NCBI GenBank assembly: GCA_002238425.1
Contig: MPMJ01000006.1
Location: 1-64,000, forward strand
Reading direction: 5' to 3'
From: SAR202 cluster bacterium bin16
Lineage (GTDB): Bacteria > Chloroflexota > Dehalococcoidia > Lucifugimonadales > Australimonadaceae
DNA: 64,000 nucleotides
A program made the position numbers and the translations under genes. This document shows positions 1 through 64,000 of this stretch, in pieces (within the stretch, counting starts at the first letter, position 1; the number at the start of each line of letters is the position of its first letter). The notes below the pieces were generated by a model that saw nothing but the letters and a program-made list of their open reading frames with translations, had not been told where the DNA came from and ran no database searches.

Positions 1-653
1 TGTATCTCCTTCAGCAGGTTGAGGTACTGCGCCTGTATCGTCACGTCCAGCGCCGTCGTCGGCTCGTCCGCGATGAGCAGCCGCGGCTGGCTCTCGATGG
101 GGATGCCGCCCGCGACCCGCCGCTTCATGCCGCCGCTCATCTGGTGCGGGAAGTCGGAGAGCCGCCGCTCCGGCGCGGCGACGCGCATCATGCGCAGCAC
201 TTCCATCGCCCGCTCCCTGACCGACTGCCTGCTCCTGCGGCCGCCGTTCCGGTTGCCGTGCGCCGCGATCGACTCCGTAAGTTGGTTGCCGATGGTGAAC
301 ACCGGGTTCAGCGCCGTCTGCGGGTCCTGCAGGATCATGGATATCTTGCGCCCGCGCATCTGCCGAACGTCCGACATCCGCATCCGCACGACGTCGTCGC
401 CGTCCAGCAGGATGCGCCCGCCCACGATGCGCGCGGCCTCCGGCAGCAAACGCAGCAGCGACAGCGCGGTCATGCTCTTGCCGGAGCCGGACTCCCCCAC
501 GAGCCCGAGCGTCTCGCCCTGGCGTATCTGGAAACTCACGCCGTCGACCGCGCGCGTCACCCCCCACTTCGTGAAGAGGTGCGTCTGGAGTTCCTGCACG
601 TCGAGAACGACGTTGCCGCCACCCTGCCCTGTGCTGCTCGCCGTCTCGGTCAA
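1..653 (-). CDS. Oligopeptide/dipeptide ABC transporter ATP-binding protein, 3' end off the window
   Basis: Reverse-strand translation reads LTETASSTGQGGGNVVLDVQELQTHLFTKWGVTRAVDGVSFQIRQGETLGLVGESGSGKSMTAL, with Walker A GESGSGKS. Open to the window edge, so absent from the ORF track. TTG start with an upstream GAGGAG is inferred. Confidence 0.85.
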   Translation of the reverse strand, partial: MTETASSTGQGGGNVVLDVQELQTHLFTKWGVTRAVDGVSFQIRQGETLGLVGESGSGKSMTALSLLRLLPEAARIVGGRILLDGDDVVRMRMSDVRQMRGRKISMILQDPQTALNPVFTIGNQLTESIAAHGNRNGGRRSRQSVRERAMEVLRMMRVAAPERRLSDFPHQMSGGMKRRVAGGIPIESQPRLLIADEPTTALDVTIQAQYLNLLKEI

Positions 654-888
654 TCCTTGCTCCTCACTCTTGCAGCCCAGAGTAGAGCCTCGTCATTCCC
701 GCACAGGCGGGAATCCAAGCGACGGCAGGTCGCACATGCGCAGCAGCGCACGCCGCCCATGTGGAAGATGTCATGTCGAACGGAGCGTGGCATCCCTTAC
801 TTGTCATGCTGAGCGGAGTGCAGCGGAGTCCGCGCTTCAGCGCGCAAGTATCCTCTCGGGGAAACGTTGCCATACCGCCGCGCGCCGC

Positions 889-2200
889 TCACGCCACCCC
901 GACCGCAAACCGCTCTTCCAGCGGACGCTCGACCTTCCACGGACTGTCCACAGGCTGCACGTAAGCGTCGGAGCGGATCAACTCGTAGTCGCCCTGCTCC
1001 CACACGCCCGGCGGCTCGACGCCCTCTTCCGCAAGCGCGATGGCAGCCTTGATGTACAGCTTGCGCGCCTTGATGATGGCCGCGTCCGTCGTGCCGAGGT
1101 GCTCGATGGTGCGGTCGACGATGGGGCCCATGCTCTCCTGCACCGCGTTGTCCTGAACGAACAGCCCGCGGATGCCGGACCAGCTCTCCTTCTTCATCAG
1201 TTCGCGGTCCTGCAGCCACATGTTCTGCGGCCCGGCGTACTTCACGAACGTCTTGGGGTCGAACGCGTAGTAGCCCCGGTACTCCTTCAACTGCTCCTTC
1301 AGCTCGTCGGACATCGGCTTCGTCTCGTTGAAGCACACGTCCCACGCCCAGCAGGTGCCGTCGTCGCGGGGCACCCACATGTTCCAGATGCGGTTGTCCT
1401 CCCTCGAGAACGGTGGGTACGACGACGCCGGCATGATGTGGGGCGTTATCCGAACATAGTGCTTGGCCTCGTCCGGCCCCCTGCGTATCGAGGCGTACCG
1501 GAAGCCGTAGGCCGTCTCCTCTATATCCAGCTTCGGCCTCGTGTCGTTGAACATGAGGTTGTTGCCGCTCTGTGCGCCGGGCGCAACCATCGGCCCCTCG
1601 GCACTGTTGTGCAGGAACGACGCGTGCACCGTGTCGATGCCGCCCTCCAGGCTCTGCAGCCAGTTCGCGTCCTGTATCCACTTCGCCATGATGCGGTTCG
1701 AGTCCGGCACCGTCGTCCAGTAGTAGAAGGGGAACGGCGGCTCGCTCTCCCGAGCGCCCCTGTAAACCCCCCACCCGCCCCCCGGCCCCCCCACCGCCGT
1801 CGCCCCCCCCCGCGCCTCCGTGCTCCCGCACCGCGTACGCCCCCGCCCGCACCTTGTTGCGGAAACCGCTCTCCACCGGCTCGGTCGGCATGTCGACGCA
1901 CTGGCCGTTGACGTCGAACTTCCAGCCGTGGTAGAGGCAGCGCAGGCCGTCGTATTCGTTCCGTCCGAGCGCGAGCGATACTCCGCGGTGCGGGCAGTAT
2001 TCGGAGAGAACGCCCACCTCGCCGCTCGTGTCGCGGAAGGCGACCAGGTCCTCGTTCAGCAGGCGGAAGCGCACCGGAGCGCCATCTGCCTCCAGTTCGT
2101 CGGAGATCAGCGCGGGCAACCAGTAGCGGCGGAAAAGCGCGCCCATCAGCGTGCCCCTGCCCGTGCGGGTGATGAGCTCGTTGTCAGCGTGGCTCAACAT
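889..2200 (-). CDS. Rieske 2Fe-2S ring-hydroxylating oxygenase alpha subunit, frame-disrupted
   Basis: N-terminal part in one frame (MLSHADNELITRTGRGTLMGALFRRYWLPAL...CPHRG...CLYHGWKFD). C-terminal part in another frame (ARESEPPFPFYYWTTVPDSNRIMAKWIQDANWLQSLEGGIDTVHASFLH...). The break lies in the C-run tract at about 1760-1825. Confidence 0.85.
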
Positions 2201-2346
2201 GCGGCGCCTCCTTGTTCCCTCTCGTTGGCGTGACCGAACTCGCTCTGCGTATAATGCGCCCGGCTCTTGCAGCCGTGCCCCTCAATCTTAACGAGGCCAC
2301 ACGGTTTCGCAACAGCATACGCTTATACGCGAATAGGGGAGGCGTC

Positions 2347-4281
2347 GTGCGCACGGTCAGGAATCACACTCGTTTACTCATAGTGGTGGCGCTCAGCATG
2401 CTGCTCGCCTTGGTCGGCGCGGCATGTAGCGGCGACGACCCCGACCCCACCGCGACGCCGACGCCGACCAGCCCGCGGGCCGCCCCCCCCCCCCCCCCCG
2501 CCACCCCGCCCCCGCCCGCCCCGCCGGCCCCGTCCGGCACGACGCCTGACGCTCCTGCGCCCGACCCGACGGCCACCCCCGTCCCCGAAGCGATGGGACC
2601 TGCGGTCGACCGCGTCATCATGGCCGTTGCGTCGCCGACCGACTTCAGCAACATCCGGCGCATCCCCGGCCAGGCCAGCAACTGGTACATCCGGCCGCAC
2701 TACGAGTACCTCGTCGGCTTCGCCAAGACGAACGGCGAGTACGTGCCCCAGCTCGCCACCGAGTGGAACCTCGAGCCGGACGGCCACTCGTGGCGGTTCA
2801 AACTGCGCGAGGGCGTGCAGTTCCACAACGGCCACGGCGAGTTCACCGCCGAGGACGTACGCTTCTCCTGGCTCATGAACATCCTGCCCGACGACGTCGG
2901 CAGCGAGGCCCGAACGATGCGCGTTATCGTCACCGACGTCGAGATCGTCGGCCCCTACGAGGTCATCTTCCACACCACGGCCCCGAACGCCGACGTCTTC
3001 GAGGTCATCTCGGAGATCCAGGGCGGCATGGAGATCGCCAGCAAGGCGGACTTCCTCGCGCGCGGGCCCGGCCTGCTCTCAGCCAGGCAGTCCTCCGAGT
3101 GGGCCAACTACGAGGAAGACCCGCGCCTCGCCGAACTCGTCGATGGACGCGACCCGCTCGGAGACGAGGTCCCGCTGGCAGGCACCGGCCCCTACACCAT
3201 CGTCTCCATGGACGAGCAGACCGGCGTCGTCTACGAACGCGTGGAAGACCACTGGCGCGACACGCCCGACTTCCCCGAGTTCGAGTTCCAGTTCATCAAC
3301 GAGGCATCCACCCGCCACGCGAAGCTGGTCTCGGGCGAGGTGCACTTGGCCAAGCTGCCGGAGGAGCTGCTGGTGGACGCGGAGGAACGCGGCTACGTCA
3401 CCTTCACGGCCCAGGTGCCCGCGGCGCGCTACTTCCTCGCATGGCAAGGGGTCTACGTCCCGGCAGGGCCGAACGTCGCGAACGACCGCCACGGCGAGTG
3501 GAGCGGCGAGCTTGCCCAGAAGGAGTTCCCGGCCTACCCCAACACGCCGCTCGCCAACCTGAACGTCCGTAAGGCGCTCAACAAGGCGATAGACCGCGAG
3601 GCGCTCAACGACGCGTTCTTCGCGGGCAAGGGCCTCACGATGTTCAAGAACCACTACCTGCCCAACAACGCGCAGCGCGTGGGCTGGAACCCGGAGTGGG
3701 AGACCCGCTTCGGTGACGAGTACGGCTACGACGAGGACGCCGCCAGGGCGCTCCTCGGGCAGGGCCTGCAGGAGCTCGGTATCGACGAACTGCAGACGAC
3801 GATCCAGCTCACCGTTCAGCCCGCCGTACCCGCCGGTGTGGACGTGATGCAGGCCATCGCCAACTACTGGCGCGAGATCGGCGTTGATGTCATCGAGCAG
3901 CAGGCCGACCCCGTCGAGTACCGCACCAAGCAGCGCGAGATGCGCTGGGACAACCACGTCGTGCCGATCGCAACGAGCGGCGCGCAGCTGGTGACGGTGC
4001 AGGTGTACGGCAGCTCCATCATCCCGGTGCTCTACATCGGACTCCAGGACCCGGACGCCGAGGCGCTGATGCGCGAGGCCCTCAACACCAACACGCCACA
4101 GGACCGTGACGACCTCCTGCGGGAGATCGGCGACTTGTACTACAACCTCCACCAGGACATCCCGCTCTTCTACCTGCCCAACGAGGTTGTCGCAGACCCT
4201 GACGTCGTCGCCGACTTCATCTACTCCGGCATGGTCTCCGGGGCGCCGATCGACCACCTCGAAGGCGCCGTCGCCAAGTAA
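2347..4281 (+). CDS. ABC transporter substrate-binding lipoprotein (SBP_bac_5/peptide-binding type)
   Basis: GTG start; signal/lipobox-like LLALVGAACSGDD; Pro/Thr linker; typical family-5 sequence (YLVGFAKTNGEYVPQLATEWNLEPDGHSWRFKLREGVQFHNG). Confidence 0.9.
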   Translation: MRTVRNHTRLLIVVALSMLLALVGAACSGDDPDPTATPTPTSPRAAPPPPPATPPPPAPPAPSGTTPDAPAPDPTATPVPEAMGPAVDRVIMAVASPTDFSNIRRIPGQASNWYIRPHYEYLVGFAKTNGEYVPQLATEWNLEPDGHSWRFKLREGVQFHNGHGEFTAEDVRFSWLMNILPDDVGSEARTMRVIVTDVEIVGPYEVIFHTTAPNADVFEVISEIQGGMEIASKADFLARGPGLLSARQSSEWANYEEDPRLAELVDGRDPLGDEVPLAGTGPYTIVSMDEQTGVVYERVEDHWRDTPDFPEFEFQFINEASTRHAKLVSGEVHLAKLPEELLVDAEERGYVTFTAQVPAARYFLAWQGVYVPAGPNVANDRHGEWSGELAQKEFPAYPNTPLANLNVRKALNKAIDREALNDAFFAGKGLTMFKNHYLPNNAQRVGWNPEWETRFGDEYGYDEDAARALLGQGLQELGIDELQTTIQLTVQPAVPAGVDVMQAIANYWREIGVDVIEQQADPVEYRTKQREMRWDNHVVPIATSGAQLVTVQVYGSSIIPVLYIGLQDPDAEALMREALNTNTPQDRDDLLREIGDLYYNLHQDIPLFYLPNEVVADPDVVADFIYSGMVSGAPIDHLEGAVAK

Positions 4282-4290
4282 CGACCTATC

Positions 4291-4318
4291 GGGCGGGCTC
4301 CAGGAATGGAGCCCGCCC
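4291..4318 (+). terminator. Stem-loop after the substrate-binding gene
   Basis: Perfect 11-bp inverted repeat GGGCGGGCTCC-AGGAAT-GGAGCCCGCCC just after the stop codon. Confidence 0.6.
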
Positions 4319-4644
4319 CACGGCCTGATCGGACGTAGGGGCGGCTCGCGAGCCGCCCCTTTGCCTGCTCCCCTCTCCCTTGAGGAGACCCTTGCACAAT
4401 TATCGTCCCGCTCATGGTGAGCTTGTCGAACCACGGGGCAGCCTGCGGGATGAGGGAGCGCAGAGGGGGAATCCCCTCTGCCGGGGGCGTGGGGGTGTCC
4501 CCCACAACATCCCGGGCGGGTGGATGGGAAAAACCGCGCTGCGCTGAGGGCAGTTACGCAAGGGTTCCTCGATGGGAAGCGTTAGTATGGGGGCGAACCA
4601 GGGGCGGAGCGCATTGGGAGGCCCCCCCGCACAGGAGGTGCCAC

Positions 4645-5589
4645 ATGGCCGAACAGGACCCCGCCGGCGAAGCAGCCTACGAAAAGACCATCAAGGACCC
4701 CACACCCCTCGACCCCGATGTCGCCGCAGCGCGGCTCAGGGAGGTGAAGCGCATCTTCGACGAGCAGGGCGTCAACTTCTGGCTCGGCTCGGGCACCCTC
4801 CTGGGCGCTGTGCGCGAAGGGCGATTCATCCCCTGGGACGATGAGATGGACACGGCGGGCGTCATCGGGATGCACGGCCTCGACATGGAAACCATCTACC
4901 GCGTCGGGGAAGCGTTCCGGTCGCACGGCTTCTACCCGCGCATCAAGCCCAACGTCCGCCACGTCAGCGTGGCCCTCATCAAGGACGGCATCCGCACGGA
5001 CTGGACGTGCCACAAGATCATCAACGGCAGGGCGTACGAGTTCCCCGGCGTCGAGCTGCCCCTGCACCTGTTCGAGACCCTCGGAGAGATCGAGTTCATC
5101 GGCGAGCGCTTCCGCACCCCCAACCCGCCCGAGGAATACCTGCGCCGCAAGTACGGCCCCGACTGGCAGACGCCCAAGGGTCCCGGCTTCGAGTCCGACG
5201 TCGTCGGAGAGGTCGCGAGCGACGCGCTGCTGGACCCCGGACCCCGACTCCTGCGCAAGCTCTCCCTCGGCCTCCTGCCGCGCCCCAACGTCAGCGTGCA
5301 GGTCTTCGACCGCGACGGCGGTCCCGTAGCCGGCGCAGAAGTAGCCGTCGCCGGCCTCGGCCGCTCGAGGACCAACGCGCATGGCGCCGCACGGCTCTAC
5401 GTGCCCGGCTTCGCCTGCTACGCCATGACCGTCACATACCCCGGCCACCGCGAACTCCTGTACGAGGAGTTCCTCACCCCCAACGCCGCCTACACCTACC
5501 ACCCCGGCCCCATCGTCACCCCGGAAGAACACTACAAAGCCGGCGTCCGCGCCATGGCCCTCGAACGGAAAGAGGACGCCAAGGGGTAA
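4645..5589 (+). CDS. LicD-family protein with C-terminal carboxypeptidase-regulatory-like domain
   Basis: LicD-like KRIFDEQGVNFWLGSGTLLGAVREGRFIPWDDEMD; C-terminus VSVQVFDRDGGPVAGAEVAVAGLGRSRTNAHGAARLYVPG resembles a CarboxypepD_reg fold. AGGAGGTG RBS upstream of the ATG. Confidence 0.8.
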   Translation: MAEQDPAGEAAYEKTIKDPTPLDPDVAAARLREVKRIFDEQGVNFWLGSGTLLGAVREGRFIPWDDEMDTAGVIGMHGLDMETIYRVGEAFRSHGFYPRIKPNVRHVSVALIKDGIRTDWTCHKIINGRAYEFPGVELPLHLFETLGEIEFIGERFRTPNPPEEYLRRKYGPDWQTPKGPGFESDVVGEVASDALLDPGPRLLRKLSLGLLPRPNVSVQVFDRDGGPVAGAEVAVAGLGRSRTNAHGAARLYVPGFACYAMTVTYPGHRELLYEEFLTPNAAYTYHPGPIVTPEEHYKAGVRAMALERKEDAKG

Positions 5590-5962
5590 GCCTCCCGTCG
5601 TTCCTGCCTTCGCAGGAACCCCGCAGCCCTCCGGGGTGGACGCAGGGAGGGCCTTGTCATGTTGAGCGGAGCCGAAGGCGGAGTCGAAACATCTCTCAGG
5701 AAGGTTCCGCTCATGGTGAGCCTGTCGAACCATCCTGCGCAGGCAAGAACCTCACAGCCCTAGCACTGGTCGCCCGCCGCTCTTGCCTCCCTACCCACGC
5801 CCGACTAGGATGAACCCCCCTCTCTGAGAGGCCCGCGGGCACCACTTGGAGCATCCCCTATGGATGCCTCAAAGCAGGGGCGCAGAGGGGCAAGACCCGC
5901 TCCCCGGGGCGGGGGGCAGTCAACAAGGACGACCCGCCAAGCAAGTCACGAAGAACGACTCG

Positions 5963-6895
5963 ATGCAACGCTACATCATCATCAGGCTCTTCCAGGCGGT
6001 GCTCGCGCTCATCGGCGTGAGCATCATCGTCTTCACGCTCGTCCGCATCACGGGCAGCCCGATCGACGTGCTCGCGCCCGCCGACGCCACAGAGGAAGAC
6101 CTCAGACGCGTCGCAGCCCTCTGGGGCTTCGACAAACCGCTCTGGGAGCAGTACGTCTTGTTCGTCGGCAACGCGCTCCAACTGGACTTCGGCCCCTCCA
6201 TCAAGTTCCAGGGACAGAGCGCGATGAGCCTCATCGGCAACGCCATCCCCAACAGCCTGCAGCTCGCCGGCTTCGCGATGTTCGTCAGCGTGGTCATGGC
6301 GGTGCCCATCGGCGTCATCTCTGCGGTCAAGAAGGGCACGCCCATCGACATGATCGGCAAGCTAGTCGCCCTCCTGGGCCAGTCGCTGCCCCCCTTCTGG
6401 CTCGGCATCGTCCTCATCTGGATATTTTCAGTAAACCTGGGCTGGCTGCCCGTCTCCGGAAAGGGCGGCTTCACCCACATCATCCTGCCCGGCGTGGCGC
6501 TGGGCTGGTTCTCCGTGGCCGCCTTCATGCGCCTCACCCGCTCCGCGATGCTGAACGTCCTGGACAGCGAGTACGTGAAGTTCGCGCGCATCAAGGGCAC
6601 GCCGGAATGGAGGGTCATCTGGAAGCACGCGCTCAAGAACGCCGCGATCCCGCCGCTCACGCTGTTCGGCATCATCGCCGGCATCATGGTCACCGGCGTC
6701 GTCACGCTGGAGACCGTCTTCGCGTGGCCCGGCATCGGCCAGCTCGCCCTCACCTCGGTGAACGCCCGCGACTACTCCGTCGTGCAGGGGCTCGTCATCC
6801 TCATCTCCGCGATGTTCATCACCATCAACCTCGTCGTGGACATCCTCTACGCCTACATAGACCCGCGCGTCCGCTACGGCGGAGGGAGAGGCTGA
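5963..6895 (+). CDS. Peptide-type ABC transporter permease (DppB/OppB family)
   Basis: MQRYIIIRLFQAVLALIGVSIIVFTLVRITGSPID... with multiple TM segments; C-terminal ILYAYIDPRVRYG. Confidence 0.92.
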   Translation: MQRYIIIRLFQAVLALIGVSIIVFTLVRITGSPIDVLAPADATEEDLRRVAALWGFDKPLWEQYVLFVGNALQLDFGPSIKFQGQSAMSLIGNAIPNSLQLAGFAMFVSVVMAVPIGVISAVKKGTPIDMIGKLVALLGQSLPPFWLGIVLIWIFSVNLGWLPVSGKGGFTHIILPGVALGWFSVAAFMRLTRSAMLNVLDSEYVKFARIKGTPEWRVIWKHALKNAAIPPLTLFGIIAGIMVTGVVTLETVFAWPGIGQLALTSVNARDYSVVQGLVILISAMFITINLVVDILYAYIDPRVRYGGGRG

Positions 6896-6896
6896 C

Positions 6897-7799
6897 ATGG
6901 CCGTCGCAACCTCCCCTGCCGCAATCGCACGCATCCCCGGGGCCCGGATCGTCGGGTGGGTCTGGACGTTCCTGCGCCGCTACCCGGTCATACCCGTCGC
7001 GGTGCTCCTCATCGTCCTCGTCATCCCCGCCCTCTTCGCCGAGCTCATCGCGCCGCACGACCCCATCGACGGCAACCTCCGAGCGCGACTGCTCCCGCCC
7101 GCATGGACCGACGGCGGCGATTGGAGCTACCCGCTCGGCAGCGACCGCCAGGGGCGCGATATCCTCAGCCGCATGATCTTCGGCGCGCGCACGGCGGCGC
7201 TCGTATCGCTCGCCGCGCTGGCCGTCGGCGGCATCATCGGCTCCGTGCTCGGCCTAGTCGCGGGCTACTTCGGGAGCTGGTGGGACCACATCATCATGCG
7301 GCTGGTCGACATCAACCTCTCGCTGCCGCTCATCCTGCTCGCGCTCGTGCTCGTCGTGCTGTTCGAGCCCGGCACGGCCACCACCGTCGCCGTCGTCGCG
7401 CTGCTGCTCTGGTCGCGCTACGCCCGCCAGGTGCGAGCGGAGGTGCTGACGCTCAAGGAGATGGACTTCGTCGCCCGCGCGCGCGTCGCGGGGGCCTCGA
7501 ACCTGCGCATCGTCTTCCGCCACATCCTCCCCAACGTCTTCAACACCATCATCGTCCTCGCGACGCTCCAGGTGGGGAACGTCATCCTGCTGGAGGCGTC
7601 GCTCAGCTTCCTCGGCGCGGGCATCCCGCCGCCGGACCCCGCGTGGGGCGTCATGGTCGCGGAGGGACGCGACTTCATCGTCACGTCGTGGTGGCTCTCG
7701 GTCATCCCCGGCCTCGCCATCATGTTCACAGTGCTCTCCATGAACCTCCTCGGCGACTGGCTCCGCGACTACCTCGACCCCAGGCTCCGCCAACTGTAG
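6897..7799 (+). CDS. Peptide-type ABC transporter permease (DppC/OppC family)
   Basis: LIAPHDPIDGN...YPLGSDRQGRDILSRMIFGARTALV...LLGDWLRDYLDPRLRQL, characteristic of the DppC family. Confidence 0.92.
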   Translation: MAVATSPAAIARIPGARIVGWVWTFLRRYPVIPVAVLLIVLVIPALFAELIAPHDPIDGNLRARLLPPAWTDGGDWSYPLGSDRQGRDILSRMIFGARTAALVSLAALAVGGIIGSVLGLVAGYFGSWWDHIIMRLVDINLSLPLILLALVLVVLFEPGTATTVAVVALLLWSRYARQVRAEVLTLKEMDFVARARVAGASNLRIVFRHILPNVFNTIIVLATLQVGNVILLEASLSFLGAGIPPPDPAWGVMVAEGRDFIVTSWWLSVIPGLAIMFTVLSMNLLGDWLRDYLDPRLRQL

Positions 7800-7985
7800 A
7801 GGGGCGGTTCGCGAACCGCCCCCCTCGGGTCTCCACCCTTCACCGCTCATGGTGAGCCTGTCGAACCATCCTCCGAAGGCAGGACGCGCTTCAGCGCTCC
7901 CTCGCCCCCCTGCCTGCACGTGGGAGGTGCGAATCGGGGCGCCTACCACGGGCTGACGCCAGGTGGTCACGCTATCCTCTCGCGC

Positions 7986-8303
7986 TCAGATGGAGACTTC
8001 CCTCACCTCTCCCGGCCGCGCCTCGGCAACGGCGGCGCGGATATCGTCGATGCGAAGCCGGACGTAGGGCCATGCCGTTCTGAGCAGAACGATGATGGCC
8101 AGTCTTCTGCCTGAGAGATTCTGCTGATGCCTGATGCTCTGGTCGGTGGTGATCAGGACTTCGTAGCCCTCCTGTTCGGCCTTGTCCAGCAGGTCTCCGT
8201 TGAGAAGGCTGTCCCACCCTTTCTCTGCCGCCGTATCGATCGTGTGTCCGTGGAGGTCCCGCCTGAGAGGCACGGGCGTTCCGTGATCAAACAGTATCTT
8301 CAA
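7986..8303 (-). CDS. DUF5615-type PIN-like putative toxin
   Basis: MKILFDHGTPVPLRRDLHGHTIDTAAEKGWDSLLNGDLLDKAEQEGYEVLITTDQSIRHQQNLSGR. Overlaps the upstream DUF433-like gene. Confidence 0.75.
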   Translation of the reverse strand: MKILFDHGTPVPLRRDLHGHTIDTAAEKGWDSLLNGDLLDKAEQEGYEVLITTDQSIRHQQNLSGRRLAIIVLLRTAWPYVRLRIDDIRAAVAEARPGEVREVSI

Positions 8304-8535
8304 GACTGCTCGCGAGTACGGGCACTTTCAGGGAGTTGGCCGCGTGCTGAAGAACGGCCCTGACCTTCCATTCGTCCACCGGATGGAACCATTCCAAGAA
8401 TTCCTCTACGGTGGCGCCGCTTTCCAGGTTCTCGAACAGGGCGGACACGGGTAGCCTGGTGCCGGTGAAGACCCACGCTCCACTGAGCTTGCCGGGCACG
8501 CTTTCTACCGCCGGGCACTTCTCCCAGTCGGTCAT
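8287..8535 (-). CDS. DUF433-like putative antitoxin
   Basis: MTDWEKCPAVESVPGKLSGAWVFTGTRLPVSALFENLESGATVEEFLEWFHPVDEWKVRAVLQHAANSL. Confidence 0.75.
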   Translation of the reverse strand: MTDWEKCPAVESVPGKLSGAWVFTGTRLPVSALFENLESGATVEEFLEWFHPVDEWKVRAVLQHAANSLKVPVLASSLEDTV

Positions 8536-8622
8536 ACGTTCACCTCGATTCCTGCCGCCCTTCCGATCGTTCGTCAGCTCACAGGAGCCAGCACCCATTT
8601 TCCTCCGGCAGACTGCCTGCGT

Positions 8623-9735
8623 CTACCGAGTGCTGACAGCGGGCGAGCGCAGCCCGTACATCCGCGCTGCGTTCTTCCAGAGGATCGCCTCGAGCGCGTC
8701 GTCCGGAACCTCTTCGTTCTCGACGAGCTCACGGATCTCCAGCGCGCACGTCTCCACCGTCACCTCGTGCGGGAAGTCGCTCGACCAGATGAACGGGTCG
8801 CTGCCGACCGTGCGCACGGCGTGCGCGAGGTCGGGCTCGTCGCCCTCGACGCCTATGAAGATGCGCCCTTCGTGAACGTGGCGCAGGATGTGGTCGCGCA
8901 CGCTGTCGCCGTCGCGCAGCTGCAGGAAGCGCCGGTTCGGGTCGAGCGGTGTGAACGCGTTGTAGGAGCCTTCGCCCCGCTCGAGTGCCATCAGGAACCA
9001 CGCGACGCCGCCCTCCATGAAGCCGTAGCGCACGTTCGGGAACTTGTCGAAGATGCCGTTGAACAGCATGCTCATGAACGAGATCATGATGCCGAACGGG
9101 TGCCCCATCGCATGTATCGCCGCGAAGATGTTGAGGTCGTGGAAGCCGAGGTCCGGGTACGAGCCGCCGTGCACGGAGAGGCAGCAGCCGAGGCGGTTCG
9201 CCTCCTCGTGGACGGGCCAGTAGTGCTTTGAGCCCAGGTGGCCCTGCAGGCCGGTGGCGGGCAGCATCCCGCCGCACATGCCCAGCTCCTCGACCGCTCG
9301 CCGCAGCTCTGCCGCCGCAAGCTCGGGCTCCTGCATCGGCAGCAGCGCCACCGCCTGCAGGCGGTCGTCCTTCTGCAGGTACTCCTGGTGTATCCAGTCG
9401 TTGTAGGCGCTGGTCGCCATCGCTATCTGGTCGAGGTCGACCATCCGGCCCACCGCGAGCGCCTCGGTCGGGTACAGCACCGCACTGCCGATGGACAGTT
9501 CGTCCATGAAGCGCGTCCACCCGCGCACTTCCTCCGGGTTGGAGAAGGAGCCTTCCGGCGAGATGCTGAGCAGGTTGTGGTAGTTGTCCAGTTCCGGGAA
9601 GACGTTCCGGCGGCGCATCCGCTCCACCGCGCGGCTGGCCTGCAGGTCGCGCGGCATCCTGTCGATGATGCCGTCCTTGTTCTCCAGCACATGGCCGTCG
9701 CCGTCATAGATCGGGCCGTTGTACGTTCGCGCCAT
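8623..9735 (-). CDS. Amidohydrolase family protein (ACMSD-like metal-dependent hydrolase)
   Basis: MARTYNGPIYDGDGHVLENKDGIIDRMPRDLQ...SVHGGSYPDLGFHDLN...WSSDFPHEVTVETCALEIRELV. Confidence 0.8.
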   Translation of the reverse strand: MARTYNGPIYDGDGHVLENKDGIIDRMPRDLQASRAVERMRRRNVFPELDNYHNLLSISPEGSFSNPEEVRGWTRFMDELSIGSAVLYPTEALAVGRMVDLDQIAMATSAYNDWIHQEYLQKDDRLQAVALLPMQEPELAAAELRRAVEELGMCGGMLPATGLQGHLGSKHYWPVHEEANRLGCCLSVHGGSYPDLGFHDLNIFAAIHAMGHPFGIMISFMSMLFNGIFDKFPNVRYGFMEGGVAWFLMALERGEGSYNAFTPLDPNRRFLQLRDGDSVRDHILRHVHEGRIFIGVEGDEPDLAHAVRTVGSDPFIWSSDFPHEVTVETCALEIRELVENEEVPDDALEAILWKNAARMYGLRSPAVSTR

Positions 9736-9793
9736 CGGATGCCTCCTTCGCTGTCCCGAGCCTGCCACTCGTGCTGCCTTTACGCAAAATCTC

Positions 9794-10315
9794 CTAGTCG
9801 TACCACTGGCCCGTGACCGTCTTGCCGTCCGCGACGCCGGGGTCGACGATGGTCGTCTTGAACGGCGGGAAGAGCACGTCTACGATGACGCGCGGCGCGG
9901 GCGCGGGGCGTGTCCGCTCCGCAACGATCTCGTCGACGCGCTTCACGTGCGCTTCGAGCACGCCCGCGATGAACCGCGCGAACTCCGGGTTGCCGGACGC
10001 CTTGATGGCCTCCTCGTCTATCAGCCCCTCGATCGCGGCCTCGACCGGGTTCGCGGGCGCGGGCACGCCGCCGTGCACCATGCCGGGCGGGTTCCACGTC
10101 ACCTCTGGCCGCATCTCATCCGAGAAGTGGACGGACAGCTCGCCCGACTCGTGCGAGTGTCGGATGCCGACCTCGCCGGGGATGAGCAGCAGCGCCGTAA
10201 CGAGGCACTTGTCGTTCTCGACGAGCGTGTACCACTTGCGCTTGTGCGCTCCGGGTATCGACTCGCCGCGCCAGCCCTGCTGGTCCAGCGGAAGCGTGTA
10301 AGGATTGACGGCCAT
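9794..10315 (-). CDS. Hypothetical protein, possibly cupin-like
   Basis: MAVNPYTLPLDQQGWRGESIPGAHKRKWYTLVENDKCLVTALLLIPGEVGIRHSHESGELSVHFSDEMRPE; codirectional with the amidohydrolase gene. Confidence 0.6.
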   Translation of the reverse strand: MAVNPYTLPLDQQGWRGESIPGAHKRKWYTLVENDKCLVTALLLIPGEVGIRHSHESGELSVHFSDEMRPEVTWNPPGMVHGGVPAPANPVEAAIEGLIDEEAIKASGNPEFARFIAGVLEAHVKRVDEIVAERTRPAPAPRVIVDVLFPPFKTTIVDPGVADGKTVTGQWYD

Positions 10316-10502
10316 GGCGTTCCTTTCTCTGCGTTCGCTAGTGTCCGGACGTCGTGACGTCCGGCGCCAACGCGCCCGCAGCGCGCGCCCCTGCCCTCTT
10401 GAAGCCGGAGCGGCCGCATCGCCACAATGGCAACTGCAACGGTGCGGCTATAAGATAGCGCGTAATCGGAGCGCAGTCCAAGCACGACACGGAGGATTCG
10501 CC

Positions 10503-11807
10503 ATGCTGAGCACGGCAGACAACGAGATGCTGACGCAGGTGGGCAAGGGAACTCCCATGGGCGAGATGATGCGCCGCTACTGGCTCCCCATCATGCCCGT
10601 CGAGGAACTCGGCGGCCCTGACGGCGCCCCCCAGCGCTTCCGCCTGCTCGGCGAGGACCTCATCGTCTTCCGCGACTCCAGCGGCGACGTGGGCGTCTTC
10701 TCCGAGACGTGCCCGCACCGCGGCGCCTCGCTCTTCTTCGGACGGAACGAGGACAACGGACTGCGCTGTATCTACCACGGGTGGAAGTACGACGTCACCG
10801 GCCAGTGCGTCGACATGCCCAACGAGCCCGGCGAGAGCAACTTCAAGGACAAGATCCGCGCGTGGGCGTACCGCGGCGCGGTGCATGGGGGCGTCGTGTG
10901 GGCGTACCTCGGCGAGGGCGACCCGCCCGGACTGCCCGATTTCGAGTGGACCGCCATGCCGGAGGAGCAGCGCAACTTCTCGCTCGCGCAGCGCGCCTGC
11001 AACTGGATGCAGGGCCTCGAGGGCGACATCGACACCAGCCACCTCTTCTTCCTCCACGGCAGGCTGGACCCGGACGGCTCCGGCAACACCGGCGTCTGGC
11101 ATAACGACAAGCACCCGACGCTGGAGGTCGTTCCCACGAAGTACGGCGTCGTCTACGGCGCGAACCGCGAGGAGAACGAGGAGACCACCTACTGGCGCAT
11201 CACGCAGTTCCTCTTCCCCATCTTCACCTTCTTTCCCGCCGCCCCGGACGGCACCGTCCCTGGCCACATCTGGGTGCCGATGGACGACCACCACACGATG
11301 GTCTGGACGGTCTCCTGGCACCCCACGAAGAACGTGGCGGACAGCAGGCGGTTCGGCGTGCTTGGCAACGCGACGCACCCCGCGGGCGAATTGCTGCCGG
11401 ACACGGCCGGCGGCCTCGGACGCTTCCGCCCGCGCGCCAACAAGACGAACGACTACGAGATTGACCGCGACCTGCAACGCACCGAGACCTTCACCGGCAT
11501 CGCCACGGTCTTCCTGCAGGACCAGGCCGTCACCGAGAGCATGGGCTCCGTCCAGAACCGCAGCATCGAGCACCTCGGACGCTCGGATGGCATGATCATC
11601 CAGGTGCGCCGACGCTTGCTCAACGCGGCGAAGGCGCTCCATTACGACAACGTGACGCCCCCGTGCGTCGAGAACCCGGAGTGGTACCGCGTGCGCTCCG
11701 CCATCGGCACGCTCCCCAAGGGCGAGTCCTGGTACGAGCACATGCACGACTGGCTCTACGCCAAGGTAGACGAGCCCCCCGCGCTGGAACTCGCGGTGCC
11801 GCGCTAG
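10503..11807 (+). CDS. Rieske 2Fe-2S ring-hydroxylating oxygenase alpha subunit
   Basis: MLSTADNEMLTQVGKGTPMGEMMRRYWLPIM...CPHRGASLFFGRNEDNGLRCIYHGWKYD; intact Rieske motif. Confidence 0.92.
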   Translation: MLSTADNEMLTQVGKGTPMGEMMRRYWLPIMPVEELGGPDGAPQRFRLLGEDLIVFRDSSGDVGVFSETCPHRGASLFFGRNEDNGLRCIYHGWKYDVTGQCVDMPNEPGESNFKDKIRAWAYRGAVHGGVVWAYLGEGDPPGLPDFEWTAMPEEQRNFSLAQRACNWMQGLEGDIDTSHLFFLHGRLDPDGSGNTGVWHNDKHPTLEVVPTKYGVVYGANREENEETTYWRITQFLFPIFTFFPAAPDGTVPGHIWVPMDDHHTMVWTVSWHPTKNVADSRRFGVLGNATHPAGELLPDTAGGLGRFRPRANKTNDYEIDRDLQRTETFTGIATVFLQDQAVTESMGSVQNRSIEHLGRSDGMIIQVRRRLLNAAKALHYDNVTPPCVENPEWYRVRSAIGTLPKGESWYEHMHDWLYAKVDEPPALELAVPR

Positions 11808-11912
11808 GGCCACGTCGTTCCTGCGCAGGCAGGAACCTCATCCCTCCCTCAGGCTGCGAGATTCGCGCCTGCGCGGGAATGACGGAACCGACCCACGTAA
11901 TCGTCTCTTCAC

Positions 11913-12248
11913 CTAGCGCCGCGATGCCAGTCGCTCGACAACCAAGCGGTTCATACTGACCCCTGCTTCGGCGGCGTCCATTGCAAAGGCGCGATGGGTC
12001 TCGGGCGGGATGCGAAGGGTAAGCGTTCCGCTGTAGCGCCGGGTGGAAAGCGGCTCCGGTCCGGGAGCGCCTTCCTTGCGCAGGTCGTCCACGGAGAAGG
12101 CCACGAGGTCGCGGATGCCTGCAAACGCCTTCTCAGGGGTTTCGTCCAGATGGCTGAGCAATCCAAACTCGGCGCACGTTCCGACGTACTCCTCATCCTC
12201 TTCGGACCAGGAAACCCGATAGGTGTAGCGGTCTACCTCTTCCGTCAT
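11913..12248 (-). CDS. HicB-family antitoxin-like protein
   Basis: MTEEVDRYTYRVSWSEEDEEYVGTCAEFGLLSHLDETPEKAFAGIRDLV... with C-terminal RHH-like LTLRIPPETHRAFAMDAAEAGVSMNRLVVERLA; no adjacent HicA seen. Confidence 0.75.
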   Translation of the reverse strand: MTEEVDRYTYRVSWSEEDEEYVGTCAEFGLLSHLDETPEKAFAGIRDLVAFSVDDLRKEGAPGPEPLSTRRYSGTLTLRIPPETHRAFAMDAAEAGVSMNRLVVERLASRR

Positions 12249-12578
12249 TCTGTCCCCTCCAGTGTGTCGATGGTTGCAGTAATGCAACCAAGCGTCAAGC
12301 CGACGCGCCCGAGAGATGCTTCGACTCCGCTGCACTCCGCTCAGCATGACAACCCCACCTCCCCCACTCCCCACCCCGCGTGCGCTGCCCTGCGCACGTG
12401 CGACCTTGCGGTCGCCAGGGATTCCCGCCTGTGCGGGAAAGACGGGGCCACGCCAGGGCCGCCATTCCACGTCCCGGCCCCCTGTCCGCTCGTCCTGAGC
12501 TTGTCGAAGGATGCAGCGCCCGCTCGTGGTTCGACAGGCTCACCATGAGCGGAATATCTGTTCTTGTGATTGCCTTTA

Positions 12579-14129
12579 TCACCACACGCCCAGATGCGGC
12601 GGGAGGGTGGCGGAGTCTGCGCTGCCGTCGTCTTCGTGTTCGCGTTCGCCGGGCTGCGAGGTTCCTGCCTCCTCAGGAACGACAGAGCCGCCGTCTTCGT
12701 CTTCGTCGCGGGAGTGCGGGGGCACGGGGACGCCGACCGGCGGACGCGGGTTGAGGAGGAACGGCTCGTAGCCGGTCCAGATCTGGAGCGAGGGCGGGGT
12801 CATGAACGCGAGGGCGAGGGCGTCGGCGCGGTCGGGCGAGGGGAGGTTCTTCTTGCGCAGTTCCCGCTTGCTCTCCATCAGCACCTGGCCAGAGCTGGAG
12901 ACGTCGTAGCGCAGGGAGAGGAGTTGCGCGGCGAGCTCCTCGTCGTCCGGCAGCGCGATGAGGCGGTCGTTGATGAGGCGGCGCAGCTCCCAGAAGATCT
13001 CGGAGCGCAGGTTTGCGAAACGCGTCGGGTGCATCGCCTTGCGCCCGAACTGCACGCCCCGGACGGGCGCTTTCAATTCGCGCAAGCGGTCGACGACGCC
13101 CGCTCCGAGGCCACCCTCGTCCACGAATATCGCCTCCGCGCCGAGTTCGCGCGCCATGAGCGCGGTCTCACCGGCGACCCGCATGGTGTCGATGAGTCCG
13201 AACGACTTCATCTCAACGACGCGCTGTCCGCGGCGCGCGCAGAGCACGGACTCGTTGTCGCCGAATCGGCCGACGTCGACGCCGATGTAGAGCGGCTCGC
13301 GGGCGTCGTCCTCCTCGGTGGGCGCGCCCTCGCCGCTGGGGGCGTCCTCCCGCATCGCGTCCTCGACGGCGGCGCGTCCGACGAGCGAGTCCTCCAGCGT
13401 GTCGGGGAACTGTGCGTAGACGGCCGCGATGAACTTGGGGTGGTCGGCGCCCCATTGCAGGGCCTTGTCGGCGATGTCCTCGGCGGTGATGAGGCCGGGC
13501 CGCGCGGGCTCCTCGCCGGTGAGGTTGGGGGTTTCGTAGGCGGAGATGCGCATGTGGTGGTACTGGTGACGCTTCGCGTGGTGGGACTCGTAGAACGTGC
13601 CGGACGTGGAGAAGGCGTTGCCCGCGAGAAGCGTCCTGGATGCGTTGAGACGGACCGCGGCGTCGAAGTGGGACTCCCGGACGGCGTGGGCCTCGTCGAC
13701 GATAAGGAGGAGCTCCGGCGAGTGGAAGCCGTGGATGTTGTCCGGGTTGTTCGTAGCGAAGCCGATGGCGAACCGGTCGGGCGAGATGAAGTACTTGCCT
13801 TTGGTGAGCTTGCCGCTGAGGGCGTCTCCTGCGGCGTCGCAGACGGCGGCGAGCTCCTGCCAGAGGATCTCGCGCACCTGCCGGTTGGTGGACGAGATGA
13901 CGACGACCTTCGCCTGTGCACGCGTCTCGACCCACCAGAGGATGAGGCGTGCCAGCGCCCAGCCCTTCCCGCAGCCGTTCGCGCCCACGACGGAGACGCG
14001 GCGCGAGCCCGCGACTGCCTCGAGCATCTCGCGCTGCTTCGAGTAGGGCTCCCCCGCCGCGCCGAGGACGTTCTCGACGAACCCGGCGGGGTCGTCCCGG
14101 TACTGTGGATAGCGGACCTCGTTGTTCAT
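12579..14129 (-). CDS. Phage terminase large subunit-like protein (orphan)
   Basis: Walker A-like VVGANGCGKG, Walker B LLLIVDEAHAV, RuvC-like nuclease residues (YIGVDVGRFGDNESVL, AIFVDEGGLGAGVVDRL, SPDRADALALAF). Confidence 0.85.
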   Translation of the reverse strand: MNNEVRYPQYRDDPAGFVENVLGAAGEPYSKQREMLEAVAGSRRVSVVGANGCGKGWALARLILWWVETRAQAKVVVISSTNRQVREILWQELAAVCDAAGDALSGKLTKGKYFISPDRFAIGFATNNPDNIHGFHSPELLLIVDEAHAVRESHFDAAVRLNASRTLLAGNAFSTSGTFYESHHAKRHQYHHMRISAYETPNLTGEEPARPGLITAEDIADKALQWGADHPKFIAAVYAQFPDTLEDSLVGRAAVEDAMREDAPSGEGAPTEEDDAREPLYIGVDVGRFGDNESVLCARRGQRVVEMKSFGLIDTMRVAGETALMARELGAEAIFVDEGGLGAGVVDRLRELKAPVRGVQFGRKAMHPTRFANLRSEIFWELRRLINDRLIALPDDEELAAQLLSLRYDVSSSGQVLMESKRELRKKNLPSPDRADALALAFMTPPSLQIWTGYEPFLLNPRPPVGVPVPPHSRDEDEDGGSVVPEEAGTSQPGEREHEDDGSADSATLPPHLGVW

Positions 14130-14240
14130 GGCGTGCCTTCGTTCGCTCTTGTGCCTTCGTGATGCTGCAGGGCGGTTCCATTCGAGGAGTGGCCGGGCGG
14201 TTCGCGAACCGCCCCTACGGGAGCCTTCTCCACCGCTTAA

Positions 14241-14275
14241 CGAAAAGAGCCCCGGCCACTTGAAGGCCGGGGCTC
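14241..14275 (-). terminator. Rho-independent-type terminator
   Basis: Minus strand reads GAGCCCCGGCC-TTCAAGT-GGCCGGGGCTC-TTTTCG: 11-bp perfect stem plus U-run. Confidence 0.7.
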
Positions 14276-14528
14276 GTCCCCGTTCGTTGTGCGCGCGCCC
14301 GGTTGCACTGGTGGGGCGCGTGTTGCGTACATCATAACCGGTGGGGTGTTGGTTGTGCAACTATGAGGAGTCGCTGTGCATACGAGAACAGCTGTGACCA
14401 CATGCCGCCACACGGGCGGGTACACGAGCCCAGCCAACTATGTCAGGTGTGAGCGGAAGTTCGGCTTCGCCTAGTTTGACCGTGGCAGCCTCTCGGCCTC
14501 ACACTGGGGTCCGGAGGCTGCTCATCCT

Positions 14529-14768
14529 GTGTCTATCTGGCACGCAACGATAGTAGTAGGTGCAGCCCTGTGCGTGTCCCTGTTCACCCCCGCTGGTTAC
14601 GCTCCTGTTCTCATTGCCCTGCTCGTTGTGGCAGGGTATGGCGGCTATTCCGTCGCGAAGCGCCCCAGCGGGGTCGTGCTGCGCCGCGTGCTCACCGGCA
14701 TAGTGGTAGGTGCCTGCCTTGCCGTGTTCGCCGTGTACCTAGAGTGGGCGCGCAGGGTATCGCCATGA
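14529..14768 (+). CDS. Small predicted membrane protein
   Basis: 79 aa with three hydrophobic stretches (IVVGAALCVSLFTPAGYAPVLIALLVVAGYGGY; LTGIVVGACLAVFAVYLEW). Confidence 0.45.
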   Translation: MSIWHATIVVGAALCVSLFTPAGYAPVLIALLVVAGYGGYSVAKRPSGVVLRRVLTGIVVGACLAVFAVYLEWARRVSP

Positions 14769-15000
14769 GCGCACTGCGACCACCGAATATCTGAACGTTC
14801 AACCCTAGTTCGTCGACGGCCTGATCTCTACCGAAGGTGCCGTTTTGCCCAGCATGATGCTGAGGGACCAAGTGCCGTAAGCCAACGCGGGCGAGCGCCA
14901 AGAGGGCCTGTGCACGATGTGACATCCGCCCATTGTGCGTTCCATTCGCGCTGCCTAGCCTTGACCGCGATGCTACACTCGCAGAGGAGAGATTCAGCGC

Positions 15001-15333
15001 ATGACCACGCAACCCACAACCAGCCAGCCCCCGAGCGTTGAAGAGCGCCTGAGCAGGCTCGAAGGCGGCTATGACCGCATCGGCGACCTCGTGCAGTTAG
15101 TCGCCGGCCTCCGCACGGACATGAACGCCTTCCGCGCGGACATGAACGCGCAGTTCGAAAGCCTGCGCGCCGAGACCAATCAGCGCATCGAGAGCCTGCG
15201 CGCCGAAACCAACCAGCAGATCGAGAGCATGCGCGTCGAGATGAGCAAGAACGCCCGCACGACCTACGTCCTGCTGAGCACCTCGTGGCTCGCGCTCATG
15301 CTCACCACCGTCGGGATCAACTTCCTGACGTAG
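15001..15333 (+). CDS. Coiled-coil protein with C-terminal TM helix
   Basis: Repeating RAETNQRIESLRAETNQQIESMRVEM coiled coil followed by a hydrophobic C-terminus. Confidence 0.65.
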   Translation: MTTQPTTSQPPSVEERLSRLEGGYDRIGDLVQLVAGLRTDMNAFRADMNAQFESLRAETNQRIESLRAETNQQIESMRVEMSKNARTTYVLLSTSWLALMLTTVGINFLT

Positions 15334-15360
15334 CCTCTCCACCCAACAACGGACGAGCGC

Positions 15361-15746
15361 CAAGAGGGCCTGTAAGCCGGATTCTGTATCCCGTGCGGGG
15401 CACGGGACGGCGGCCATCTATCTGGTCCCTCCGTTGCCGGAAGGGATCGTGCGGCCTACCCGGGGACAGCAGCCGGGCGCTGCGCTCCGCAGAGCGGAGA
15501 CGTCCCCCTATTTGGCCTTGCTCCGGGTGGGGTTTGCCAGCATCCCGGCTTGCGCCGGGACCTGGTGCGCTCTTGCCGCACCGTTTCACCCTTGCCTGTC
15601 CCTCGCGTTGCCGCGAGGCCATCGGCGCTATCGTCTCTGTGGCACTTTCCGTCGCATCGCTGCGCCTGGGCGTTACCCAGCACCCTGCCCTGTGGAGTCC
15701 GGACTTTCCTCCCCGGCGACGCCGGAGCGGCCGCCCGGCCCTCTTG
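15361..15746 (-). ncRNA. rnpB: RNase P RNA (bacterial type A-like)
   Basis: Minus strand has GAGGAAAGTCCGGACTCCACAGGGCAGGGTGCTGGGTAACGCCC, GACGGAAAGTGCCACAGAGA, GGGTGAAACGG, AGATAGATGG, and 3' GATACAGAATCCGGCTTACAGGCCCTCTTG. The P1 helix CAAGAGGGCC/GGCCCTCTTG closes the ends. Confidence 0.96.
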
Positions 15747-15797
15747 ACGTGTCCAGTATACGCCCTGCGGGGGCGTGCTCGGCGTGGCGCCTCTGCC

Positions 15798-16679
15798 CTA
15801 CGCGCCATTGCCGCGGGCTGCACTCCATCGGGACTTGAAGAGGAGTTGTCCTGCCCAGCCGGCGTACTTGCCGAAGCGCGCACGGGCAACCTCGCCCAGC
15901 TGCTTGTCGCTGAGACGGGGGCTAGTGGGAAAGTAGCGGGACATGAATTCTCTTCTGATGTGGGTGTCTATCGGGAATGCTTCAGGTTTGTTCAGGGCAA
16001 ACAGGGATATGCAATCGGCGATCTTCGGCCCGATGCCACGAAGCTGCATGAGCCGTTGTCTCGCCTCAGCATAGGGAGTCTCGGATGATGAGAGCCGACT
16101 CAGGTCCAATTCGCCGCTGCAGATGAGACCGGCAGCATGCAGGATATGGCTGTGCCGTTCCAGGCCAAGCCGCATGGTACGTAGAGGTACCGGCCCTGCC
16201 TCCAGGACTCGTTCAGGGCTTGGAAACGTGTAGCGAATATCCTGACCGAGCTGTACCCGCTCTCCGAGTTCCTCGGCTATGTCCTCGAGGATCCTGCCTA
16301 TGCTCTTGACGCTGTTGTTCGCAGAGCAGATGTAGGCAACCATGCATTCCCAGGGGTCGGGCTGCCGGAGCACCCTCAGGTAGAGGTAAGCCCGCGCCAG
16401 GGCTGCCATGTCAGGGTCCCGAGAAGAAAACGTGGCGTAGATGGCATCGATGTCCTCGTGGAGGCAAAAGTAGGAGATCAGAAGGGAATCGAGGTTGGTG
16501 TGGGCGCGGTATTCGAGGGCGCCATGGTCCTGGCGAATATGAACGATGTTTCCATCGAGAACGCCTGAGTGCCATCCCTGCTCCAGCTTCCGCCAACGAA
16601 AGTCCTGGGAACCGTCGAGGACATTGGCGAGATCGAAGGGATGGAGGGTCGATGAGGGGATCGGGAGGCGGGCCTGCAT
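15798..16679 (-). CDS. ogg: OGG-type 8-oxoguanine DNA glycosylase/AP lyase
   Basis: QDFRWRKLEQGWHSGVL N-terminal domain and HhH-GPD motif LRGIGPKIADCISLFALNKPEAFPIDTHIRREF. Confidence 0.88.
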   Translation of the reverse strand: MQARLPIPSSTLHPFDLANVLDGSQDFRWRKLEQGWHSGVLDGNIVHIRQDHGALEYRAHTNLDSLLISYFCLHEDIDAIYATFSSRDPDMAALARAYLYLRVLRQPDPWECMVAYICSANNSVKSIGRILEDIAEELGERVQLGQDIRYTFPSPERVLEAGPVPLRTMRLGLERHSHILHAAGLICSGELDLSRLSSSETPYAEARQRLMQLRGIGPKIADCISLFALNKPEAFPIDTHIRREFMSRYFPTSPRLSDKQLGEVARARFGKYAGWAGQLLFKSRWSAARGNGA

Positions 16680-16842
16680 CGGAACTCCTAGAGGCTGGGT
16701 CAGGCAAGGACATTCTACTGTTCGTTGGATTCCATCGTTCCCAGACTCCGTTGCGCCAGACCTTCCCCGAGAGGATGTTGCGCGCTAAGGCGCGGGCTCG
16801 GCGTGGCGTAGTTCTTCCCACCTTCGCAGGAACAACGGGCCG

Positions 16843-18213
16843 CTAGCGGAGGGTGACCTCCGTTTTGCCGCGTTTGACGGTGACCTTCGAGACGACGGAG
16901 CGGAGGAGGTCGCGGCGCTCGGGGTCTGGGAGGTTGTCCCAGTCGTTGAGGATCTTCGTGACGTTGGCTTCGAGCCGGGCGCGGGCAGCCTTGCTGTCGC
17001 CTGCCTGCCTGACCTGCTCGCCGAGGTCCTGCTTGATGGCGCGCAACTGCTCCAGGCCGCCGCGCAGCGTCGAGAGGGACATCGTGCCGTTCGCAGCGCG
17101 CTGCACGCCCTCCATGAACTGCTTGTCGAGCGAGTGGATCGTCGTTTCACAGCGGGTCTTGTCGCCCGCGAGCCATGAGACGTCGCCGGGGTCGTCGCCG
17201 CGCTCGCCCGCGGCGAGCCGCTCGCGCACGAGGCTCACGACGTCTGCCTCCAGTTCGTCGGCCTTCATGGTGCGGTAGTCGCACTGGTTGCGGTTGATGC
17301 GCGACTGGCACTGGTAGTAGCGGTATTGGGCGCGCGCCCGCTCGCCGTCCTTCCGGCGCCATGTCTGGCGGCGGACGATGCCCATCATCCGCTTGCCGCA
17401 GTGGTGGCAGTAGAGCAGGCCTGCGAGCAGGAACACGGGCGCGGGGCGCGAGGTGCGCTGCGACGGGCTCCGCTCCAGCAGCCGGTCCTGCGCCCGGCGG
17501 AAGTGCACCGACGAGACGATGGGCTCGTAGCTGCCCGGTATGCGCATCCCGAAGCGGTGGTACGTGCCGATGTACGCCGCGTTGCGCAGGACGTCCCGCA
17601 CGGTCACGAGACTCCACCGGCGTCCGCTCCTCGTGCGGATGTTCCGCCTGTTCAGCTCCGCGGCGACCGACCGGACGCTGCCGCCGGGCTCCAGGTAGAG
17701 GCGGAAGATCGTCTTGACGACCTCCGACTCCTTCGGCGAGACGTGGAACGCGCCGTCAGCGGTGACGTAGTAGCCGTAGGGCGGCTTGCCGAGGGCAAGG
17801 CCCTTCGCGGCCTTCGCCATCATCCCCGCCCTGATGCGCGCGCTCCGCTGCGCCGCCTTGCGGGAGTTGCGGAGCGCGTTCTGCAGCGGGTCCGGCAGGT
17901 CGAGGTCGTCGCAGACCACCTTGGAGGAGAGCGCGTCCATCTCCAGCACGCGCTCCACCTGCTCTTCCAGCGTCGGGCCGAGGTGGACCGCGTCCGGCGT
18001 CACGACCAGATAGCCTTGGCGGTTCTGACGGATGAAGTCCATCATCTCCTGCCAGCCTTCGCCGCCGCCCTCGCCCTTGAGATCGGCGAACGTCCCGTGC
18101 GGGATGTGCCGCCGCGTCTCGCAGTACTCGTGGAACGCGTGCATCAGCGCCTCGCTGGCTGCGCGGGCGTTCCGGGCCTCCGTGTCCACGGTGAAATAGC
18201 CGATAGCTCGCAT
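16843..18213 (-). CDS. Serine recombinase-family protein with degenerate catalytic domain
   Basis: Recombinase domain and zinc-ribbon (GKPPYGYYVTADGAFHVSPKESEVVKTIFRLYLEPGGSVRSVAAELN...LLYCHHCGKRMMG). N-terminus reads AIGYFTVDTEAR where active enzymes have YxRVSTxxQ. Confidence 0.85.
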   Translation of the reverse strand: MRAIGYFTVDTEARNARAASEALMHAFHEYCETRRHIPHGTFADLKGEGGGEGWQEMMDFIRQNRQGYLVVTPDAVHLGPTLEEQVERVLEMDALSSKVVCDDLDLPDPLQNALRNSRKAAQRSARIRAGMMAKAAKGLALGKPPYGYYVTADGAFHVSPKESEVVKTIFRLYLEPGGSVRSVAAELNRRNIRTRSGRRWSLVTVRDVLRNAAYIGTYHRFGMRIPGSYEPIVSSVHFRRAQDRLLERSPSQRTSRPAPVFLLAGLLYCHHCGKRMMGIVRRQTWRRKDGERARAQYRYYQCQSRINRNQCDYRTMKADELEADVVSLVRERLAAGERGDDPGDVSWLAGDKTRCETTIHSLDKQFMEGVQRAANGTMSLSTLRGGLEQLRAIKQDLGEQVRQAGDSKAARARLEANVTKILNDWDNLPDPERRDLLRSVVSKVTVKRGKTEVTLR

Positions 18214-18414
18214 CGCTCTACTCCATGTTGTTTTCTTGTTCGGTTGTCTTCATGTGCCTCATTCGCACACCCCACACCGCCCCCACAGTACCCTCACCCT
18301 AGCCCTCTCCCCTTGTAGGGAGAGGGGATCAGACAATCCCACCATTCCTCGCCACTTCACCCTAACCGCGCTGAAGCGTGTTGCCCTCCCCCCCTGCAGG
18401 GAGAGGGAGCAGAA

Positions 18415-19113
18415 CTACTCCGGAAGCAGGATGCGCCCGCAGTTCGGACATCGAACCGGGGCTGAGGAGGTGCGTACCTCCTGTGCCGTGCGCATCGGGA
18501 CTCCGACGCGGCACGTGTTGCATGCGTTGTTGTGCATCTGTGCGACGGGATGCGTGTGGTTCCTGCGCACCTGTTCGTACAGCGCGACCTCCGGCGGCGG
18601 GGTCCGGGCGACCGCGTCGGCGCGCCGGCGTTCCAAGTCGGTCACTTCAGCCTCGAGCCGCTGCTTCTCGGCTGTGAGCGACTCCTGTTCCGCCGCCCAC
18701 GAGACTTTCAGCGACTCCAGCTCCTTCGCGGAGGCGTCCCTCGCGCCGCGCGCCGTGTCCAACTCCACCATCACTTCGAGGAGCGAGTCCTCCTCGTGGC
18801 CCCGCTGCCGCTTGAGCATGTTGACGTCGGCCTGGAGGTCCTGCAGTTCGCGGGGGTTCACGACCACGCCGCTGTAGAGCCTCTTCTCGGCGGCGTCCAC
18901 GCGCTCGGTGAAACCGGCGATGACAGAGTCGAACTCCTGCTGGCGGGAGAGTGCCGAGTCGACGTCCGTCTGCTCCGACGCCAGGCGCTGGGTCAGCGTG
19001 CGTATCGCCGAGTCGTCGCCGAGGAGCGGCGCGATCTCGGCCAGCCTCGCACGGCGGACGACAAGCTCACCGTCCACGGATTGCAGCGCGAGCAGTTCAC
19101 GGGTCGCGGGCAT
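18415..19113 (-). CDS. Coiled-coil C4-type zinc-ribbon protein (DUF164/CT398-like)
   Basis: Long coiled coil then CNTCRVGVPMRTAQEVRTSSAPVRCPNCGRILLPE. Confidence 0.85.
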   Translation of the reverse strand: MPATRELLALQSVDGELVVRRARLAEIAPLLGDDSAIRTLTQRLASEQTDVDSALSRQQEFDSVIAGFTERVDAAEKRLYSGVVVNPRELQDLQADVNMLKRQRGHEEDSLLEVMVELDTARGARDASAKELESLKVSWAAEQESLTAEKQRLEAEVTDLERRRADAVARTPPPEVALYEQVRRNHTHPVAQMHNNACNTCRVGVPMRTAQEVRTSSAPVRCPNCGRILLPE

Positions 19114-19400
19114 GGGGCAATTCTAGGGAGCGGGAACCTGCCCGTACATGAAAAAGGGATGCGCGTTAGGGGCTAACGCAAGTGGGGGTGCGTGTCATCC
19201 TGAGCCCTTCGGCAAGCTCAGGACAGGCTCTGTCGAAGGATCTCTCTGGAAGACGCCTCGTTCTCCACGGACGTTCCCCGAGAGATTCCTCGGCTCCGCT
19301 GCTCTCCGCTCGGAATGACAACTAAAGGGTGCGCTGCGCTCCGGCTCGGAATGGCAAATAAAGGGTGCGCTGCACCCCGCTCGGGATGACAAGTCGCCCG

Positions 19401-20078
19401 CTAACGGGCGCGCCAGGCGATGCCCAGCTCGGCGCCGAGCGCCGTGGCCACGACGTACGCGGCCTCCTTCAGTTCCGGCGCACGCTCCGGCTGCGGTGCG
19501 CTCCCGAGGAGCGCGGCCAGCGAGGTCACCGGCCTGTCGCCGATGCCGCAGGGGACGATGGGCTCGTACGCGCGGAGGTCGGTGGCGACGTTCAGGGCGA
19601 AGCCGTGCATCGTGACGCCGCGCGAGACCTTCACGCCAATCGCCGCGATCTTCCCCGCGCCTGTCCACACGCCCGTCAGCCCTTCCTCGCGATGCGCGAG
19701 GACGCCGTACTCGGCCAGCGAGGCGATCAGGGCGCTCTCTACCGCCGCGACGTACCGCTTCGGTCCCAGGCCAAGCTCGGTGAGCGACACGATGGGGTAG
19801 CCCACGAGCTGCCCGGGCCCGTGGTACGTCGTCTGCCCGCCCCTGTCGGTCTCGACAAGCGGGGCGTCGAGCTGCGCGAGCACGTCCTCCGACACGGAGC
19901 GCCGTCCTGCGGTGTAGACCGGCGCGTGGCCCATCAGCAGCAGCGTGTTGCCGCGCTCGCCGGCAACCCGCTCTTCGAGCAGCTCGCGCTGGAGGCCCCA
20001 CGCCCACGCGTAGTCGATGCCCTCGCCGAGCCAGTGGACCTCGCCGTGGTGTGGTGTCATCTCAGAAACCACCGTCAT
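19401..20078 (-). CDS. lipB: Lipoyl(octanoyl) transferase
   Basis: NTLLLMGHAPVYTAGRR...DRGGQTTYHGPGQLVGYPIVSL...GLTGVWTGAGKIAAIGVKVSRGVTMHGFALNV. Confidence 0.95.
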   Translation of the reverse strand: MTVVSEMTPHHGEVHWLGEGIDYAWAWGLQRELLEERVAGERGNTLLLMGHAPVYTAGRRSVSEDVLAQLDAPLVETDRGGQTTYHGPGQLVGYPIVSLTELGLGPKRYVAAVESALIASLAEYGVLAHREEGLTGVWTGAGKIAAIGVKVSRGVTMHGFALNVATDLRAYEPIVPCGIGDRPVTSLAALLGSAPQPERAPELKEAAYVVATALGAELGIAWRAR

Positions 20079-20120
20079 CCAGGGGTAGACGTCGGAGCAG
20101 TGATTGCTCGTAAATGAAGA

Positions 20121-20165
20121 GACGCCCCCAGTTGGGGGCGTCGGCCCAGTGATGCTATCACTGGG
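20121..20165. promoter_or_regulatory. Tandem perfect stem-loops in the divergent lipB/NYN intergenic region
   Basis: GACGCCCCCAGTTGGGGGCGTC at 20121-20142 and CCCAGTGAT-GCT-ATCACTGGG at 20145-20165. Confidence 0.5.
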
Positions 20166-20240
20166 GGGGTGAAGCCATTTCACACCGATGTGCCTCAGAT
20201 GTCAAGCGCGAATAGTCCCCTACCCACACGAGCTGAACAC

Positions 20241-20864
20241 ATGACACAGCGGGTCGCAGTCTATATCGACGGGCTCAATCTCTACCAAGGTCTCAAACAG
20301 CAGAGGTGGCAGCGTTACTACTGGCTAGACCTGCGCCTCCTGTCCCTGAGACTGCTGCGAGCCGACCAGCAACTGGTGGCAGTCCGCTATTTCACTGCTG
20401 TTGTGCGTCCGGTGCCCCATGACGCAGACAAACCCAAGCGGCAGGGCACCTACCTGGAGGCACTAGCTACTCTTCCCGACCTGCATATCCACTATGGATA
20501 CCATCTCGCAAAGAGACGGCGCTGCCCTCACTGCGGAGCCATTGAGCAAACCTACGAGGAGAAGATGACCGACGTGAACATAGCGGTCGAACTGCTCGGC
20601 GACGCCCAGGACGACCTCTTCGATACCGCCCTCGTCATATCAGGAGATGGCGACCTGGCCGGACCCGTGCGCACCATCGGCGAGCGCTATCCCGCAAAGC
20701 GAGCTGTAGTCGCTTTCCCACCGGCCCGACATTCCGCAGCGCTTCGCCAAGCAGCGAGAGGTTTCTTCACGATAAGCCGCAGTGCTCTCAGGGACAGCCA
20801 GTTCCCCGATCGCGTATCCAACTCCGATGGCTATGTGCTGACGCGTCCTTCGAGTTGGCAATGA
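20241..20864 (+). CDS. NYN (LabA-like PIN) domain protein
   Basis: VAVYIDGLNLYQGLKQ...EEKMTDVNIAVELLGDAQDDLFDTALVISGDGDLAGPVRTIGERYP with CPHCG. Confidence 0.88.
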   Translation: MTQRVAVYIDGLNLYQGLKQQRWQRYYWLDLRLLSLRLLRADQQLVAVRYFTAVVRPVPHDADKPKRQGTYLEALATLPDLHIHYGYHLAKRRRCPHCGAIEQTYEEKMTDVNIAVELLGDAQDDLFDTALVISGDGDLAGPVRTIGERYPAKRAVVAFPPARHSAALRQAARGFFTISRSALRDSQFPDRVSNSDGYVLTRPSSWQ

Positions 20865-20880
20865 GACCCACCGCGCCGCG

Positions 20881-21732
20881 CTACACCGTGAACTTCATGA
20901 GGTCTTCACCGAAGATCAACGTTCTGTCGTAATTGGCACTGATGACCTCGCGCGACCATGGTTCGTCGACGTCTCCCATGTGGGTGGCGACTACGTGCGG
21001 GACGAGGGACCGGGCGGCGACGTCCGCGAGACCGTGCGGGCAGGTGTGCGAGTTGGCGATGCGCCGCGCGAACTCCGTGAGGTTCTCCCGGTCTACGTCG
21101 TGGTAGTCGCGGCCGTCGGGCGCGGGGCCGCCCCGGTGCGGCTGGGTGTACATCAACTCGTGCAGCAGCATGTCCGAGGTGGAGGCGGCCTCGACGATGG
21201 CGTCGCTCACCGCCGTATCGCCGGAGATGACCAGTTTGCTGTTGTCGTCCTCGAACACGAAGCCGAGGGCGGGCTTCACGTAGCCGTGCTCGACCTCAAG
21301 CGCGGTGGCTCGCCAGCCGTTGCCCTCGACATGGTCGCCGTGGTCGACCTCGATAACGCGCACGTTCATGACGTCCTCGCCCACGCGGTCGTGGAGCCGG
21401 CGGATGCGGATGTCCTCCTCGAAGGCGTGGACGAGGCGGTCGACGAAGTCCCTCGTGCGCGCCGGGCCGACGACGGTGAACGGTCGCTTGCGGTAGCGGA
21501 TCCAGCCGGTGAGCAGCACGTGGGCGAGGTCGATGGTGTGGTCCGAGTGCATGTGGGTAAGGAAGATGTAGTCCAGCTCCGCGGTGTCCTGCCCGATCTC
21601 CACCATGCGGCGCACGCAGCCGGTGCCCGTGTCCACGAGGACGGACTCCCCGCCGATGCGGAGGAGGTTGCTAGGCCCCGCGCGCTGCGGGCTGGGCTGG
21701 GGCGTGCCTGTGCCGAGCAGGGTCAGTTCCAT
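20881..21732 (-). CDS. MBL-fold hydrolase, RNase Z/arylsulfatase-like
   Basis: MELTLLGTGTPQPSPQRAGPSNLLRIGGESVLVDTGTG...FLTHMHSDHTIDLAHVL...KLVISGDTAVSDAIVEAA. Confidence 0.88.
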   Translation of the reverse strand: MELTLLGTGTPQPSPQRAGPSNLLRIGGESVLVDTGTGCVRRMVEIGQDTAELDYIFLTHMHSDHTIDLAHVLLTGWIRYRKRPFTVVGPARTRDFVDRLVHAFEEDIRIRRLHDRVGEDVMNVRVIEVDHGDHVEGNGWRATALEVEHGYVKPALGFVFEDDNSKLVISGDTAVSDAIVEAASTSDMLLHELMYTQPHRGGPAPDGRDYHDVDRENLTEFARRIANSHTCPHGLADVAARSLVPHVVATHMGDVDEPWSREVISANYDRTLIFGEDLMKFTV

Positions 21733-21849
21733 GGGGCGTTGCTCCTTCGTTGGTGCGCCTGCGGCTTCAGACAAGTGGGTCGTGTCTCAGTTTGACGACG
21801 AGGGGCGCAGGAAAGAGAGTGAGGATCATGTGCAGCGGAACATTCGACA

Positions 21850-22152
21850 TTATAGAGACCCCCATAGTCGGGAAGCGTCATCCGCCCTCTGTTGTATCTG
21901 TGCTGCTAGAACGCGTGCAGCCCCTACCGTGAGTGAAGTCGCCGCAACCATGCGAACAGGCCCATCGACCAGAAACCGGAGAGTGATTTCTGCTGCATAC
22001 TGGTCGGCTCGCGGTATATCAGGCACTTCGATGTTGTACCCAGCCATCATGTAGTGGGGCAGGTTGAGTTCTCCTTGAAACTCAGCGTGTGCGAACGGTT
22101 CTGTCATCTCCATTCCTCTCTGTGTCTCTTCTCGGGTGTCTTCCCTCGTCAC
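21850..22152 (-). CDS. Hypothetical protein
   Basis: Open frame overlapping the upstream ORF by a few bases (translational coupling); internal ATG with SD near 22107 also possible. Confidence 0.4.
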   Translation of the reverse strand: MTREDTREETQRGMEMTEPFAHAEFQGELNLPHYMMAGYNIEVPDIPRADQYAAEITLRFLVDGPVRMVAATSLTVGAARVLAAQIQQRADDASRLWGSL

Positions 22153-22481
22153 TCGTTCTCTAGTTCGCGCTGAGCGCGTTTGAACTCAGCGGCCTTTACG
22201 GTAGCTTTGCGCTTCTCTTCCTGAGTGTTCCTCATTGCTGCGCCGACCATAAGCAAGATTGTCAGCAGGGCAGCCAAGACAGCGAGGGGCCATATCGTCC
22301 AGTCTGGAAGTTCAGCGTCGAACAGTAGAAACGGAAGTGACGCGAGCAAGAACAGCACCAACAGCATGAGCAGGAAGATGCACGGCCCGCAGAGGATCAG
22401 CCCGAAGACTGAGGCGAAAGCGGCCTTCACCTTATCGCCGGCGCTCAGTTGTATTTCGGGTTCCTTCATGGTGTAGTCCAC
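22149..22481 (-). CDS. Small membrane protein
   Basis: Two strongly hydrophobic segments (VFGLILCGPCIFLLMLLVLFLLASLPFLLF; WTIWPLAVLAALLTILLMVGAAM). Confidence 0.5.
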   Translation of the reverse strand: MDYTMKEPEIQLSAGDKVKAAFASVFGLILCGPCIFLLMLLVLFLLASLPFLLFDAELPDWTIWPLAVLAALLTILLMVGAAMRNTQEEKRKATVKAAEFKRAQRELENE

Positions 22482-22577
22482 TGTCTCCTTTGGTCGTCGG
22501 CGTTTAGGTGGGAGGATGCGGGGATGACGGAAAAGGGATGCGAGGTTCCTGCCTTCGCAGGAACGACGGGAGGTGCG

Positions 22578-23753
22578 CTAGTGGTGGAAAAGGCGGACGC
22601 CGGAGAGGGCCATGGTGATGCCGTATTCGGCGCAGGCGGCGGCTACGTCTTCGTCGCGGACGGAGCCGCCGGGCTGGACGACGTATTTCACGCCACTCAT
22701 GGCGGCGCGGTCGATGTTGTCGCGGAAGGGGATGAAGGCGTCGGAGGCCATCGAGACGTTGGTGAGTTGGTCCAGCCACGCGCGGCGCTCGGCGGGGCTG
22801 AGGCGTTGCGGGGTCTCCGCGAACGCGGCGCGCCAGACCTGGTCCTCGGCGGGGGCGAGGTCGTCGCGGATGAAGCCGTCGACGGCGTTGTCGCGCTCGG
22901 GGCGCCCGATGCCTTCCCTGAACGGCAGTCCGAGCGTGGCCGGGTGCTGGCGCAGCCACCAGATGTCGGCCTTGTTGCCAGCGAGGCGCGTGCAGTGGAT
23001 GCGCGACTGCTGCCCTGCCCCGTTTCCGATGACCTGGCCGTCGAGCGCGAGGCACATGGAGTTGGACTGCGTGAACTTGAGCGTGACCAGCGCCACGGTG
23101 AGGTCGCGCTGCGCCGATTCCGGCAGGCCGCCGTCGGCGCCTGTGACGTTGGCGAGCTGCGCGGCCCAGTCGGAGGTGCTGTTGCGGCCCTGCTGCATCC
23201 GCACGCCGAACACGGTGCGCGTCTCCTCGTCCGGCGGCTCGTAGTCGGGGTCGGCCTCCAGCATGCAGTAGCGCCCGCCCTGCTTGGCGGAGAGCAGCTC
23301 CGCAGCCTCCGGCGTGAAACCGGGCGCGATGATGCCGTCCGAGACCTCGCGGCGTATGAGGCGGGCTGTGGGTGCGTCGACCTCGTCCGAGAGCGCGATC
23401 CAGTCGCCGAACGACGAGACGCGGTCGGCGCCGCGGGCGCGGGCGTAGGCGGCAGCGAGGGGCGAGAGGGACGCGCCGTCGACGAAGTACGCCTGTGCGA
23501 GGGTGTCGCTGAGCGGTACGCCGACCGCCGCTCCGGCGGGGCTGACGTGCTTGAACGACGCCGCGGCGGGCATGCCGGTGGCGGCTCGGAGTTCGCGCAC
23601 GAGTTGCCAGGAGTTGAGCGCGTCCAGCAGGTTGATGAAGCCGGGCGAGCCGTTACGGACCTCGAACGGGAGCGTTCCCTGCTCAACGAACGCCCTCGCA
23701 GGGGTCTGGTGGGGGTTCATCCCGTAGCGGAGTGTGATCTCGGACTCAGGCAT
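22578..23753 (-). CDS. AICAR formyltransferase (PurH-type transformylase domain without an IMP cyclohydrolase domain)
   Basis: LRYGMNPHQTPARAF...ASFKHVSPAGAAVG...KFTQSNSMCLALDGQVIGNGAGQQSRIHCTRLAG...DAFIPFRDNIDRAAMSGVKYVVQPGGSVRD. Confidence 0.93.
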   Translation of the reverse strand: MPESEITLRYGMNPHQTPARAFVEQGTLPFEVRNGSPGFINLLDALNSWQLVRELRAATGMPAAASFKHVSPAGAAVGVPLSDTLAQAYFVDGASLSPLAAAYARARGADRVSSFGDWIALSDEVDAPTARLIRREVSDGIIAPGFTPEAAELLSAKQGGRYCMLEADPDYEPPDEETRTVFGVRMQQGRNSTSDWAAQLANVTGADGGLPESAQRDLTVALVTLKFTQSNSMCLALDGQVIGNGAGQQSRIHCTRLAGNKADIWWLRQHPATLGLPFREGIGRPERDNAVDGFIRDDLAPAEDQVWRAAFAETPQRLSPAERRAWLDQLTNVSMASDAFIPFRDNIDRAAMSGVKYVVQPGGSVRDEDVAAACAEYGITMALSGVRLFHH

Positions 23754-24180
23754 GCCTATCCTCGTTCAAGTTGTTCAGAGTAGCGTACCCGGCCCCACCA
23801 CCCCGGTCACCCCCATCCTATCCTTCCCCCATCAAGGGGGAAGGGATCAGGCGCCCCAATGCCCCACCCCCGGGTACCCTCACCCCAACCCTCTCCCCTT
23901 GTAGGGAGAGGGGGTCAGACACTGTCATTCCGAGCGTAGCCGAGGAATCTCTCGGGAACTGCATTGCGCATGCGAACGCTCCCCGAGAGGATGTTGCGCG
24001 CTAAAGCGCGGGCTTCGCTCAACATGACAATGCAAGGAGGCCTCGGCCTGAGTCAGCATAGGCGCCCCGCGCCGCTCCCCACCCCGTGTGCACTGCCCGT
24101 GCACTCTGGATTCCCGCTTTCGCGGGAATGACGGGGAATGGCGGGGAATGGCAGGAATGACGGACAACCATCCTTGCGCC

Positions 24181-26802
24181 CTACCCCAGCCCGATGCTCT
24201 CGTCGACGACTTCGAGGCGGGCCTTGACGGCGCTGAGGAAGGCGGCGGCCTCCGCGCCGTCGCCGACGCGGGGGGCGAAGGGGGGGCAGAGGGTCATCAT
24301 GGGGCGGACCGGGAAGGCGGCGGCCTCCGCGCCGTCGCAGACGCGGTGGTCGAAGGTGAGACAGAGGTTCATCATGGAGCGCACGGCGATGGCGTCGCCC
24401 TCGACGACGACGGGGCGCTTCACGATTGCTTCCGTCGTCATGATGGCGGCCTGCGGGTGGTTGATGATGGGCACGGAGACGACGGAGCCGAGCGCGCCGG
24501 TGTTGTTGAGCGTGAACGTCCCGCCCTGCACGTCCTCGATGGCGAGTGTCCCCGCGCGCGCGCCGTCGGACAGGCGGCGCAGCTCGGCGGCGATGCCTGC
24601 GATGCTGAGCGTGTCGGCGTCGCGCAGCACCGGGACCATGAGCCCGGCCTCGGTCGAGACGGCGACGGCGAGGTTGACGCGGTTGTTGAGGGTGATGTGG
24701 CCGTCGTCCCAGCGCGCGTTGAGGCGCGGGTGCTCGCGCAGGACAGCGGCCAACGCGCTCGCCGCGAACGGCAGGTAGGTGAGCGGCGTGCCGTGCCTCT
24801 CTTCGAATGCCGCCTTGAGCGCGTCCCGCGTTCGCACGAGGCGGGTGACGTCCACCTCAACCATCGACCACGCGGCGGGAATCTCGCGGGAGGAGCGGGC
24901 CATGTGCTCGGCTATGATGCGGCGGACGGGCGTCAGGGGCATCACGGAGGTGTCTTCGGCTGCTGCGGCCGGCTCTGCCGGGGCGGCCTCTTCTACTGCT
25001 TCCTCTTCCTCCACATCCTCGGGAGCTTCTTCCTCTACCTCATCGACTTCTTCTGTAGCCGGTTCCTCCTCTACTTCCTCTGGAGCAGCTTCATCCGCGA
25101 CCGGCTCTGCCTCCGTGGCTTGCGCTGGCTCCGCGGCTTCCTCGTGCGCTGCCCACGCACTCCCAACAAGCTGCGAGGTTCCTGCCTCCGCAGGAACGAC
25201 GGGGGGAGGAGCGGGAGTGACGGGGATGGGGGGCTCGTCCTCGGCAATGTCTTGCGCGGCCTGCTCCGCCTCTGCGGCTTCCGCCTCTTGCTCGACGACA
25301 TCTTGCGCGACTTGTACTGCCTCCGCGGCCTGCGCAGATTCCTCGGTTTCCTCGTGCGCTGCCCGCACACCCTGGATTCCCGCCTGTGCGGGAATGACGG
25401 GAATCGGGGGCTCGGCGTCGACTATCGCCAGCGCCGCGTCTTCCGCCTCTTGCTCGGCGAAATCTTCCGTGAGCGGCTCTGCCTCCGCGGCCTGCGCAGG
25501 TTCCTCGGTTTCCTCGTGCGCTGCCCACGCATCCCCAACAGGCTGCGAGGTTCCTGCCTCCGCAGGAACGACGGGGGGAGGTGCGGGAGTGACGGGACTC
25601 GGGAGCTCTTCTCCGATTTCAGTCGGCACCGCGTCTTCCGCCTCTTGCTCGGCGACATCTTCCGTGAGCGGCTCTGCCTCCGCGGCCTGCGCAGGCTCCT
25701 CAGTTTCCTCGTGCGCTGCCCGCGCACCCTGGATTCCCGCCTGTGCGGGAATGACGGGGCTTGGGGGCTCGGCGTCGGCTACAGGCTGTGCCGCGTCTTC
25801 TTCCGCGACCGGCTCTGCCTCCGCGGCCTGCGCAGGCTCCTCGGTTTCCTCGTGCGCTGCCCACGCACTCCCAACAGGCCGCGAGGTTCCTGCCTCCGCA
25901 GGAACGACAGGGGGAGGTGCGGGAATGACCGGGCTTGCCGCCTCAGCCTCATCTTCCGGAGCGGCCTCCTCTGCCGCCTCCTCCGGTGCAACCGCTTGCA
26001 CTTCTCCTGCAGCGGGTTCCTCTTCTGCGCTCGCTTCCTCCGTTTGGGAAGTCATACGGCTGACGGCTTCGAGCAGGTCCTTGCTCGTGATGCGGCCTCC
26101 GGTGCCGGTGCCCTCAATCGTCGAGAGGTCGATGCCATACTGCGCCGACAGCCTCGCGACGAGCGGCGAGATGACGTAACTGCGGTCCGGCTCCGCGACG
26201 CTCGGCGCTGCGGGCTCGTGCGCGCTTTCGATGTGCACGTGCGCGTCCTGCAGGGCGTCCGGGCGTCCCTCCCCGTGCTCCCCTGAGCCTGTCGGGCCGA
26301 CGCTGCGGACGCTGTCCATGAACTCAAAGGCGGGTTGCGCGGCTTCTTCGTCGCCCCCACCCCCAGGGAGAGGGGGTTCTTGTTCGCTGTTCGCGGCCGG
26401 CATCGCCCACGCGCCGCCAACACGTCCGGCGTCGCCGGTTGGTTCATCTTCGGCAGGTGCTTCTTCCTCGAAGGAGATGGGGTCAGCGGATGCGGCTGGG
26501 TCGGGCTGGTGAGGGCGCGCTGAAGCGCGTCCTGCCTCCGGAGGAACGACGGAGGGATCCTCCCCATCCACCTCCATCTCGCAGATGGGCTGGCCCATGG
26601 GGACGGTCTCGCCCTCTTCGGCGAGGGCACGGACGAACACGCCCGTGAACGGCGACGGGGCCTCCATGCTCACCTTGTCGGTGACGACTTCGACGAGGGG
26701 GTCGTATCGCTCGACGTGCTGGCCCGGCTCCACGAGCCACTTGCCGATGACACCCTCGGTCACCGATTCACCCACCTGCGGCAGTTCGATAATCTTGATC
26801 AT
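24181..26802 (-). CDS. 2-oxoacid dehydrogenase E2 (dihydrolipoyl acyltransferase) with repeat-expanded linker
   Basis: Lipoyl domain (VTDKVSMEAPSPFTG), PSBD (VISPLVARLSAQYGIDLSTIEGTGTGGRITSKDLLEAV), catalytic domain (LTFDHRVCDGAEAAAF). About 870 aa with a repetitive linker. Confidence 0.92.
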   Translation of the reverse strand: MIKIIELPQVGESVTEGVIGKWLVEPGQHVERYDPLVEVVTDKVSMEAPSPFTGVFVRALAEEGETVPMGQPICEMEVDGEDPSVVPPEAGRASARPHQPDPAASADPISFEEEAPAEDEPTGDAGRVGGAWAMPAANSEQEPPLPGGGGDEEAAQPAFEFMDSVRSVGPTGSGEHGEGRPDALQDAHVHIESAHEPAAPSVAEPDRSYVISPLVARLSAQYGIDLSTIEGTGTGGRITSKDLLEAVSRMTSQTEEASAEEEPAAGEVQAVAPEEAAEEAAPEDEAEAASPVIPAPPPVVPAEAGTSRPVGSAWAAHEETEEPAQAAEAEPVAEEDAAQPVADAEPPSPVIPAQAGIQGARAAHEETEEPAQAAEAEPLTEDVAEQEAEDAVPTEIGEELPSPVTPAPPPVVPAEAGTSQPVGDAWAAHEETEEPAQAAEAEPLTEDFAEQEAEDAALAIVDAEPPIPVIPAQAGIQGVRAAHEETEESAQAAEAVQVAQDVVEQEAEAAEAEQAAQDIAEDEPPIPVTPAPPPVVPAEAGTSQLVGSAWAAHEEAAEPAQATEAEPVADEAAPEEVEEEPATEEVDEVEEEAPEDVEEEEAVEEAAPAEPAAAAEDTSVMPLTPVRRIIAEHMARSSREIPAAWSMVEVDVTRLVRTRDALKAAFEERHGTPLTYLPFAASALAAVLREHPRLNARWDDGHITLNNRVNLAVAVSTEAGLMVPVLRDADTLSIAGIAAELRRLSDGARAGTLAIEDVQGGTFTLNNTGALGSVVSVPIINHPQAAIMTTEAIVKRPVVVEGDAIAVRSMMNLCLTFDHRVCDGAEAAAFPVRPMMTLCPPFAPRVGDGAEAAAFLSAVKARLEVVDESIGLG
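24238..24387 (-). repeat. 75-bp tandem duplication within the E2 3' end
   Basis: Copy starting at 24238 versus copy starting at 24313 (period 75 bp) encode ...PRVGDGAEAAAFL and ...DHRVCDGAEAAAFP. Differences are biased towards G in the first copy. Confidence 0.85.
25175..25911 (-). repeat. Five dispersed-type palindromic elements in the E2 linker
   Basis: GTTCCTGCCTCCGCAGGAAC at about 25175, 25546 and 25883 alternates with GGATTCCCGCCTGTGCGGGAATGACGG at about 25373 and 25729, encoding VVPAEAGTS and VIPAQAGIQ. Confidence 0.9.
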
Positions 26803-27047
26803 GTTCAGCATTCCCTCTGCGCTACCGGTTCAGCCTCACTGCGCAACTTGCCCCGACGGTTCACCCCCATCCCAGCCTTCCCCCATCGAGGGAGAAGGGA
26901 CAAACACCCTCGCTCCAAGACTGCGAGGTTGCGCGCTAAAGCGCGGGAACGACGGGGCCGTGCCCATGCTCCTCACCTCGCCGACTCACCCCTATCCTGA
27001 CCTTCCCCAACAAGGGGAAGGGACAAACACTCCCGCTCCTGGGATGC

Positions 27048-28031
27048 TCAGTACGCCACCAGTTCTCTGAGTTTGGCCGCTATCTTCTCCGCTGTCGGCA
27101 TGTAGGCCGCCTCCAGCGTGGGGGCGAAGGGCATCGCCGGAATCTCGGGGCCCGCGCACCGCATCACCGGGGCGTCCAGGTACTCGAACGCGTGCTCGGC
27201 GATGAGCGCGCTCACCTCCGAGCCGACGGACACTGCGGCGTTGTCCTCGTGCACCACGAGCACCTTGCTCGTCTTGCGCACCGACTCCAGCACCGTTTCC
27301 GTATCGAGCGGCCGGAGCGTGCGCAGGTCGACGACCTCGACGCTCACGCCCTCGTTCTCCAGTTCGGCAGCCGCCTGCATCGAATAGTGGAGCGTGAGGC
27401 CGTACGTGATGACCGACACGTCGGTCCCCTCCCGCTTCACCTCCGCCAAGCCGATGGGCACGACGTAGTCCTCGTCCGGCGTCTCGCCGCGCACCGAGCG
27501 GTACGTGCGCTTGTGCTCCAGCACGATGACGGGGTCGTCGTCGCGGATGGCCGCTTTCAGCAGGCCCTTCGCGTCGTACGGGGTCGCCGGGGCAACGACC
27601 TTCAGGCCGGGCGTGTGGGCGAAGTACGACTCGACGCTCTGGGAGTGGTAGAGCCCGCCGCGCACGTGTCCGCCGTACGGGGAGCGCAGCACCATCGGCA
27701 CGTTCAGCTTCCCGTTGGAGCCGTAGCGAATGCGGGCAGCCTCGCCGATCATCTGGTTCACGGTCGGCCAGATGAAGTCCGCGAACTGCACCTCGGCGAT
27801 GGGGCGCAGGCCGGAGAGCGCCGCGCCGACCGCGATGCCGGCTATCGAGGCCTCGGCAAGCGGCGTGTCGATGACGCGCTGCTCCCCGAACTCGTCGAGG
27901 AAGTCCTTCGTGGCGAGGAAGACGCCGCCACGGCGTCCCACGTCCTCGCCCATCACGAACACAGACGAGTCGCGCGCCATCTCCTCGCGCATCGCTTCGC
28001 GTATGGCTTCTATGACGGTGACTACTGCCAT
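27048..28031 (-). CDS. 2-oxoacid dehydrogenase E1 beta subunit
   Basis: VTVIEAIREAMREEMARDSSVFVMGEDVGRRGGVFLAT...DTPLAEASIAGIAVGAALSGLRPIAEVQFADFIWPTVNQ. Confidence 0.95.
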   Translation of the reverse strand: MAVVTVIEAIREAMREEMARDSSVFVMGEDVGRRGGVFLATKDFLDEFGEQRVIDTPLAEASIAGIAVGAALSGLRPIAEVQFADFIWPTVNQMIGEAARIRYGSNGKLNVPMVLRSPYGGHVRGGLYHSQSVESYFAHTPGLKVVAPATPYDAKGLLKAAIRDDDPVIVLEHKRTYRSVRGETPDEDYVVPIGLAEVKREGTDVSVITYGLTLHYSMQAAAELENEGVSVEVVDLRTLRPLDTETVLESVRKTSKVLVVHEDNAAVSVGSEVSALIAEHAFEYLDAPVMRCAGPEIPAMPFAPTLEAAYMPTAEKIAAKLRELVAY

Positions 28032-28302
28032 CGTTACTCTCTCACGCTAGTCCTTCGCCCCTTACCCCAGCCCTCTCCTTCAAAGACCCTTGCGTCACCC
28101 CTATCACACCACTCTTCCCCCGCGGGTTCACCCTCACCGCGCGCTAAAGCGCGTTGCCCTCTCCCCTCAAGGGAGGGGCCGAACACCCCTCGCGTGCCCT
28201 GCCAGGCACTCTGGGTTCCCGCTTTCGCGGGAATGATGAATGGGAGTGGGCATGATGAATGGGAGTGGGCATGACGGGTGCTGACGGTGATTACGGCCAT
28301 CG

Positions 28303-29325
28303 CTACGTCTCGCTCGTGACGTGGCGGAACACGTCCTCGTCGCTGGGGAAGGGGGCGGCTTCTGCGGAGTCGGTCGCCACGTTGATCTCGTCGCGCGCGC
28401 GCTTCTTCATCGCGGCGTCGCGCTCCTCGGAGAGCAGTCCTGTGCCGGAGAGCAGCGCGTGCAGTTTCTCCAGCGGATCGCGCTTCCGGGCCTGCTCGAT
28501 CTCCGCGGGGTCGCGGTAGACAGTGTCGTCGTCGTCGCTGGTGTGCGGGAGGTAACGCTCGACGTCGAACTCAACGATGCTCGGCCCGCCGCCGATCGCG
28601 GCGAGCTGCACCGCGATCGACGCCGCCTGGTACGAGGCGCGGACGTCGGTGCCGTCGACGGTCGTGCCCGGCATCGCGTAGCCTTCGGCGCGCAGTGCGT
28701 ACCGCTCGATGGCCATCTGGCGCGACATGGGAACGGAGATAGCGTACTTGTTGTTCTCCACGAAGAAGACGATGGGCAGCTTGTGGATGGAGGCGAAGTT
28801 CATCGCCTCGTGCACCTCGCCCTGGCTCGTGGTGCCGTCGCCGAAGAAGCAGGCGACGACCGTGTCCTCGCCGCGCATCTTCGCCCCCAGCGCCCAGCCG
28901 ACAGCCTGCGGGACGTGCGTGCCGATGACGTTGGAGTGGTTGATGAACTTGAGCTCAGGAGCGGCCCCGTGCTGGGGGAACTGGCGCGCGCCTGAGAGCG
29001 GTTCGCCATCCCTTGCGAGGAAGCCCCGCAGCGAGTCCTCCGCCGTGAGGCCGAGAGCTGTCGTTACTGCAAGATCGCGGTAGTAGGTGAAGCAGAAGAA
29101 GTCCGGCGCGTTCTTCCGGAGAGCCCAGACGGAAGCGAGCTGCGCGGCCTCGTGGCCCTGGCTCGACGCGACGATGGCCGCCTTGCCCTGCCGGTTCATC
29201 GCCCACACCCGTTCGTCCAACGTACGAACGAGGAGCATGGTGGCGTAGATGTCCAGCAGGTCCTCTGTGGTCAGCGCATCTGCCGGCGCATCCGGGAGGT
29301 CGGTCTGCAGTTCCGCATCTGCCAT
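28303..29325 (-). CDS. 2-oxoacid dehydrogenase E1 alpha subunit
   Basis: ThDP motif GDGTTSQGEVHEAMNFASIHKLPIVFFVENNKYAIS; DDDDTVYRD. Confidence 0.95.
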   Translation of the reverse strand: MADAELQTDLPDAPADALTTEDLLDIYATMLLVRTLDERVWAMNRQGKAAIVASSQGHEAAQLASVWALRKNAPDFFCFTYYRDLAVTTALGLTAEDSLRGFLARDGEPLSGARQFPQHGAAPELKFINHSNVIGTHVPQAVGWALGAKMRGEDTVVACFFGDGTTSQGEVHEAMNFASIHKLPIVFFVENNKYAISVPMSRQMAIERYALRAEGYAMPGTTVDGTDVRASYQAASIAVQLAAIGGGPSIVEFDVERYLPHTSDDDDTVYRDPAEIEQARKRDPLEKLHALLSGTGLLSEERDAAMKKRARDEINVATDSAEAAPFPSDEDVFRHVTSET

Positions 29326-29453
29326 CGTACGTCGATTATCCCACACCCGCCGCTCCACGCCACGCGGGATACGGGACGTTTTCGGCGCATTCCGCACCCC
29401 TGCCCGCCCAGCCCGGGTTGCGTAATCGCACTTAAAGGTGCGATGCTCTTGCC

Positions 29454-29659
29454 GTGAACAACAGGGAGTTCGTCAGGCGCGCGAGGGCCTACGCCAGGAA
29501 GACAGGACAGGAGTTCGTATTCAACCCGCGACTCGGCAAGGGCAGCCACGCACAGGTGCGGGTCGCACGTACAGGACGACCGTTCCACACGGCGAGATCC
29601 CCACGGGCACCCTGGCTGCGATGCTGAAGGACCTGCAGATAGACAGAGGGGAGTTCTAG
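29454..29659 (+). pseudogene. hicA: hicA-like toxin, frameshifted
   Basis: Frame 1: VNNREFVRRARAYARKTGQEFVFNPRLGKGSHAQVRV. Shifted frame: GRTYRTTVPHGEIPTGTLAAMLKDLQIDRGEF. Together they make a HicA (GKGSH...TTVPH...IPTGTL). Confidence 0.7.
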
Positions 29660-29662
29660 GCG

Positions 29663-30112
29663 ATGCGCTACGAGTACCCTTGCAAGATCGTCCGGGATGA
29701 GGAAGAAGCACGGTCATCCGGAAGAGAGGCGTATAACGTGACCTTTCCGGACGTGTACGGGGCCAACACCAGCGGGTGGTCATGGGACGAGGCGCTGTCG
29801 ATGGCCGAGGACTGCCTGGTAGCTGCCTTGGCAGCGCACGTCGAGTATCACGAGGACATTCCGGCTCCAAGCCCCCTGCGGGAAGGAGAGGTGGGAATCT
29901 CCGTGACGCCCGTCGTTGCGGCGAAGCTGGCGCTCTATACGGCAATGCGGGAGCAGCACATCACGAACGTTGCACTCGGAGAACGCCTTAGCCTCAGCGA
30001 GTCCGCGGTGCGGAAGCTCGTGGACCCCGACCACCGCTCTCACATCAGTTCGGTGATGAAGGCGCTCCGGGCCGTCGGGCGCAACCTCGTGGTTGAGGAC
30101 AGGGCTGCCTGA
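29663..30112 (+). CDS. hicB: HicB-family antitoxin with C-terminal HTH
   Basis: YNVTFPDVYGANTSGWSWDEALSMAEDCLVAALAAHVEYHEDIPAPSP... followed by HTH NVALGERLSLSESAVRKLVDPDHRS. Confidence 0.85.
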   Translation: MRYEYPCKIVRDEEEARSSGREAYNVTFPDVYGANTSGWSWDEALSMAEDCLVAALAAHVEYHEDIPAPSPLREGEVGISVTPVVAAKLALYTAMREQHITNVALGERLSLSESAVRKLVDPDHRSHISSVMKALRAVGRNLVVEDRAA

Positions 30113-30238
30113 GGCGCCGGCGTCAGCCAGCGTGTGCTGTCCACGAACGTTTCCCGAGAGATGTTTCGGCTGCGCTCAACATGACAACCTCATCCCCTCC
30201 CCTGCCCGTTACAATCATTCCTCAACAGGAGGGTCAGG

Positions 30239-31414
30239 GTGCAGCAGCCGCGTGATGTGCTCGTCCGGTTCCATGAGATCGGGCTGAAGGGGAAGAACCA
30301 GCCGATGTTCGTGCGGCGGCTCGTCGAGAACCTCGAACGGGCGACGGCCGGGCTCGGGGTCGAGCGCGTGTGGGCGACGCGGATGCTGGTGCGGATGCGC
30401 CTGGCGCCGGAGGCGGACTGGGAGGCGGTGCGGGCGCGGACGGCGACGGTGTTCGGCGCGGTGAAATTCAGCATCGCGGCACGCGCAGAGCCTGAGTACG
30501 AGGCGGTTTCGGCCCTGCTCCACGAGACCGCGCAGGCGCAGCATTTCTCGACGTTCCGCATCTCCGCCAACCGGACCGACAAGACGTTCCCCCTTACCTC
30601 CCATGACCTCAACGTGCGGCTCGGCGACGAGGTACGCGAGGCCTCCGGCGCGCGCGTCGACCTCTCGCACCCGGAGGCCGATTTCCGCGTGGTGGTGGGG
30701 CGCGACGACGCGTTCGTCTACGCGGACGACTACCGGGGCGCGGGGGGACTGCCCGTCGGCACCGGAGGGAAGGTCGCGGTGATGATGTCGGGCGGCATCG
30801 ACTCGCCGGTCGCGGCGTGGCGCATGATGCGGCGCGGCTGCAAGGCGGTGCTGGTGCACTTCCACTCCTTCCCGCTCGTGGAGGGGCGTTCGCGGGACAA
30901 GGCGAAGGAGCTCGCGGAGTCGCTCAACGGCTGGCAGTACGACACCCGCCTTCACCTCGTGCCGTTCGCCGACGTGCAACGCCGCGTGATACTGGAGGTG
31001 CCGGGGCCGCTGCGCGTCGTCGCGTACCGGCGCTTCATGGTGCGCATCGCGGAGGCGATCGCCGTGCGGGAGGGGGCGCAAGCACTCGTGACCGGCGAGA
31101 GCCTCGGGCAGGTCGGCTCGCAGACGCTGCGCAACATCGCGACCGTCGACGAGGCGGCGTCGATGCCGATACTGCGCCCGCTCGTCGGCATGGACAAGAG
31201 CGAGATCATCGACCAGGCGGAGGCGATCGGGACGTTCGAGACGTCGATCCAGCCGGACGAGGACTGCTGCACGCTGTTCGTGCCGCGCTCGCCGGCGACC
31301 GCCGTCAAGCCCGAGCAGATCGCGGAGCACGAGGCGCGGCTGGACGTGGCCGCGCTCGTGAGCGAGGCGGCGGGGGCGGCGGAGGTGTTCGAGTACCACG
31401 CGCCGGTGGCGTAG
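30239..31414 (+). CDS. thiI: tRNA 4-thiouridine synthase / sulfurtransferase
   Basis: VRFHEIGLKGKNQPMFVRRLVENL; THUMP; PP-loop VAVMMSGGIDSPVAAWRMMRRG; GESLGQVGSQTLRNI. Confidence 0.95.
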   Translation: MQQPRDVLVRFHEIGLKGKNQPMFVRRLVENLERATAGLGVERVWATRMLVRMRLAPEADWEAVRARTATVFGAVKFSIAARAEPEYEAVSALLHETAQAQHFSTFRISANRTDKTFPLTSHDLNVRLGDEVREASGARVDLSHPEADFRVVVGRDDAFVYADDYRGAGGLPVGTGGKVAVMMSGGIDSPVAAWRMMRRGCKAVLVHFHSFPLVEGRSRDKAKELAESLNGWQYDTRLHLVPFADVQRRVILEVPGPLRVVAYRRFMVRIAEAIAVREGAQALVTGESLGQVGSQTLRNIATVDEAASMPILRPLVGMDKSEIIDQAEAIGTFETSIQPDEDCCTLFVPRSPATAVKPEQIAEHEARLDVAALVSEAAGAAEVFEYHAPVA

Positions 31415-31470
31415 GGCCGACGTGCCCACGAACACCCAGGGCCGAATATAATGGTCAGGGAGACGTCGCC

Positions 31471-31704
31471 ATGCAGAAAACGTTACACGTCAGAGCAAGG
31501 GTCCAGTTGGGCGGCAGGATCGAGATCGTGGACGAGGGACTCTCGGTGGGCGAGGACGTGGACGTGGTCATATCGCCAGCGCCCCCGCCAACGACTCGCT
31601 CGGCCTACCAGATCATCGCGGAAGGACCGGGGAAACGCTCGTTCAAGACTGCGAAGGACGTTGACGACTATATCAAGGAAGAGCGGGCGTCTTGGGACCG
31701 CTGA
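31471..31704 (+). CDS. Putative antitoxin upstream of a PIN gene
   Basis: 78-aa MQKTLHVRARVQLGGRIEIVDEGLSVGEDVDVVISP...; overlaps the PIN-domain ORF. Confidence 0.55.
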   Translation: MQKTLHVRARVQLGGRIEIVDEGLSVGEDVDVVISPAPPPTTRSAYQIIAEGPGKRSFKTAKDVDDYIKEERASWDR

Positions 31705-32148
31705 CGCTTCCGTCACGCGGATCGATCTACCTGGATACCACTGCCATCATCTACAGCGTGGAGCGCAACGAGCCGTATTGCACGCTGCTCGATCCCGTCT
31801 GGCAACAGGCAGAGGCAGGACGGCTCGGGCGTTGTATGCAGCGAACTGGCAGTCTCGGAAACCCTGGTGAGACCCATACGGGAGGGTAATACCGATCTGG
31901 AGTCGGTCTTCCGTTCCCTATTCGCCGCCAGGGAGATGGTGCTGCTCCCGGCCACGCGCCAACTGTGGGAGGACGCCGCTCGCCTCCGTGCAGAGACGGG
32001 GCTGAAAACACCCGACTCTCTCCACGCCGCAACAGATCTCAGGGCGGAATGCTCGCTCTTCATCACCAATGACACCGGTTTCCGCCGCGTCCAGGGGTTG
32101 CCTCTCATCGTCCTGGAGGACCTCCTCACAGAGGATGCCCCTGTATAG
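31692..32148 (+). pseudogene. PIN-domain (VapC-like) toxin, frameshifted
   Basis: Frame 1 SIYLDTTAIIYSVERNEPYCTLLDPVWQQAEAGR; +1 frame VVCSELAVSETLVRPIREGN...LKTPDSLHAATDLRAECSLFITNDTGFRRVQ. Break at about 31821-31832. Confidence 0.75.
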
Positions 32149-32223
32149 TTCCGCGCCCGTTTGACGCGCCATGCGGCCGGTGATAACAAGCGGGGAAGTC
32201 TCAAAAACCAGGGAGGAACCCCC

Positions 32224-33000
32224 ATGTCACGCGAAATCGACGAAGTCAAACGGGAAGTCGCCATCGCCAACCGTGTTCTGTCGGAGATGGGACTCGCCAC
32301 GCACATCCTCGCCTCGCTTGGGCACGTCAGCATGCGCGTCCCCAACCAGCCGGACCTGTTCGTCGTGAAGGGGCGCGGCTACGCGACAGACGCCCTGCCC
32401 GTCGTGCGACCGGAGGAGATGATCGTCGTTGACATGGACGGCAACTTCATCGACGGCCCGAAGGGCACCTCGCAGTGCTACGAGGTCAAGATGCACTCCT
32501 GCATCTACCGCGAGCGTCCGGAGGTGCTGTCCGTCGTCCACACGCACCCCCGCTACACGAACGTCCTCGGCCTGAACGACGTGAAGCTCAAGCCGATGTC
32601 GAACGAGGGGCACCAGCTCGTGCGGAACGACATCCCCGTCTTCCCGCACTCCAAGCTCATCATCACGGAAGAGGACGGCATGCAGGTCGTCGGCGCGATC
32701 GGCAACAGCCCCGCGCTCCTGCTGCGCGGACACGGCGCGGTGACGACGGGGCGGAACATGGAGCAGTCCGTGATGAACATGCTGCACCTGGAGGAGCAGT
32801 CGCGCCTCAACTGGGTGGCGCTCGCCGCGTTCGGCCCGGGCTACAAGGGCATCCCGGACGAGAGTATGGACGAGTTCGCGGCGGGTCAGGCCGCGATGAG
32901 CCAGGCCCCGCACCTCGCACGTCCGCTCGCCAACATGCCCCCCATCCCCATGGGCGGCGTCTGGAAGTACTACACGGAGCTGGTGAGCCAGGACCTGTAG
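32224..33000 (+). CDS. Class II aldolase/adducin family protein
   Basis: VVHTHPRYTNVLGLNDVKLKPMSNEGHQLVRNDIPVF...LLLRGHGAVTTGRNMEQSVMNMLHLEEQSRLN; RBS GGAGGA. Confidence 0.88.
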   Translation: MSREIDEVKREVAIANRVLSEMGLATHILASLGHVSMRVPNQPDLFVVKGRGYATDALPVVRPEEMIVVDMDGNFIDGPKGTSQCYEVKMHSCIYRERPEVLSVVHTHPRYTNVLGLNDVKLKPMSNEGHQLVRNDIPVFPHSKLIITEEDGMQVVGAIGNSPALLLRGHGAVTTGRNMEQSVMNMLHLEEQSRLNWVALAAFGPGYKGIPDESMDEFAAGQAAMSQAPHLARPLANMPPIPMGGVWKYYTELVSQDL

Positions 33001-33100
33001 GCACGGAGCACGGCACACGAGGCGTGGGGGGAGCCCGGCGGGTTTGGTTGAGCATCGGCCGGTAAGGATGTAAGATTTCCTTGTATCCTTGCAGTAAGGG

Positions 33101-33445
33101 ATGGCCATGCTTGCCAAGCTCACGTCCAAGAACCAGATAACCCTGCCAAAGGCCGTCGTCTCCGCGTTCGAGGGCACGGACTATTTCGATGTCACCCAGG
33201 AGGATGGGCGCATCATGCTCACCCCCATGCGGGTGACTCCTGCCAGGACCTGGACGCTCGCCGATGCCGAGGCTTACGTAGAGAAGATGAAGCGGCTGCA
33301 ACTTCCGATGGACACGACCGACCCGGAGGTCTGGTTGCAGCGCATGAACACGGACAACTCCGAGGCCATCTGGGACAAGATGGACCGGCTTGGGATCACT
33401 GAACAGGACATCGCTGACGCTATCGAATGGGCGCGGCGAGGTTGA
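33101..33445 (+). CDS. AbrB/MazE-type antitoxin
   Basis: MAMLAKLTSKNQITLPKAVVSAFEGTDYFDVTQEDGRIMLTP swapped-hairpin domain. Confidence 0.8.
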   Translation: MAMLAKLTSKNQITLPKAVVSAFEGTDYFDVTQEDGRIMLTPMRVTPARTWTLADAEAYVEKMKRLQLPMDTTDPEVWLQRMNTDNSEAIWDKMDRLGITEQDIADAIEWARRG

Positions 33446-33867
33446 TGACCCCACTGCGGTTCGTAATCGACACCAACGTGGTAGTAGGCACTCTCATCTT
33501 CCGCTCTGGAAGGCTTGCCTGGCTCCGAGAGGCCTGGCAGGCACAGCAGGTTATTCCACTCCTCAGTGATGCCACCAGCGCGGAGTTTGCCAGGGTGCTT
33601 TCATACTCGAAGTTCGGTCTGAGTCCAAGCGAGCGCACCGACCGTCTGTCCGCCTACCTCCCCTGGTGCGAGACCGTCGACGTACCGGGCGATACGATTG
33701 CCCCAGAGTGCCGCGACCCCTCTGATGCTCCGTTCCTCCAACTGGCTATCGCAAGTCAGGCTGATGCGCTGGTGACAGAAGACCGCGACCTTCTCACACT
33801 TGCTCCTGTGTTCGACATACCCATCCTCACGTCACGTGAGGCGTGGGAGCGCCTCACGAACGCCTGA
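33427..33867 (+). CDS. PIN-family toxin
   Basis: LRFVIDTNVVVGTLIFRSGRLAWLREAWQAQQVIPLLSDATSAEFARVL...CRDPSDAPFLQLAIASQADALVTEDRDLL. Confidence 0.88.
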   Translation: MGAARLMTPLRFVIDTNVVVGTLIFRSGRLAWLREAWQAQQVIPLLSDATSAEFARVLSYSKFGLSPSERTDRLSAYLPWCETVDVPGDTIAPECRDPSDAPFLQLAIASQADALVTEDRDLLTLAPVFDIPILTSREAWERLTNA

Positions 33868-33890
33868 CCAACCCGATATACTTGCGCCCC

Positions 33891-34679
33891 ATGAGCAACA
33901 AGGTACTCGTCGACGTCGCCGACGGCGTGGGCACGATCACGCTGAACCGGCCGGGGCAGCACAACGCCATCGATTTCGAGATGTGGGGGCTGCTGCGCGA
34001 CGCGGCACTGCGGGTCGGCGCGGACGAGAGCGTGCGCGTCGTCATCCTGACCGGCGCGGGGGAGAGGGCGTTCTCGGCGGGCGCAGATATCAAGGACTTC
34101 CCAGCGCACCGGAGCAACAGCGACCTCGCCCGCGACTACGCGGACGCCTTCGAGGGCGCGCTCGACGCGGTCGAGCAGATGCCGAAGCCGGTCATCTGCA
34201 TGATCCGCGGGATATGCGTTGGCGGGGGCTGCGAGCTGTCGATGGCCGCCGACCTCCGCATCGCGGCGACGGGCAGCACGTTCGGGGTGCCGGTCGCGAA
34301 GATCGGGGTGCTCGTCGGCTATAACGAGATGCGGCGACTCTTACACCTCGTAGGACCCGGGCACGCGGCGAACCTCCTACTGACCGCGCGGCGCATCGAC
34401 GAGGAGGAGGCGCTGCGCATCGGGCTGCTGTCGGAGGTCGTCGACGCCGACCGGCTGGTGGAGTACACCTACGGCCTGGCACGGGAGATGACCACCTACG
34501 CCCCACTTTCACAGTCCGCGCACAAGCGCATCATCCGCACGGTTCTTGCGAAACCCAGTCTCACAGCCCTCACCGATGAGGAGCGCTGGCTGCCTCTTTC
34601 CATCTTCGACACGGAGGACGGACAGGAGGGGTACCGGGCCTTCATGGAGAAGCGTCCGCCGCGCTTCCAGGGGCGGTAG
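33891..34679 (+). CDS. Enoyl-CoA hydratase/isomerase family protein
   Basis: GVGTITLNRPGQHNAIDFEMW...ILTGAGERAFSAGADIKDF...GICVGGGCELSMAADLRIA. Confidence 0.92.
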   Translation: MSNKVLVDVADGVGTITLNRPGQHNAIDFEMWGLLRDAALRVGADESVRVVILTGAGERAFSAGADIKDFPAHRSNSDLARDYADAFEGALDAVEQMPKPVICMIRGICVGGGCELSMAADLRIAATGSTFGVPVAKIGVLVGYNEMRRLLHLVGPGHAANLLLTARRIDEEEALRIGLLSEVVDADRLVEYTYGLAREMTTYAPLSQSAHKRIIRTVLAKPSLTALTDEERWLPLSIFDTEDGQEGYRAFMEKRPPRFQGR

Positions 34680-34806
34680 GGCGATGCGTAGCGCCGCTCC
34701 CCGCCCCCGCAGTACCCTCACCCTAGCCCTCTCCCCTTGTAGGGAGAGGGGATCAGACGCCCTGCCCCACAGGCACACCCCCATCCTGACCTTCCCCGGC
34801 TTTGCA

Positions 34807-35372
34807 TCAAAACCCATGATTCCCTGCGAGTTTTGTAGCAGGCGACGTGTGTTCTGTAGCAGCCATTGTCAGCGGGTCGACGCCCATCTCGAAAGCCGAC
34901 TGGATGAGGCAGCAGATGTTGTGTGCGACGAACTTCAACAAGACCTCGTTGATCTGCGCGGCGGGGCTCTTGGAGCGGACGGCGTGACCGAACTTGCTCT
35001 TGACCATAGCAAAGGTGGTCTCGATGTTGGAGCGCTTGTGATAGTGGTCGAGGAACTCAGCCCGCTTCAGGTTGAAGTAGTGGAATGCCCGCTCCCACAG
35101 AAGGTCGCGCCTATGGTGGCCGGAGCGGGCAACGGAGTTGCTCTTGAAGGGAATGAAGCCCCTCGCACCTACGCCCGCGATTGCGTGCAGGTTCGTACGG
35201 CTGAGGTACGCCTTGTCTCCAGAGAGCTCGCGGACGTTGAAGTGCTCATCGGTTCGAGCGAGGAGCAGAGGCAACTGTGGCGCATCGGCGGAGTCAGTAG
35301 TCGTGACTTCGGCCGCCGTGATGATGTTACTGACGACTCCGCAGATCGCGTGGGCCTTCACCCAGGTAGCTC
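34807..35372 (-). mobile_element. DDE transposase remnant (C-terminal part; IS4/IS5-like)
   Basis: KAHAICGVVSNIITAAEVT...RELSGDKAYLSRTNLHAI...FLDHYHKRSNIETTFAMVKSKFGHAVRSKSPAAQINEVLLKFVAHNICCLI; N-terminal half absent. Confidence 0.8.
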
Positions 35373-36628
35373 ATCTCGCCGAGCCGTTCGATGTTGTCCT
35401 GACGAACCCACCCTTTTCGATGACTAAGGAGAAGAAGAAGGAGGCGGATCGGCGCATCCTGGCCCAGTACCGCATGGCACACCAGAACCCCACGTCGGGA
35501 GCCCTGCGTTCGTCACTGCGATCCAACATCATGTTCATGGAGCGATACGCTGATCTAGTGCGCCCCGGAGGGAGGTTCCTGACGGTGATCGACGACACAC
35601 TCTTGGCAAGTGATGTCGACGTCTTCCGAGCGACGCGGAACTTTCTGAGGGAGCATTTCCTAGTCCGAGGAATAATCTCGTTGCCGAGCGGTGCCTTCAG
35701 GAGGCAAGGTTCAAGGGTCAAGACTTCCATTCTCGTCATGGAGAAGAAGCACTCAGCCAGCGAGAATCAGCCTGCTTGTTACGGATTCTTCGCCGAGAAA
35801 CTAGGAGTTGATGACCTTGCGCCGCGAGCATCACGTGCTGACATCGAGGAAGCCCGCGATGCAGCAAACGAGGAGATCGAGGTGATACTGCGGGAGTACA
35901 GGCAGTACCTTGACGGCGAGCGCGTGGAAAGGGGTGTCGTCCTGCCAAGCGACCAGTTGCAGGATCGTCTTGACCTGAAATCGTGTGCACCCGAACTAGG
36001 GCGGATGGCCGACGAATGGCGCGCTGGAGGTGCCGAACTAAAGTTATTTCGGCAGTGCGTTACCCCTGTGACTGAGGTTGTTTCTCCGGCAGCCCATCCG
36101 GAGCAGGAGTTCAAATTGCTCAAGGTATCCTACGATGGACGCTGCATCGTTGAGCGCGAGCGTAAGGGCGACCGAATCAGGGCCAGGACAATGCACCGCG
36201 TACGAGAGGGCCAGATGGTGTTCTCAATTATCCGGGCTACCGACGGGGCCATCGGGATAGTACCGCCTGAACTGGACGGTGCTCTAGTCTCCCCCGACAG
36301 TTTCATGGTCTTTGCCTGTGCCACGCCGCAGGATACGCACTACCTGAGAGCGGTCCTGCGTTCTCACGAACTGCGTGCAGACATGCAGGCCAAGTCCACT
36401 GGGTCAGGTCGCTACGTGACCGCATGGCCCGATGTCGGAGATTGGCTCCATGTACCGTGGCTTCCAGATGACGAGAGGCGGCAAGTCGGAGATGGGTTGA
36501 TGGAAGCACTTGAACTAGAAAGGCAAGCCGATGCTCAGCGTCGGGACGCGATGGAGAGGATTCACGCATTGGGGGTAGAGTCGAAAGAGAGCGTCATACG
36601 GTGGGAGAGGTCCAAGGCACCTAGGTAG
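35373..36628 (+). pseudogene. Type I-like N6-adenine methyltransferase fused to HsdS-like target recognition region, 5'-truncated
   Basis: FDVVLTNPPFSMTKEKKKEADRRILAQY...GGRFLTVIDDTLL; C-terminal TRD-like region. The SAM-binding motif I expected upstream is missing; sequence upstream of about 35373 is antisense transposase. Confidence 0.75.
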
Positions 36629-36694
36629 GGTGACCCACTGGACTGGGGACATAGCCTTGTATCAAGAACAGAAGAGTTGGACAGAGGCGTATCC

Positions 36695-37357
36695 ATGAGT
36701 ATTTCAAGCAACGAAACCGAACAGGAGCGCGGCACCGTCTACATCCTGTCGAACCCCGCCATGCCCGATTGCATCAAGATCGGACGAGTTGATGGGGTCA
36801 CTTCTCAGGCGGTTGTCGACAGGATGCGAACTCTTGATGGAACGAACATGCCCCGGCCCTTCCACTGCGAGGCCGCCGTCGTCGTCGAGAACCACAGAAG
36901 GGTCGAGAAGGCTCTGCACACGATATTCGGCGACCGGCGTATCCGCGAGAACCGCGAGTTCTTCGAGGGCGTATCGGTGGTGCGAGCGCAAGCTGCGCTG
37001 GCCTTGGTGGCGATTGAGGATGTGACGCCCAGTGGCGTACCGCCGGAGCTCAACGCCGCTGACGGCACGGTCGTAGAGGAGAAACCTCCGCGAAGATCCC
37101 GATTTACGTTTTCTAAGGCAAAGGTGCCTGTGGGTGCAAACCTCACATGGGCATACGACCCCTTGATTGCCTGCGAGGTAGTGGACGACCGCCAAGTGCG
37201 CTACGACGGTTCACTCTACATGCTCTCGCCATTGGCGCAGAAACTCCTAGGGGTCACGTGGTCTCCCCAGGGCACCACGTACTGGCTCTACGAAGAAGAG
37301 ACGCTGGACGAGCGCCGCAAGCGGCTAGAGGACGAGGACGATGAGGCAGGGTCATGA
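36695..37357 (+). CDS. GIY-YIG/T5orf172-like nuclease-domain protein
   Basis: ERGTVYILSNPAMPDCIKIGRVDGVTSQAVVDRMRTLDGTNMPRPFHCEAAVVVENHRRVEKALHTIFGDRRIRENREFFEG. Confidence 0.75.
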   Translation: MSISSNETEQERGTVYILSNPAMPDCIKIGRVDGVTSQAVVDRMRTLDGTNMPRPFHCEAAVVVENHRRVEKALHTIFGDRRIRENREFFEGVSVVRAQAALALVAIEDVTPSGVPPELNAADGTVVEEKPPRRSRFTFSKAKVPVGANLTWAYDPLIACEVVDDRQVRYDGSLYMLSPLAQKLLGVTWSPQGTTYWLYEEETLDERRKRLEDEDDEAGS

Positions 37358-37732
37358 GGTCAAGCAAATGATGTACGTCATCTGCCACGACAGGTCGAAC
37401 CACTCCGGCGGCAGCCGAATCCATCAGGTGGGTGGTTGCTGGCACGCACGACACCACGAAGCCAACCCAGCGACGATGGTCTGGACGCAGTCCTACACGC
37501 AGGCAGAGGCCGAGGCTGTTCTGCGGGCCGAGCGGCGGGACATTCGATATTGCGGCAATTGCTTCCGGTGAACTCGTGCGACTGCTACTGGCATGTGCTT
37601 CCCCGGCCCGTTGTACCTGTAGGGTCGTTTTGGAGCAAGATTGCGACTTCTGGAGCAAAGGTGAGTTTTGGAGCAAAGCCGACCTTCCCCCATCGAGGGG
37701 GAAGGGATCAGCAAGGGTCACGGGGGTAACCG

Positions 37733-38914
37733 ATGCCTCCGATGCCGCTGGAGGGCGTTACCGTCCTCGATTGCACGCAGGTGATGGCGGGGCCGTTCTG
37801 CACGATGCTGCTCGCCGACATGGGCGCGGACGTCATCAAGGTGGAGAAGCCGGGCGGCGACGACTCCCGGCGGATGGGGCCGCCGTTCATCAACGGCGAG
37901 TCCGCAGCCTTCCTCGGCATCAATCGCAACAAGCGGAGCATCGTCCTCGACCTGCGGAACGATGTCGACCGGAGCGCCTTCCGGCGCATCGCCGCGCAGG
38001 CCGACGTCGTCGCCGAGAACTTCCGTCCCGGCACGATGGAGCGGCTCGGCCTCGGCCCTGTGAAACTGCGTGAGGAGCACCCAGAGCTGATCTGGGTTTC
38101 CATCTCCGGTTTCGGGCAGACGGGGCCCTATGCCAGCCGCCCCGGCTACGACCTGCTGGCGCAGGGCATGTCCGGCATGATGAGCGTGACCGGCTACCCG
38201 GACTCGCCGCCAGTGAAAGTGAGCATCCCGCTCGCCGACCTGAGCGCCGGGCTGTTCGCGGCCAACGGCGTGCTCGCCGCATACATCCACCGGCTCAAGA
38301 CCGGCGAGGGGCAGGCGATCGACACCTCGCTGCTCGAGGCCGCCGTCGCCCTCACCGTCTGGGAGGCCGCCGAGTACTGGGGCTCCGGCGTCGTGCCCGG
38401 CCCCAAGGGGTCGGCGCACCGGCTCGTCGCCCCGTACCAGGCGATGGAGAGCGCCGACGGCTATTTCAACATCGGTGTGGCGAACCAGGCGAACTATGAG
38501 CGTCTCTGCGCGGCGCTGGAACGTCCCGACCTGCTGACCGACTCCCGCTTCACAGCGAACCCGGACCGGGTCCGCAACTACGAGGCGCTCGCCGCGGAGA
38601 TACAGCGCACGACGCGCACGCGCACGTCCGGCGAGTGGCTGGCCGTGTTCGAGGCCGCGGGCGTCCCTGCCGGGCCGATCTACGGCATGGACGAGGTCTT
38701 CGCGAACGAGCACGTCGTCGCTCGCGGGATGGTGACGCCGCTGGAGCACCCGGTCGCGGGGACGATCAACAACCTCGGCGTCCCGGTCAAGATGTCGGCG
38801 ACACCGGGCCAGGTGCGGCTGCCCGCCCCTACCCTCGGCCAGCACACGGAGGACGTGCTGCGGCAATTCGGGGTGCCGGAGGATGAGGCGGGGGCGATCC
38901 TGGGGCGGGGGTAG
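37733..38914 (+). CDS. CaiB/BaiF (family III) CoA-transferase
   Basis: LEGVTVLDCTQVMAGPFCTMLLADMGADVIKVEKPGGDDSRRMGPPFINGESAAFLGINRNKRSIVLDLRN. Confidence 0.93.
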   Translation: MPPMPLEGVTVLDCTQVMAGPFCTMLLADMGADVIKVEKPGGDDSRRMGPPFINGESAAFLGINRNKRSIVLDLRNDVDRSAFRRIAAQADVVAENFRPGTMERLGLGPVKLREEHPELIWVSISGFGQTGPYASRPGYDLLAQGMSGMMSVTGYPDSPPVKVSIPLADLSAGLFAANGVLAAYIHRLKTGEGQAIDTSLLEAAVALTVWEAAEYWGSGVVPGPKGSAHRLVAPYQAMESADGYFNIGVANQANYERLCAALERPDLLTDSRFTANPDRVRNYEALAAEIQRTTRTRTSGEWLAVFEAAGVPAGPIYGMDEVFANEHVVARGMVTPLEHPVAGTINNLGVPVKMSATPGQVRLPAPTLGQHTEDVLRQFGVPEDEAGAILGRG

Positions 38915-38935
38915 GTCGGAGGGGGCAGGCCGACC

Positions 38936-40099
38936 CTACGGGCCTCCTCCAACCAGCGCTGGAGGTTCCTCCAGCACATCGAGAATGGCATCCGCGCAGT
39001 AGACGCGGTTGCGCCGTCTCTCCCCAACACGAGCGAGGACACCTATCGCCTCCAGCCGGTCGATGGCGCGCTGGGCCGTCGTGAACGCGGAGCCGAGGCG
39101 TTCGGCGACGCCTCCTACCGTCCAGAAAGGGTTCTCGAAGAAGAGATCAAGCGCCCTCTCCGGAAGCCTAGACCGCTCCCCCGTCAGTTCATCCTTCCAC
39201 CGTTCAAGCAATGCATCCAGCCGCTGAATCCGCTCCACGGCATCTTCGGACTGAAGCTCCACTCCTTTCAGGAAGTAGACCAGCCATTCTTCCCATTCGC
39301 CTTCCGCAGTCACGCCGAGCAGTCGTGCGTAGTACTGCTCACGCGTGGCCTCGAAGTAGGCGCTCAGGTACAACAGCGGAGATGGAATGACGCCCCGCGT
39401 TACGAGGAGCAACGTGATGAGCAAGCGCCCGACCCTTCCGTTCCCATCGAGAAATGGGTGGACGGCCTCGAACTGTGCGTGGACCAGTGCTGCGTGCACG
39501 AGCGGAGGCAGCGTATCGTCGTGCAGGAACGACTCCCACGCCCCCAGGCAAGGCATCAGGTCCGATGGCGGCGGGGGAACGTACGTCGCTTCGTTCAGCG
39601 TGCACCCAGGAGCCCCGATCCAGTTCTGGCTGCGGCGGAACTCTCCCGGCGTAGAGGCGTCACCCAGAACGCCCCGCATGAGACATTCATGCATCTCGCG
39701 GACCAAGCGAAGGGACATCGGCAGCGTTTCCAAACGCTCCAAGGCGTACTCCAGGGCCACCACGTAATTTCCTACCTCCCGCAGGTCGGCAGGGCTCCGC
39801 TCAACGGCTGCACCGGCCTCTGCGGCAAGCAACTCTCCGAGAGTCGCCTGGGTGCCCTCGATGCGGCTGGACAGGACCGCTTCCTTACGGACGAAGGGCC
39901 GTATGAGAAGATGAGGGTTAGGCAAGCGCCTTCCTTCGCCGGCGAGCCTCCCTATAGCCCGGTCAGCAGCCGAGAGTCCGACCATGAGCGCTTCGCTCCA
40001 CGTCAAGGGCGGCGGGAGCGGGGCAGGAACGTAGGCACGATAGCCTCCCGTGCAATTCACCAAGCGGCCATGAGGCTGACGGTCCCGTCTGAGTTCCAC
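38936..40099 (-). CDS. Fic-family protein
   Basis: Fic motif HPFLDGNGRVGR; SSRIEGTQATLGELLAAE inhibitory-helix-type motif; C-terminal winged-helix-like region. Confidence 0.92.
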   Translation of the reverse strand: MELRRDRQPHGRLVNCTGGYRAYVPAPLPPPLTWSEALMVGLSAADRAIGRLAGEGRRLPNPHLLIRPFVRKEAVLSSRIEGTQATLGELLAAEAGAAVERSPADLREVGNYVVALEYALERLETLPMSLRLVREMHECLMRGVLGDASTPGEFRRSQNWIGAPGCTLNEATYVPPPPSDLMPCLGAWESFLHDDTLPPLVHAALVHAQFEAVHPFLDGNGRVGRLLITLLLVTRGVIPSPLLYLSAYFEATREQYYARLLGVTAEGEWEEWLVYFLKGVELQSEDAVERIQRLDALLERWKDELTGERSRLPERALDLFFENPFWTVGGVAERLGSAFTTAQRAIDRLEAIGVLARVGERRRNRVYCADAILDVLEEPPALVGGGP

Positions 40100-40294
40100 A
40101 TCGGTTCCTTATTAGCGCCTGCGAAAATAACCAACTCTGCTATTATCGAATAGAAGTCGATTCGAAAACAACTATGCCTGCAGAGTGTCATGCTGAACAG
40201 GGTACAGCGGAGTGGAGGCATCTCTCCGAGTACGTTGGCATTGACGAGGGTGTCCCTGAGAGGTTCCTTGGCTTCGCTCGGAATGACTCTTGCG

Positions 40295-41107
40295 CTAGTC
40301 CTCCACGATGGCGAGGGCGCCGTCGCGGACGGTGACCTGGTGGCCGGAGAAGTCCATGGACGCCTGGGCGGCGAGGACGTAGCGGTCGCCGACCGTGTCC
40401 ACCTGCGCGGGGCGCGGGCTCTCGCGGGCCCACTGGGGGCTGTCCTCGGTGACGATGCCGCCGCCACCGCCGGGGATGCCCGCGCCCGTCTCGCGGGCCC
40501 GCTCGTCTCCGCCGCCGCTGCCGGGGCCCATGCTCAGGACGCAGATGTTGAACTCGCGCTCCTCCTCGGCGACGAACTTAGCGAACGCCCGGATCGAGAG
40601 CTTCGAGACGCCGTAGACGCACGTGCCGATGTTCGGCGGGGCGTCCTGCCGGACGCGCAGCGTGCCCTGCCCGAAGTGGATCACGTGCCCCGCGTTGAGC
40701 GACTCCATGTACGGGAGCACGTGCTTGGTGCAGAGGAACGTGCCGCCGAGGTTCGTGCGCATCACGCGGTCGAAGAACGACTCGTCCATGTCGCGGATGC
40801 GGGGCCAGCGGGGCGCGCCCTCGTGGAAGTGCGTCACGATGGCGGCGTCGTTGATGAGCACGTCGATGCGTCCGTACTGCCGGTAGACGCGGTCCATGAG
40901 CGAGCGCACCTCGTCCTCGACGCACACGTCGGTGCGCACGGCGAGCGCTTCCGCTCCGAGGGCGCGCACCTCGCCCATCACTGTCTCCATGGGGGCGACG
41001 TCGGCGATGGCGAGCCGCGCGCCCTCCTTCGCGAACGTCTTCGCCACCCACCGGCCGATGCCCTTCGCGCCGCCCGTGACGACGACCACCTTGCCTTCGA
41101 CTGACAT
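40295..41107 (-). CDS. Short-chain dehydrogenase/reductase
   Basis: GKVVVVTGGAKGIGRWVAKTFAKEGARLAIADV...VLINDAAIV...YGVSKLSIRAFAKFVA. Confidence 0.92.
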   Translation of the reverse strand: MSVEGKVVVVTGGAKGIGRWVAKTFAKEGARLAIADVAPMETVMGEVRALGAEALAVRTDVCVEDEVRSLMDRVYRQYGRIDVLINDAAIVTHFHEGAPRWPRIRDMDESFFDRVMRTNLGGTFLCTKHVLPYMESLNAGHVIHFGQGTLRVRQDAPPNIGTCVYGVSKLSIRAFAKFVAEEEREFNICVLSMGPGSGGGDERARETGAGIPGGGGGIVTEDSPQWARESPRPAQVDTVGDRYVLAAQASMDFSGHQVTVRDGALAIVED

Positions 41108-41137
41108 GCCGCGCCTCCTTGTTGTGCTGTGCGCCCC

Positions 41138-41533
41138 CTACGCGCCTTCCAGCAACTCGTAGAGCAGTATGCGGTTGCCGCACGTGTCGTCGAACAGGGC
41201 CTGTGCGCCGCCCGCGGCGTCTATCGGCTTCATCGAGAACACGACGCCCAGTGCCTCGAGGCGTTCGTACTCAGCCTGGATGTTGTCAACGGCGAAGGCC
41301 GCATGCGGGATGCCTTGTTCGAAGATCGCCTGCTGGTAGGCCTGCGCGGCGGGGTTGTCGTTGGGCTCCAGGAGCAATTGGGCGCCGTCCGGCGCATCCG
41401 GCGAGACGACCGTCAGCCACTTGAACTCCCCCACCGGGAAGTCTTCCTTCTTCACGAAGCCGAGAATGTCCGTGTAGAAGGCGAGCGCCTTGTCCTGGTC
41501 GTCTACGTGGATGCTGGTCAGTTCGATCCTCAT
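41138..41533 (-). CDS. VOC/glyoxalase-family protein
   Basis: MRIELTSIHVDDQDKALAFYTDILGFVKKEDFPVGEFKWLTVVSPD...GNRILLYELLEG. Confidence 0.92.
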   Translation of the reverse strand: MRIELTSIHVDDQDKALAFYTDILGFVKKEDFPVGEFKWLTVVSPDAPDGAQLLLEPNDNPAAQAYQQAIFEQGIPHAAFAVDNIQAEYERLEALGVVFSMKPIDAAGGAQALFDDTCGNRILLYELLEGA

Positions 41534-41995
41534 TCAGCTTCCTTCCTGTATGGAGATGGGCAGGGAGTGTACTACGGCGGGCGCTCCAGAGGAGGGATGC
41601 AGAGCGCCCACAAGAGGACGCCCCTACACCGGGCACCGCGCCACCTCCCCTCCCCCGTGCCCTCACCCGCCGCGCAAGCGCGTCGACCTCTCCCTGGGGG
41701 AGAGGTGAGGGGGATTCCCGCTTTCGCGGGAAGGACGGGTGGGATGCGGGAGGTTCCTGCCTTCGCAGGAACGACGGACGAGTACGGGACGCGGGGGCGG
41801 TTCGCGAACCGCCCCTACGCCAGGCGAGGTTCCTGCCTGCGCAGGAACGACGGACGCCTTCTCACAGGAACGACAGAAGAAAGGGGGCGCGGGGTTTGCT
41901 ATGCTACGCGCCGCCATACGCCACAAATGGCGGGAGAGAACACCTCCCAACAGAGAGCATGTAATCGCACACCACTACGGCAGGAGAGAGAGCAT

Positions 41996-44224
41996 ATGAC
42001 CACCGCACCACGCGTCGTTGGCACACCGGTACCCCGCATCGACGGGCGCGACAAGGTAACCGGCTCGGCCAACTACGGCGCTGACTTCGAGATCCCGGGC
42101 ACGCTCTGGGCGAAGACCCTCCGCAGCCCCTTCCCGCACGCGCGGATACGCGGCATCGACGCCTCCGCCGCTCGGGCGCTGCCCGGCGTCCACGCGGTCC
42201 TCACGGGCGACGACATACCCGACAACATGCGCTGGGGACGACGCATCGTCGACGTGCCCGTGCTCGCGCAGGGCGAGGTGCGGTTCGTCGGCGAGCAGGT
42301 CGCGGCGGTTGTTGCGGACGACGAGGAGATCGCGCAGCGGGCGCTCGAACTCATCGACGTCGACTACGAGGAGCTTCCCGCAGTCACGGACCCCGAGGAG
42401 GCGATGAAGAACGAGATACTCGTGAACCCGGACATGCACGGCTTCAAGGGCCTGCTGTACGAGGTGAACGAGCCTACGAACGTCGTGGTCCACTTCGAGT
42501 GGAGCAAGGGCGACGTGGAGGCGGGCCTGCGGCAGGCCGACCTCGTGGTCGAGAACACGTACACGACGCCCTCGCAGCACCAGACGTACATGGAGGCGCA
42601 CAACGCCACGGTGCGCGTAAACCCGGACGGCACTGCCGAGGTGTGGACGCCCGGCAAGGCGCCGTACGCGGTGCGGACGCAGATATCGGGGCCGCTCGGC
42701 GTCGAGCCGGAGAGCATCGTCTTCCACCCGGTGACCATCGGCGGGGACTTCGGCGGCAAGGGGTCGCCGATGAACGTCGCGCTCGGCTACCTGCTGTCCA
42801 AGGCGGCGGGGAACCGCCCGGTGCGGATGGTGTTCGACTACGCGGAGGAGTTCCTGGCAGCGAACCCGCGCCATTACTCGAAGTTGCGGATGCGCACGGG
42901 CGTCAAGAAGGACGGCTCCATCACCGCGCACGACGTCAGCATCGTGTTCGACAGCGGGGCGTACGCGGGGTTCAAGCCCGCGGGGCACCTCGGCGGCGCG
43001 AAGGCGGCGGGAGGACCTTACCGAACGGAAAACGCGCGCGTGGTGGAGGACATGGTCTACACCCACAACACGCCGTGCGGCCACATGCGCGGGCCGGGCG
43101 AGCCGCAGGCGGTCTTCGCCCTCGAATCGCACATCGACGAGGTCGCCGATGCGCTCGGCATGGACCCCGTGCAGTTCCGCCTGATGAACCTCGTGGAGGA
43201 CGGCGAGCCCACTGCGCTCGGCGACGTGTTCGTCGAGAACCGGGCCGCAGAGGCGCTCGAAGTTGCCGTCGAGGCGTCGGGCTACAACGCGGCGAAGGCG
43301 TCCGGCGTGGGGCGCGGCGTTTCCGTCGGGGAGCGCCCGCCGGGCGGCGGACGCATCAACTCGCAGGTGTCGATGGAGGCGGACGGCTCCGTCCTCATCA
43401 CCACTCCCCTCTTCGAGCAGGGCGCGGGCGCGTACACGGTGCTGCAGCAGGTCGTGGCCGAGGACCTCGGCCTCCCCGCCGACGCCGTGCGTATGGTCGT
43501 CGCCGACACGGGCCTGTTCGACATGGACCAGGGCGTGGGCGGCAGCCGCGTGACGAACCTCGGCACAGTCGCCACGCACGAGGCCGTCGGGCAGGCGCAG
43601 GGAGAGCTGTTCAAGCTAGCGGCGGAGCTGCAGAACTGGCCGGAGGAGAAGCTCGTCGTGCAGGGGCAGATGCTCGTGCGGACGGACACCGGCGAGTCGC
43701 AGCCGTGGAGCAACCTCATCGCCCGCGTGGGCACGCCCGTCGTCGGGCGCGGTGTCGCCTCCGGCGGCTACGAGAACCCGGTCACCGGCTACTGCGCGCA
43801 GATCGCCGAGGTCGAGGTCGACGCGGAGACCGGACAGATACGGCTGACGAAGCTGACGACCGTCCACGACACCGGCACCATCATCAACCCCATCGGCCAC
43901 CAGGGGCAGATCAACGGCGGGGCGATGATGGGCATCGGATTCGGGCTGCAGGAGGAGCTGGTGCGGGAGAACGGCTTCATCTCCACGCTCTCGTTCGCGG
44001 ACTACAAGATACCGAACATCGCCGACATCCCCGAGCTCACGACGGTCGTGCTCGACACGCCGGGCCAGGGCGTCGGCCCGTACAACATCAAGGCTATCGG
44101 CGAGAGCCCCAACGCGCCTACGGCGGCGGCCATCGCGAACGCCATCGCCGACGCATGCGGCGTGCGCGTGCGCGACCTGCCGGCGACGGCGGAGAAGGTG
44201 TACGAGGCGTTGCAGGATGCGTAG
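41996..44224 (+). CDS. Xanthine dehydrogenase-family molybdopterin-binding subunit
   Basis: RIDGRDKVTGSANYGADFEIPGTLWAKTLRSPFPHARIRGIDASAARALPGVHAVLTGDD...AIGESPNAPTAAAIANAIADACG. Confidence 0.93.
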   Translation: MTTAPRVVGTPVPRIDGRDKVTGSANYGADFEIPGTLWAKTLRSPFPHARIRGIDASAARALPGVHAVLTGDDIPDNMRWGRRIVDVPVLAQGEVRFVGEQVAAVVADDEEIAQRALELIDVDYEELPAVTDPEEAMKNEILVNPDMHGFKGLLYEVNEPTNVVVHFEWSKGDVEAGLRQADLVVENTYTTPSQHQTYMEAHNATVRVNPDGTAEVWTPGKAPYAVRTQISGPLGVEPESIVFHPVTIGGDFGGKGSPMNVALGYLLSKAAGNRPVRMVFDYAEEFLAANPRHYSKLRMRTGVKKDGSITAHDVSIVFDSGAYAGFKPAGHLGGAKAAGGPYRTENARVVEDMVYTHNTPCGHMRGPGEPQAVFALESHIDEVADALGMDPVQFRLMNLVEDGEPTALGDVFVENRAAEALEVAVEASGYNAAKASGVGRGVSVGERPPGGGRINSQVSMEADGSVLITTPLFEQGAGAYTVLQQVVAEDLGLPADAVRMVVADTGLFDMDQGVGGSRVTNLGTVATHEAVGQAQGELFKLAAELQNWPEEKLVVQGQMLVRTDTGESQPWSNLIARVGTPVVGRGVASGGYENPVTGYCAQIAEVEVDAETGQIRLTKLTTVHDTGTIINPIGHQGQINGGAMMGIGFGLQEELVRENGFISTLSFADYKIPNIADIPELTTVVLDTPGQGVGPYNIKAIGESPNAPTAAAIANAIADACGVRVRDLPATAEKVYEALQDA

Positions 44225-44564
44225 GAGGCGTGCAGGGGCTGTCATGCTGAGCGGAGCCGAAGTATCTCTCAGGGGACGTTGGCGTATGCGGACGCTTGCC
44301 CGAGAGATTCCTCGGCTACGTTGCACTTCGCTCGGAATGACAAGCCACCCTGCCCCATGCCGGGGTACCCTCACCCCAGCATCGAGTGCGGGGCAGGCTC
44401 TAACCCTCTCCCCTTGTAGGGAGAGGGATCAGGCGCCCGAGAGATTCCTCGACTCCGCTGCACTTCGCTCGGAATGACAAGGCACCCTGCGCTGCGCCGG
44501 GGTACCCTCACCCTAGCCCTCTCCCCTTGTAGGGAGAGGGGATCAGGCAGAGACGGGTAAACGA

Positions 44565-46193
44565 ATGGATGAACTACGACCCATAGGAGAGGTGGCGCGG
44601 AGCCTTGGCATCGCTCCGAAGCACCTCATCCCCTTCGGGGATACGAAGGCGAAGGTGTCGCTGGACGCGATGCGCCCGGAGCAGAAGGGGAAGCTCATCG
44701 TCGTGACGGGCGTGAACCCCACGCCTGCGGGAGAGGGCAAGACAACCACTTGCGTCGGGCTCACGCAGGGGCTGGGGAAGATCGGCAAGAACGTCGTGAC
44801 GACGCTTCGGGAGCCGTCGCTCGGGCCGATATTCGGCATCAAGGGCGGCGGCACGGGCGGCGGCAGGGCTCGCGTCATCCCGGAGGACGAGATCAACGTC
44901 CACTTCACCGGCGACGCGCACGCCGTCTCCTCCGCGCACAATCTCCTAGGCGCGCTCGCAGAGAACGTCATCTACCGCGGGCGCATCCCCGGCACGAAGC
45001 CGTCCGACATCACCTGGCGGCGCGTCGTCGACATCGAGGACCGGGCGCTGCGCAGCATCGTCTCCGGCCTCGGGGGCTCCGCGAACGCCCCGCTGCGCGA
45101 GACCGGGTTCGACATCGTCACCGCGTCCGAGATCATGGCCGTGCTCGCGCTCTCGTCCGGGCTGGACGACCTGCGCGCCCGCCTCGGCAGGATCACGGTC
45201 GCCACAGGCAGCGGCGGAGCGCGCGTGACCGCAGAGGACGTGGGGGCGGTCGGCTCGCTGATGGCGCTGCTGCGGCACGCCATCCTCCCGAACATGGTGC
45301 AGACCACGGAGGGGCAGCCGTCGTTCATCCACACCGGGCCGTTCGGCAACATCGCGCACGGCTGCAGCTCGGTCGTGGCTGACCGGCTCGCGCTGGGCTA
45401 CGCGGACTACGTCGTGACGGAAGCGGGGTTCGGCGCGGACCTCGGCTTCGAGAAGTTCATGCACATCAAGTGCCGCACCAGCGGGCTGCGCCCGAGCGCG
45501 GCGGTGCTCGTCGGCACCGTGCGGGCGATGAAGCACCACGGGGGCGTCGCGATCAAGGACCTGGACTACCCCGACCCGCTCTCCGTGCGCATCGGCTGCG
45601 CGAACCTCCAGCACCTCGTCGGCGTCGTACGCAAGTTCGGCCTGCCGGTGGTCGTCGCCATCAACCACTTCCCGTCCGACACGCCGGAGGAGACGGTGGT
45701 GATGCAGGACGCGGCGATCGAGGCGGGAGCGTCGCAGGCGGTCGTCTGCAGCGGTTTCGTGGACGGCGGCGAGGGCGCGGTGGAACTCGCGGAGGCGGTT
45801 GCGCGCACGTCGGAGGCGGGCCCGCCGCGCGCCAGGTGGCTGTACCCGCTCGACGCTCCGCTGCGGGAGAAGGTGCGCGTGCTCGCGGAGACGGTCTACG
45901 GGGCGTCGGACGTGCGCTGGAGCGCGTCGGCGTCGCGGCAGCTCGAACGGTTCGAGGACCAGGGCCTCGGCGGGTTCCCCATCTGCATGGCGAAGACGCC
46001 GCTCTCCATCTCGCACGACCCGTCGCTGAAGAACCGGCCCACCAACTACACCTTCGAGATATCGGACGTGCGGGCGTCGACCGGCGCGGGGTTCGTGTAC
46101 CCCATCGCGGGCAACATCGTCACGATGCCCGGCCTGCCCGGCACGCCACGGGCGCTAGACGTCGACAGCAAGGGGAACATCACCGGGCTGTAG
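44565..46193 (+). CDS. fhs: Formate-tetrahydrofolate ligase
   Basis: KLIVVTGVNPTPAGEGKTTTCVGLTQGLGKIGKNVVTTLREPSLGPIFGIKGGGTGGGRARVIPEDEINVHFTGDAHAVSSAHNLL; C-terminal GNIVTMPGLPGTPRALDVD. Confidence 0.97.
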   Translation: MDELRPIGEVARSLGIAPKHLIPFGDTKAKVSLDAMRPEQKGKLIVVTGVNPTPAGEGKTTTCVGLTQGLGKIGKNVVTTLREPSLGPIFGIKGGGTGGGRARVIPEDEINVHFTGDAHAVSSAHNLLGALAENVIYRGRIPGTKPSDITWRRVVDIEDRALRSIVSGLGGSANAPLRETGFDIVTASEIMAVLALSSGLDDLRARLGRITVATGSGGARVTAEDVGAVGSLMALLRHAILPNMVQTTEGQPSFIHTGPFGNIAHGCSSVVADRLALGYADYVVTEAGFGADLGFEKFMHIKCRTSGLRPSAAVLVGTVRAMKHHGGVAIKDLDYPDPLSVRIGCANLQHLVGVVRKFGLPVVVAINHFPSDTPEETVVMQDAAIEAGASQAVVCSGFVDGGEGAVELAEAVARTSEAGPPRARWLYPLDAPLREKVRVLAETVYGASDVRWSASASRQLERFEDQGLGGFPICMAKTPLSISHDPSLKNRPTNYTFEISDVRASTGAGFVYPIAGNIVTMPGLPGTPRALDVDSKGNITGL

Positions 46194-46237
46194 GGGCGGC
46201 GCTCACCGTCGAAGTTTCAACATGACGGAATCGAAAT

Positions 46238-46438
46238 ATGCCGAAGGTTAGAGATGCCATCCGGCTCGTGGAGCGTGACGGGTGGTACCATGTGAGGACG
46301 CGGGGTAGCCACAGGCACTTCCATCATCCTGAGAAGCCAGGAACAGTGACTATCGCCGGCCACCCGGGAGAGGATCTGCCGCCAGGTACGTGGATCGGAA
46401 TCCAGGAACAAGCGGGACTTCGCAGGAGGAACCGATGA
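46238..46438 (+). CDS. hicA: HicA-family toxin
   Basis: MPKVRDAIRLVERDGWYHVRTRGSHRHFHHPEKPGTVTIAGHPGEDLPPGTWIGIQEQAGL; ATGA overlap with hicB. Confidence 0.9.
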   Translation: MPKVRDAIRLVERDGWYHVRTRGSHRHFHHPEKPGTVTIAGHPGEDLPPGTWIGIQEQAGLRRRNR

Positions 46439-46776
46439 AGCTGAGATACGCGGTAGTCTTCGAGCAGACCCCAAACAACTACGGCGCTTACGCGCCGGAC
46501 GTGCCCGGCTGCATCAGCACCGGCAAGACATGGGACGAGATGCAGGAGATGATCCGGGAGGCCCTGACGTTCCACATCGAGGACCTGCTGGAGCAGGGCG
46601 AGCCGCTTCCTGAGCCCAAGAGATCCATCGACGAGGCTATCGCATACCACAGTCAAGCGCTCGGAGAATCCGCCCTCAAGAGCTACGCCGAGTACGGCGA
46701 CCCTGTCCCTTCAATCTCGACGACCTTCCAGATGGTCGAGGTCGACGTTGCCGTTCCACAGGCTGTGAAAGCCTAG
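46435..46776 (+). CDS. hicB: HicB-family antitoxin
   Basis: MKLRYAVVFEQTPNNYGAYAPDVPGCISTGKTWDEMQEMIREALTFHIEDLLEQGEPLPEP. Confidence 0.9.
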   Translation: MKLRYAVVFEQTPNNYGAYAPDVPGCISTGKTWDEMQEMIREALTFHIEDLLEQGEPLPEPKRSIDEAIAYHSQALGESALKSYAEYGDPVPSISTTFQMVEVDVAVPQAVKA

Positions 46777-46852
46777 GTCCTCCCAAGGGCAACATCGCCG
46801 GGTTGTGACACCTCCGCCACTCCCGGCACAGCAAAGAGGGAGGTCGAAGCGC

Positions 46853-47218
46853 ATGGAGCCACAACGGTTCAGCTACCAGCGTCCGGAGAATGACCGGGCG
46901 AAGAATCTGACGCCCCTTTGCCAGACGGACAGGCTGTGGGCGGACATGCAGCTCGTGAAGGAAGGCGGCGAGAACAAGCTGCACAGCCACACGGTGAGCG
47001 ACGGGTTCTTCATGGTGATACAGGGCGCCGCGAAGTTCTACGGCGATGGCGACGTCCTGCTGGCCGAGCTGGGCGCGCAGGAAGGCGTCTTGATGCCGCA
47101 CGGCTTCAAGTACTGGTTCGAGAGCTCGGGGACGGAGCCGTTGCAACTGCTGCACGTCGCCGCCAGCGACCCGAACCTCCGGGACGTTCGTGTCGGGCCG
47201 AGCCGGGAGTCGGGGTAG
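46853..47218 (+). CDS. Cupin-domain protein
   Basis: ENKLHSHTVSDGFFMVIQGAAKFYGDGDVLLAELGAQEGVLMPHGFKYWFESSGTEPLQLLHV. Confidence 0.85.
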   Translation: MEPQRFSYQRPENDRAKNLTPLCQTDRLWADMQLVKEGGENKLHSHTVSDGFFMVIQGAAKFYGDGDVLLAELGAQEGVLMPHGFKYWFESSGTEPLQLLHVAASDPNLRDVRVGPSRESG

Positions 47219-47279
47219 GCGGGTCACCCCCACGAGGGGGAAGGAGTGGGCAGGCCGGGCGGCGTTCACCGACGGTTGT

Positions 47280-47880
47280 GCGCGGGGGTTCCCTTGTAGG
47301 GCGAGAGGTTCCCCGAAAGGGCACCCACAAGGGATGCCCCTACACCAGGCCACCCGACAGGGGATTCGGCTTCGCTCAGCGTGGACAGGCGATGCCACGC
47401 ACCGCCTCGTGACCTAGCGGTCACCCTGGATTCCCGTTTTCACGGGAATGACGGGGGGAGGGGGTTCGCCGCCAGGAGAGGGGAACCCCGAAGGGCACCC
47501 ACAAGGGGTGCCCCTACATCGGGCCACCCGAGAGGGGATTCGGCTTCGCTCAGCGTGGACAGGCGATGCCACGCACCGCCTCGTGACCTGGCGGTCACCC
47601 TGGATTCCCGTTTTCACGGGAATGAACGGGGGGAGGGGGTTCGCCGCCAGGAGAGGGGAACCCCGAAGGGCACCCACAAGGGGTGCCCCTACAGCGGGCC
47701 AGCCGAGAGGGGATTCGGCTTCGCTCAGCGTGGACAGGCGATGCCACGCACCGCCTCGTGACCTGGCGGTCACCCTGGATTCCCGTTTTCACGGGAATGA
47801 CGGGGGGAGGGGTTCGCCGCCAGGAGAGGGAACCCCGAAGGGCACCCACAAGGGATGCCCCTACAGCGGGCCACCCAAGA
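47280..47880. repeat. Tandem repeat, about 3.4 copies of a 174-175 bp unit
   Basis: GGGATTCGGCTTCGCTCAGCGTGGACAGGCGATGCCACGCACCGCCTCGTGACC recurs at 47361, 47535 and 47710. Each unit carries the palindrome GGATTCCCGTTTTCACGGGAAT. Confidence 0.92.
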
Positions 47881-47885
47881 GCTGG

Positions 47886-49130
47886 TTAGACCTTGGGGAG
47901 GCACTGTTTCCAGTCGGCGCCGGTGGGGAGGACGGAGGTGATCATGTAGGGGTAGTCGTGGAACTGGTTCTCTTCGGAGGTCCAGGCGAGGCCGGGCGGG
48001 TCGCCGCCTTCCGCCATGGTGCGAACGGCCTCGAGCATGAAGCGGCGCATGGCGATGATGTGCATGTCGCTGGCGCCGAGGTTCTCTTGGGTCCTGTCGC
48101 TGATGGCGCCCATGCTCTCGGTCACCATCTTGTCCTGCGTGTGGTTGCGAGCGGCGACACCGCACCAGTAGTCTCCCGACTTCTGCTCCTCGCGGCTGAG
48201 CTGGTAGTGGTTGGCGCGGGTGTAGTAGCTCATGAAGTCCGGGCCCACCTCTGCACGGTCACTCTGGGCGTACGAGTCGTCGACGCTCTTGTCCCACCAG
48301 ACCTCGAAGTCGTAGCGCCAGTTGGTGTAGTCGTCGGCGGGCACTTGGTAGATGGTGTGGACGGCCTCGTTGTAGCCGTTGGGGGAGTCGCCGCGCGGCG
48401 TGTTGCCGATGCAGGGCATGAGGAAGGTGTTGGTACGCACCATCTCCTGTGTGTCGTCATAGGGGTAGATGGTCGCGGCGCGGACGCCCCACGGCAGCCT
48501 GTCGATGGCGACGCGGGCGGGGCGGCGACGCGCCTGGGCCATGGGGTTGTCCTCGCCGGATATGCGCCGGTGGAGGTAGGCGGAGTGGATGCTGTCGTTG
48601 TCGCCCTCCAGCGCCTGGAGCCAGTTGCACTCGAGGAAGAGCTTGCTGCCGACGACGACGTGGTCGCGCGGCAGGGTGAACCACGGGAGGTTGGGTACGA
48701 GCGGGGTCTTCTCCTTCGGCCCCATGTAGGTGAGGACGACACCGTTGCGCTCCTCGCACGGGTAGGACGTGTGCTGGATGGTGTCCTTCAGCCTGCTGGT
48801 CTCCGGCTCGGCGGGGATGTCCAGCACCGTGCCTTCCACGTCGTACTGCCAGCCGTGATAGATGCACGTGATGCTGCAGTTCTCCACGCGTCCGTAGAAG
48901 AGCGACGCCCGGCGGTGCGAACAGTACTCGCCGAGCAGCCCCACCCTGCCGTTGCTGTCGCGGAAGGCGACGAGGTCCTCGTTGAGGAGCTTGACGCGCA
49001 CCGGAGCGCAGTCCGGCTCCGGCAGTTCCTCGGAGAGCAGCGCCGGTATCCAGTAGCGGCGGAACAGATCGCCCATCGGCGTGCCGGGCCCGACACGGGT
49101 CAGGATCTCGTTGTCCTCGGCGATAGACAT
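47886..49130 (-). CDS. Rieske 2Fe-2S ring-hydroxylating oxygenase alpha subunit
   Basis: MSIAEDNEILTRVGPGTPMGDLFRRYWIPALLSEEL...YCSHRRASLFYGRVENCSITCIYHGWQYDVEG. Confidence 0.92.
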   Translation of the reverse strand: MSIAEDNEILTRVGPGTPMGDLFRRYWIPALLSEELPEPDCAPVRVKLLNEDLVAFRDSNGRVGLLGEYCSHRRASLFYGRVENCSITCIYHGWQYDVEGTVLDIPAEPETSRLKDTIQHTSYPCEERNGVVLTYMGPKEKTPLVPNLPWFTLPRDHVVVGSKLFLECNWLQALEGDNDSIHSAYLHRRISGEDNPMAQARRRPARVAIDRLPWGVRAATIYPYDDTQEMVRTNTFLMPCIGNTPRGDSPNGYNEAVHTIYQVPADDYTNWRYDFEVWWDKSVDDSYAQSDRAEVGPDFMSYYTRANHYQLSREEQKSGDYWCGVAARNHTQDKMVTESMGAISDRTQENLGASDMHIIAMRRFMLEAVRTMAEGGDPPGLAWTSEENQFHDYPYMITSVLPTGADWKQCLPKV

Positions 49131-49221
49131 GACGCACCTCCCCAAGTGTTACGTCAGCGACCGAGCGCCGCGTGATGGCTGCAACTATAGCCCTGGCGGG
49201 ATGCGTGTCAACGCGGCTGCG

Positions 49222-50127
49222 TCAGCGGCGTTCGTCCATGATGCGGCCGGCGATGCGCAGGTCCCACATCTGCAACGGGTTGTAGCCTGCCAGCTCCGGA
49301 TACTCGTCGACGGCCATGTCGTAGAAGTTGCCTATGGCGTCCGGCATCGGCACCGGCGGGTCCGCGAGCTCGGCGGCGAGGTGGCCGTAGACGACCTCGC
49401 GCTCTTCGGGGGTCGCTATCGAGGCGCCAGGGGCTTTCATCAGGCCGTCCGGGATGGAGGTCATCACGTCCAGCGCCGCCTGCTTGTCCTCCTTGAAGAG
49501 CCTCGCCGCGTCGAACGCGGCACGCACGAGGTTCTCCATGTCCTCGGCACGGCTCTCGAGCAACTCCACGGACGTGGTGTAGACGACGCCTCCCAGGAAG
49601 CCGAAGGTGCCGATGTCGAGCGGCACGAGCCCTGCCTCCGCAGCGGCGTCCGAGAAGAGGTTGGTGACGACGGCTGCGTCGCAGTCTCCTTCCACGACGC
49701 GCTTCCACGGCGACCAGCGGCCCACCTCCGCGTCCGGCGCGAGCACGACCTCGAACTCAGTGAGTCCGGCGCGACGAAGCCAGAGCGGGTCGATGAGGTT
49801 CGTCGGGCGGGCGTCGCGCACGGCGATGCGTTTGCCGCGCAGTTCGTCGAGGCTCGTGACGCCGGGGCGTACGTAGAGGCGCTCGTTGATGGTGGTGACC
49901 GCCGCCGCGATGGATACGAGGGGCATGCCCTTCGCCCGGTTGAGTTGCTGGTTCCAGTAGTTCTCCGCGAGCACCTCCGCCCTGCCGTCGAACAGCAACT
50001 CGGCGTACTCGCGGCCTTCGGGTCGCTCGAGGACGATCTCCGTGCCGTAGGCCGCGGCGGTGCGCTGCACGGTGTAGAGGTACGGCAGGCGGTCGGCGTC
50101 GCGCCAGAGTAGTCGGATCGTGCCCAT
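49222..50127 (-). CDS. ABC-type substrate-binding protein (NMT1/THI5-like)
   Basis: IRLLWRDADRLPYLYTVQRTAAAYGTEIVLERPEG...GKRIAVRDARPTNLIDPLWLRRAGLTEFEVVLAPD. Confidence 0.7.
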   Translation of the reverse strand: MGTIRLLWRDADRLPYLYTVQRTAAAYGTEIVLERPEGREYAELLFDGRAEVLAENYWNQQLNRAKGMPLVSIAAAVTTINERLYVRPGVTSLDELRGKRIAVRDARPTNLIDPLWLRRAGLTEFEVVLAPDAEVGRWSPWKRVVEGDCDAAVVTNLFSDAAAEAGLVPLDIGTFGFLGGVVYTTSVELLESRAEDMENLVRAAFDAARLFKEDKQAALDVMTSIPDGLMKAPGASIATPEEREVVYGHLAAELADPPVPMPDAIGNFYDMAVDEYPELAGYNPLQMWDLRIAGRIMDERR

Positions 50128-50271
50128 GGGTTTCCTCCCTACGAGAGACATCAGTGAGAGTAGCACGGACAGTACGCCACGCCCCGCCCGATCACCCCCA
50201 TCCTAACCTTCCCCCATCAAGGGGGAAGGGATCACGCCGCCTCCCTCCATTGAGGGGGAAGGGACCAGGCC

Positions 50272-51288
50272 TCAAGCCTGAGCGAGGTCCAGTTTGCCCC
50301 CCAGGCGGGGGTACGCCTCCAGCGCGTTGCCCTCGAATATCAGGCGCTTCTCGGCTTCGGTGATGCCGGGGACAGCGTCGACGTAGGGCTTCGTGTCGTC
50401 GAAATAGCGGCCTGTCCGTTCGTCGACGCCGCGCACGGCGCCGATCATCTCGGACGCGAAGATGACATTGGACGCGCCCATCACCTTCACGAGGAAGTCG
50501 ATGCCCTCCTGGTGGTAGACGCAGGTGTCGAAGTAGAGGTTGCCGAGCAGCAGTTCGTCGAGAGGCGGCTTGCCCATGTCCTGGGCGATGCCACGGTAGC
50601 GGCCCCAGTGGAACGGGACGGCGCCTCCGCCGTGGGGGAGGACGAACTTCAGACTCGGGAAGTCCGCGAATATTTCCGAGGTGAGGAACTGCATGAAGGC
50701 AGTCGTGTCGCCGTTCAGGTAGTGGGCGCCCGTGCCGTGGAAGTTGGGGTTGCATGACATGCTGACGTGGACCATCGCGGGGACTTCCAGCTCGACCATG
50801 CGCTCATAGAGGTCATACCACCAGCGGTCGGTCAGCGGCGGGTCGGTCCAGTAGCCGTCCGTCGGGTCGGGGTTGAGGTTGCAGCCGACGAACCCGAGCT
50901 CGTTGACGCAGCGGTCGAGCTCGGCGATGCACTCCGTCGGGGATACGCCGGGCGATTGCGGGAGCTGGCAGACGCCTATGAAGTTGTCCGGGAACATGGT
51001 GCAGACGCGGTGGACGAGGTCGTTGACCGTACGGCTCCACTGGATGCTCGTCCGGGCGTCGCCGAAGTGGTGCCCCATCCCGCCTGCGGTCGGCGAGAAG
51101 AGCGCCACGTCCGTGCCGCGATCGCGCTGGAGCCTGAGCTGGCCGTTCTCGATGGTCTCGCGTATCTCGTCGTCGCTGATCGACAGCGGTTCGGTGAAAG
51201 GGCGTCCGGCGCTCTCGATCTGGCGGGCGCGCCACTCCCGCAACTGTCGCGGGGCGGTCGTGTAGTGTCCGTGGACGTCGATGATCAT
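50272..51288 (-). CDS. Amidohydrolase resembling 4-oxalomesaconate hydratase (LigJ-like)
   Basis: MIIDVHGHYTTAPRQLREWRARQIESAG...MFPDNFIGVCQLPQSPGVSP...NLNPDPTDGYWTDPPLTDRWWYDLYERMVELEVPAMVHVSMSCNPNFHGTGAHYLNGDTTAFMQ...FASEMIGAVRGVDERTGRYFDDTK. Confidence 0.85.
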   Translation of the reverse strand: MIIDVHGHYTTAPRQLREWRARQIESAGRPFTEPLSISDDEIRETIENGQLRLQRDRGTDVALFSPTAGGMGHHFGDARTSIQWSRTVNDLVHRVCTMFPDNFIGVCQLPQSPGVSPTECIAELDRCVNELGFVGCNLNPDPTDGYWTDPPLTDRWWYDLYERMVELEVPAMVHVSMSCNPNFHGTGAHYLNGDTTAFMQFLTSEIFADFPSLKFVLPHGGGAVPFHWGRYRGIAQDMGKPPLDELLLGNLYFDTCVYHQEGIDFLVKVMGASNVIFASEMIGAVRGVDERTGRYFDDTKPYVDAVPGITEAEKRLIFEGNALEAYPRLGGKLDLAQA

Positions 51289-51432
51289 GGGCGGATTCTA
51301 CGTCATGAGGTTAGACCTCGCCGGTACCCCTTCCCTGCCCCGCGGCGCAACTTGCGCATCGTATGAGGCAAGCGCATGATGGCGCCGCCGGTAAACCAAA
51401 GGCGTATGAGAGGCTGCTGCAGGAGGTGACTC

Positions 51433-52509
51433 TTGACTCTGCTCATCAACACGGAAGAAGCCCGGCGCGTCCTGACGATGGACGACTGCCTCGACTACCT
51501 GGATACCGCGTACAAGGACCTTGCGAACAAGGAGGCGGTCACCGCTCCTCCCGGAGGCCGCTGGGACGTGTGGGTGCCCGTCGGTGACGAGAAGTACTAC
51601 GTGTTCGGCACGCTGCAGGGCGCGAGCCGCCGCCTGGGCGTGTTCGCGATGCGCTTCAAGTCGGACATCATGCACTACCCATGGGAGGCGGACGGCCAGA
51701 CGCTCGACAAGTACTGCGTCGAACCGGGCAAGTACTGCGGCATCATCATGCTGTTCAGCGTGTGGGACGGAGAGCCGCTGGCCATCCTGAACGACGGGCA
51801 CATCCAGCACATGCGCGTCGGCGCCACCGCCGGGGTCGCGGCGAACTACATGGCGCGAGAGGACGCCACGTCGGTCGGCATGTTCGGCTCGGGCGGGATG
51901 GCGCGGACGTACCTGGAGGCGTTCGCCAAGGTGCGCAAGATCGACTACTGCAAGGTGTACAGCCCCACGAAGGCGCACCGGGAGTCGTACGCGGCGGAGA
52001 TGAGCGACAAGCTGGACATCAACGTCATCGCGGTAGACAGCCCGGACCAGGTCACCGAGGGAACGGACATCGTCGCGGGGTGCACCGATTCGGCGCAGCC
52101 CATCATCCACCCTCAGTACATGGCGCCCGGCATGCACGTAACGCCCGTTCTGCCGAAGGAACTGCCGCGAGAGTCGGTCGACAAGTTCGACGTCGTCGTG
52201 CGGCACAACAACGGCGGTGCCGAGGGGTTCTTCGTCGGCCAGGACGAGGAGTACGCGGGGTTGCCCGCCGGGCACTTCGACAGCTCCTACCGGGGCGTGG
52301 ACCGCAGCGACTCCCCGACGCTTGCCGACCTGGTGTCGGGCAAAGCGGCAGGCCGCACGAGCGACGACCAGTTGACCTGCTACTACAACGTGCCGGGCTC
52401 CGGGCTACAGTTCGCCGCGGTCGCCTACCGGACGTACGAGTTGGCCAAGGCGGCCGGACTCGGGCGGGAACTGCCGACCGAATGGTTCCTGGAGGACGAG
52501 CGAGACTAG
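51433..52509 (+). CDS. Ornithine cyclodeaminase/mu-crystallin family protein
   Basis: LNDGHIQHMRVGATAGVAANYMAREDATSVGMFGSGGMARTYLEAFAKVRKI...TDIVAGCTDSAQPIIHP. TTG start with AGGAGGTG upstream. Confidence 0.9.
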   Translation: MTLLINTEEARRVLTMDDCLDYLDTAYKDLANKEAVTAPPGGRWDVWVPVGDEKYYVFGTLQGASRRLGVFAMRFKSDIMHYPWEADGQTLDKYCVEPGKYCGIIMLFSVWDGEPLAILNDGHIQHMRVGATAGVAANYMAREDATSVGMFGSGGMARTYLEAFAKVRKIDYCKVYSPTKAHRESYAAEMSDKLDINVIAVDSPDQVTEGTDIVAGCTDSAQPIIHPQYMAPGMHVTPVLPKELPRESVDKFDVVVRHNNGGAEGFFVGQDEEYAGLPAGHFDSSYRGVDRSDSPTLADLVSGKAAGRTSDDQLTCYYNVPGSGLQFAAVAYRTYELAKAAGLGRELPTEWFLEDERD

Positions 52510-52608
52510 GTTCCGAAACGAGCGTGTTCTTCTTGACACGCATGAGAGCGGTGTCCATCATGAGCGGCCAGCGCCGGACTTGATGGCGAATTCAGGCAGG
52601 AGGGCGTC

Positions 52609-53811
52609 ATGGGAAAGCGAAACAGGATGTGGCGGCTCCTTTCAGGGCTATTCCTCGCCACCGGACTCGTGGCGGTTCTTGCCGCTTGCGGAAGCGATCC
52701 GACAGCGACGCCGACACCGGTGCCGCCGACAGCGACGCCCACCACCGCCCCTGCTGCAGGAGCGACGGCTGAGCCGAGCGCGCCGGCAGTCCCCACACCG
52801 ACCCCAGCGCCGTCGTTCGACGCCGAGGCGTACTTCGCCGGCAAGACCGTGCGCATCGTCGTGGCGTGGGACCCCGGCAACAGCATCGACGCACACGCAC
52901 GAGCGGTGTCGCGGGTGCTGCCCAGGTACATCCCCGGAAACCCGAAGTCCATCGTCGTCAACAAGGACGGCGCTACCGGGACGGTTGGCGGGAACTGGTG
53001 GCACGAGAACGCGCAGGGCGACGGCCTCTGGCTGTTCGCCAACACGGGCGCGAACCCCATCTCGCAGATCCTGCGTCCGGGCGTGCGTTACGACTTCCGC
53101 GACTACACGTCGGTCGGCGGCATCATGCAGCGCACGACGATGTGGATGATCGCGGGCGACGCTCCCTACAACCGCATCCAGGAGGCTTCCGGCGGCTCGG
53201 AAGAGTTCACCGTGGGTCTGAACACCGAGTCTGAGACCGGCACGGCGAAGGCGCTGGCGCTGGCCCAATGGCTCGACCTGCCGATGCGGCCGCTGTACGG
53301 CATCGGCTCCGGGTTCGCGGCGTTCCTGACGACGTTCGACCGCGGCGACGCCGACAGCTACATCTCCGGCAGCGCGTGGTACCGCACGCCGGGCTCGCGT
53401 CCGGGCTGGTTCACCGACGGCGTTGTCGAGCCGTTCGCCATGCTGGGTTCGAAGGACGTCTTCGCCAACAACGGCGAGATAGACGTTCCGGACGACCTCC
53501 CGCACATCAGCGAACTGCTGACGGACGAGCAGATAGCGGTCTGGTCCGGCATGAACCTGGAGGACACGGCGTTCTACCGCGGCCTCTTCACGCCGAAGAC
53601 GATCGAGCCCGAGGTACTTGCAGTGCTGCGCAAGGCGTTCGACGACATGTTCAACGACCCCGAGTACCAGGAGATCTACGAGAGCCTCGTCGGTCTACCG
53701 GTCGACCAGGGCGGCAGGCTTGCGCCTGAGGTCGTGGACGAGGCGCTGGACAACTGGGCTGCGAACGCTGACGAGATCAAGGCGGTGTACGCACAGTTCC
53801 TTCCGCAGTAG
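52609..53811 (+). CDS. Tripartite tricarboxylate transporter substrate-binding lipoprotein (TctC-like)
   Basis: Lipobox VLAACGSDPTATPTP; GKTVRIVVAWDPGNSIDAHARAVSRVLPRYIPGNPKSIVVNKDGATGTVGGNWW. Confidence 0.85.
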   Translation: MGKRNRMWRLLSGLFLATGLVAVLAACGSDPTATPTPVPPTATPTTAPAAGATAEPSAPAVPTPTPAPSFDAEAYFAGKTVRIVVAWDPGNSIDAHARAVSRVLPRYIPGNPKSIVVNKDGATGTVGGNWWHENAQGDGLWLFANTGANPISQILRPGVRYDFRDYTSVGGIMQRTTMWMIAGDAPYNRIQEASGGSEEFTVGLNTESETGTAKALALAQWLDLPMRPLYGIGSGFAAFLTTFDRGDADSYISGSAWYRTPGSRPGWFTDGVVEPFAMLGSKDVFANNGEIDVPDDLPHISELLTDEQIAVWSGMNLEDTAFYRGLFTPKTIEPEVLAVLRKAFDDMFNDPEYQEIYESLVGLPVDQGGRLAPEVVDEALDNWAANADEIKAVYAQFLPQ

Positions 53812-53830
53812 CAGAGAGACTTCGTGAACC

Positions 53831-53863
53831 GGCCAGCCGTCCCTGTTATTGGAACGGCTGGCC
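53831..53863 (+). promoter_or_regulatory. Stem-loop between the binding protein and permease genes
   Basis: Perfect GGCCAGCCGT ... ACGGCTGGCC inverted repeat between the TctC-like stop and the permease start. Confidence 0.6.
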
Positions 53864-53902
53864 GCTGCTCATCAGCACTTAACGCCTAAGGAGTCAGGCA
53901 GA

Positions 53903-55990
53903 GTGGCCGAGTACATTGCCGCCCTGGGGTTCCTCGGAGACCCGCTCTACTGGACGATGCTGGTGCTGGCGGTCGTGCTGCTGGGAACGATCGGCCTCAT
54001 CCCGGGTCTGGGCAGCACGACCATCGCCGCTATCGCCATCCCGTTCCTGCTGTTCAACTTCGGCGACAACCCCACTGCAGGCATCATCTTCCTTGCGGCC
54101 CTCGGCGGACTGAACAACACGCTGGACTCGGTGCCCGCAGTGCTGCTGGGTTACCCGGGCGCCGCCACGCAGGTCACGTTCCTCGAAGGCCACCAGCTCG
54201 CGATGCGGGGACGGGCCGCGCATACGCTGGGGGCTATCTACGCCGTATCTGCCATCGGCGGCGTGGTCGGGGCGATAGCGCTGCTCGCCATGATCCCGTT
54301 CATGCGCCCCATCCTGGTCCGGTTCTCGTTCCCCGAGATAGCCGCCATGGCGATGTTCGGCGTACTGATGGTGTCCGTACTGAGCCGCGGCGCGATGATC
54401 AAGGGCATCATCTCCGGCCTCCTCGGCGTGCTGGTCAGCACGATCGGCACCGACGGCATACAAGGCCTGCCACGGCTCACCTTCGAACAGGTCTACCTGC
54501 TGGACGGGCTTCCCCTGATACCGACGCTGATCGGGTTCTTCGCGCTTCCGGAGCTGATAGACCTGACCATGACGGGGCGGCCGGTTTCCCAGCCGGGAAC
54601 GGTCTCGACCAAGGAGGTCTTCTCCGGTGCGCGGTACGGCGCGAGCAAGTGGCGGATGGCGATCCGGCAGAGCTTGTTCGGTGTGTTCATGGGCGCGATC
54701 CCGGGGATCGGGAGCGCCGTCATCGACTGGCTCTCGTACGCGTTCGGCATGGCGCTGTCGAAAGACAAGACCGGGTTCGGCAAGGGGTCGCTGGACGGCG
54801 TGCTCTTCGCTGAATCGGCCCAGAACTCGAAGGAAGGCGGCCAGGCGATCCCCACGCTGGCGTTCGGCATCCCCGGCGGCTCCTCGTGGGCCATCGTGCT
54901 CGTCGGGCTCCTCTTCTACGGCATCGCCCCGGGACTGGGGATGCTCGACCAGCACCTGGACGTGATGGTCGCCATCGTCGTGACGCTGGCCCTGGGCAAC
55001 CTGCTCATCACCATGATGGGAATCGTGGCGACCGGCCAGATCGCGAAGGTGACGCTGGTGCCCTACCCGCTCCTGGCGGCAGCCCTGTTCCCGCTGGTGT
55101 TCATCGCGGCGTTCCAGTCGACGACGGCGTGGGGCGACATCCTGGTGCTCATCGCGGCGGGCATGCTCGGCCTCGCGATGAAGTGGCTCGGCTGGCCACG
55201 GCCTCCGTTCATCCTCGGGTTCATCCTGGGGCCCATCATCGAGAAGAACCTGTGGACGGCCTTGAACGTGTTCGGCCCCGTGGGGATGCTCACGCGGCCT
55301 ATCTCGATCATCCTCTTCATCTTCGCGGTGTTGAGCGTCATCTACCTGACCAAGGCGATGGCCACGGGGACGGCGATCAGCAAGATCGCTTCAACCGCGG
55401 CCCCACAGGGCGGAGTCCCGCCGGCGCAGGGCGGGTCAGGAGACGAGCCGGACGCGGCAGCGACGGCTTCCGGATGGAGCAGGATACTTCCGGGCCATCC
55501 ACGTTTCCGCTGGACGTGGGAGTCCGCTTTCCCCTTCACGGTGCTCGCGGTAGTCGTCCTGTTCATCGTCGACGTCAGCGCGCTGAGAACCGGGGCTGCG
55601 AAGTTCCTGCCGCTCTACCTCAGCATCGCTCTCATCCCGCTCATCCTGTACGAGACGTTCCGGATGAACGTGTACCGGACAGAGCGGGTGGACATCATGG
55701 ACCTGGGGATGCGGACCGGCACAGACCGGATAGCGTTCCGCGCGTTCCTGGGGATCTCGGCATGGCTCGCCGCCATGGTCATCGGCGGCGCCATATTCGG
55801 ACTGCAGTACGCCACCGTTGGATTCGCAGTCCTCTTTGGGTTCGCAACGCTGCAATGGCGAGGCCGCAAGAGACTCTGGGCGCTGGTGCCCGGCGTGATC
55901 GTGGCTATCGTCGTGTTCGGAGTCCTGGACCAGATCATGCACGTCATATGGCCCGACCGCGTTATACTCGACGCGCTTCTCGGGCGGTAA
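53903..55990 (+). CDS. Tripartite tricarboxylate transporter TctA-like permease with C-terminal TctB-like region
   Basis: GLIPGLGSTTIAAIAIPFLLFNFGDNPTAGIIFLAALGGLNNTLDSVPAVLLGYPGAATQVTFLEGHQLAMRG...GAIPGIGSAVIDWLSYAFG; then a linker and further TM segments. Confidence 0.88.
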   Translation: MAEYIAALGFLGDPLYWTMLVLAVVLLGTIGLIPGLGSTTIAAIAIPFLLFNFGDNPTAGIIFLAALGGLNNTLDSVPAVLLGYPGAATQVTFLEGHQLAMRGRAAHTLGAIYAVSAIGGVVGAIALLAMIPFMRPILVRFSFPEIAAMAMFGVLMVSVLSRGAMIKGIISGLLGVLVSTIGTDGIQGLPRLTFEQVYLLDGLPLIPTLIGFFALPELIDLTMTGRPVSQPGTVSTKEVFSGARYGASKWRMAIRQSLFGVFMGAIPGIGSAVIDWLSYAFGMALSKDKTGFGKGSLDGVLFAESAQNSKEGGQAIPTLAFGIPGGSSWAIVLVGLLFYGIAPGLGMLDQHLDVMVAIVVTLALGNLLITMMGIVATGQIAKVTLVPYPLLAAALFPLVFIAAFQSTTAWGDILVLIAAGMLGLAMKWLGWPRPPFILGFILGPIIEKNLWTALNVFGPVGMLTRPISIILFIFAVLSVIYLTKAMATGTAISKIASTAAPQGGVPPAQGGSGDEPDAAATASGWSRILPGHPRFRWTWESAFPFTVLAVVVLFIVDVSALRTGAAKFLPLYLSIALIPLILYETFRMNVYRTERVDIMDLGMRTGTDRIAFRAFLGISAWLAAMVIGGAIFGLQYATVGFAVLFGFATLQWRGRKRLWALVPGVIVAIVVFGVLDQIMHVIWPDRVILDALLGR

Positions 55991-56020
55991 ACCGCATCGC
56001 GACCGATAAAGGAGGCACCC

Positions 56021-56608
56021 ATGCGCCGCACAATGATTCGACAGACCACAACCGCAGCCATCATCGTGGCGCTGGGACTGGCGTTACTCGCCGCTCTGTT
56101 GCCGGGAGTCACGCCGTTCGGCTCCGAGGCCCGAGGACAGGACGGCGATTCCGCACCGAGCGTCGTTGTCTGGCCCGGCGTCGGGGAACTGCACAGCGGA
56201 AGCAGCTTCGCAATCATGGGCACCGGGTTCGAGCCCGGGCAGGAGATACACGTGCTGCTGCAGACGAGCATCGGGCGAGGCTTCGCCGGCACCGTCACCA
56301 ACGAGATCACCGGGAACGTACAGCCGCCTATCGAGGCGGCGGACGAGTCGGGGAACTTCGCGGCACGTTTCGACATGGGGCGGTTCGAGCGCGTGATGTC
56401 GGAAGGCATCGCGGGCATCACCGTAACCGACGCCGACTTCAACGTGCTGGCGTCGACCCCAGTAGCGATGTGCGACCCGCAAGGCCGGTCGCGAGTAGAG
56501 GTGTACCCGCGCGGCGCACCCGACTACGAAGCCAACCCGGACGACCCGCGGCCGACCACGTACTGCGCCGGTTTCTTCGAGTACCCGGAGCGTCCCGAGG
56601 CAGGCTAG
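56021..56608 (+). CDS. Secreted hypothetical protein
   Basis: Signal peptide-like N-terminus; WPGVGELHSGSSFAIMGTGFEPGQEIHVLLQTSIGRG resembles an Ig-like extracellular domain. Confidence 0.6.
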   Translation: MRRTMIRQTTTAAIIVALGLALLAALLPGVTPFGSEARGQDGDSAPSVVVWPGVGELHSGSSFAIMGTGFEPGQEIHVLLQTSIGRGFAGTVTNEITGNVQPPIEAADESGNFAARFDMGRFERVMSEGIAGITVTDADFNVLASTPVAMCDPQGRSRVEVYPRGAPDYEANPDDPRPTTYCAGFFEYPERPEAG

Positions 56609-56630
56609 TCCACGCTGACATATCAGCAAA

Positions 56631-56657
56631 GAAGGGCCAGCTCCCCGCTGGCCCTTC
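56631..56657. terminator. Terminator hairpin between convergent genes
   Basis: GAAGGGCCAG-CTCCCCG-CTGGCCCTTC, perfect 10-bp stem. Confidence 0.7.
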
Positions 56658-56691
56658 TGTCGTGCGTGGCGACAAGGCTTTCCCTCGTCCT

Positions 56692-58059
56692 TTACCGGGA
56701 GCGCGACTCCAACAGGTCCGCAACCTGCATCCCCGTGCTGTAGCCGCTGGAGAGGGCGCCGTTGACCGACGGCACACGCATGTAGTCGCCCGCCAGGAAG
56801 AGGTTGTCGAAGCGCCCTGCCATCTGCCCAGGGACGTTCGCCATCGCGGCGAGCATGCCGGGGTCCCCCATGCAAAGCGCCTGTTCCCAGCGGTACACGC
56901 GGAAGAACAGCCCCTCGTCATCGCCGGGAAGAGCGGAGCCCGGAGGCGCCTTCCTGCGAGCGGCGCCCAGCAGTTGGCGCTTTATCTCATCGTCGTCGAG
57001 GGGGATGAGTTCTTTGGCACGATCGCGCCCGATGAGCAGGTCGAGGATGCTCTTGCCCGGAGGCGCGCAGGCAGGGAGGAAGGCGCACCGGTCCAGCAAG
57101 AGCGGCGTGTCGTCGTCCTCCGGGTAGAGCGCGCCGTGCCAGCCGGGAGGAAGCGGGGCGTGGTCGAGGCCTATCACCACCCGGCAGCCGGTTGAGTAGC
57201 TGACGGTGCTGAGCGCGCGGCGCGTCTCTTCCGGCAGGTCGGGGATGAGGTCCGGGACCTTCGTGCCGGGGACGGCGCAGATGACCGCGTCCGCCTTGAT
57301 GGTCTCGCCGTCCACGATCACGCCGGCCGCCTCCCCGTCTGCGGCAACGATCCTCCTCACAGGAGTCGATACGCGGACCGCATCGGAGCAGGCATCGGCG
57401 AGCGCTGCGCTCAAGGAGCCAATGCCCCGCTCAGGCATGTAGACCCTGCCGGAGTGCAGCATCGTTTCGCCGATGTACGCCCGCATCAGCGCCTGGCCTG
57501 CGGGCATCGGATCGCCCAATATCATGTCGAGGGGCCCCCTGAGCGTCACCTGCAGGTTCCCGGGCACGCGGAGCCGCTCCAGGTAGTCGCCGAAGGACTC
57601 ATCGTCGTCGATCTCGGCGAGGGGGCTGTCGCCGGCGAAACTCATGTATGCCGCCTGGCGATGGATCTGCCGCATCACCGCAGAGCCCGCCCGCATCCCC
57701 GATGGCGAGAGGAAGCCCATCGTGACTGCCGTACGCAGGTGCCGTACGAAGTTCCAGAACGACTGGTCAGGCGTCGTGGTAACCCACCGGCCATTGCGGT
57801 GGTGGCCGAACTTCATCTTCGAAGGGACCAGCGGCAGCCCCAACTCCTCGCAGAGGCGGAACGCGGTGTCGTAGGTGGAGGTGAAGACGAATGCGCCCGT
57901 GTCCAGAGAGAAACTGTCCACCCTCTCGCCCCTGCCGCGTCCGCCCACGTGCTCTTCGGCCTCGAGCAGGAGCGGGGTGATGCCCCGCTTCATCAGAGCA
58001 TAGGCGGCGCTGAGCCCGGCGAAGCCTCCACCGACGATAACGACCCGCTGTGCAGCCAT
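56692..58059 (-). CDS. FAD-dependent amine oxidase/phytoene desaturase-like oxidoreductase
   Basis: RVVIVGGGFAGLSAAYALMKRGITPLLLEAEEHVGGRGRGERVDSFSLDTGAFVF...NLFLAGDYMRVPSVNGALSSGYSTGMQVADLL. Confidence 0.9.
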   Translation of the reverse strand: MAAQRVVIVGGGFAGLSAAYALMKRGITPLLLEAEEHVGGRGRGERVDSFSLDTGAFVFTSTYDTAFRLCEELGLPLVPSKMKFGHHRNGRWVTTTPDQSFWNFVRHLRTAVTMGFLSPSGMRAGSAVMRQIHRQAAYMSFAGDSPLAEIDDDESFGDYLERLRVPGNLQVTLRGPLDMILGDPMPAGQALMRAYIGETMLHSGRVYMPERGIGSLSAALADACSDAVRVSTPVRRIVAADGEAAGVIVDGETIKADAVICAVPGTKVPDLIPDLPEETRRALSTVSYSTGCRVVIGLDHAPLPPGWHGALYPEDDDTPLLLDRCAFLPACAPPGKSILDLLIGRDRAKELIPLDDDEIKRQLLGAARRKAPPGSALPGDDEGLFFRVYRWEQALCMGDPGMLAAMANVPGQMAGRFDNLFLAGDYMRVPSVNGALSSGYSTGMQVADLLESRSR

Positions 58060-58201
58060 GAGCGCGGTCCTCTTCAGAGTTGCCCTGGGATGTGGTGGGC
58101 CAAGCGGTACCGTACTGCGAACCTTCGAGTGGGTGGTGTCCCTAGCTTAGAGCATCTCCGCTACAACCCTACCATTCGCCCGTAGGAAGAAGTCAGTGAC
58201 C

Positions 58202-58804
58202 TCAAGCACTGAGATAGCGTGTGACTTCTCTTGCTAGCGCCCCTATCCCACGCTGCCCGCAGGTGATTACATGCGGTCCGCGGATCGCTTGGGTCATCTT
58301 GTGGGGTATAGGTGTCGAAGCCCAGATAACCACCACATCAGCCCAGGCGACATGCTTATCCGATGTCTTCCTGCCGGGATTCTGCTCTTCGGTAAGGAAT
58401 CGCAACTCGCATCGCTCCGAACACAGCGCCTGCAGCTCCCGTCTTGAACCTGGCCCTCCGCCCACTACGAGCAACTTCGTTTGGCCAGACCCACGCATCG
58501 CCTCCAGCATTTCCACGACGGCAGTGCGGTTGTCCCCCCCTCCGCAGCCGTCGCAGTGCTTAGCCACCACGTCGATGATCATCCTGCCATCACACCGCGC
58601 TTTCTCGCGGCAAGCCTGCTTATGGCACGTGCGGAAGATAGTTTCGCGGATCGCTTTCTCTGCTTGAGGCAACTTCGCTTTGGCAATACGCCCCTTCCCT
58701 GGTCGGGTTAGTCTGGCGCGGTACAACACATCAAGACCGATGTCTGCGGCGGTGCTTTCAAGACCTAGCGCCCCAAGCACGTCAATAAGTGAGATGTCCT
58801 GCAT
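58202..58804 (-). CDS. Hypothetical Cys-rich protein with DUF2325-like C-terminus
   Basis: CHKQACREKARCDGRMIIDVVAKHCDGCGGGDN then KLLVVGGGPGSRRELQALCSERCELRFLTEEQ...HVAWADVVVIWASTPIPHKMTQAIR. Confidence 0.6.
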   Translation of the reverse strand: MQDISLIDVLGALGLESTAADIGLDVLYRARLTRPGKGRIAKAKLPQAEKAIRETIFRTCHKQACREKARCDGRMIIDVVAKHCDGCGGGDNRTAVVEMLEAMRGSGQTKLLVVGGGPGSRRELQALCSERCELRFLTEEQNPGRKTSDKHVAWADVVVIWASTPIPHKMTQAIRGPHVITCGQRGIGALAREVTRYLSA

Positions 58805-58884
58805 ACAAGACTAGGATACCCTACCCAAGGTCGTTCTCGACAAAGCCCACTTGCATATGACAGTGGGGTAGTGTTTCAGTTTCG

Positions 58885-59073
58885 CTACGAATCTCGTTGC
58901 GGAAGGTAGGCTGGGGCTGGCGGGGTTTCCTGGTCTCCGGAAGTGGATCCCGGATCCCGCCAAGCCCAGCCTACCGATGGGAGCAGGTGGGCGGTGTGGC
59001 CGCCGCCCGGTGGGGCTGCAACCCTGCCAGGTGCCGGACGGCGGCCAGCTTTTATGGGGCGCAACGCAGGCAT
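58885..59073 (-). CDS. Small hypothetical protein (Pro/Arg/Gly-rich)
   Basis: Strong SD AAGGAGGTGGTC immediately before ATG; MPALRPIKAGRRPAPGRVAAPPGGGHTAHLLPSVGWAWRDPG. Confidence 0.35.
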   Translation of the reverse strand: MPALRPIKAGRRPAPGRVAAPPGGGHTAHLLPSVGWAWRDPGSTSGDQETPPAPAYLPQRDS

Positions 59074-59182
59074 GACCACCTCCTTCCGGCAAGCATTCGC
59101 CCGCCTTGCTTTCAACAAGCGGCCCCGCCGATTGCACTCGGTGGGGCCGCACTGCTGTCATATGGGGTTTAGGTGATGGCAG

Positions 59183-59353
59183 CTAAGGGTCGGTAGGTCG
59201 TTCCTCTACGCACCACTCGACGTTATAGAACGTTCCGATGCGGTCGCCATTCAAGTCGGTAAACTCGACATTGCCGAGGGCGTCCGTTGTGTAGTTCTCG
59301 GCGCTCACCTTGCGTTCCTCGGAACCGCGCACCTTGATGATGTACGTCTTCAT
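59183..59353 (-). CDS. Small hypothetical protein
   Basis: MKTYIIKVRGSEERKVSAENYTTDALGNVEFTDLNGDRIGTFYNVEWCVEERPTDP; ATGA-coupled to the upstream small ORF. Confidence 0.55.
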   Translation of the reverse strand: MKTYIIKVRGSEERKVSAENYTTDALGNVEFTDLNGDRIGTFYNVEWCVEERPTDP

Positions 59354-59535
59354 GAGGGCTCTTGGATGAACACTGTTTGCGCCTCCGCATAAAGCACGGT
59401 TGCCCCGGCGGCGACGCCCTTGAAGTAGTCGGCTGGCTCGTTCGTCGTTGTTTTCGATAATGTAATCCACGTGGCTGCCATGATGGCGGCGGCCATGACG
59501 AGCCCGTTACGTAGGCTGGTGTTCGAATCTGCCAT
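59350..59535 (-). CDS. Small membrane-associated hypothetical protein
   Basis: MADSNTSLRNGLVMAAAIMAATWITLSKTTTNEPADYFKGVAAGATVLYAEAQTVFIQEPS; AAGGAGCG upstream. Confidence 0.5.
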   Translation of the reverse strand: MADSNTSLRNGLVMAAAIMAATWITLSKTTTNEPADYFKGVAAGATVLYAEAQTVFIQEPS

Positions 59536-59559
59536 CGTTGCGCGCTCCTTTGCGCTGCC

Positions 59560-59649
59560 CTAGGACAGCGCGTTGGCGATGATGGCCATAGCCAGAATCG
59601 TGAGTGGAACCAGCCAAGCCAGTCCTGTTAGATTGTCGTCGTTCTTCAT
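59560..59649 (-). CDS. 29-aa single-TM microprotein candidate
   Basis: MKNDDNLTGLAWLVPLTILAMAIIANALS, preceded by AAGGTGG; below the ORF-track length cutoff. Confidence 0.4.
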   Translation of the reverse strand: MKNDDNLTGLAWLVPLTILAMAIIANALS

Positions 59650-59788
59650 TGGGGCCACCTTCCCGGGTGATGATTGGGGCCGACGGTGTCGCATACCGTC
59701 GGCCCTTCACTCCCTCGGATGGTACTCCCCTCCCCTCGGGCGGTCAATCCCGCGCTTGCTATTCGCAAGGGCGGGGCGTAGCGTGGCC

Positions 59789-59872
59789 GCTTGCGATGGT
59801 TAGTCCTTGCAAGGGATTGCGCGATCTGCGCCCCCTTGCGGCCCCTTATGGGGAGGACTAGCCGTCGCAAGC
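59789..59872 (+). ncRNA. Candidate structured RNA element
   Basis: 18-bp stem GCTTGCGATGGTTAGTCC / GGACTAGCCGTCGCAAGC, pairing completely as RNA on the plus strand with two G-U wobbles; internal smaller stems. Confidence 0.4.
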
Positions 59873-60411
59873 TTGGCTTTTATCTACTCCTGCAAGGCGG
59901 TAGCGCGATGGCAAGCCTAACGCTCAGGGCGTGGCGCATCCGGTAAGCCCCCTGCCACAGCATTCAAAATGGAGGATGTGCCTAGGTGAATCTCGGCTAC
60001 GCACGCCGCCGCATCGCAATAGAAGTCAGCAAGCGCTACAGGTGGCTGGAGTGCACCGTACACCCAGCCACAGCGCTTGTTCTGGCCATTTCCGTTCCCG
60101 TTGACCTGCCTAGCGCTGGGGTGTGGGCAGTGGCCGAATGGGCACCGGTCGTGTCTGTAGTGGTCGCGTGCGGCAGGCTCTACTTCCCGGTGTTCAAGAT
60201 GCAGCGCGTCGAGCACGGGCACGACACCCCTGACCCTCCAGACCCCAACACGATCTATTGGTGGCCCGAGCGCTAACCGGTTAGCCCTCGCAGCATGGCG
60301 TATCCGGTAAGGGCAGCCGGGCAGACTCCCGAGATTCGCTTTCAAACTGTAACAGTGCCTGTCAGTGCGACCGCTTGGCATGGCAGTGCGGGCGTTGTAC
60401 GCTCAGTCATT

Positions 60412-63400
60412 ATGGTTATTGCCGATACCCTCAGGGACGCGCAAGCGGTAGAAGACCGCATCAACGCGGTGTTCACGGCTTCATCGACCCGCGACCGTGC
60501 CCTAGTCGTGCGCAGCCTCTTTGCCGAGCAACTGGACTTTGACATGGAATGGGGAACGGTGAGCCTCGCCGGAATACGCGGCGTGCAGCTACCGGCCGAT
60601 GCCCACCGTATCGCCTCGGTGGAAGACGAAGTCGAAATCCTGTACGTGGATCTCGGCGAGACGCAGGCGGACACGAACCGCATTCGCAAGGCGGAGGTCG
60701 ACGCTGTGGCAAAGCGCATCGCGGATGACCTTGGCGACGACCTGCTGCTCGTCTTCACTAACCGCGACGCTGACCAACTCCAACTCGTGCACCCGAAATT
60801 CGACGGGGCGCGCGTCACCCTCCGCCGCATGACTGTCGAGCGGGACCTGCCACGCCGCACCGCCTGCCAGCAGATCGCCGAGATATACAAGCAGTGGCGC
60901 GAGCCGGGCAAGACGCTCTCCCGCGCACTGGACGACGCCTTCAACGTCGAGGCCGTCACCAGCCGCTTCTTCAAAGAATACAAGCTCTTCTTCAAAGAGG
61001 CGGAGGGGAAGGTCGGCGGCTTCGGCGACGACGAGGAGGCGAAGCGCATCTTCACGCTCACCCTCTTCAACCGTCTCATGTTTGTCTACTTTCTCTCCCG
61101 CAAGGGCTGGCTTACGTTCCGGGGAGACGCCGATTATCTCAACGCGATCTGGGAAGACTACCGCGACCGGAACGACGAGCAGAACTTCTACAACGAACGG
61201 CTCGCTCCGCTCTTCGACCGCCTCCAGAACGAACACCTCATGGCATTGGAGAAGCACAACCCTGCGCTGTACGAGAAGATTGGCGAGCCGCCGTTCCTCA
61301 ACGGCGGACTCTTCGCGGAGAGGAAGCCGCCAGGAGTGACCGTGCCCGACGAGGCGGTACGCCCCGTCATCCGCGAACTGTTCGCTAGGTTCAACTTCAC
61401 CGTCATGGAGTCCACGCCCTACGACGTCGAGGTGGCCGTGGACCCGGAGATGCTCGGCAAGGTGTTCGAGGAGTTGGTGAACGAGCGCAACAAGTCCGGC
61501 GCGTACTACACGCCGCGCACCGTCGTCTCCTACATGTGCCGCGAGGCGCTGAAGGGTTACGTCGCTACCGAATGCCCGGTCCTCCCCGAAAACGTCGTGG
61601 CTGCGTTCGTGGACGCGCACGACACCGCAGGCCTGCCGGTTGCGGAGGCCGCGTCAATCGCGCTCGCGCTCGAACGAGCCGCCATTGTCGATCCGGCCTG
61701 CGGCTCCGGGGCATATCTCCTTGGCATGATGCAAGAGCTCGTGGACATGCACCTGGCCCTCTACCGTGCAGGCGTCACGCCCAAGAGCCTCTACGAGTTG
61801 AAACTGCGCATCATCGAGCGCAACCTCTATGGCGTCGACATAGACGATTTTGCTGTCAACATCGCCATGCTCCGCCTCTGGCTCTCGCTCGCCATAGACT
61901 ACGAGGGCGAGGTCAAGGACATCCCTCAGCTCCCCAACCTGGACTTCAAGATTGAGCGCGGGGACAGCCTGCTAGGCCCTGACCCCAGCCCCGACAACTA
62001 TGGCGACCTTTTCCGCAACGCCGTGCGCGACAAGGCTAACGCCCTTGCCAAGGCCAAGGCGGACTACTTCACCGCCACCGGCGGTGAGAAGGCGAATGCC
62101 CTGCACACGATCCGTGAAGCCGAGGACGCGCTCAGGCAGTCTCTCGCCGAGGACAAGCCTGTCCCGGACGGCGCGGTGGACTGGCGCGTCGCCTTCGCCG
62201 ACGTGTTTCACAGGCGCGGCGGCTTCGATGTGGCCATCGCCAACCCGCCCTACGTCCAGTTACAAAAGGACGGCGGGAGGCTCGGACGGCTCTACCAAGG
62301 CACGGGCTTCACAACGCTCGTGCGCTCCGGCGACATCTACCAGTTGTTCTATGAGCGGGGCTGCCAATTGCTGCGGGAGCGCGGCCTATTGGGCTACATC
62401 ACTTCCAACTCCTGGCTCCGGGCGGAGTACGGCAAGCCGCTACGTCGCTACTTCGCCGAGCACCATGCGCCCCTCCGATACCTTGACTTGGGGAAAGATG
62501 TCTTCAAGAGCGCCATCGTGGACAGCGGCATCTTCCTCCTGCACACAGGCGGGAGTGCGGATGCGTTTCCCGCCGTGGACATGGACAAGCTTCCTCTGTG
62601 TGATTTCCCGCCACCGGACGACTTGTGGGGAACAGTACGACCAGATATAGAAGCGCCGTGGAGTATCCTCTCACGTATCGAGCAGGGCGTTATGGACAAG
62701 ATGCACACGCAGGGAATGCCGCTCAGTGAGTGGGAAGTCACAATCAACATGGGGATAAAAACTGGCTGCAATAATGCTTTCATCATCGACAAAGGAACGC
62801 GCGACACAATGATAGCACAGGATCCGAAGTCTGAACGAATCTTTAAACCAGTGCTCCGTGGCCGAGACATCCATCGCTATCATGCTTCACATGCAGGTCA
62901 GTGGTTGATTGACACTCATAACGGTTATGACGATGTGCAGCCTGTCAATGTACATGATTATCCTGCCATCGAGGCTCACTTAGACCAGTTTTATGCACAT
63001 TTGGAGAAGCGGAATGACCAAGGTAGGACTCCATACAACCTCCGAGACTGCGCCTATCACAATCTCTTCACACAAGAGAAACTGTTGTGGATGGATTTAA
63101 CCGAACATGGCCGCTTCTTGTATGACGAAGGCAGGATGTTCTGCCTCAATACAGTCTATATGATGTCTGGTGAATCTATTAAGTACCTGTGTGCAATCCT
63201 TAACTCCAGTCTCATCACTTGGTATATGAGAAGTACTGCACTGACTTCTGGGATGGGTGTAACTAGATGGTTTATTGTGTTTGTCGAGGCTATCCCTGTG
63301 CCCGAACTCTCTGCCATCGAACAGCGTCCGTTCGTCCGCCTCGTCGACGCGATACTGGAGGCCAAAGCCGCCAACCCCGACGCCGACACGAGCGAGATGG

Positions 63401-63612
63401 AAGAGGAAATAGACTGGTTGGTCTATGACCTTTACGGCCTCACCAACGAAGAGACGGCAGCCGTGGCGGACTCCTTGTGGAACGGGCCGCTGAGTGAGGA
63501 TGAGGAGGATACAGCATTGGTCCGCATCATCGAAGAAAGCCTGGAGGAAGGGCGCGGCGACATGGAGGAGGTGAGGCAGACACTGCGGGACTGGGATGGA
63601 ACTCGAACGTAG
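60412..63612 (+). CDS. Eco57I/type IIG-like restriction-modification methylase
   Basis: AAIVDPACGSGAYLLGMMQ (motif I), VAIANPPYVQLQKDGG (motif IV), GKVFEELVNERNKSGAYYTPRTVVSYM, TaqI-like C-terminal recognition region. Start ATG 60412 preferred over 60295. Confidence 0.88.
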   Translation: MVIADTLRDAQAVEDRINAVFTASSTRDRALVVRSLFAEQLDFDMEWGTVSLAGIRGVQLPADAHRIASVEDEVEILYVDLGETQADTNRIRKAEVDAVAKRIADDLGDDLLLVFTNRDADQLQLVHPKFDGARVTLRRMTVERDLPRRTACQQIAEIYKQWREPGKTLSRALDDAFNVEAVTSRFFKEYKLFFKEAEGKVGGFGDDEEAKRIFTLTLFNRLMFVYFLSRKGWLTFRGDADYLNAIWEDYRDRNDEQNFYNERLAPLFDRLQNEHLMALEKHNPALYEKIGEPPFLNGGLFAERKPPGVTVPDEAVRPVIRELFARFNFTVMESTPYDVEVAVDPEMLGKVFEELVNERNKSGAYYTPRTVVSYMCREALKGYVATECPVLPENVVAAFVDAHDTAGLPVAEAASIALALERAAIVDPACGSGAYLLGMMQELVDMHLALYRAGVTPKSLYELKLRIIERNLYGVDIDDFAVNIAMLRLWLSLAIDYEGEVKDIPQLPNLDFKIERGDSLLGPDPSPDNYGDLFRNAVRDKANALAKAKADYFTATGGEKANALHTIREAEDALRQSLAEDKPVPDGAVDWRVAFADVFHRRGGFDVAIANPPYVQLQKDGGRLGRLYQGTGFTTLVRSGDIYQLFYERGCQLLRERGLLGYITSNSWLRAEYGKPLRRYFAEHHAPLRYLDLGKDVFKSAIVDSGIFLLHTGGSADAFPAVDMDKLPLCDFPPPDDLWGTVRPDIEAPWSILSRIEQGVMDKMHTQGMPLSEWEVTINMGIKTGCNNAFIIDKGTRDTMIAQDPKSERIFKPVLRGRDIHRYHASHAGQWLIDTHNGYDDVQPVNVHDYPAIEAHLDQFYAHLEKRNDQGRTPYNLRDCAYHNLFTQEKLLWMDLTEHGRFLYDEGRMFCLNTVYMMSGESIKYLCAILNSSLITWYMRSTALTSGMGVTRWFIVFVEAIPVPELSAIEQRPFVRLVDAILEAKAANPDADTSEMEEEIDWLVYDLYGLTNEETAAVADSLWNGPLSEDEEDTALVRIIEESLEEGRGDMEEVRQTLRDWDGTRT

Positions 63613-63865
63613 CCGCAGGTTCGACCGCAATCTGAACCAGATACGTAACGCAGCCCTCCGGAGGAGGGTAGAACGAGTGATTGCGGACATCGAAGCGGCT
63701 GCGAACATTACAGAAGCCGCAGGTATACGGAGGCTCGCCTCCACGAGCGGGCAATACTACCGCATCAGAATAGGAGACTACCGCATCCTCATCACAGTTG
63801 AAGGAGATACAGCGATCCTGTCAGGGTTCATGCACAGGAGCATCGCCTACCGACAATTCCCGTGA
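63596..63865 (+). CDS. RelE/ParE-superfamily toxin-like protein
   Basis: MELERSRRFDRNLNQIRNAALRRRVERVIADIEAA...GIRRLASTSGQYYRIRIGDYRILITVEGDTAILSGFMHRSIAYRQFP; overlaps the methylase 3' end by 17 bp. Confidence 0.85.
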   Translation: MELERSRRFDRNLNQIRNAALRRRVERVIADIEAAANITEAAGIRRLASTSGQYYRIRIGDYRILITVEGDTAILSGFMHRSIAYRQFP

Positions 63866-64000
63866 CACGCCCTGACACCAAGACTCTCAGCCCACGAGTC
63901 CTGTGCTATGGTGAATCAAGGTTTCAAATGAAGGATCGGTCGCCAAGTGCAAGAAGGCGGAGGTATTGGCAGATGAGCAAGAGGTCTGAGCAAGACGCTC

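Follow-up and report, generated by a model that had tools for sequence, protein, structure and literature searches.

The 64,000-nt window, the whole stretch of DNA that we analyzed, belongs to a genome of 3.22 Mb in 101 contigs that is 92.6% complete (G000), and its minus strand carries a gene for a pyruvate-dehydrogenase-type E2 acyltransferase with the E1 alpha and beta genes upstream. Two palindrome types, A and B, are found both inside the E2 gene and in intergenic DNA of the window. The features are:

24181..26811, minus strand: E2 acyltransferase gene, 876 aa, host of the palindromes; ORF uninterrupted; domains Biotin_lipoyl (aa 8-79), E3_binding (aa 214-247) and 2-oxoacid_dh (aa 620-833)
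26173..26574, minus strand: linker 1 (aa 80-213), lipoyl to E3-binding domain, with a degenerate type A and a C-family palindrome
24955..26070, minus strand: linker 2 (aa 248-619), E3-binding to catalytic domain, with an array of five palindrome units
25178..25202, plus strand: type A, CGTC REP with GACGG tag; minus-strand reading VVPAEAGTSQ
25376..25400, plus strand: type B, putative CGTC-1 REP; minus-strand reading VIPAQAGIQG
25550..25574, plus strand: type A, CGTC REP; minus-strand reading VVPAEAGTSQ
25733..25757, plus strand: type B, putative CGTC-1 REP; minus-strand reading VIPAQAGIQG, then the repeat tail GARAAHE
25886..25910, plus strand: type A, CGTC REP with tag GACAG; minus-strand reading VVPAEAGTSR
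26515..26553, plus strand: GCGCGCTGAAGCGCG palindrome and degenerate type A REP; minus-strand reading VVPPEAGRASAR
24110..24134, plus strand: intergenic type B, putative CGTC-1 REP, directly past the E2 stop codon
41714..41853, plus strand: intergenic cluster, three copies (one type B, two type A)
12661..12685, plus strand: type A, CGTC REP close to the C-terminal end of a terminase-large-subunit-like gene (12579-14129, minus strand), with the same frame used (SVVPEEAGTSQP)
5600, 11817, 22545 (22545..22569, plus strand), 41753 and 41829: intergenic type A copies
695, 24110, 28215 and 41714: intergenic type B copies, the last two with 1 mismatch each

Both intergenic families lie inside the E2 ORF, as an earlier note on this DNA had claimed. 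Linker 2 holds three type A copies alternating with two of type B, five units in total that read as PPVVPAEAGTS[QR] (three times) and PVIPAQAGIQG (twice), and the frame is kept throughout a single unbroken ORF (24181-26811, minus strand) and is shared with the degenerate type A of linker 1. The intergenic copies that the earlier note listed are real, with several coordinates corrected by a few bases (type A from 22548, 41745 and 41823 to 22545, 41753 and 41829; type B from 691, 28212 and 41713 to 695, 28215 and 41714), and the fragment it had seen near the lipoyl domain, PSVVPPEAGRASARP at 26515-26553, is a degenerate type A fused to the GCGCGCTnAAGCGCG family. The GPTGSG motif of linker 1 was rejected as a further palindrome, being conserved in other genera. 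Elsewhere in the window, a unit of ~175 nt occurs three times at 47430-47798 with a variant B-type palindrome (ATTCCCGTTTTCACGGGAAT) in each.

The spacers of the A and B units in linker 2 are homologous and therefore tandem duplication took part, in agreement with the proposal that local duplication followed entry. Slower evolution of the REP cores than of the spacers was dropped as a candidate; near-spacers are about equally similar and far spacers may be non-homologous. An AlphaFold model of E2 had a mean pLDDT of 41, even across the known domains, which is too low to be informative.

An artifact of assembly or sequencing is, in our view, a very improbable explanation of the array. The same gene does carry, in its catalytic domain, a 75-nt tandem duplicate (window 24228-24318) that is missing from all relatives, and this suggests a G-overcall artifact of sequencing or assembly since the substitutions between its copies are mostly towards G. 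The array itself is in frame with diverged spacers, and four other assemblies also have E2 linkers with REPs, in one case on a 396-kb contig. Insertions of 20-44 aa unique to G000, many of them Gly/Pro- or poly-G-rich (C39:12708-14141, C74:19908-21218, C62:68750-70186, C13:805-2271, C46:17418-18443), are possibly artifacts of the same kind as the 75-nt duplicate.

Judged by their sequence, both palindromes are CGTC-tagged REPs. Type A (GTTCCTGCCTCCGCAGGAACGACGG) is laid out as CGTC-GTTCCTGC-loop-GCAGGAAC-CTCG and type B (ATTCCCGCCTGTGCGGGAATGACGG) as CGTC-ATTCCCGC-loop-GCGGGAAT-CCAG. Type B would belong to CGTC-1 because its tag, stem, loop, and tail match the definition in PMC3733652, and type A is a deviating variant: the complementary A/T at the first two stem positions is present in type B (ATTCCCGC) while type A (GTTCCTGC) starts with G-C, and the unpaired tail, mostly CCA in CGTC-1, is CCAG in B and CTCG in A. 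CGTC precedes the stem in both types, in intergenic and E2 copies alike, other than in one E2 copy with TGTC, a variant allowed by PMC3733652. The 4-nt loops found were GGAG, GAAA, ACCG, GAAG, and ACAG, and 54 of the 73 intergenic G000 copies with an exact GACGG tag had a perfect 8-bp stem. Elements are ~30-50 nt in size, most of their six frames are usually open (no stop codon), and all six are used across host genes.

A genome scan for copies, proposed in the earlier note, covered 1.07 Mb of G000 in which a home-made hexamer model called 962 genes (81% coding). At ≤2 mismatches, 101 CGTC REP copies were intergenic and 11 intragenic, so that ~90% lay outside genes. Repeat-derived DNA in genes was also measured without bias towards any motif, by mapping onto genes those 14-mers that five or more separate intergenic segments had in common. 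Qualifying 14-mers covered 6.0% of intergenic vs 0.13% of coding bases in the G000 sample, and the E2 gene held 242 of the 1092 covered coding bases (22%) among its 962 genes. The E2 of the congener G004 (1.52 Mb sampled) ranked first again with 222 of 1427. For intergenic-repeat DNA, E2 stood at 1/980 in G000 and 1/1354 in G004, and it kept these ranks with k-mers from the other genome alone (207 and 138 bases). In linker 2 the covered bases numbered 212, whereas 500 codon shuffles gave 0.4 on average and 29 at most. The repeat content of E2 is beyond chance, and the E2 linkers probably tolerate REP entry best. The PPLPGGGG stretch near 26365, also singled out in the earlier note, resembles the CCCTCTCCCT family (1-mismatch copy at 41686) and falls under the 14-mer threshold; its palindrome origin is plausible.

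These figures bear on a different origin for the linker peptides, in which ordinary Pro/Ala tandem expansion within E2 produced them and their likeness to the intergenic palindromes arose by chance, or E2 seeded the intergenic copies. E2 linkers are Pro/Ala-rich, and those of the congener G001 did grow by unrelated tandem repeats. Against this, identity to the intergenic families spans whole elements, tag and tail included, codon shuffling yields close to zero covered bases, and unrelated proteins carry these palindromes too, in other frames and at positions left empty in close relatives. We regard this origin as the least probable of the alternatives considered.

Comparison of E2 orthologs covered six congeneric genomes (G000-G005), draft assemblies that are mostly MAGs, and other genera; the relatives matched by the G000 E2 that carry names are Chloroflexota/Dehalococcoidia MAGs. 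Versions free of CGTC REPs exist both outside and inside the genus. None of the E2s of other genera that we examined, mostly ~325-540 aa, contained a VPA-type motif. The E2s of G002-G005 measured 614-718 aa, and both of their linkers contained REPs at partly different positions, those of G002 being decayed. This distribution, with motif-free E2s in other genera and shifting positions among congeners, bears out the idea of the E2 linker as a permissive landing site. Within the genus, the 923-aa E2 of G001 had no CGTC REP despite ~650 copies genome-wide, which contradicts REP abundance as a predictor of E2 colonization; both of its linkers have grown by acidic tandem repeats unrelated to the palindromes. 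G001 is the most distant congener, and many of its CGTC REPs lie in head-to-tail clusters.

The E2s of five species together contained 17 CGTC REPs, 11 of them in four of the five congeners, all in the same orientation and phase and with four stem-loop subtypes. Other families were present as well: in the G003 and G004 E2s, CCCTCTCCC-type elements encoded LSLEGRGRAESAGEGEP, and the G002 and G005 E2s had stretches resembling the CCCTCTCCC family. Type A adjoins type B in linker 1 of G004, with related remnants in G005, G002, and G000, which suggests an old palindrome entry in that linker; the linker 2 copies look later. The single orientation of all 17 copies could go back to a small number of entries that were later copied inside E2, and the possibility of such multiplication in place makes the count of separate entries uncertain.

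In-frame palindromes were wider than E2. Hosts included MutS, Lhr-type helicases, IleRS, the FtsY tail, an alpha/beta hydrolase, a squalene/phytoene-synthase-family gene, two terminase-large-subunit-like genes, and the linker of a two-domain CoA transferase. Several of these offered orthologous sites that were empty in some species and held different palindrome families in others. In the MutS connector domain, G000 and its sister G003 had a REP in a loop where the sequence was ordinary in G004, G005, G001, and in other genera. The hydrolase loop was empty in G004 (VPVTDDAAPLPVC) and contained a CCCTCTCCC-type element in three other species, on its own in G005 but accompanied by B in G000 and by A in G002. 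Near aa 1056 of IleRS, G000 had a CCCTCTCCC element where G004 had a CGTC REP beside a leftover tail of that element. A gene of G004 with two CoA-transferase III matches (C19:33894-36419; L190 13894-16419) had five palindrome-derived stretches of several families in its linker, making it a second E2-like sink. The earlier note had also proposed tabulating copies by frame; the single frame holds for E2, and outside E2 a firm frame preference was rejected, with 8 of 14 host genes using one of the two VPA-type frames (hand count).

Indels were compared across 541 ortholog pairs from G000 and G004. Of those ≥15 aa long, 11 of 28 were repeat-derived, vs 4 of 155 shorter indels. With E2 removed, the counts were 6 of 18 for the long in-frame indels vs 3 of 144 for the shorter ones (p ~6e-5), against a baseline of 0.4% repeat-derived among random coding segments.

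We therefore consider it very probable that intergenic palindromes enter coding DNA and that the E2 linkers keep, duplicate, and diversify them as tolerated linker. CGTC REPs and other intergenic palindromic families would occasionally enter coding DNA, sometimes replacing a few codons, and the direction from intergenic to coding DNA is the one we infer. Insertions of 3n length could survive where a protein tolerates extra flexible residues, since most palindrome frames are usually open. In E2, Pro/Ala-rich REP peptides, like ordinary E2 linkers, would be kept in one orientation and frame, local duplication would then enlarge the array (five units in G000), and further entries or exchange between palindrome families would diversify it. 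The peptides probably serve mainly as tolerated linker, rather than supplying a new function.

A role at the level of DNA or RNA, in which mRNA hairpins would stabilize the transcript or make ribosomes pause at domain borders, the peptide being incidental, would also account for palindromes kept in E2. Intragenic stems are often perfect (8/10 in G000), and certain stem changes are matched by compensating ones on the opposite side, as in ATCCCCGC/GCGGGGAT of the G005 E2. Perfect stems make up only 3/10 of the G004 intragenic copies, though, the G002 copies are decayed, G001 has none and other genera lack the palindromes, and a symmetric hairpin would not need a single frame and orientation. We judge such a role improbable, though less so than the artifact or the tandem expansion. 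The different stem-loop subtypes, and the compensated changes in G005, may reflect later exchange or hairpin-templated correction.

The palindromes are probably mobile, because filled and unfilled orthologous sites exist. A transposase, or a replication or repair process acting on hairpins, may move them. All six congeneric genomes carry CGTC REPs, and the one Y1_Tnp/RAYT gene found belongs to G000, where a single CGTC REP lies shortly past its 3' end, G001-G005 having none; RAYT mobilization as a general explanation was rejected for the genus, five of six genomes being without RAYT. The RAYT-like gene of G000 (C67 ~69.6-70.3 kb; L043 17570-18300) itself contains an in-frame GTAG-type palindrome (GAGFKPAPTGAG).

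A broader reading is that palindromic repeats are a leading source of long in-frame insertions in this genus, with the E2 linker as a recurrent sink that makes them permanent linker and with conversion or nested entry letting one family take over a protein site from another. We hold this tentatively and lean slightly against it as a whole. Whether mobile palindromes add usable protein sequence has been a question since the Rickettsia reports, and the filled, unfilled, and differently filled sites in core enzymes of congeners are natural controls for activity, linker reach, and mRNA effects. Repeat-derived peptides also call for caution when REP-rich genomes are annotated.

In-frame REPs are already known from Rickettsia and from the CGTC REP survey of Di Nocera, De Gregorio, and Rocco (2013, PMC3733652); what is new, relative to the main text of that survey, is a Chloroflexota genus with E2 as the main sink. 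We found no earlier report of in-frame palindromes in Chloroflexota in the open-access literature. That survey places Neisseria dRS3 and R. conorii RPE-6 in the CGTC-1 family, for which head-to-head dimers are frequent, classes two Rickettsia RPEs as CGTC REPs, and reports CGTC REPs inside genes, with flexible linkers or loops suggested as neutral sites; its main text reports no RAYT flanked by CGTC units and does not mention E2 or MutS. The elements described here share with CGTC-1 REPs the CGTC tag, the 8-bp stem, the 4-nt loop, the CCA tail (type B), and a mostly intergenic location with some intragenic copies. They differ in host, Chloroflexi not being listed in the main text, in the G-C first pair and CTCG tail of type A, and in having one protein as the main sink and filled and unfilled orthologous sites comparable within one genus. 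With GTAG REPs and their RAYTs (REPtrons) they share short palindromes with one tagged end, and G000 has one RAYT-like gene, whereas the five other congeners have no Y1_Tnp gene despite their CGTC REPs. The analogy with Rickettsia palindromic elements drawn in the earlier note is apt in that in-frame palindromes occur in unrelated conserved proteins (PMC10969869, PMC3733652), here E2, MutS, and the hydrolase, with repeat-free orthologs; the Rickettsia elements as first described are ~150 bp and supply one conserved peptide, whereas those of this genus are ~30-50 nt, use all six frames across host genes, and belong to several unrelated families.
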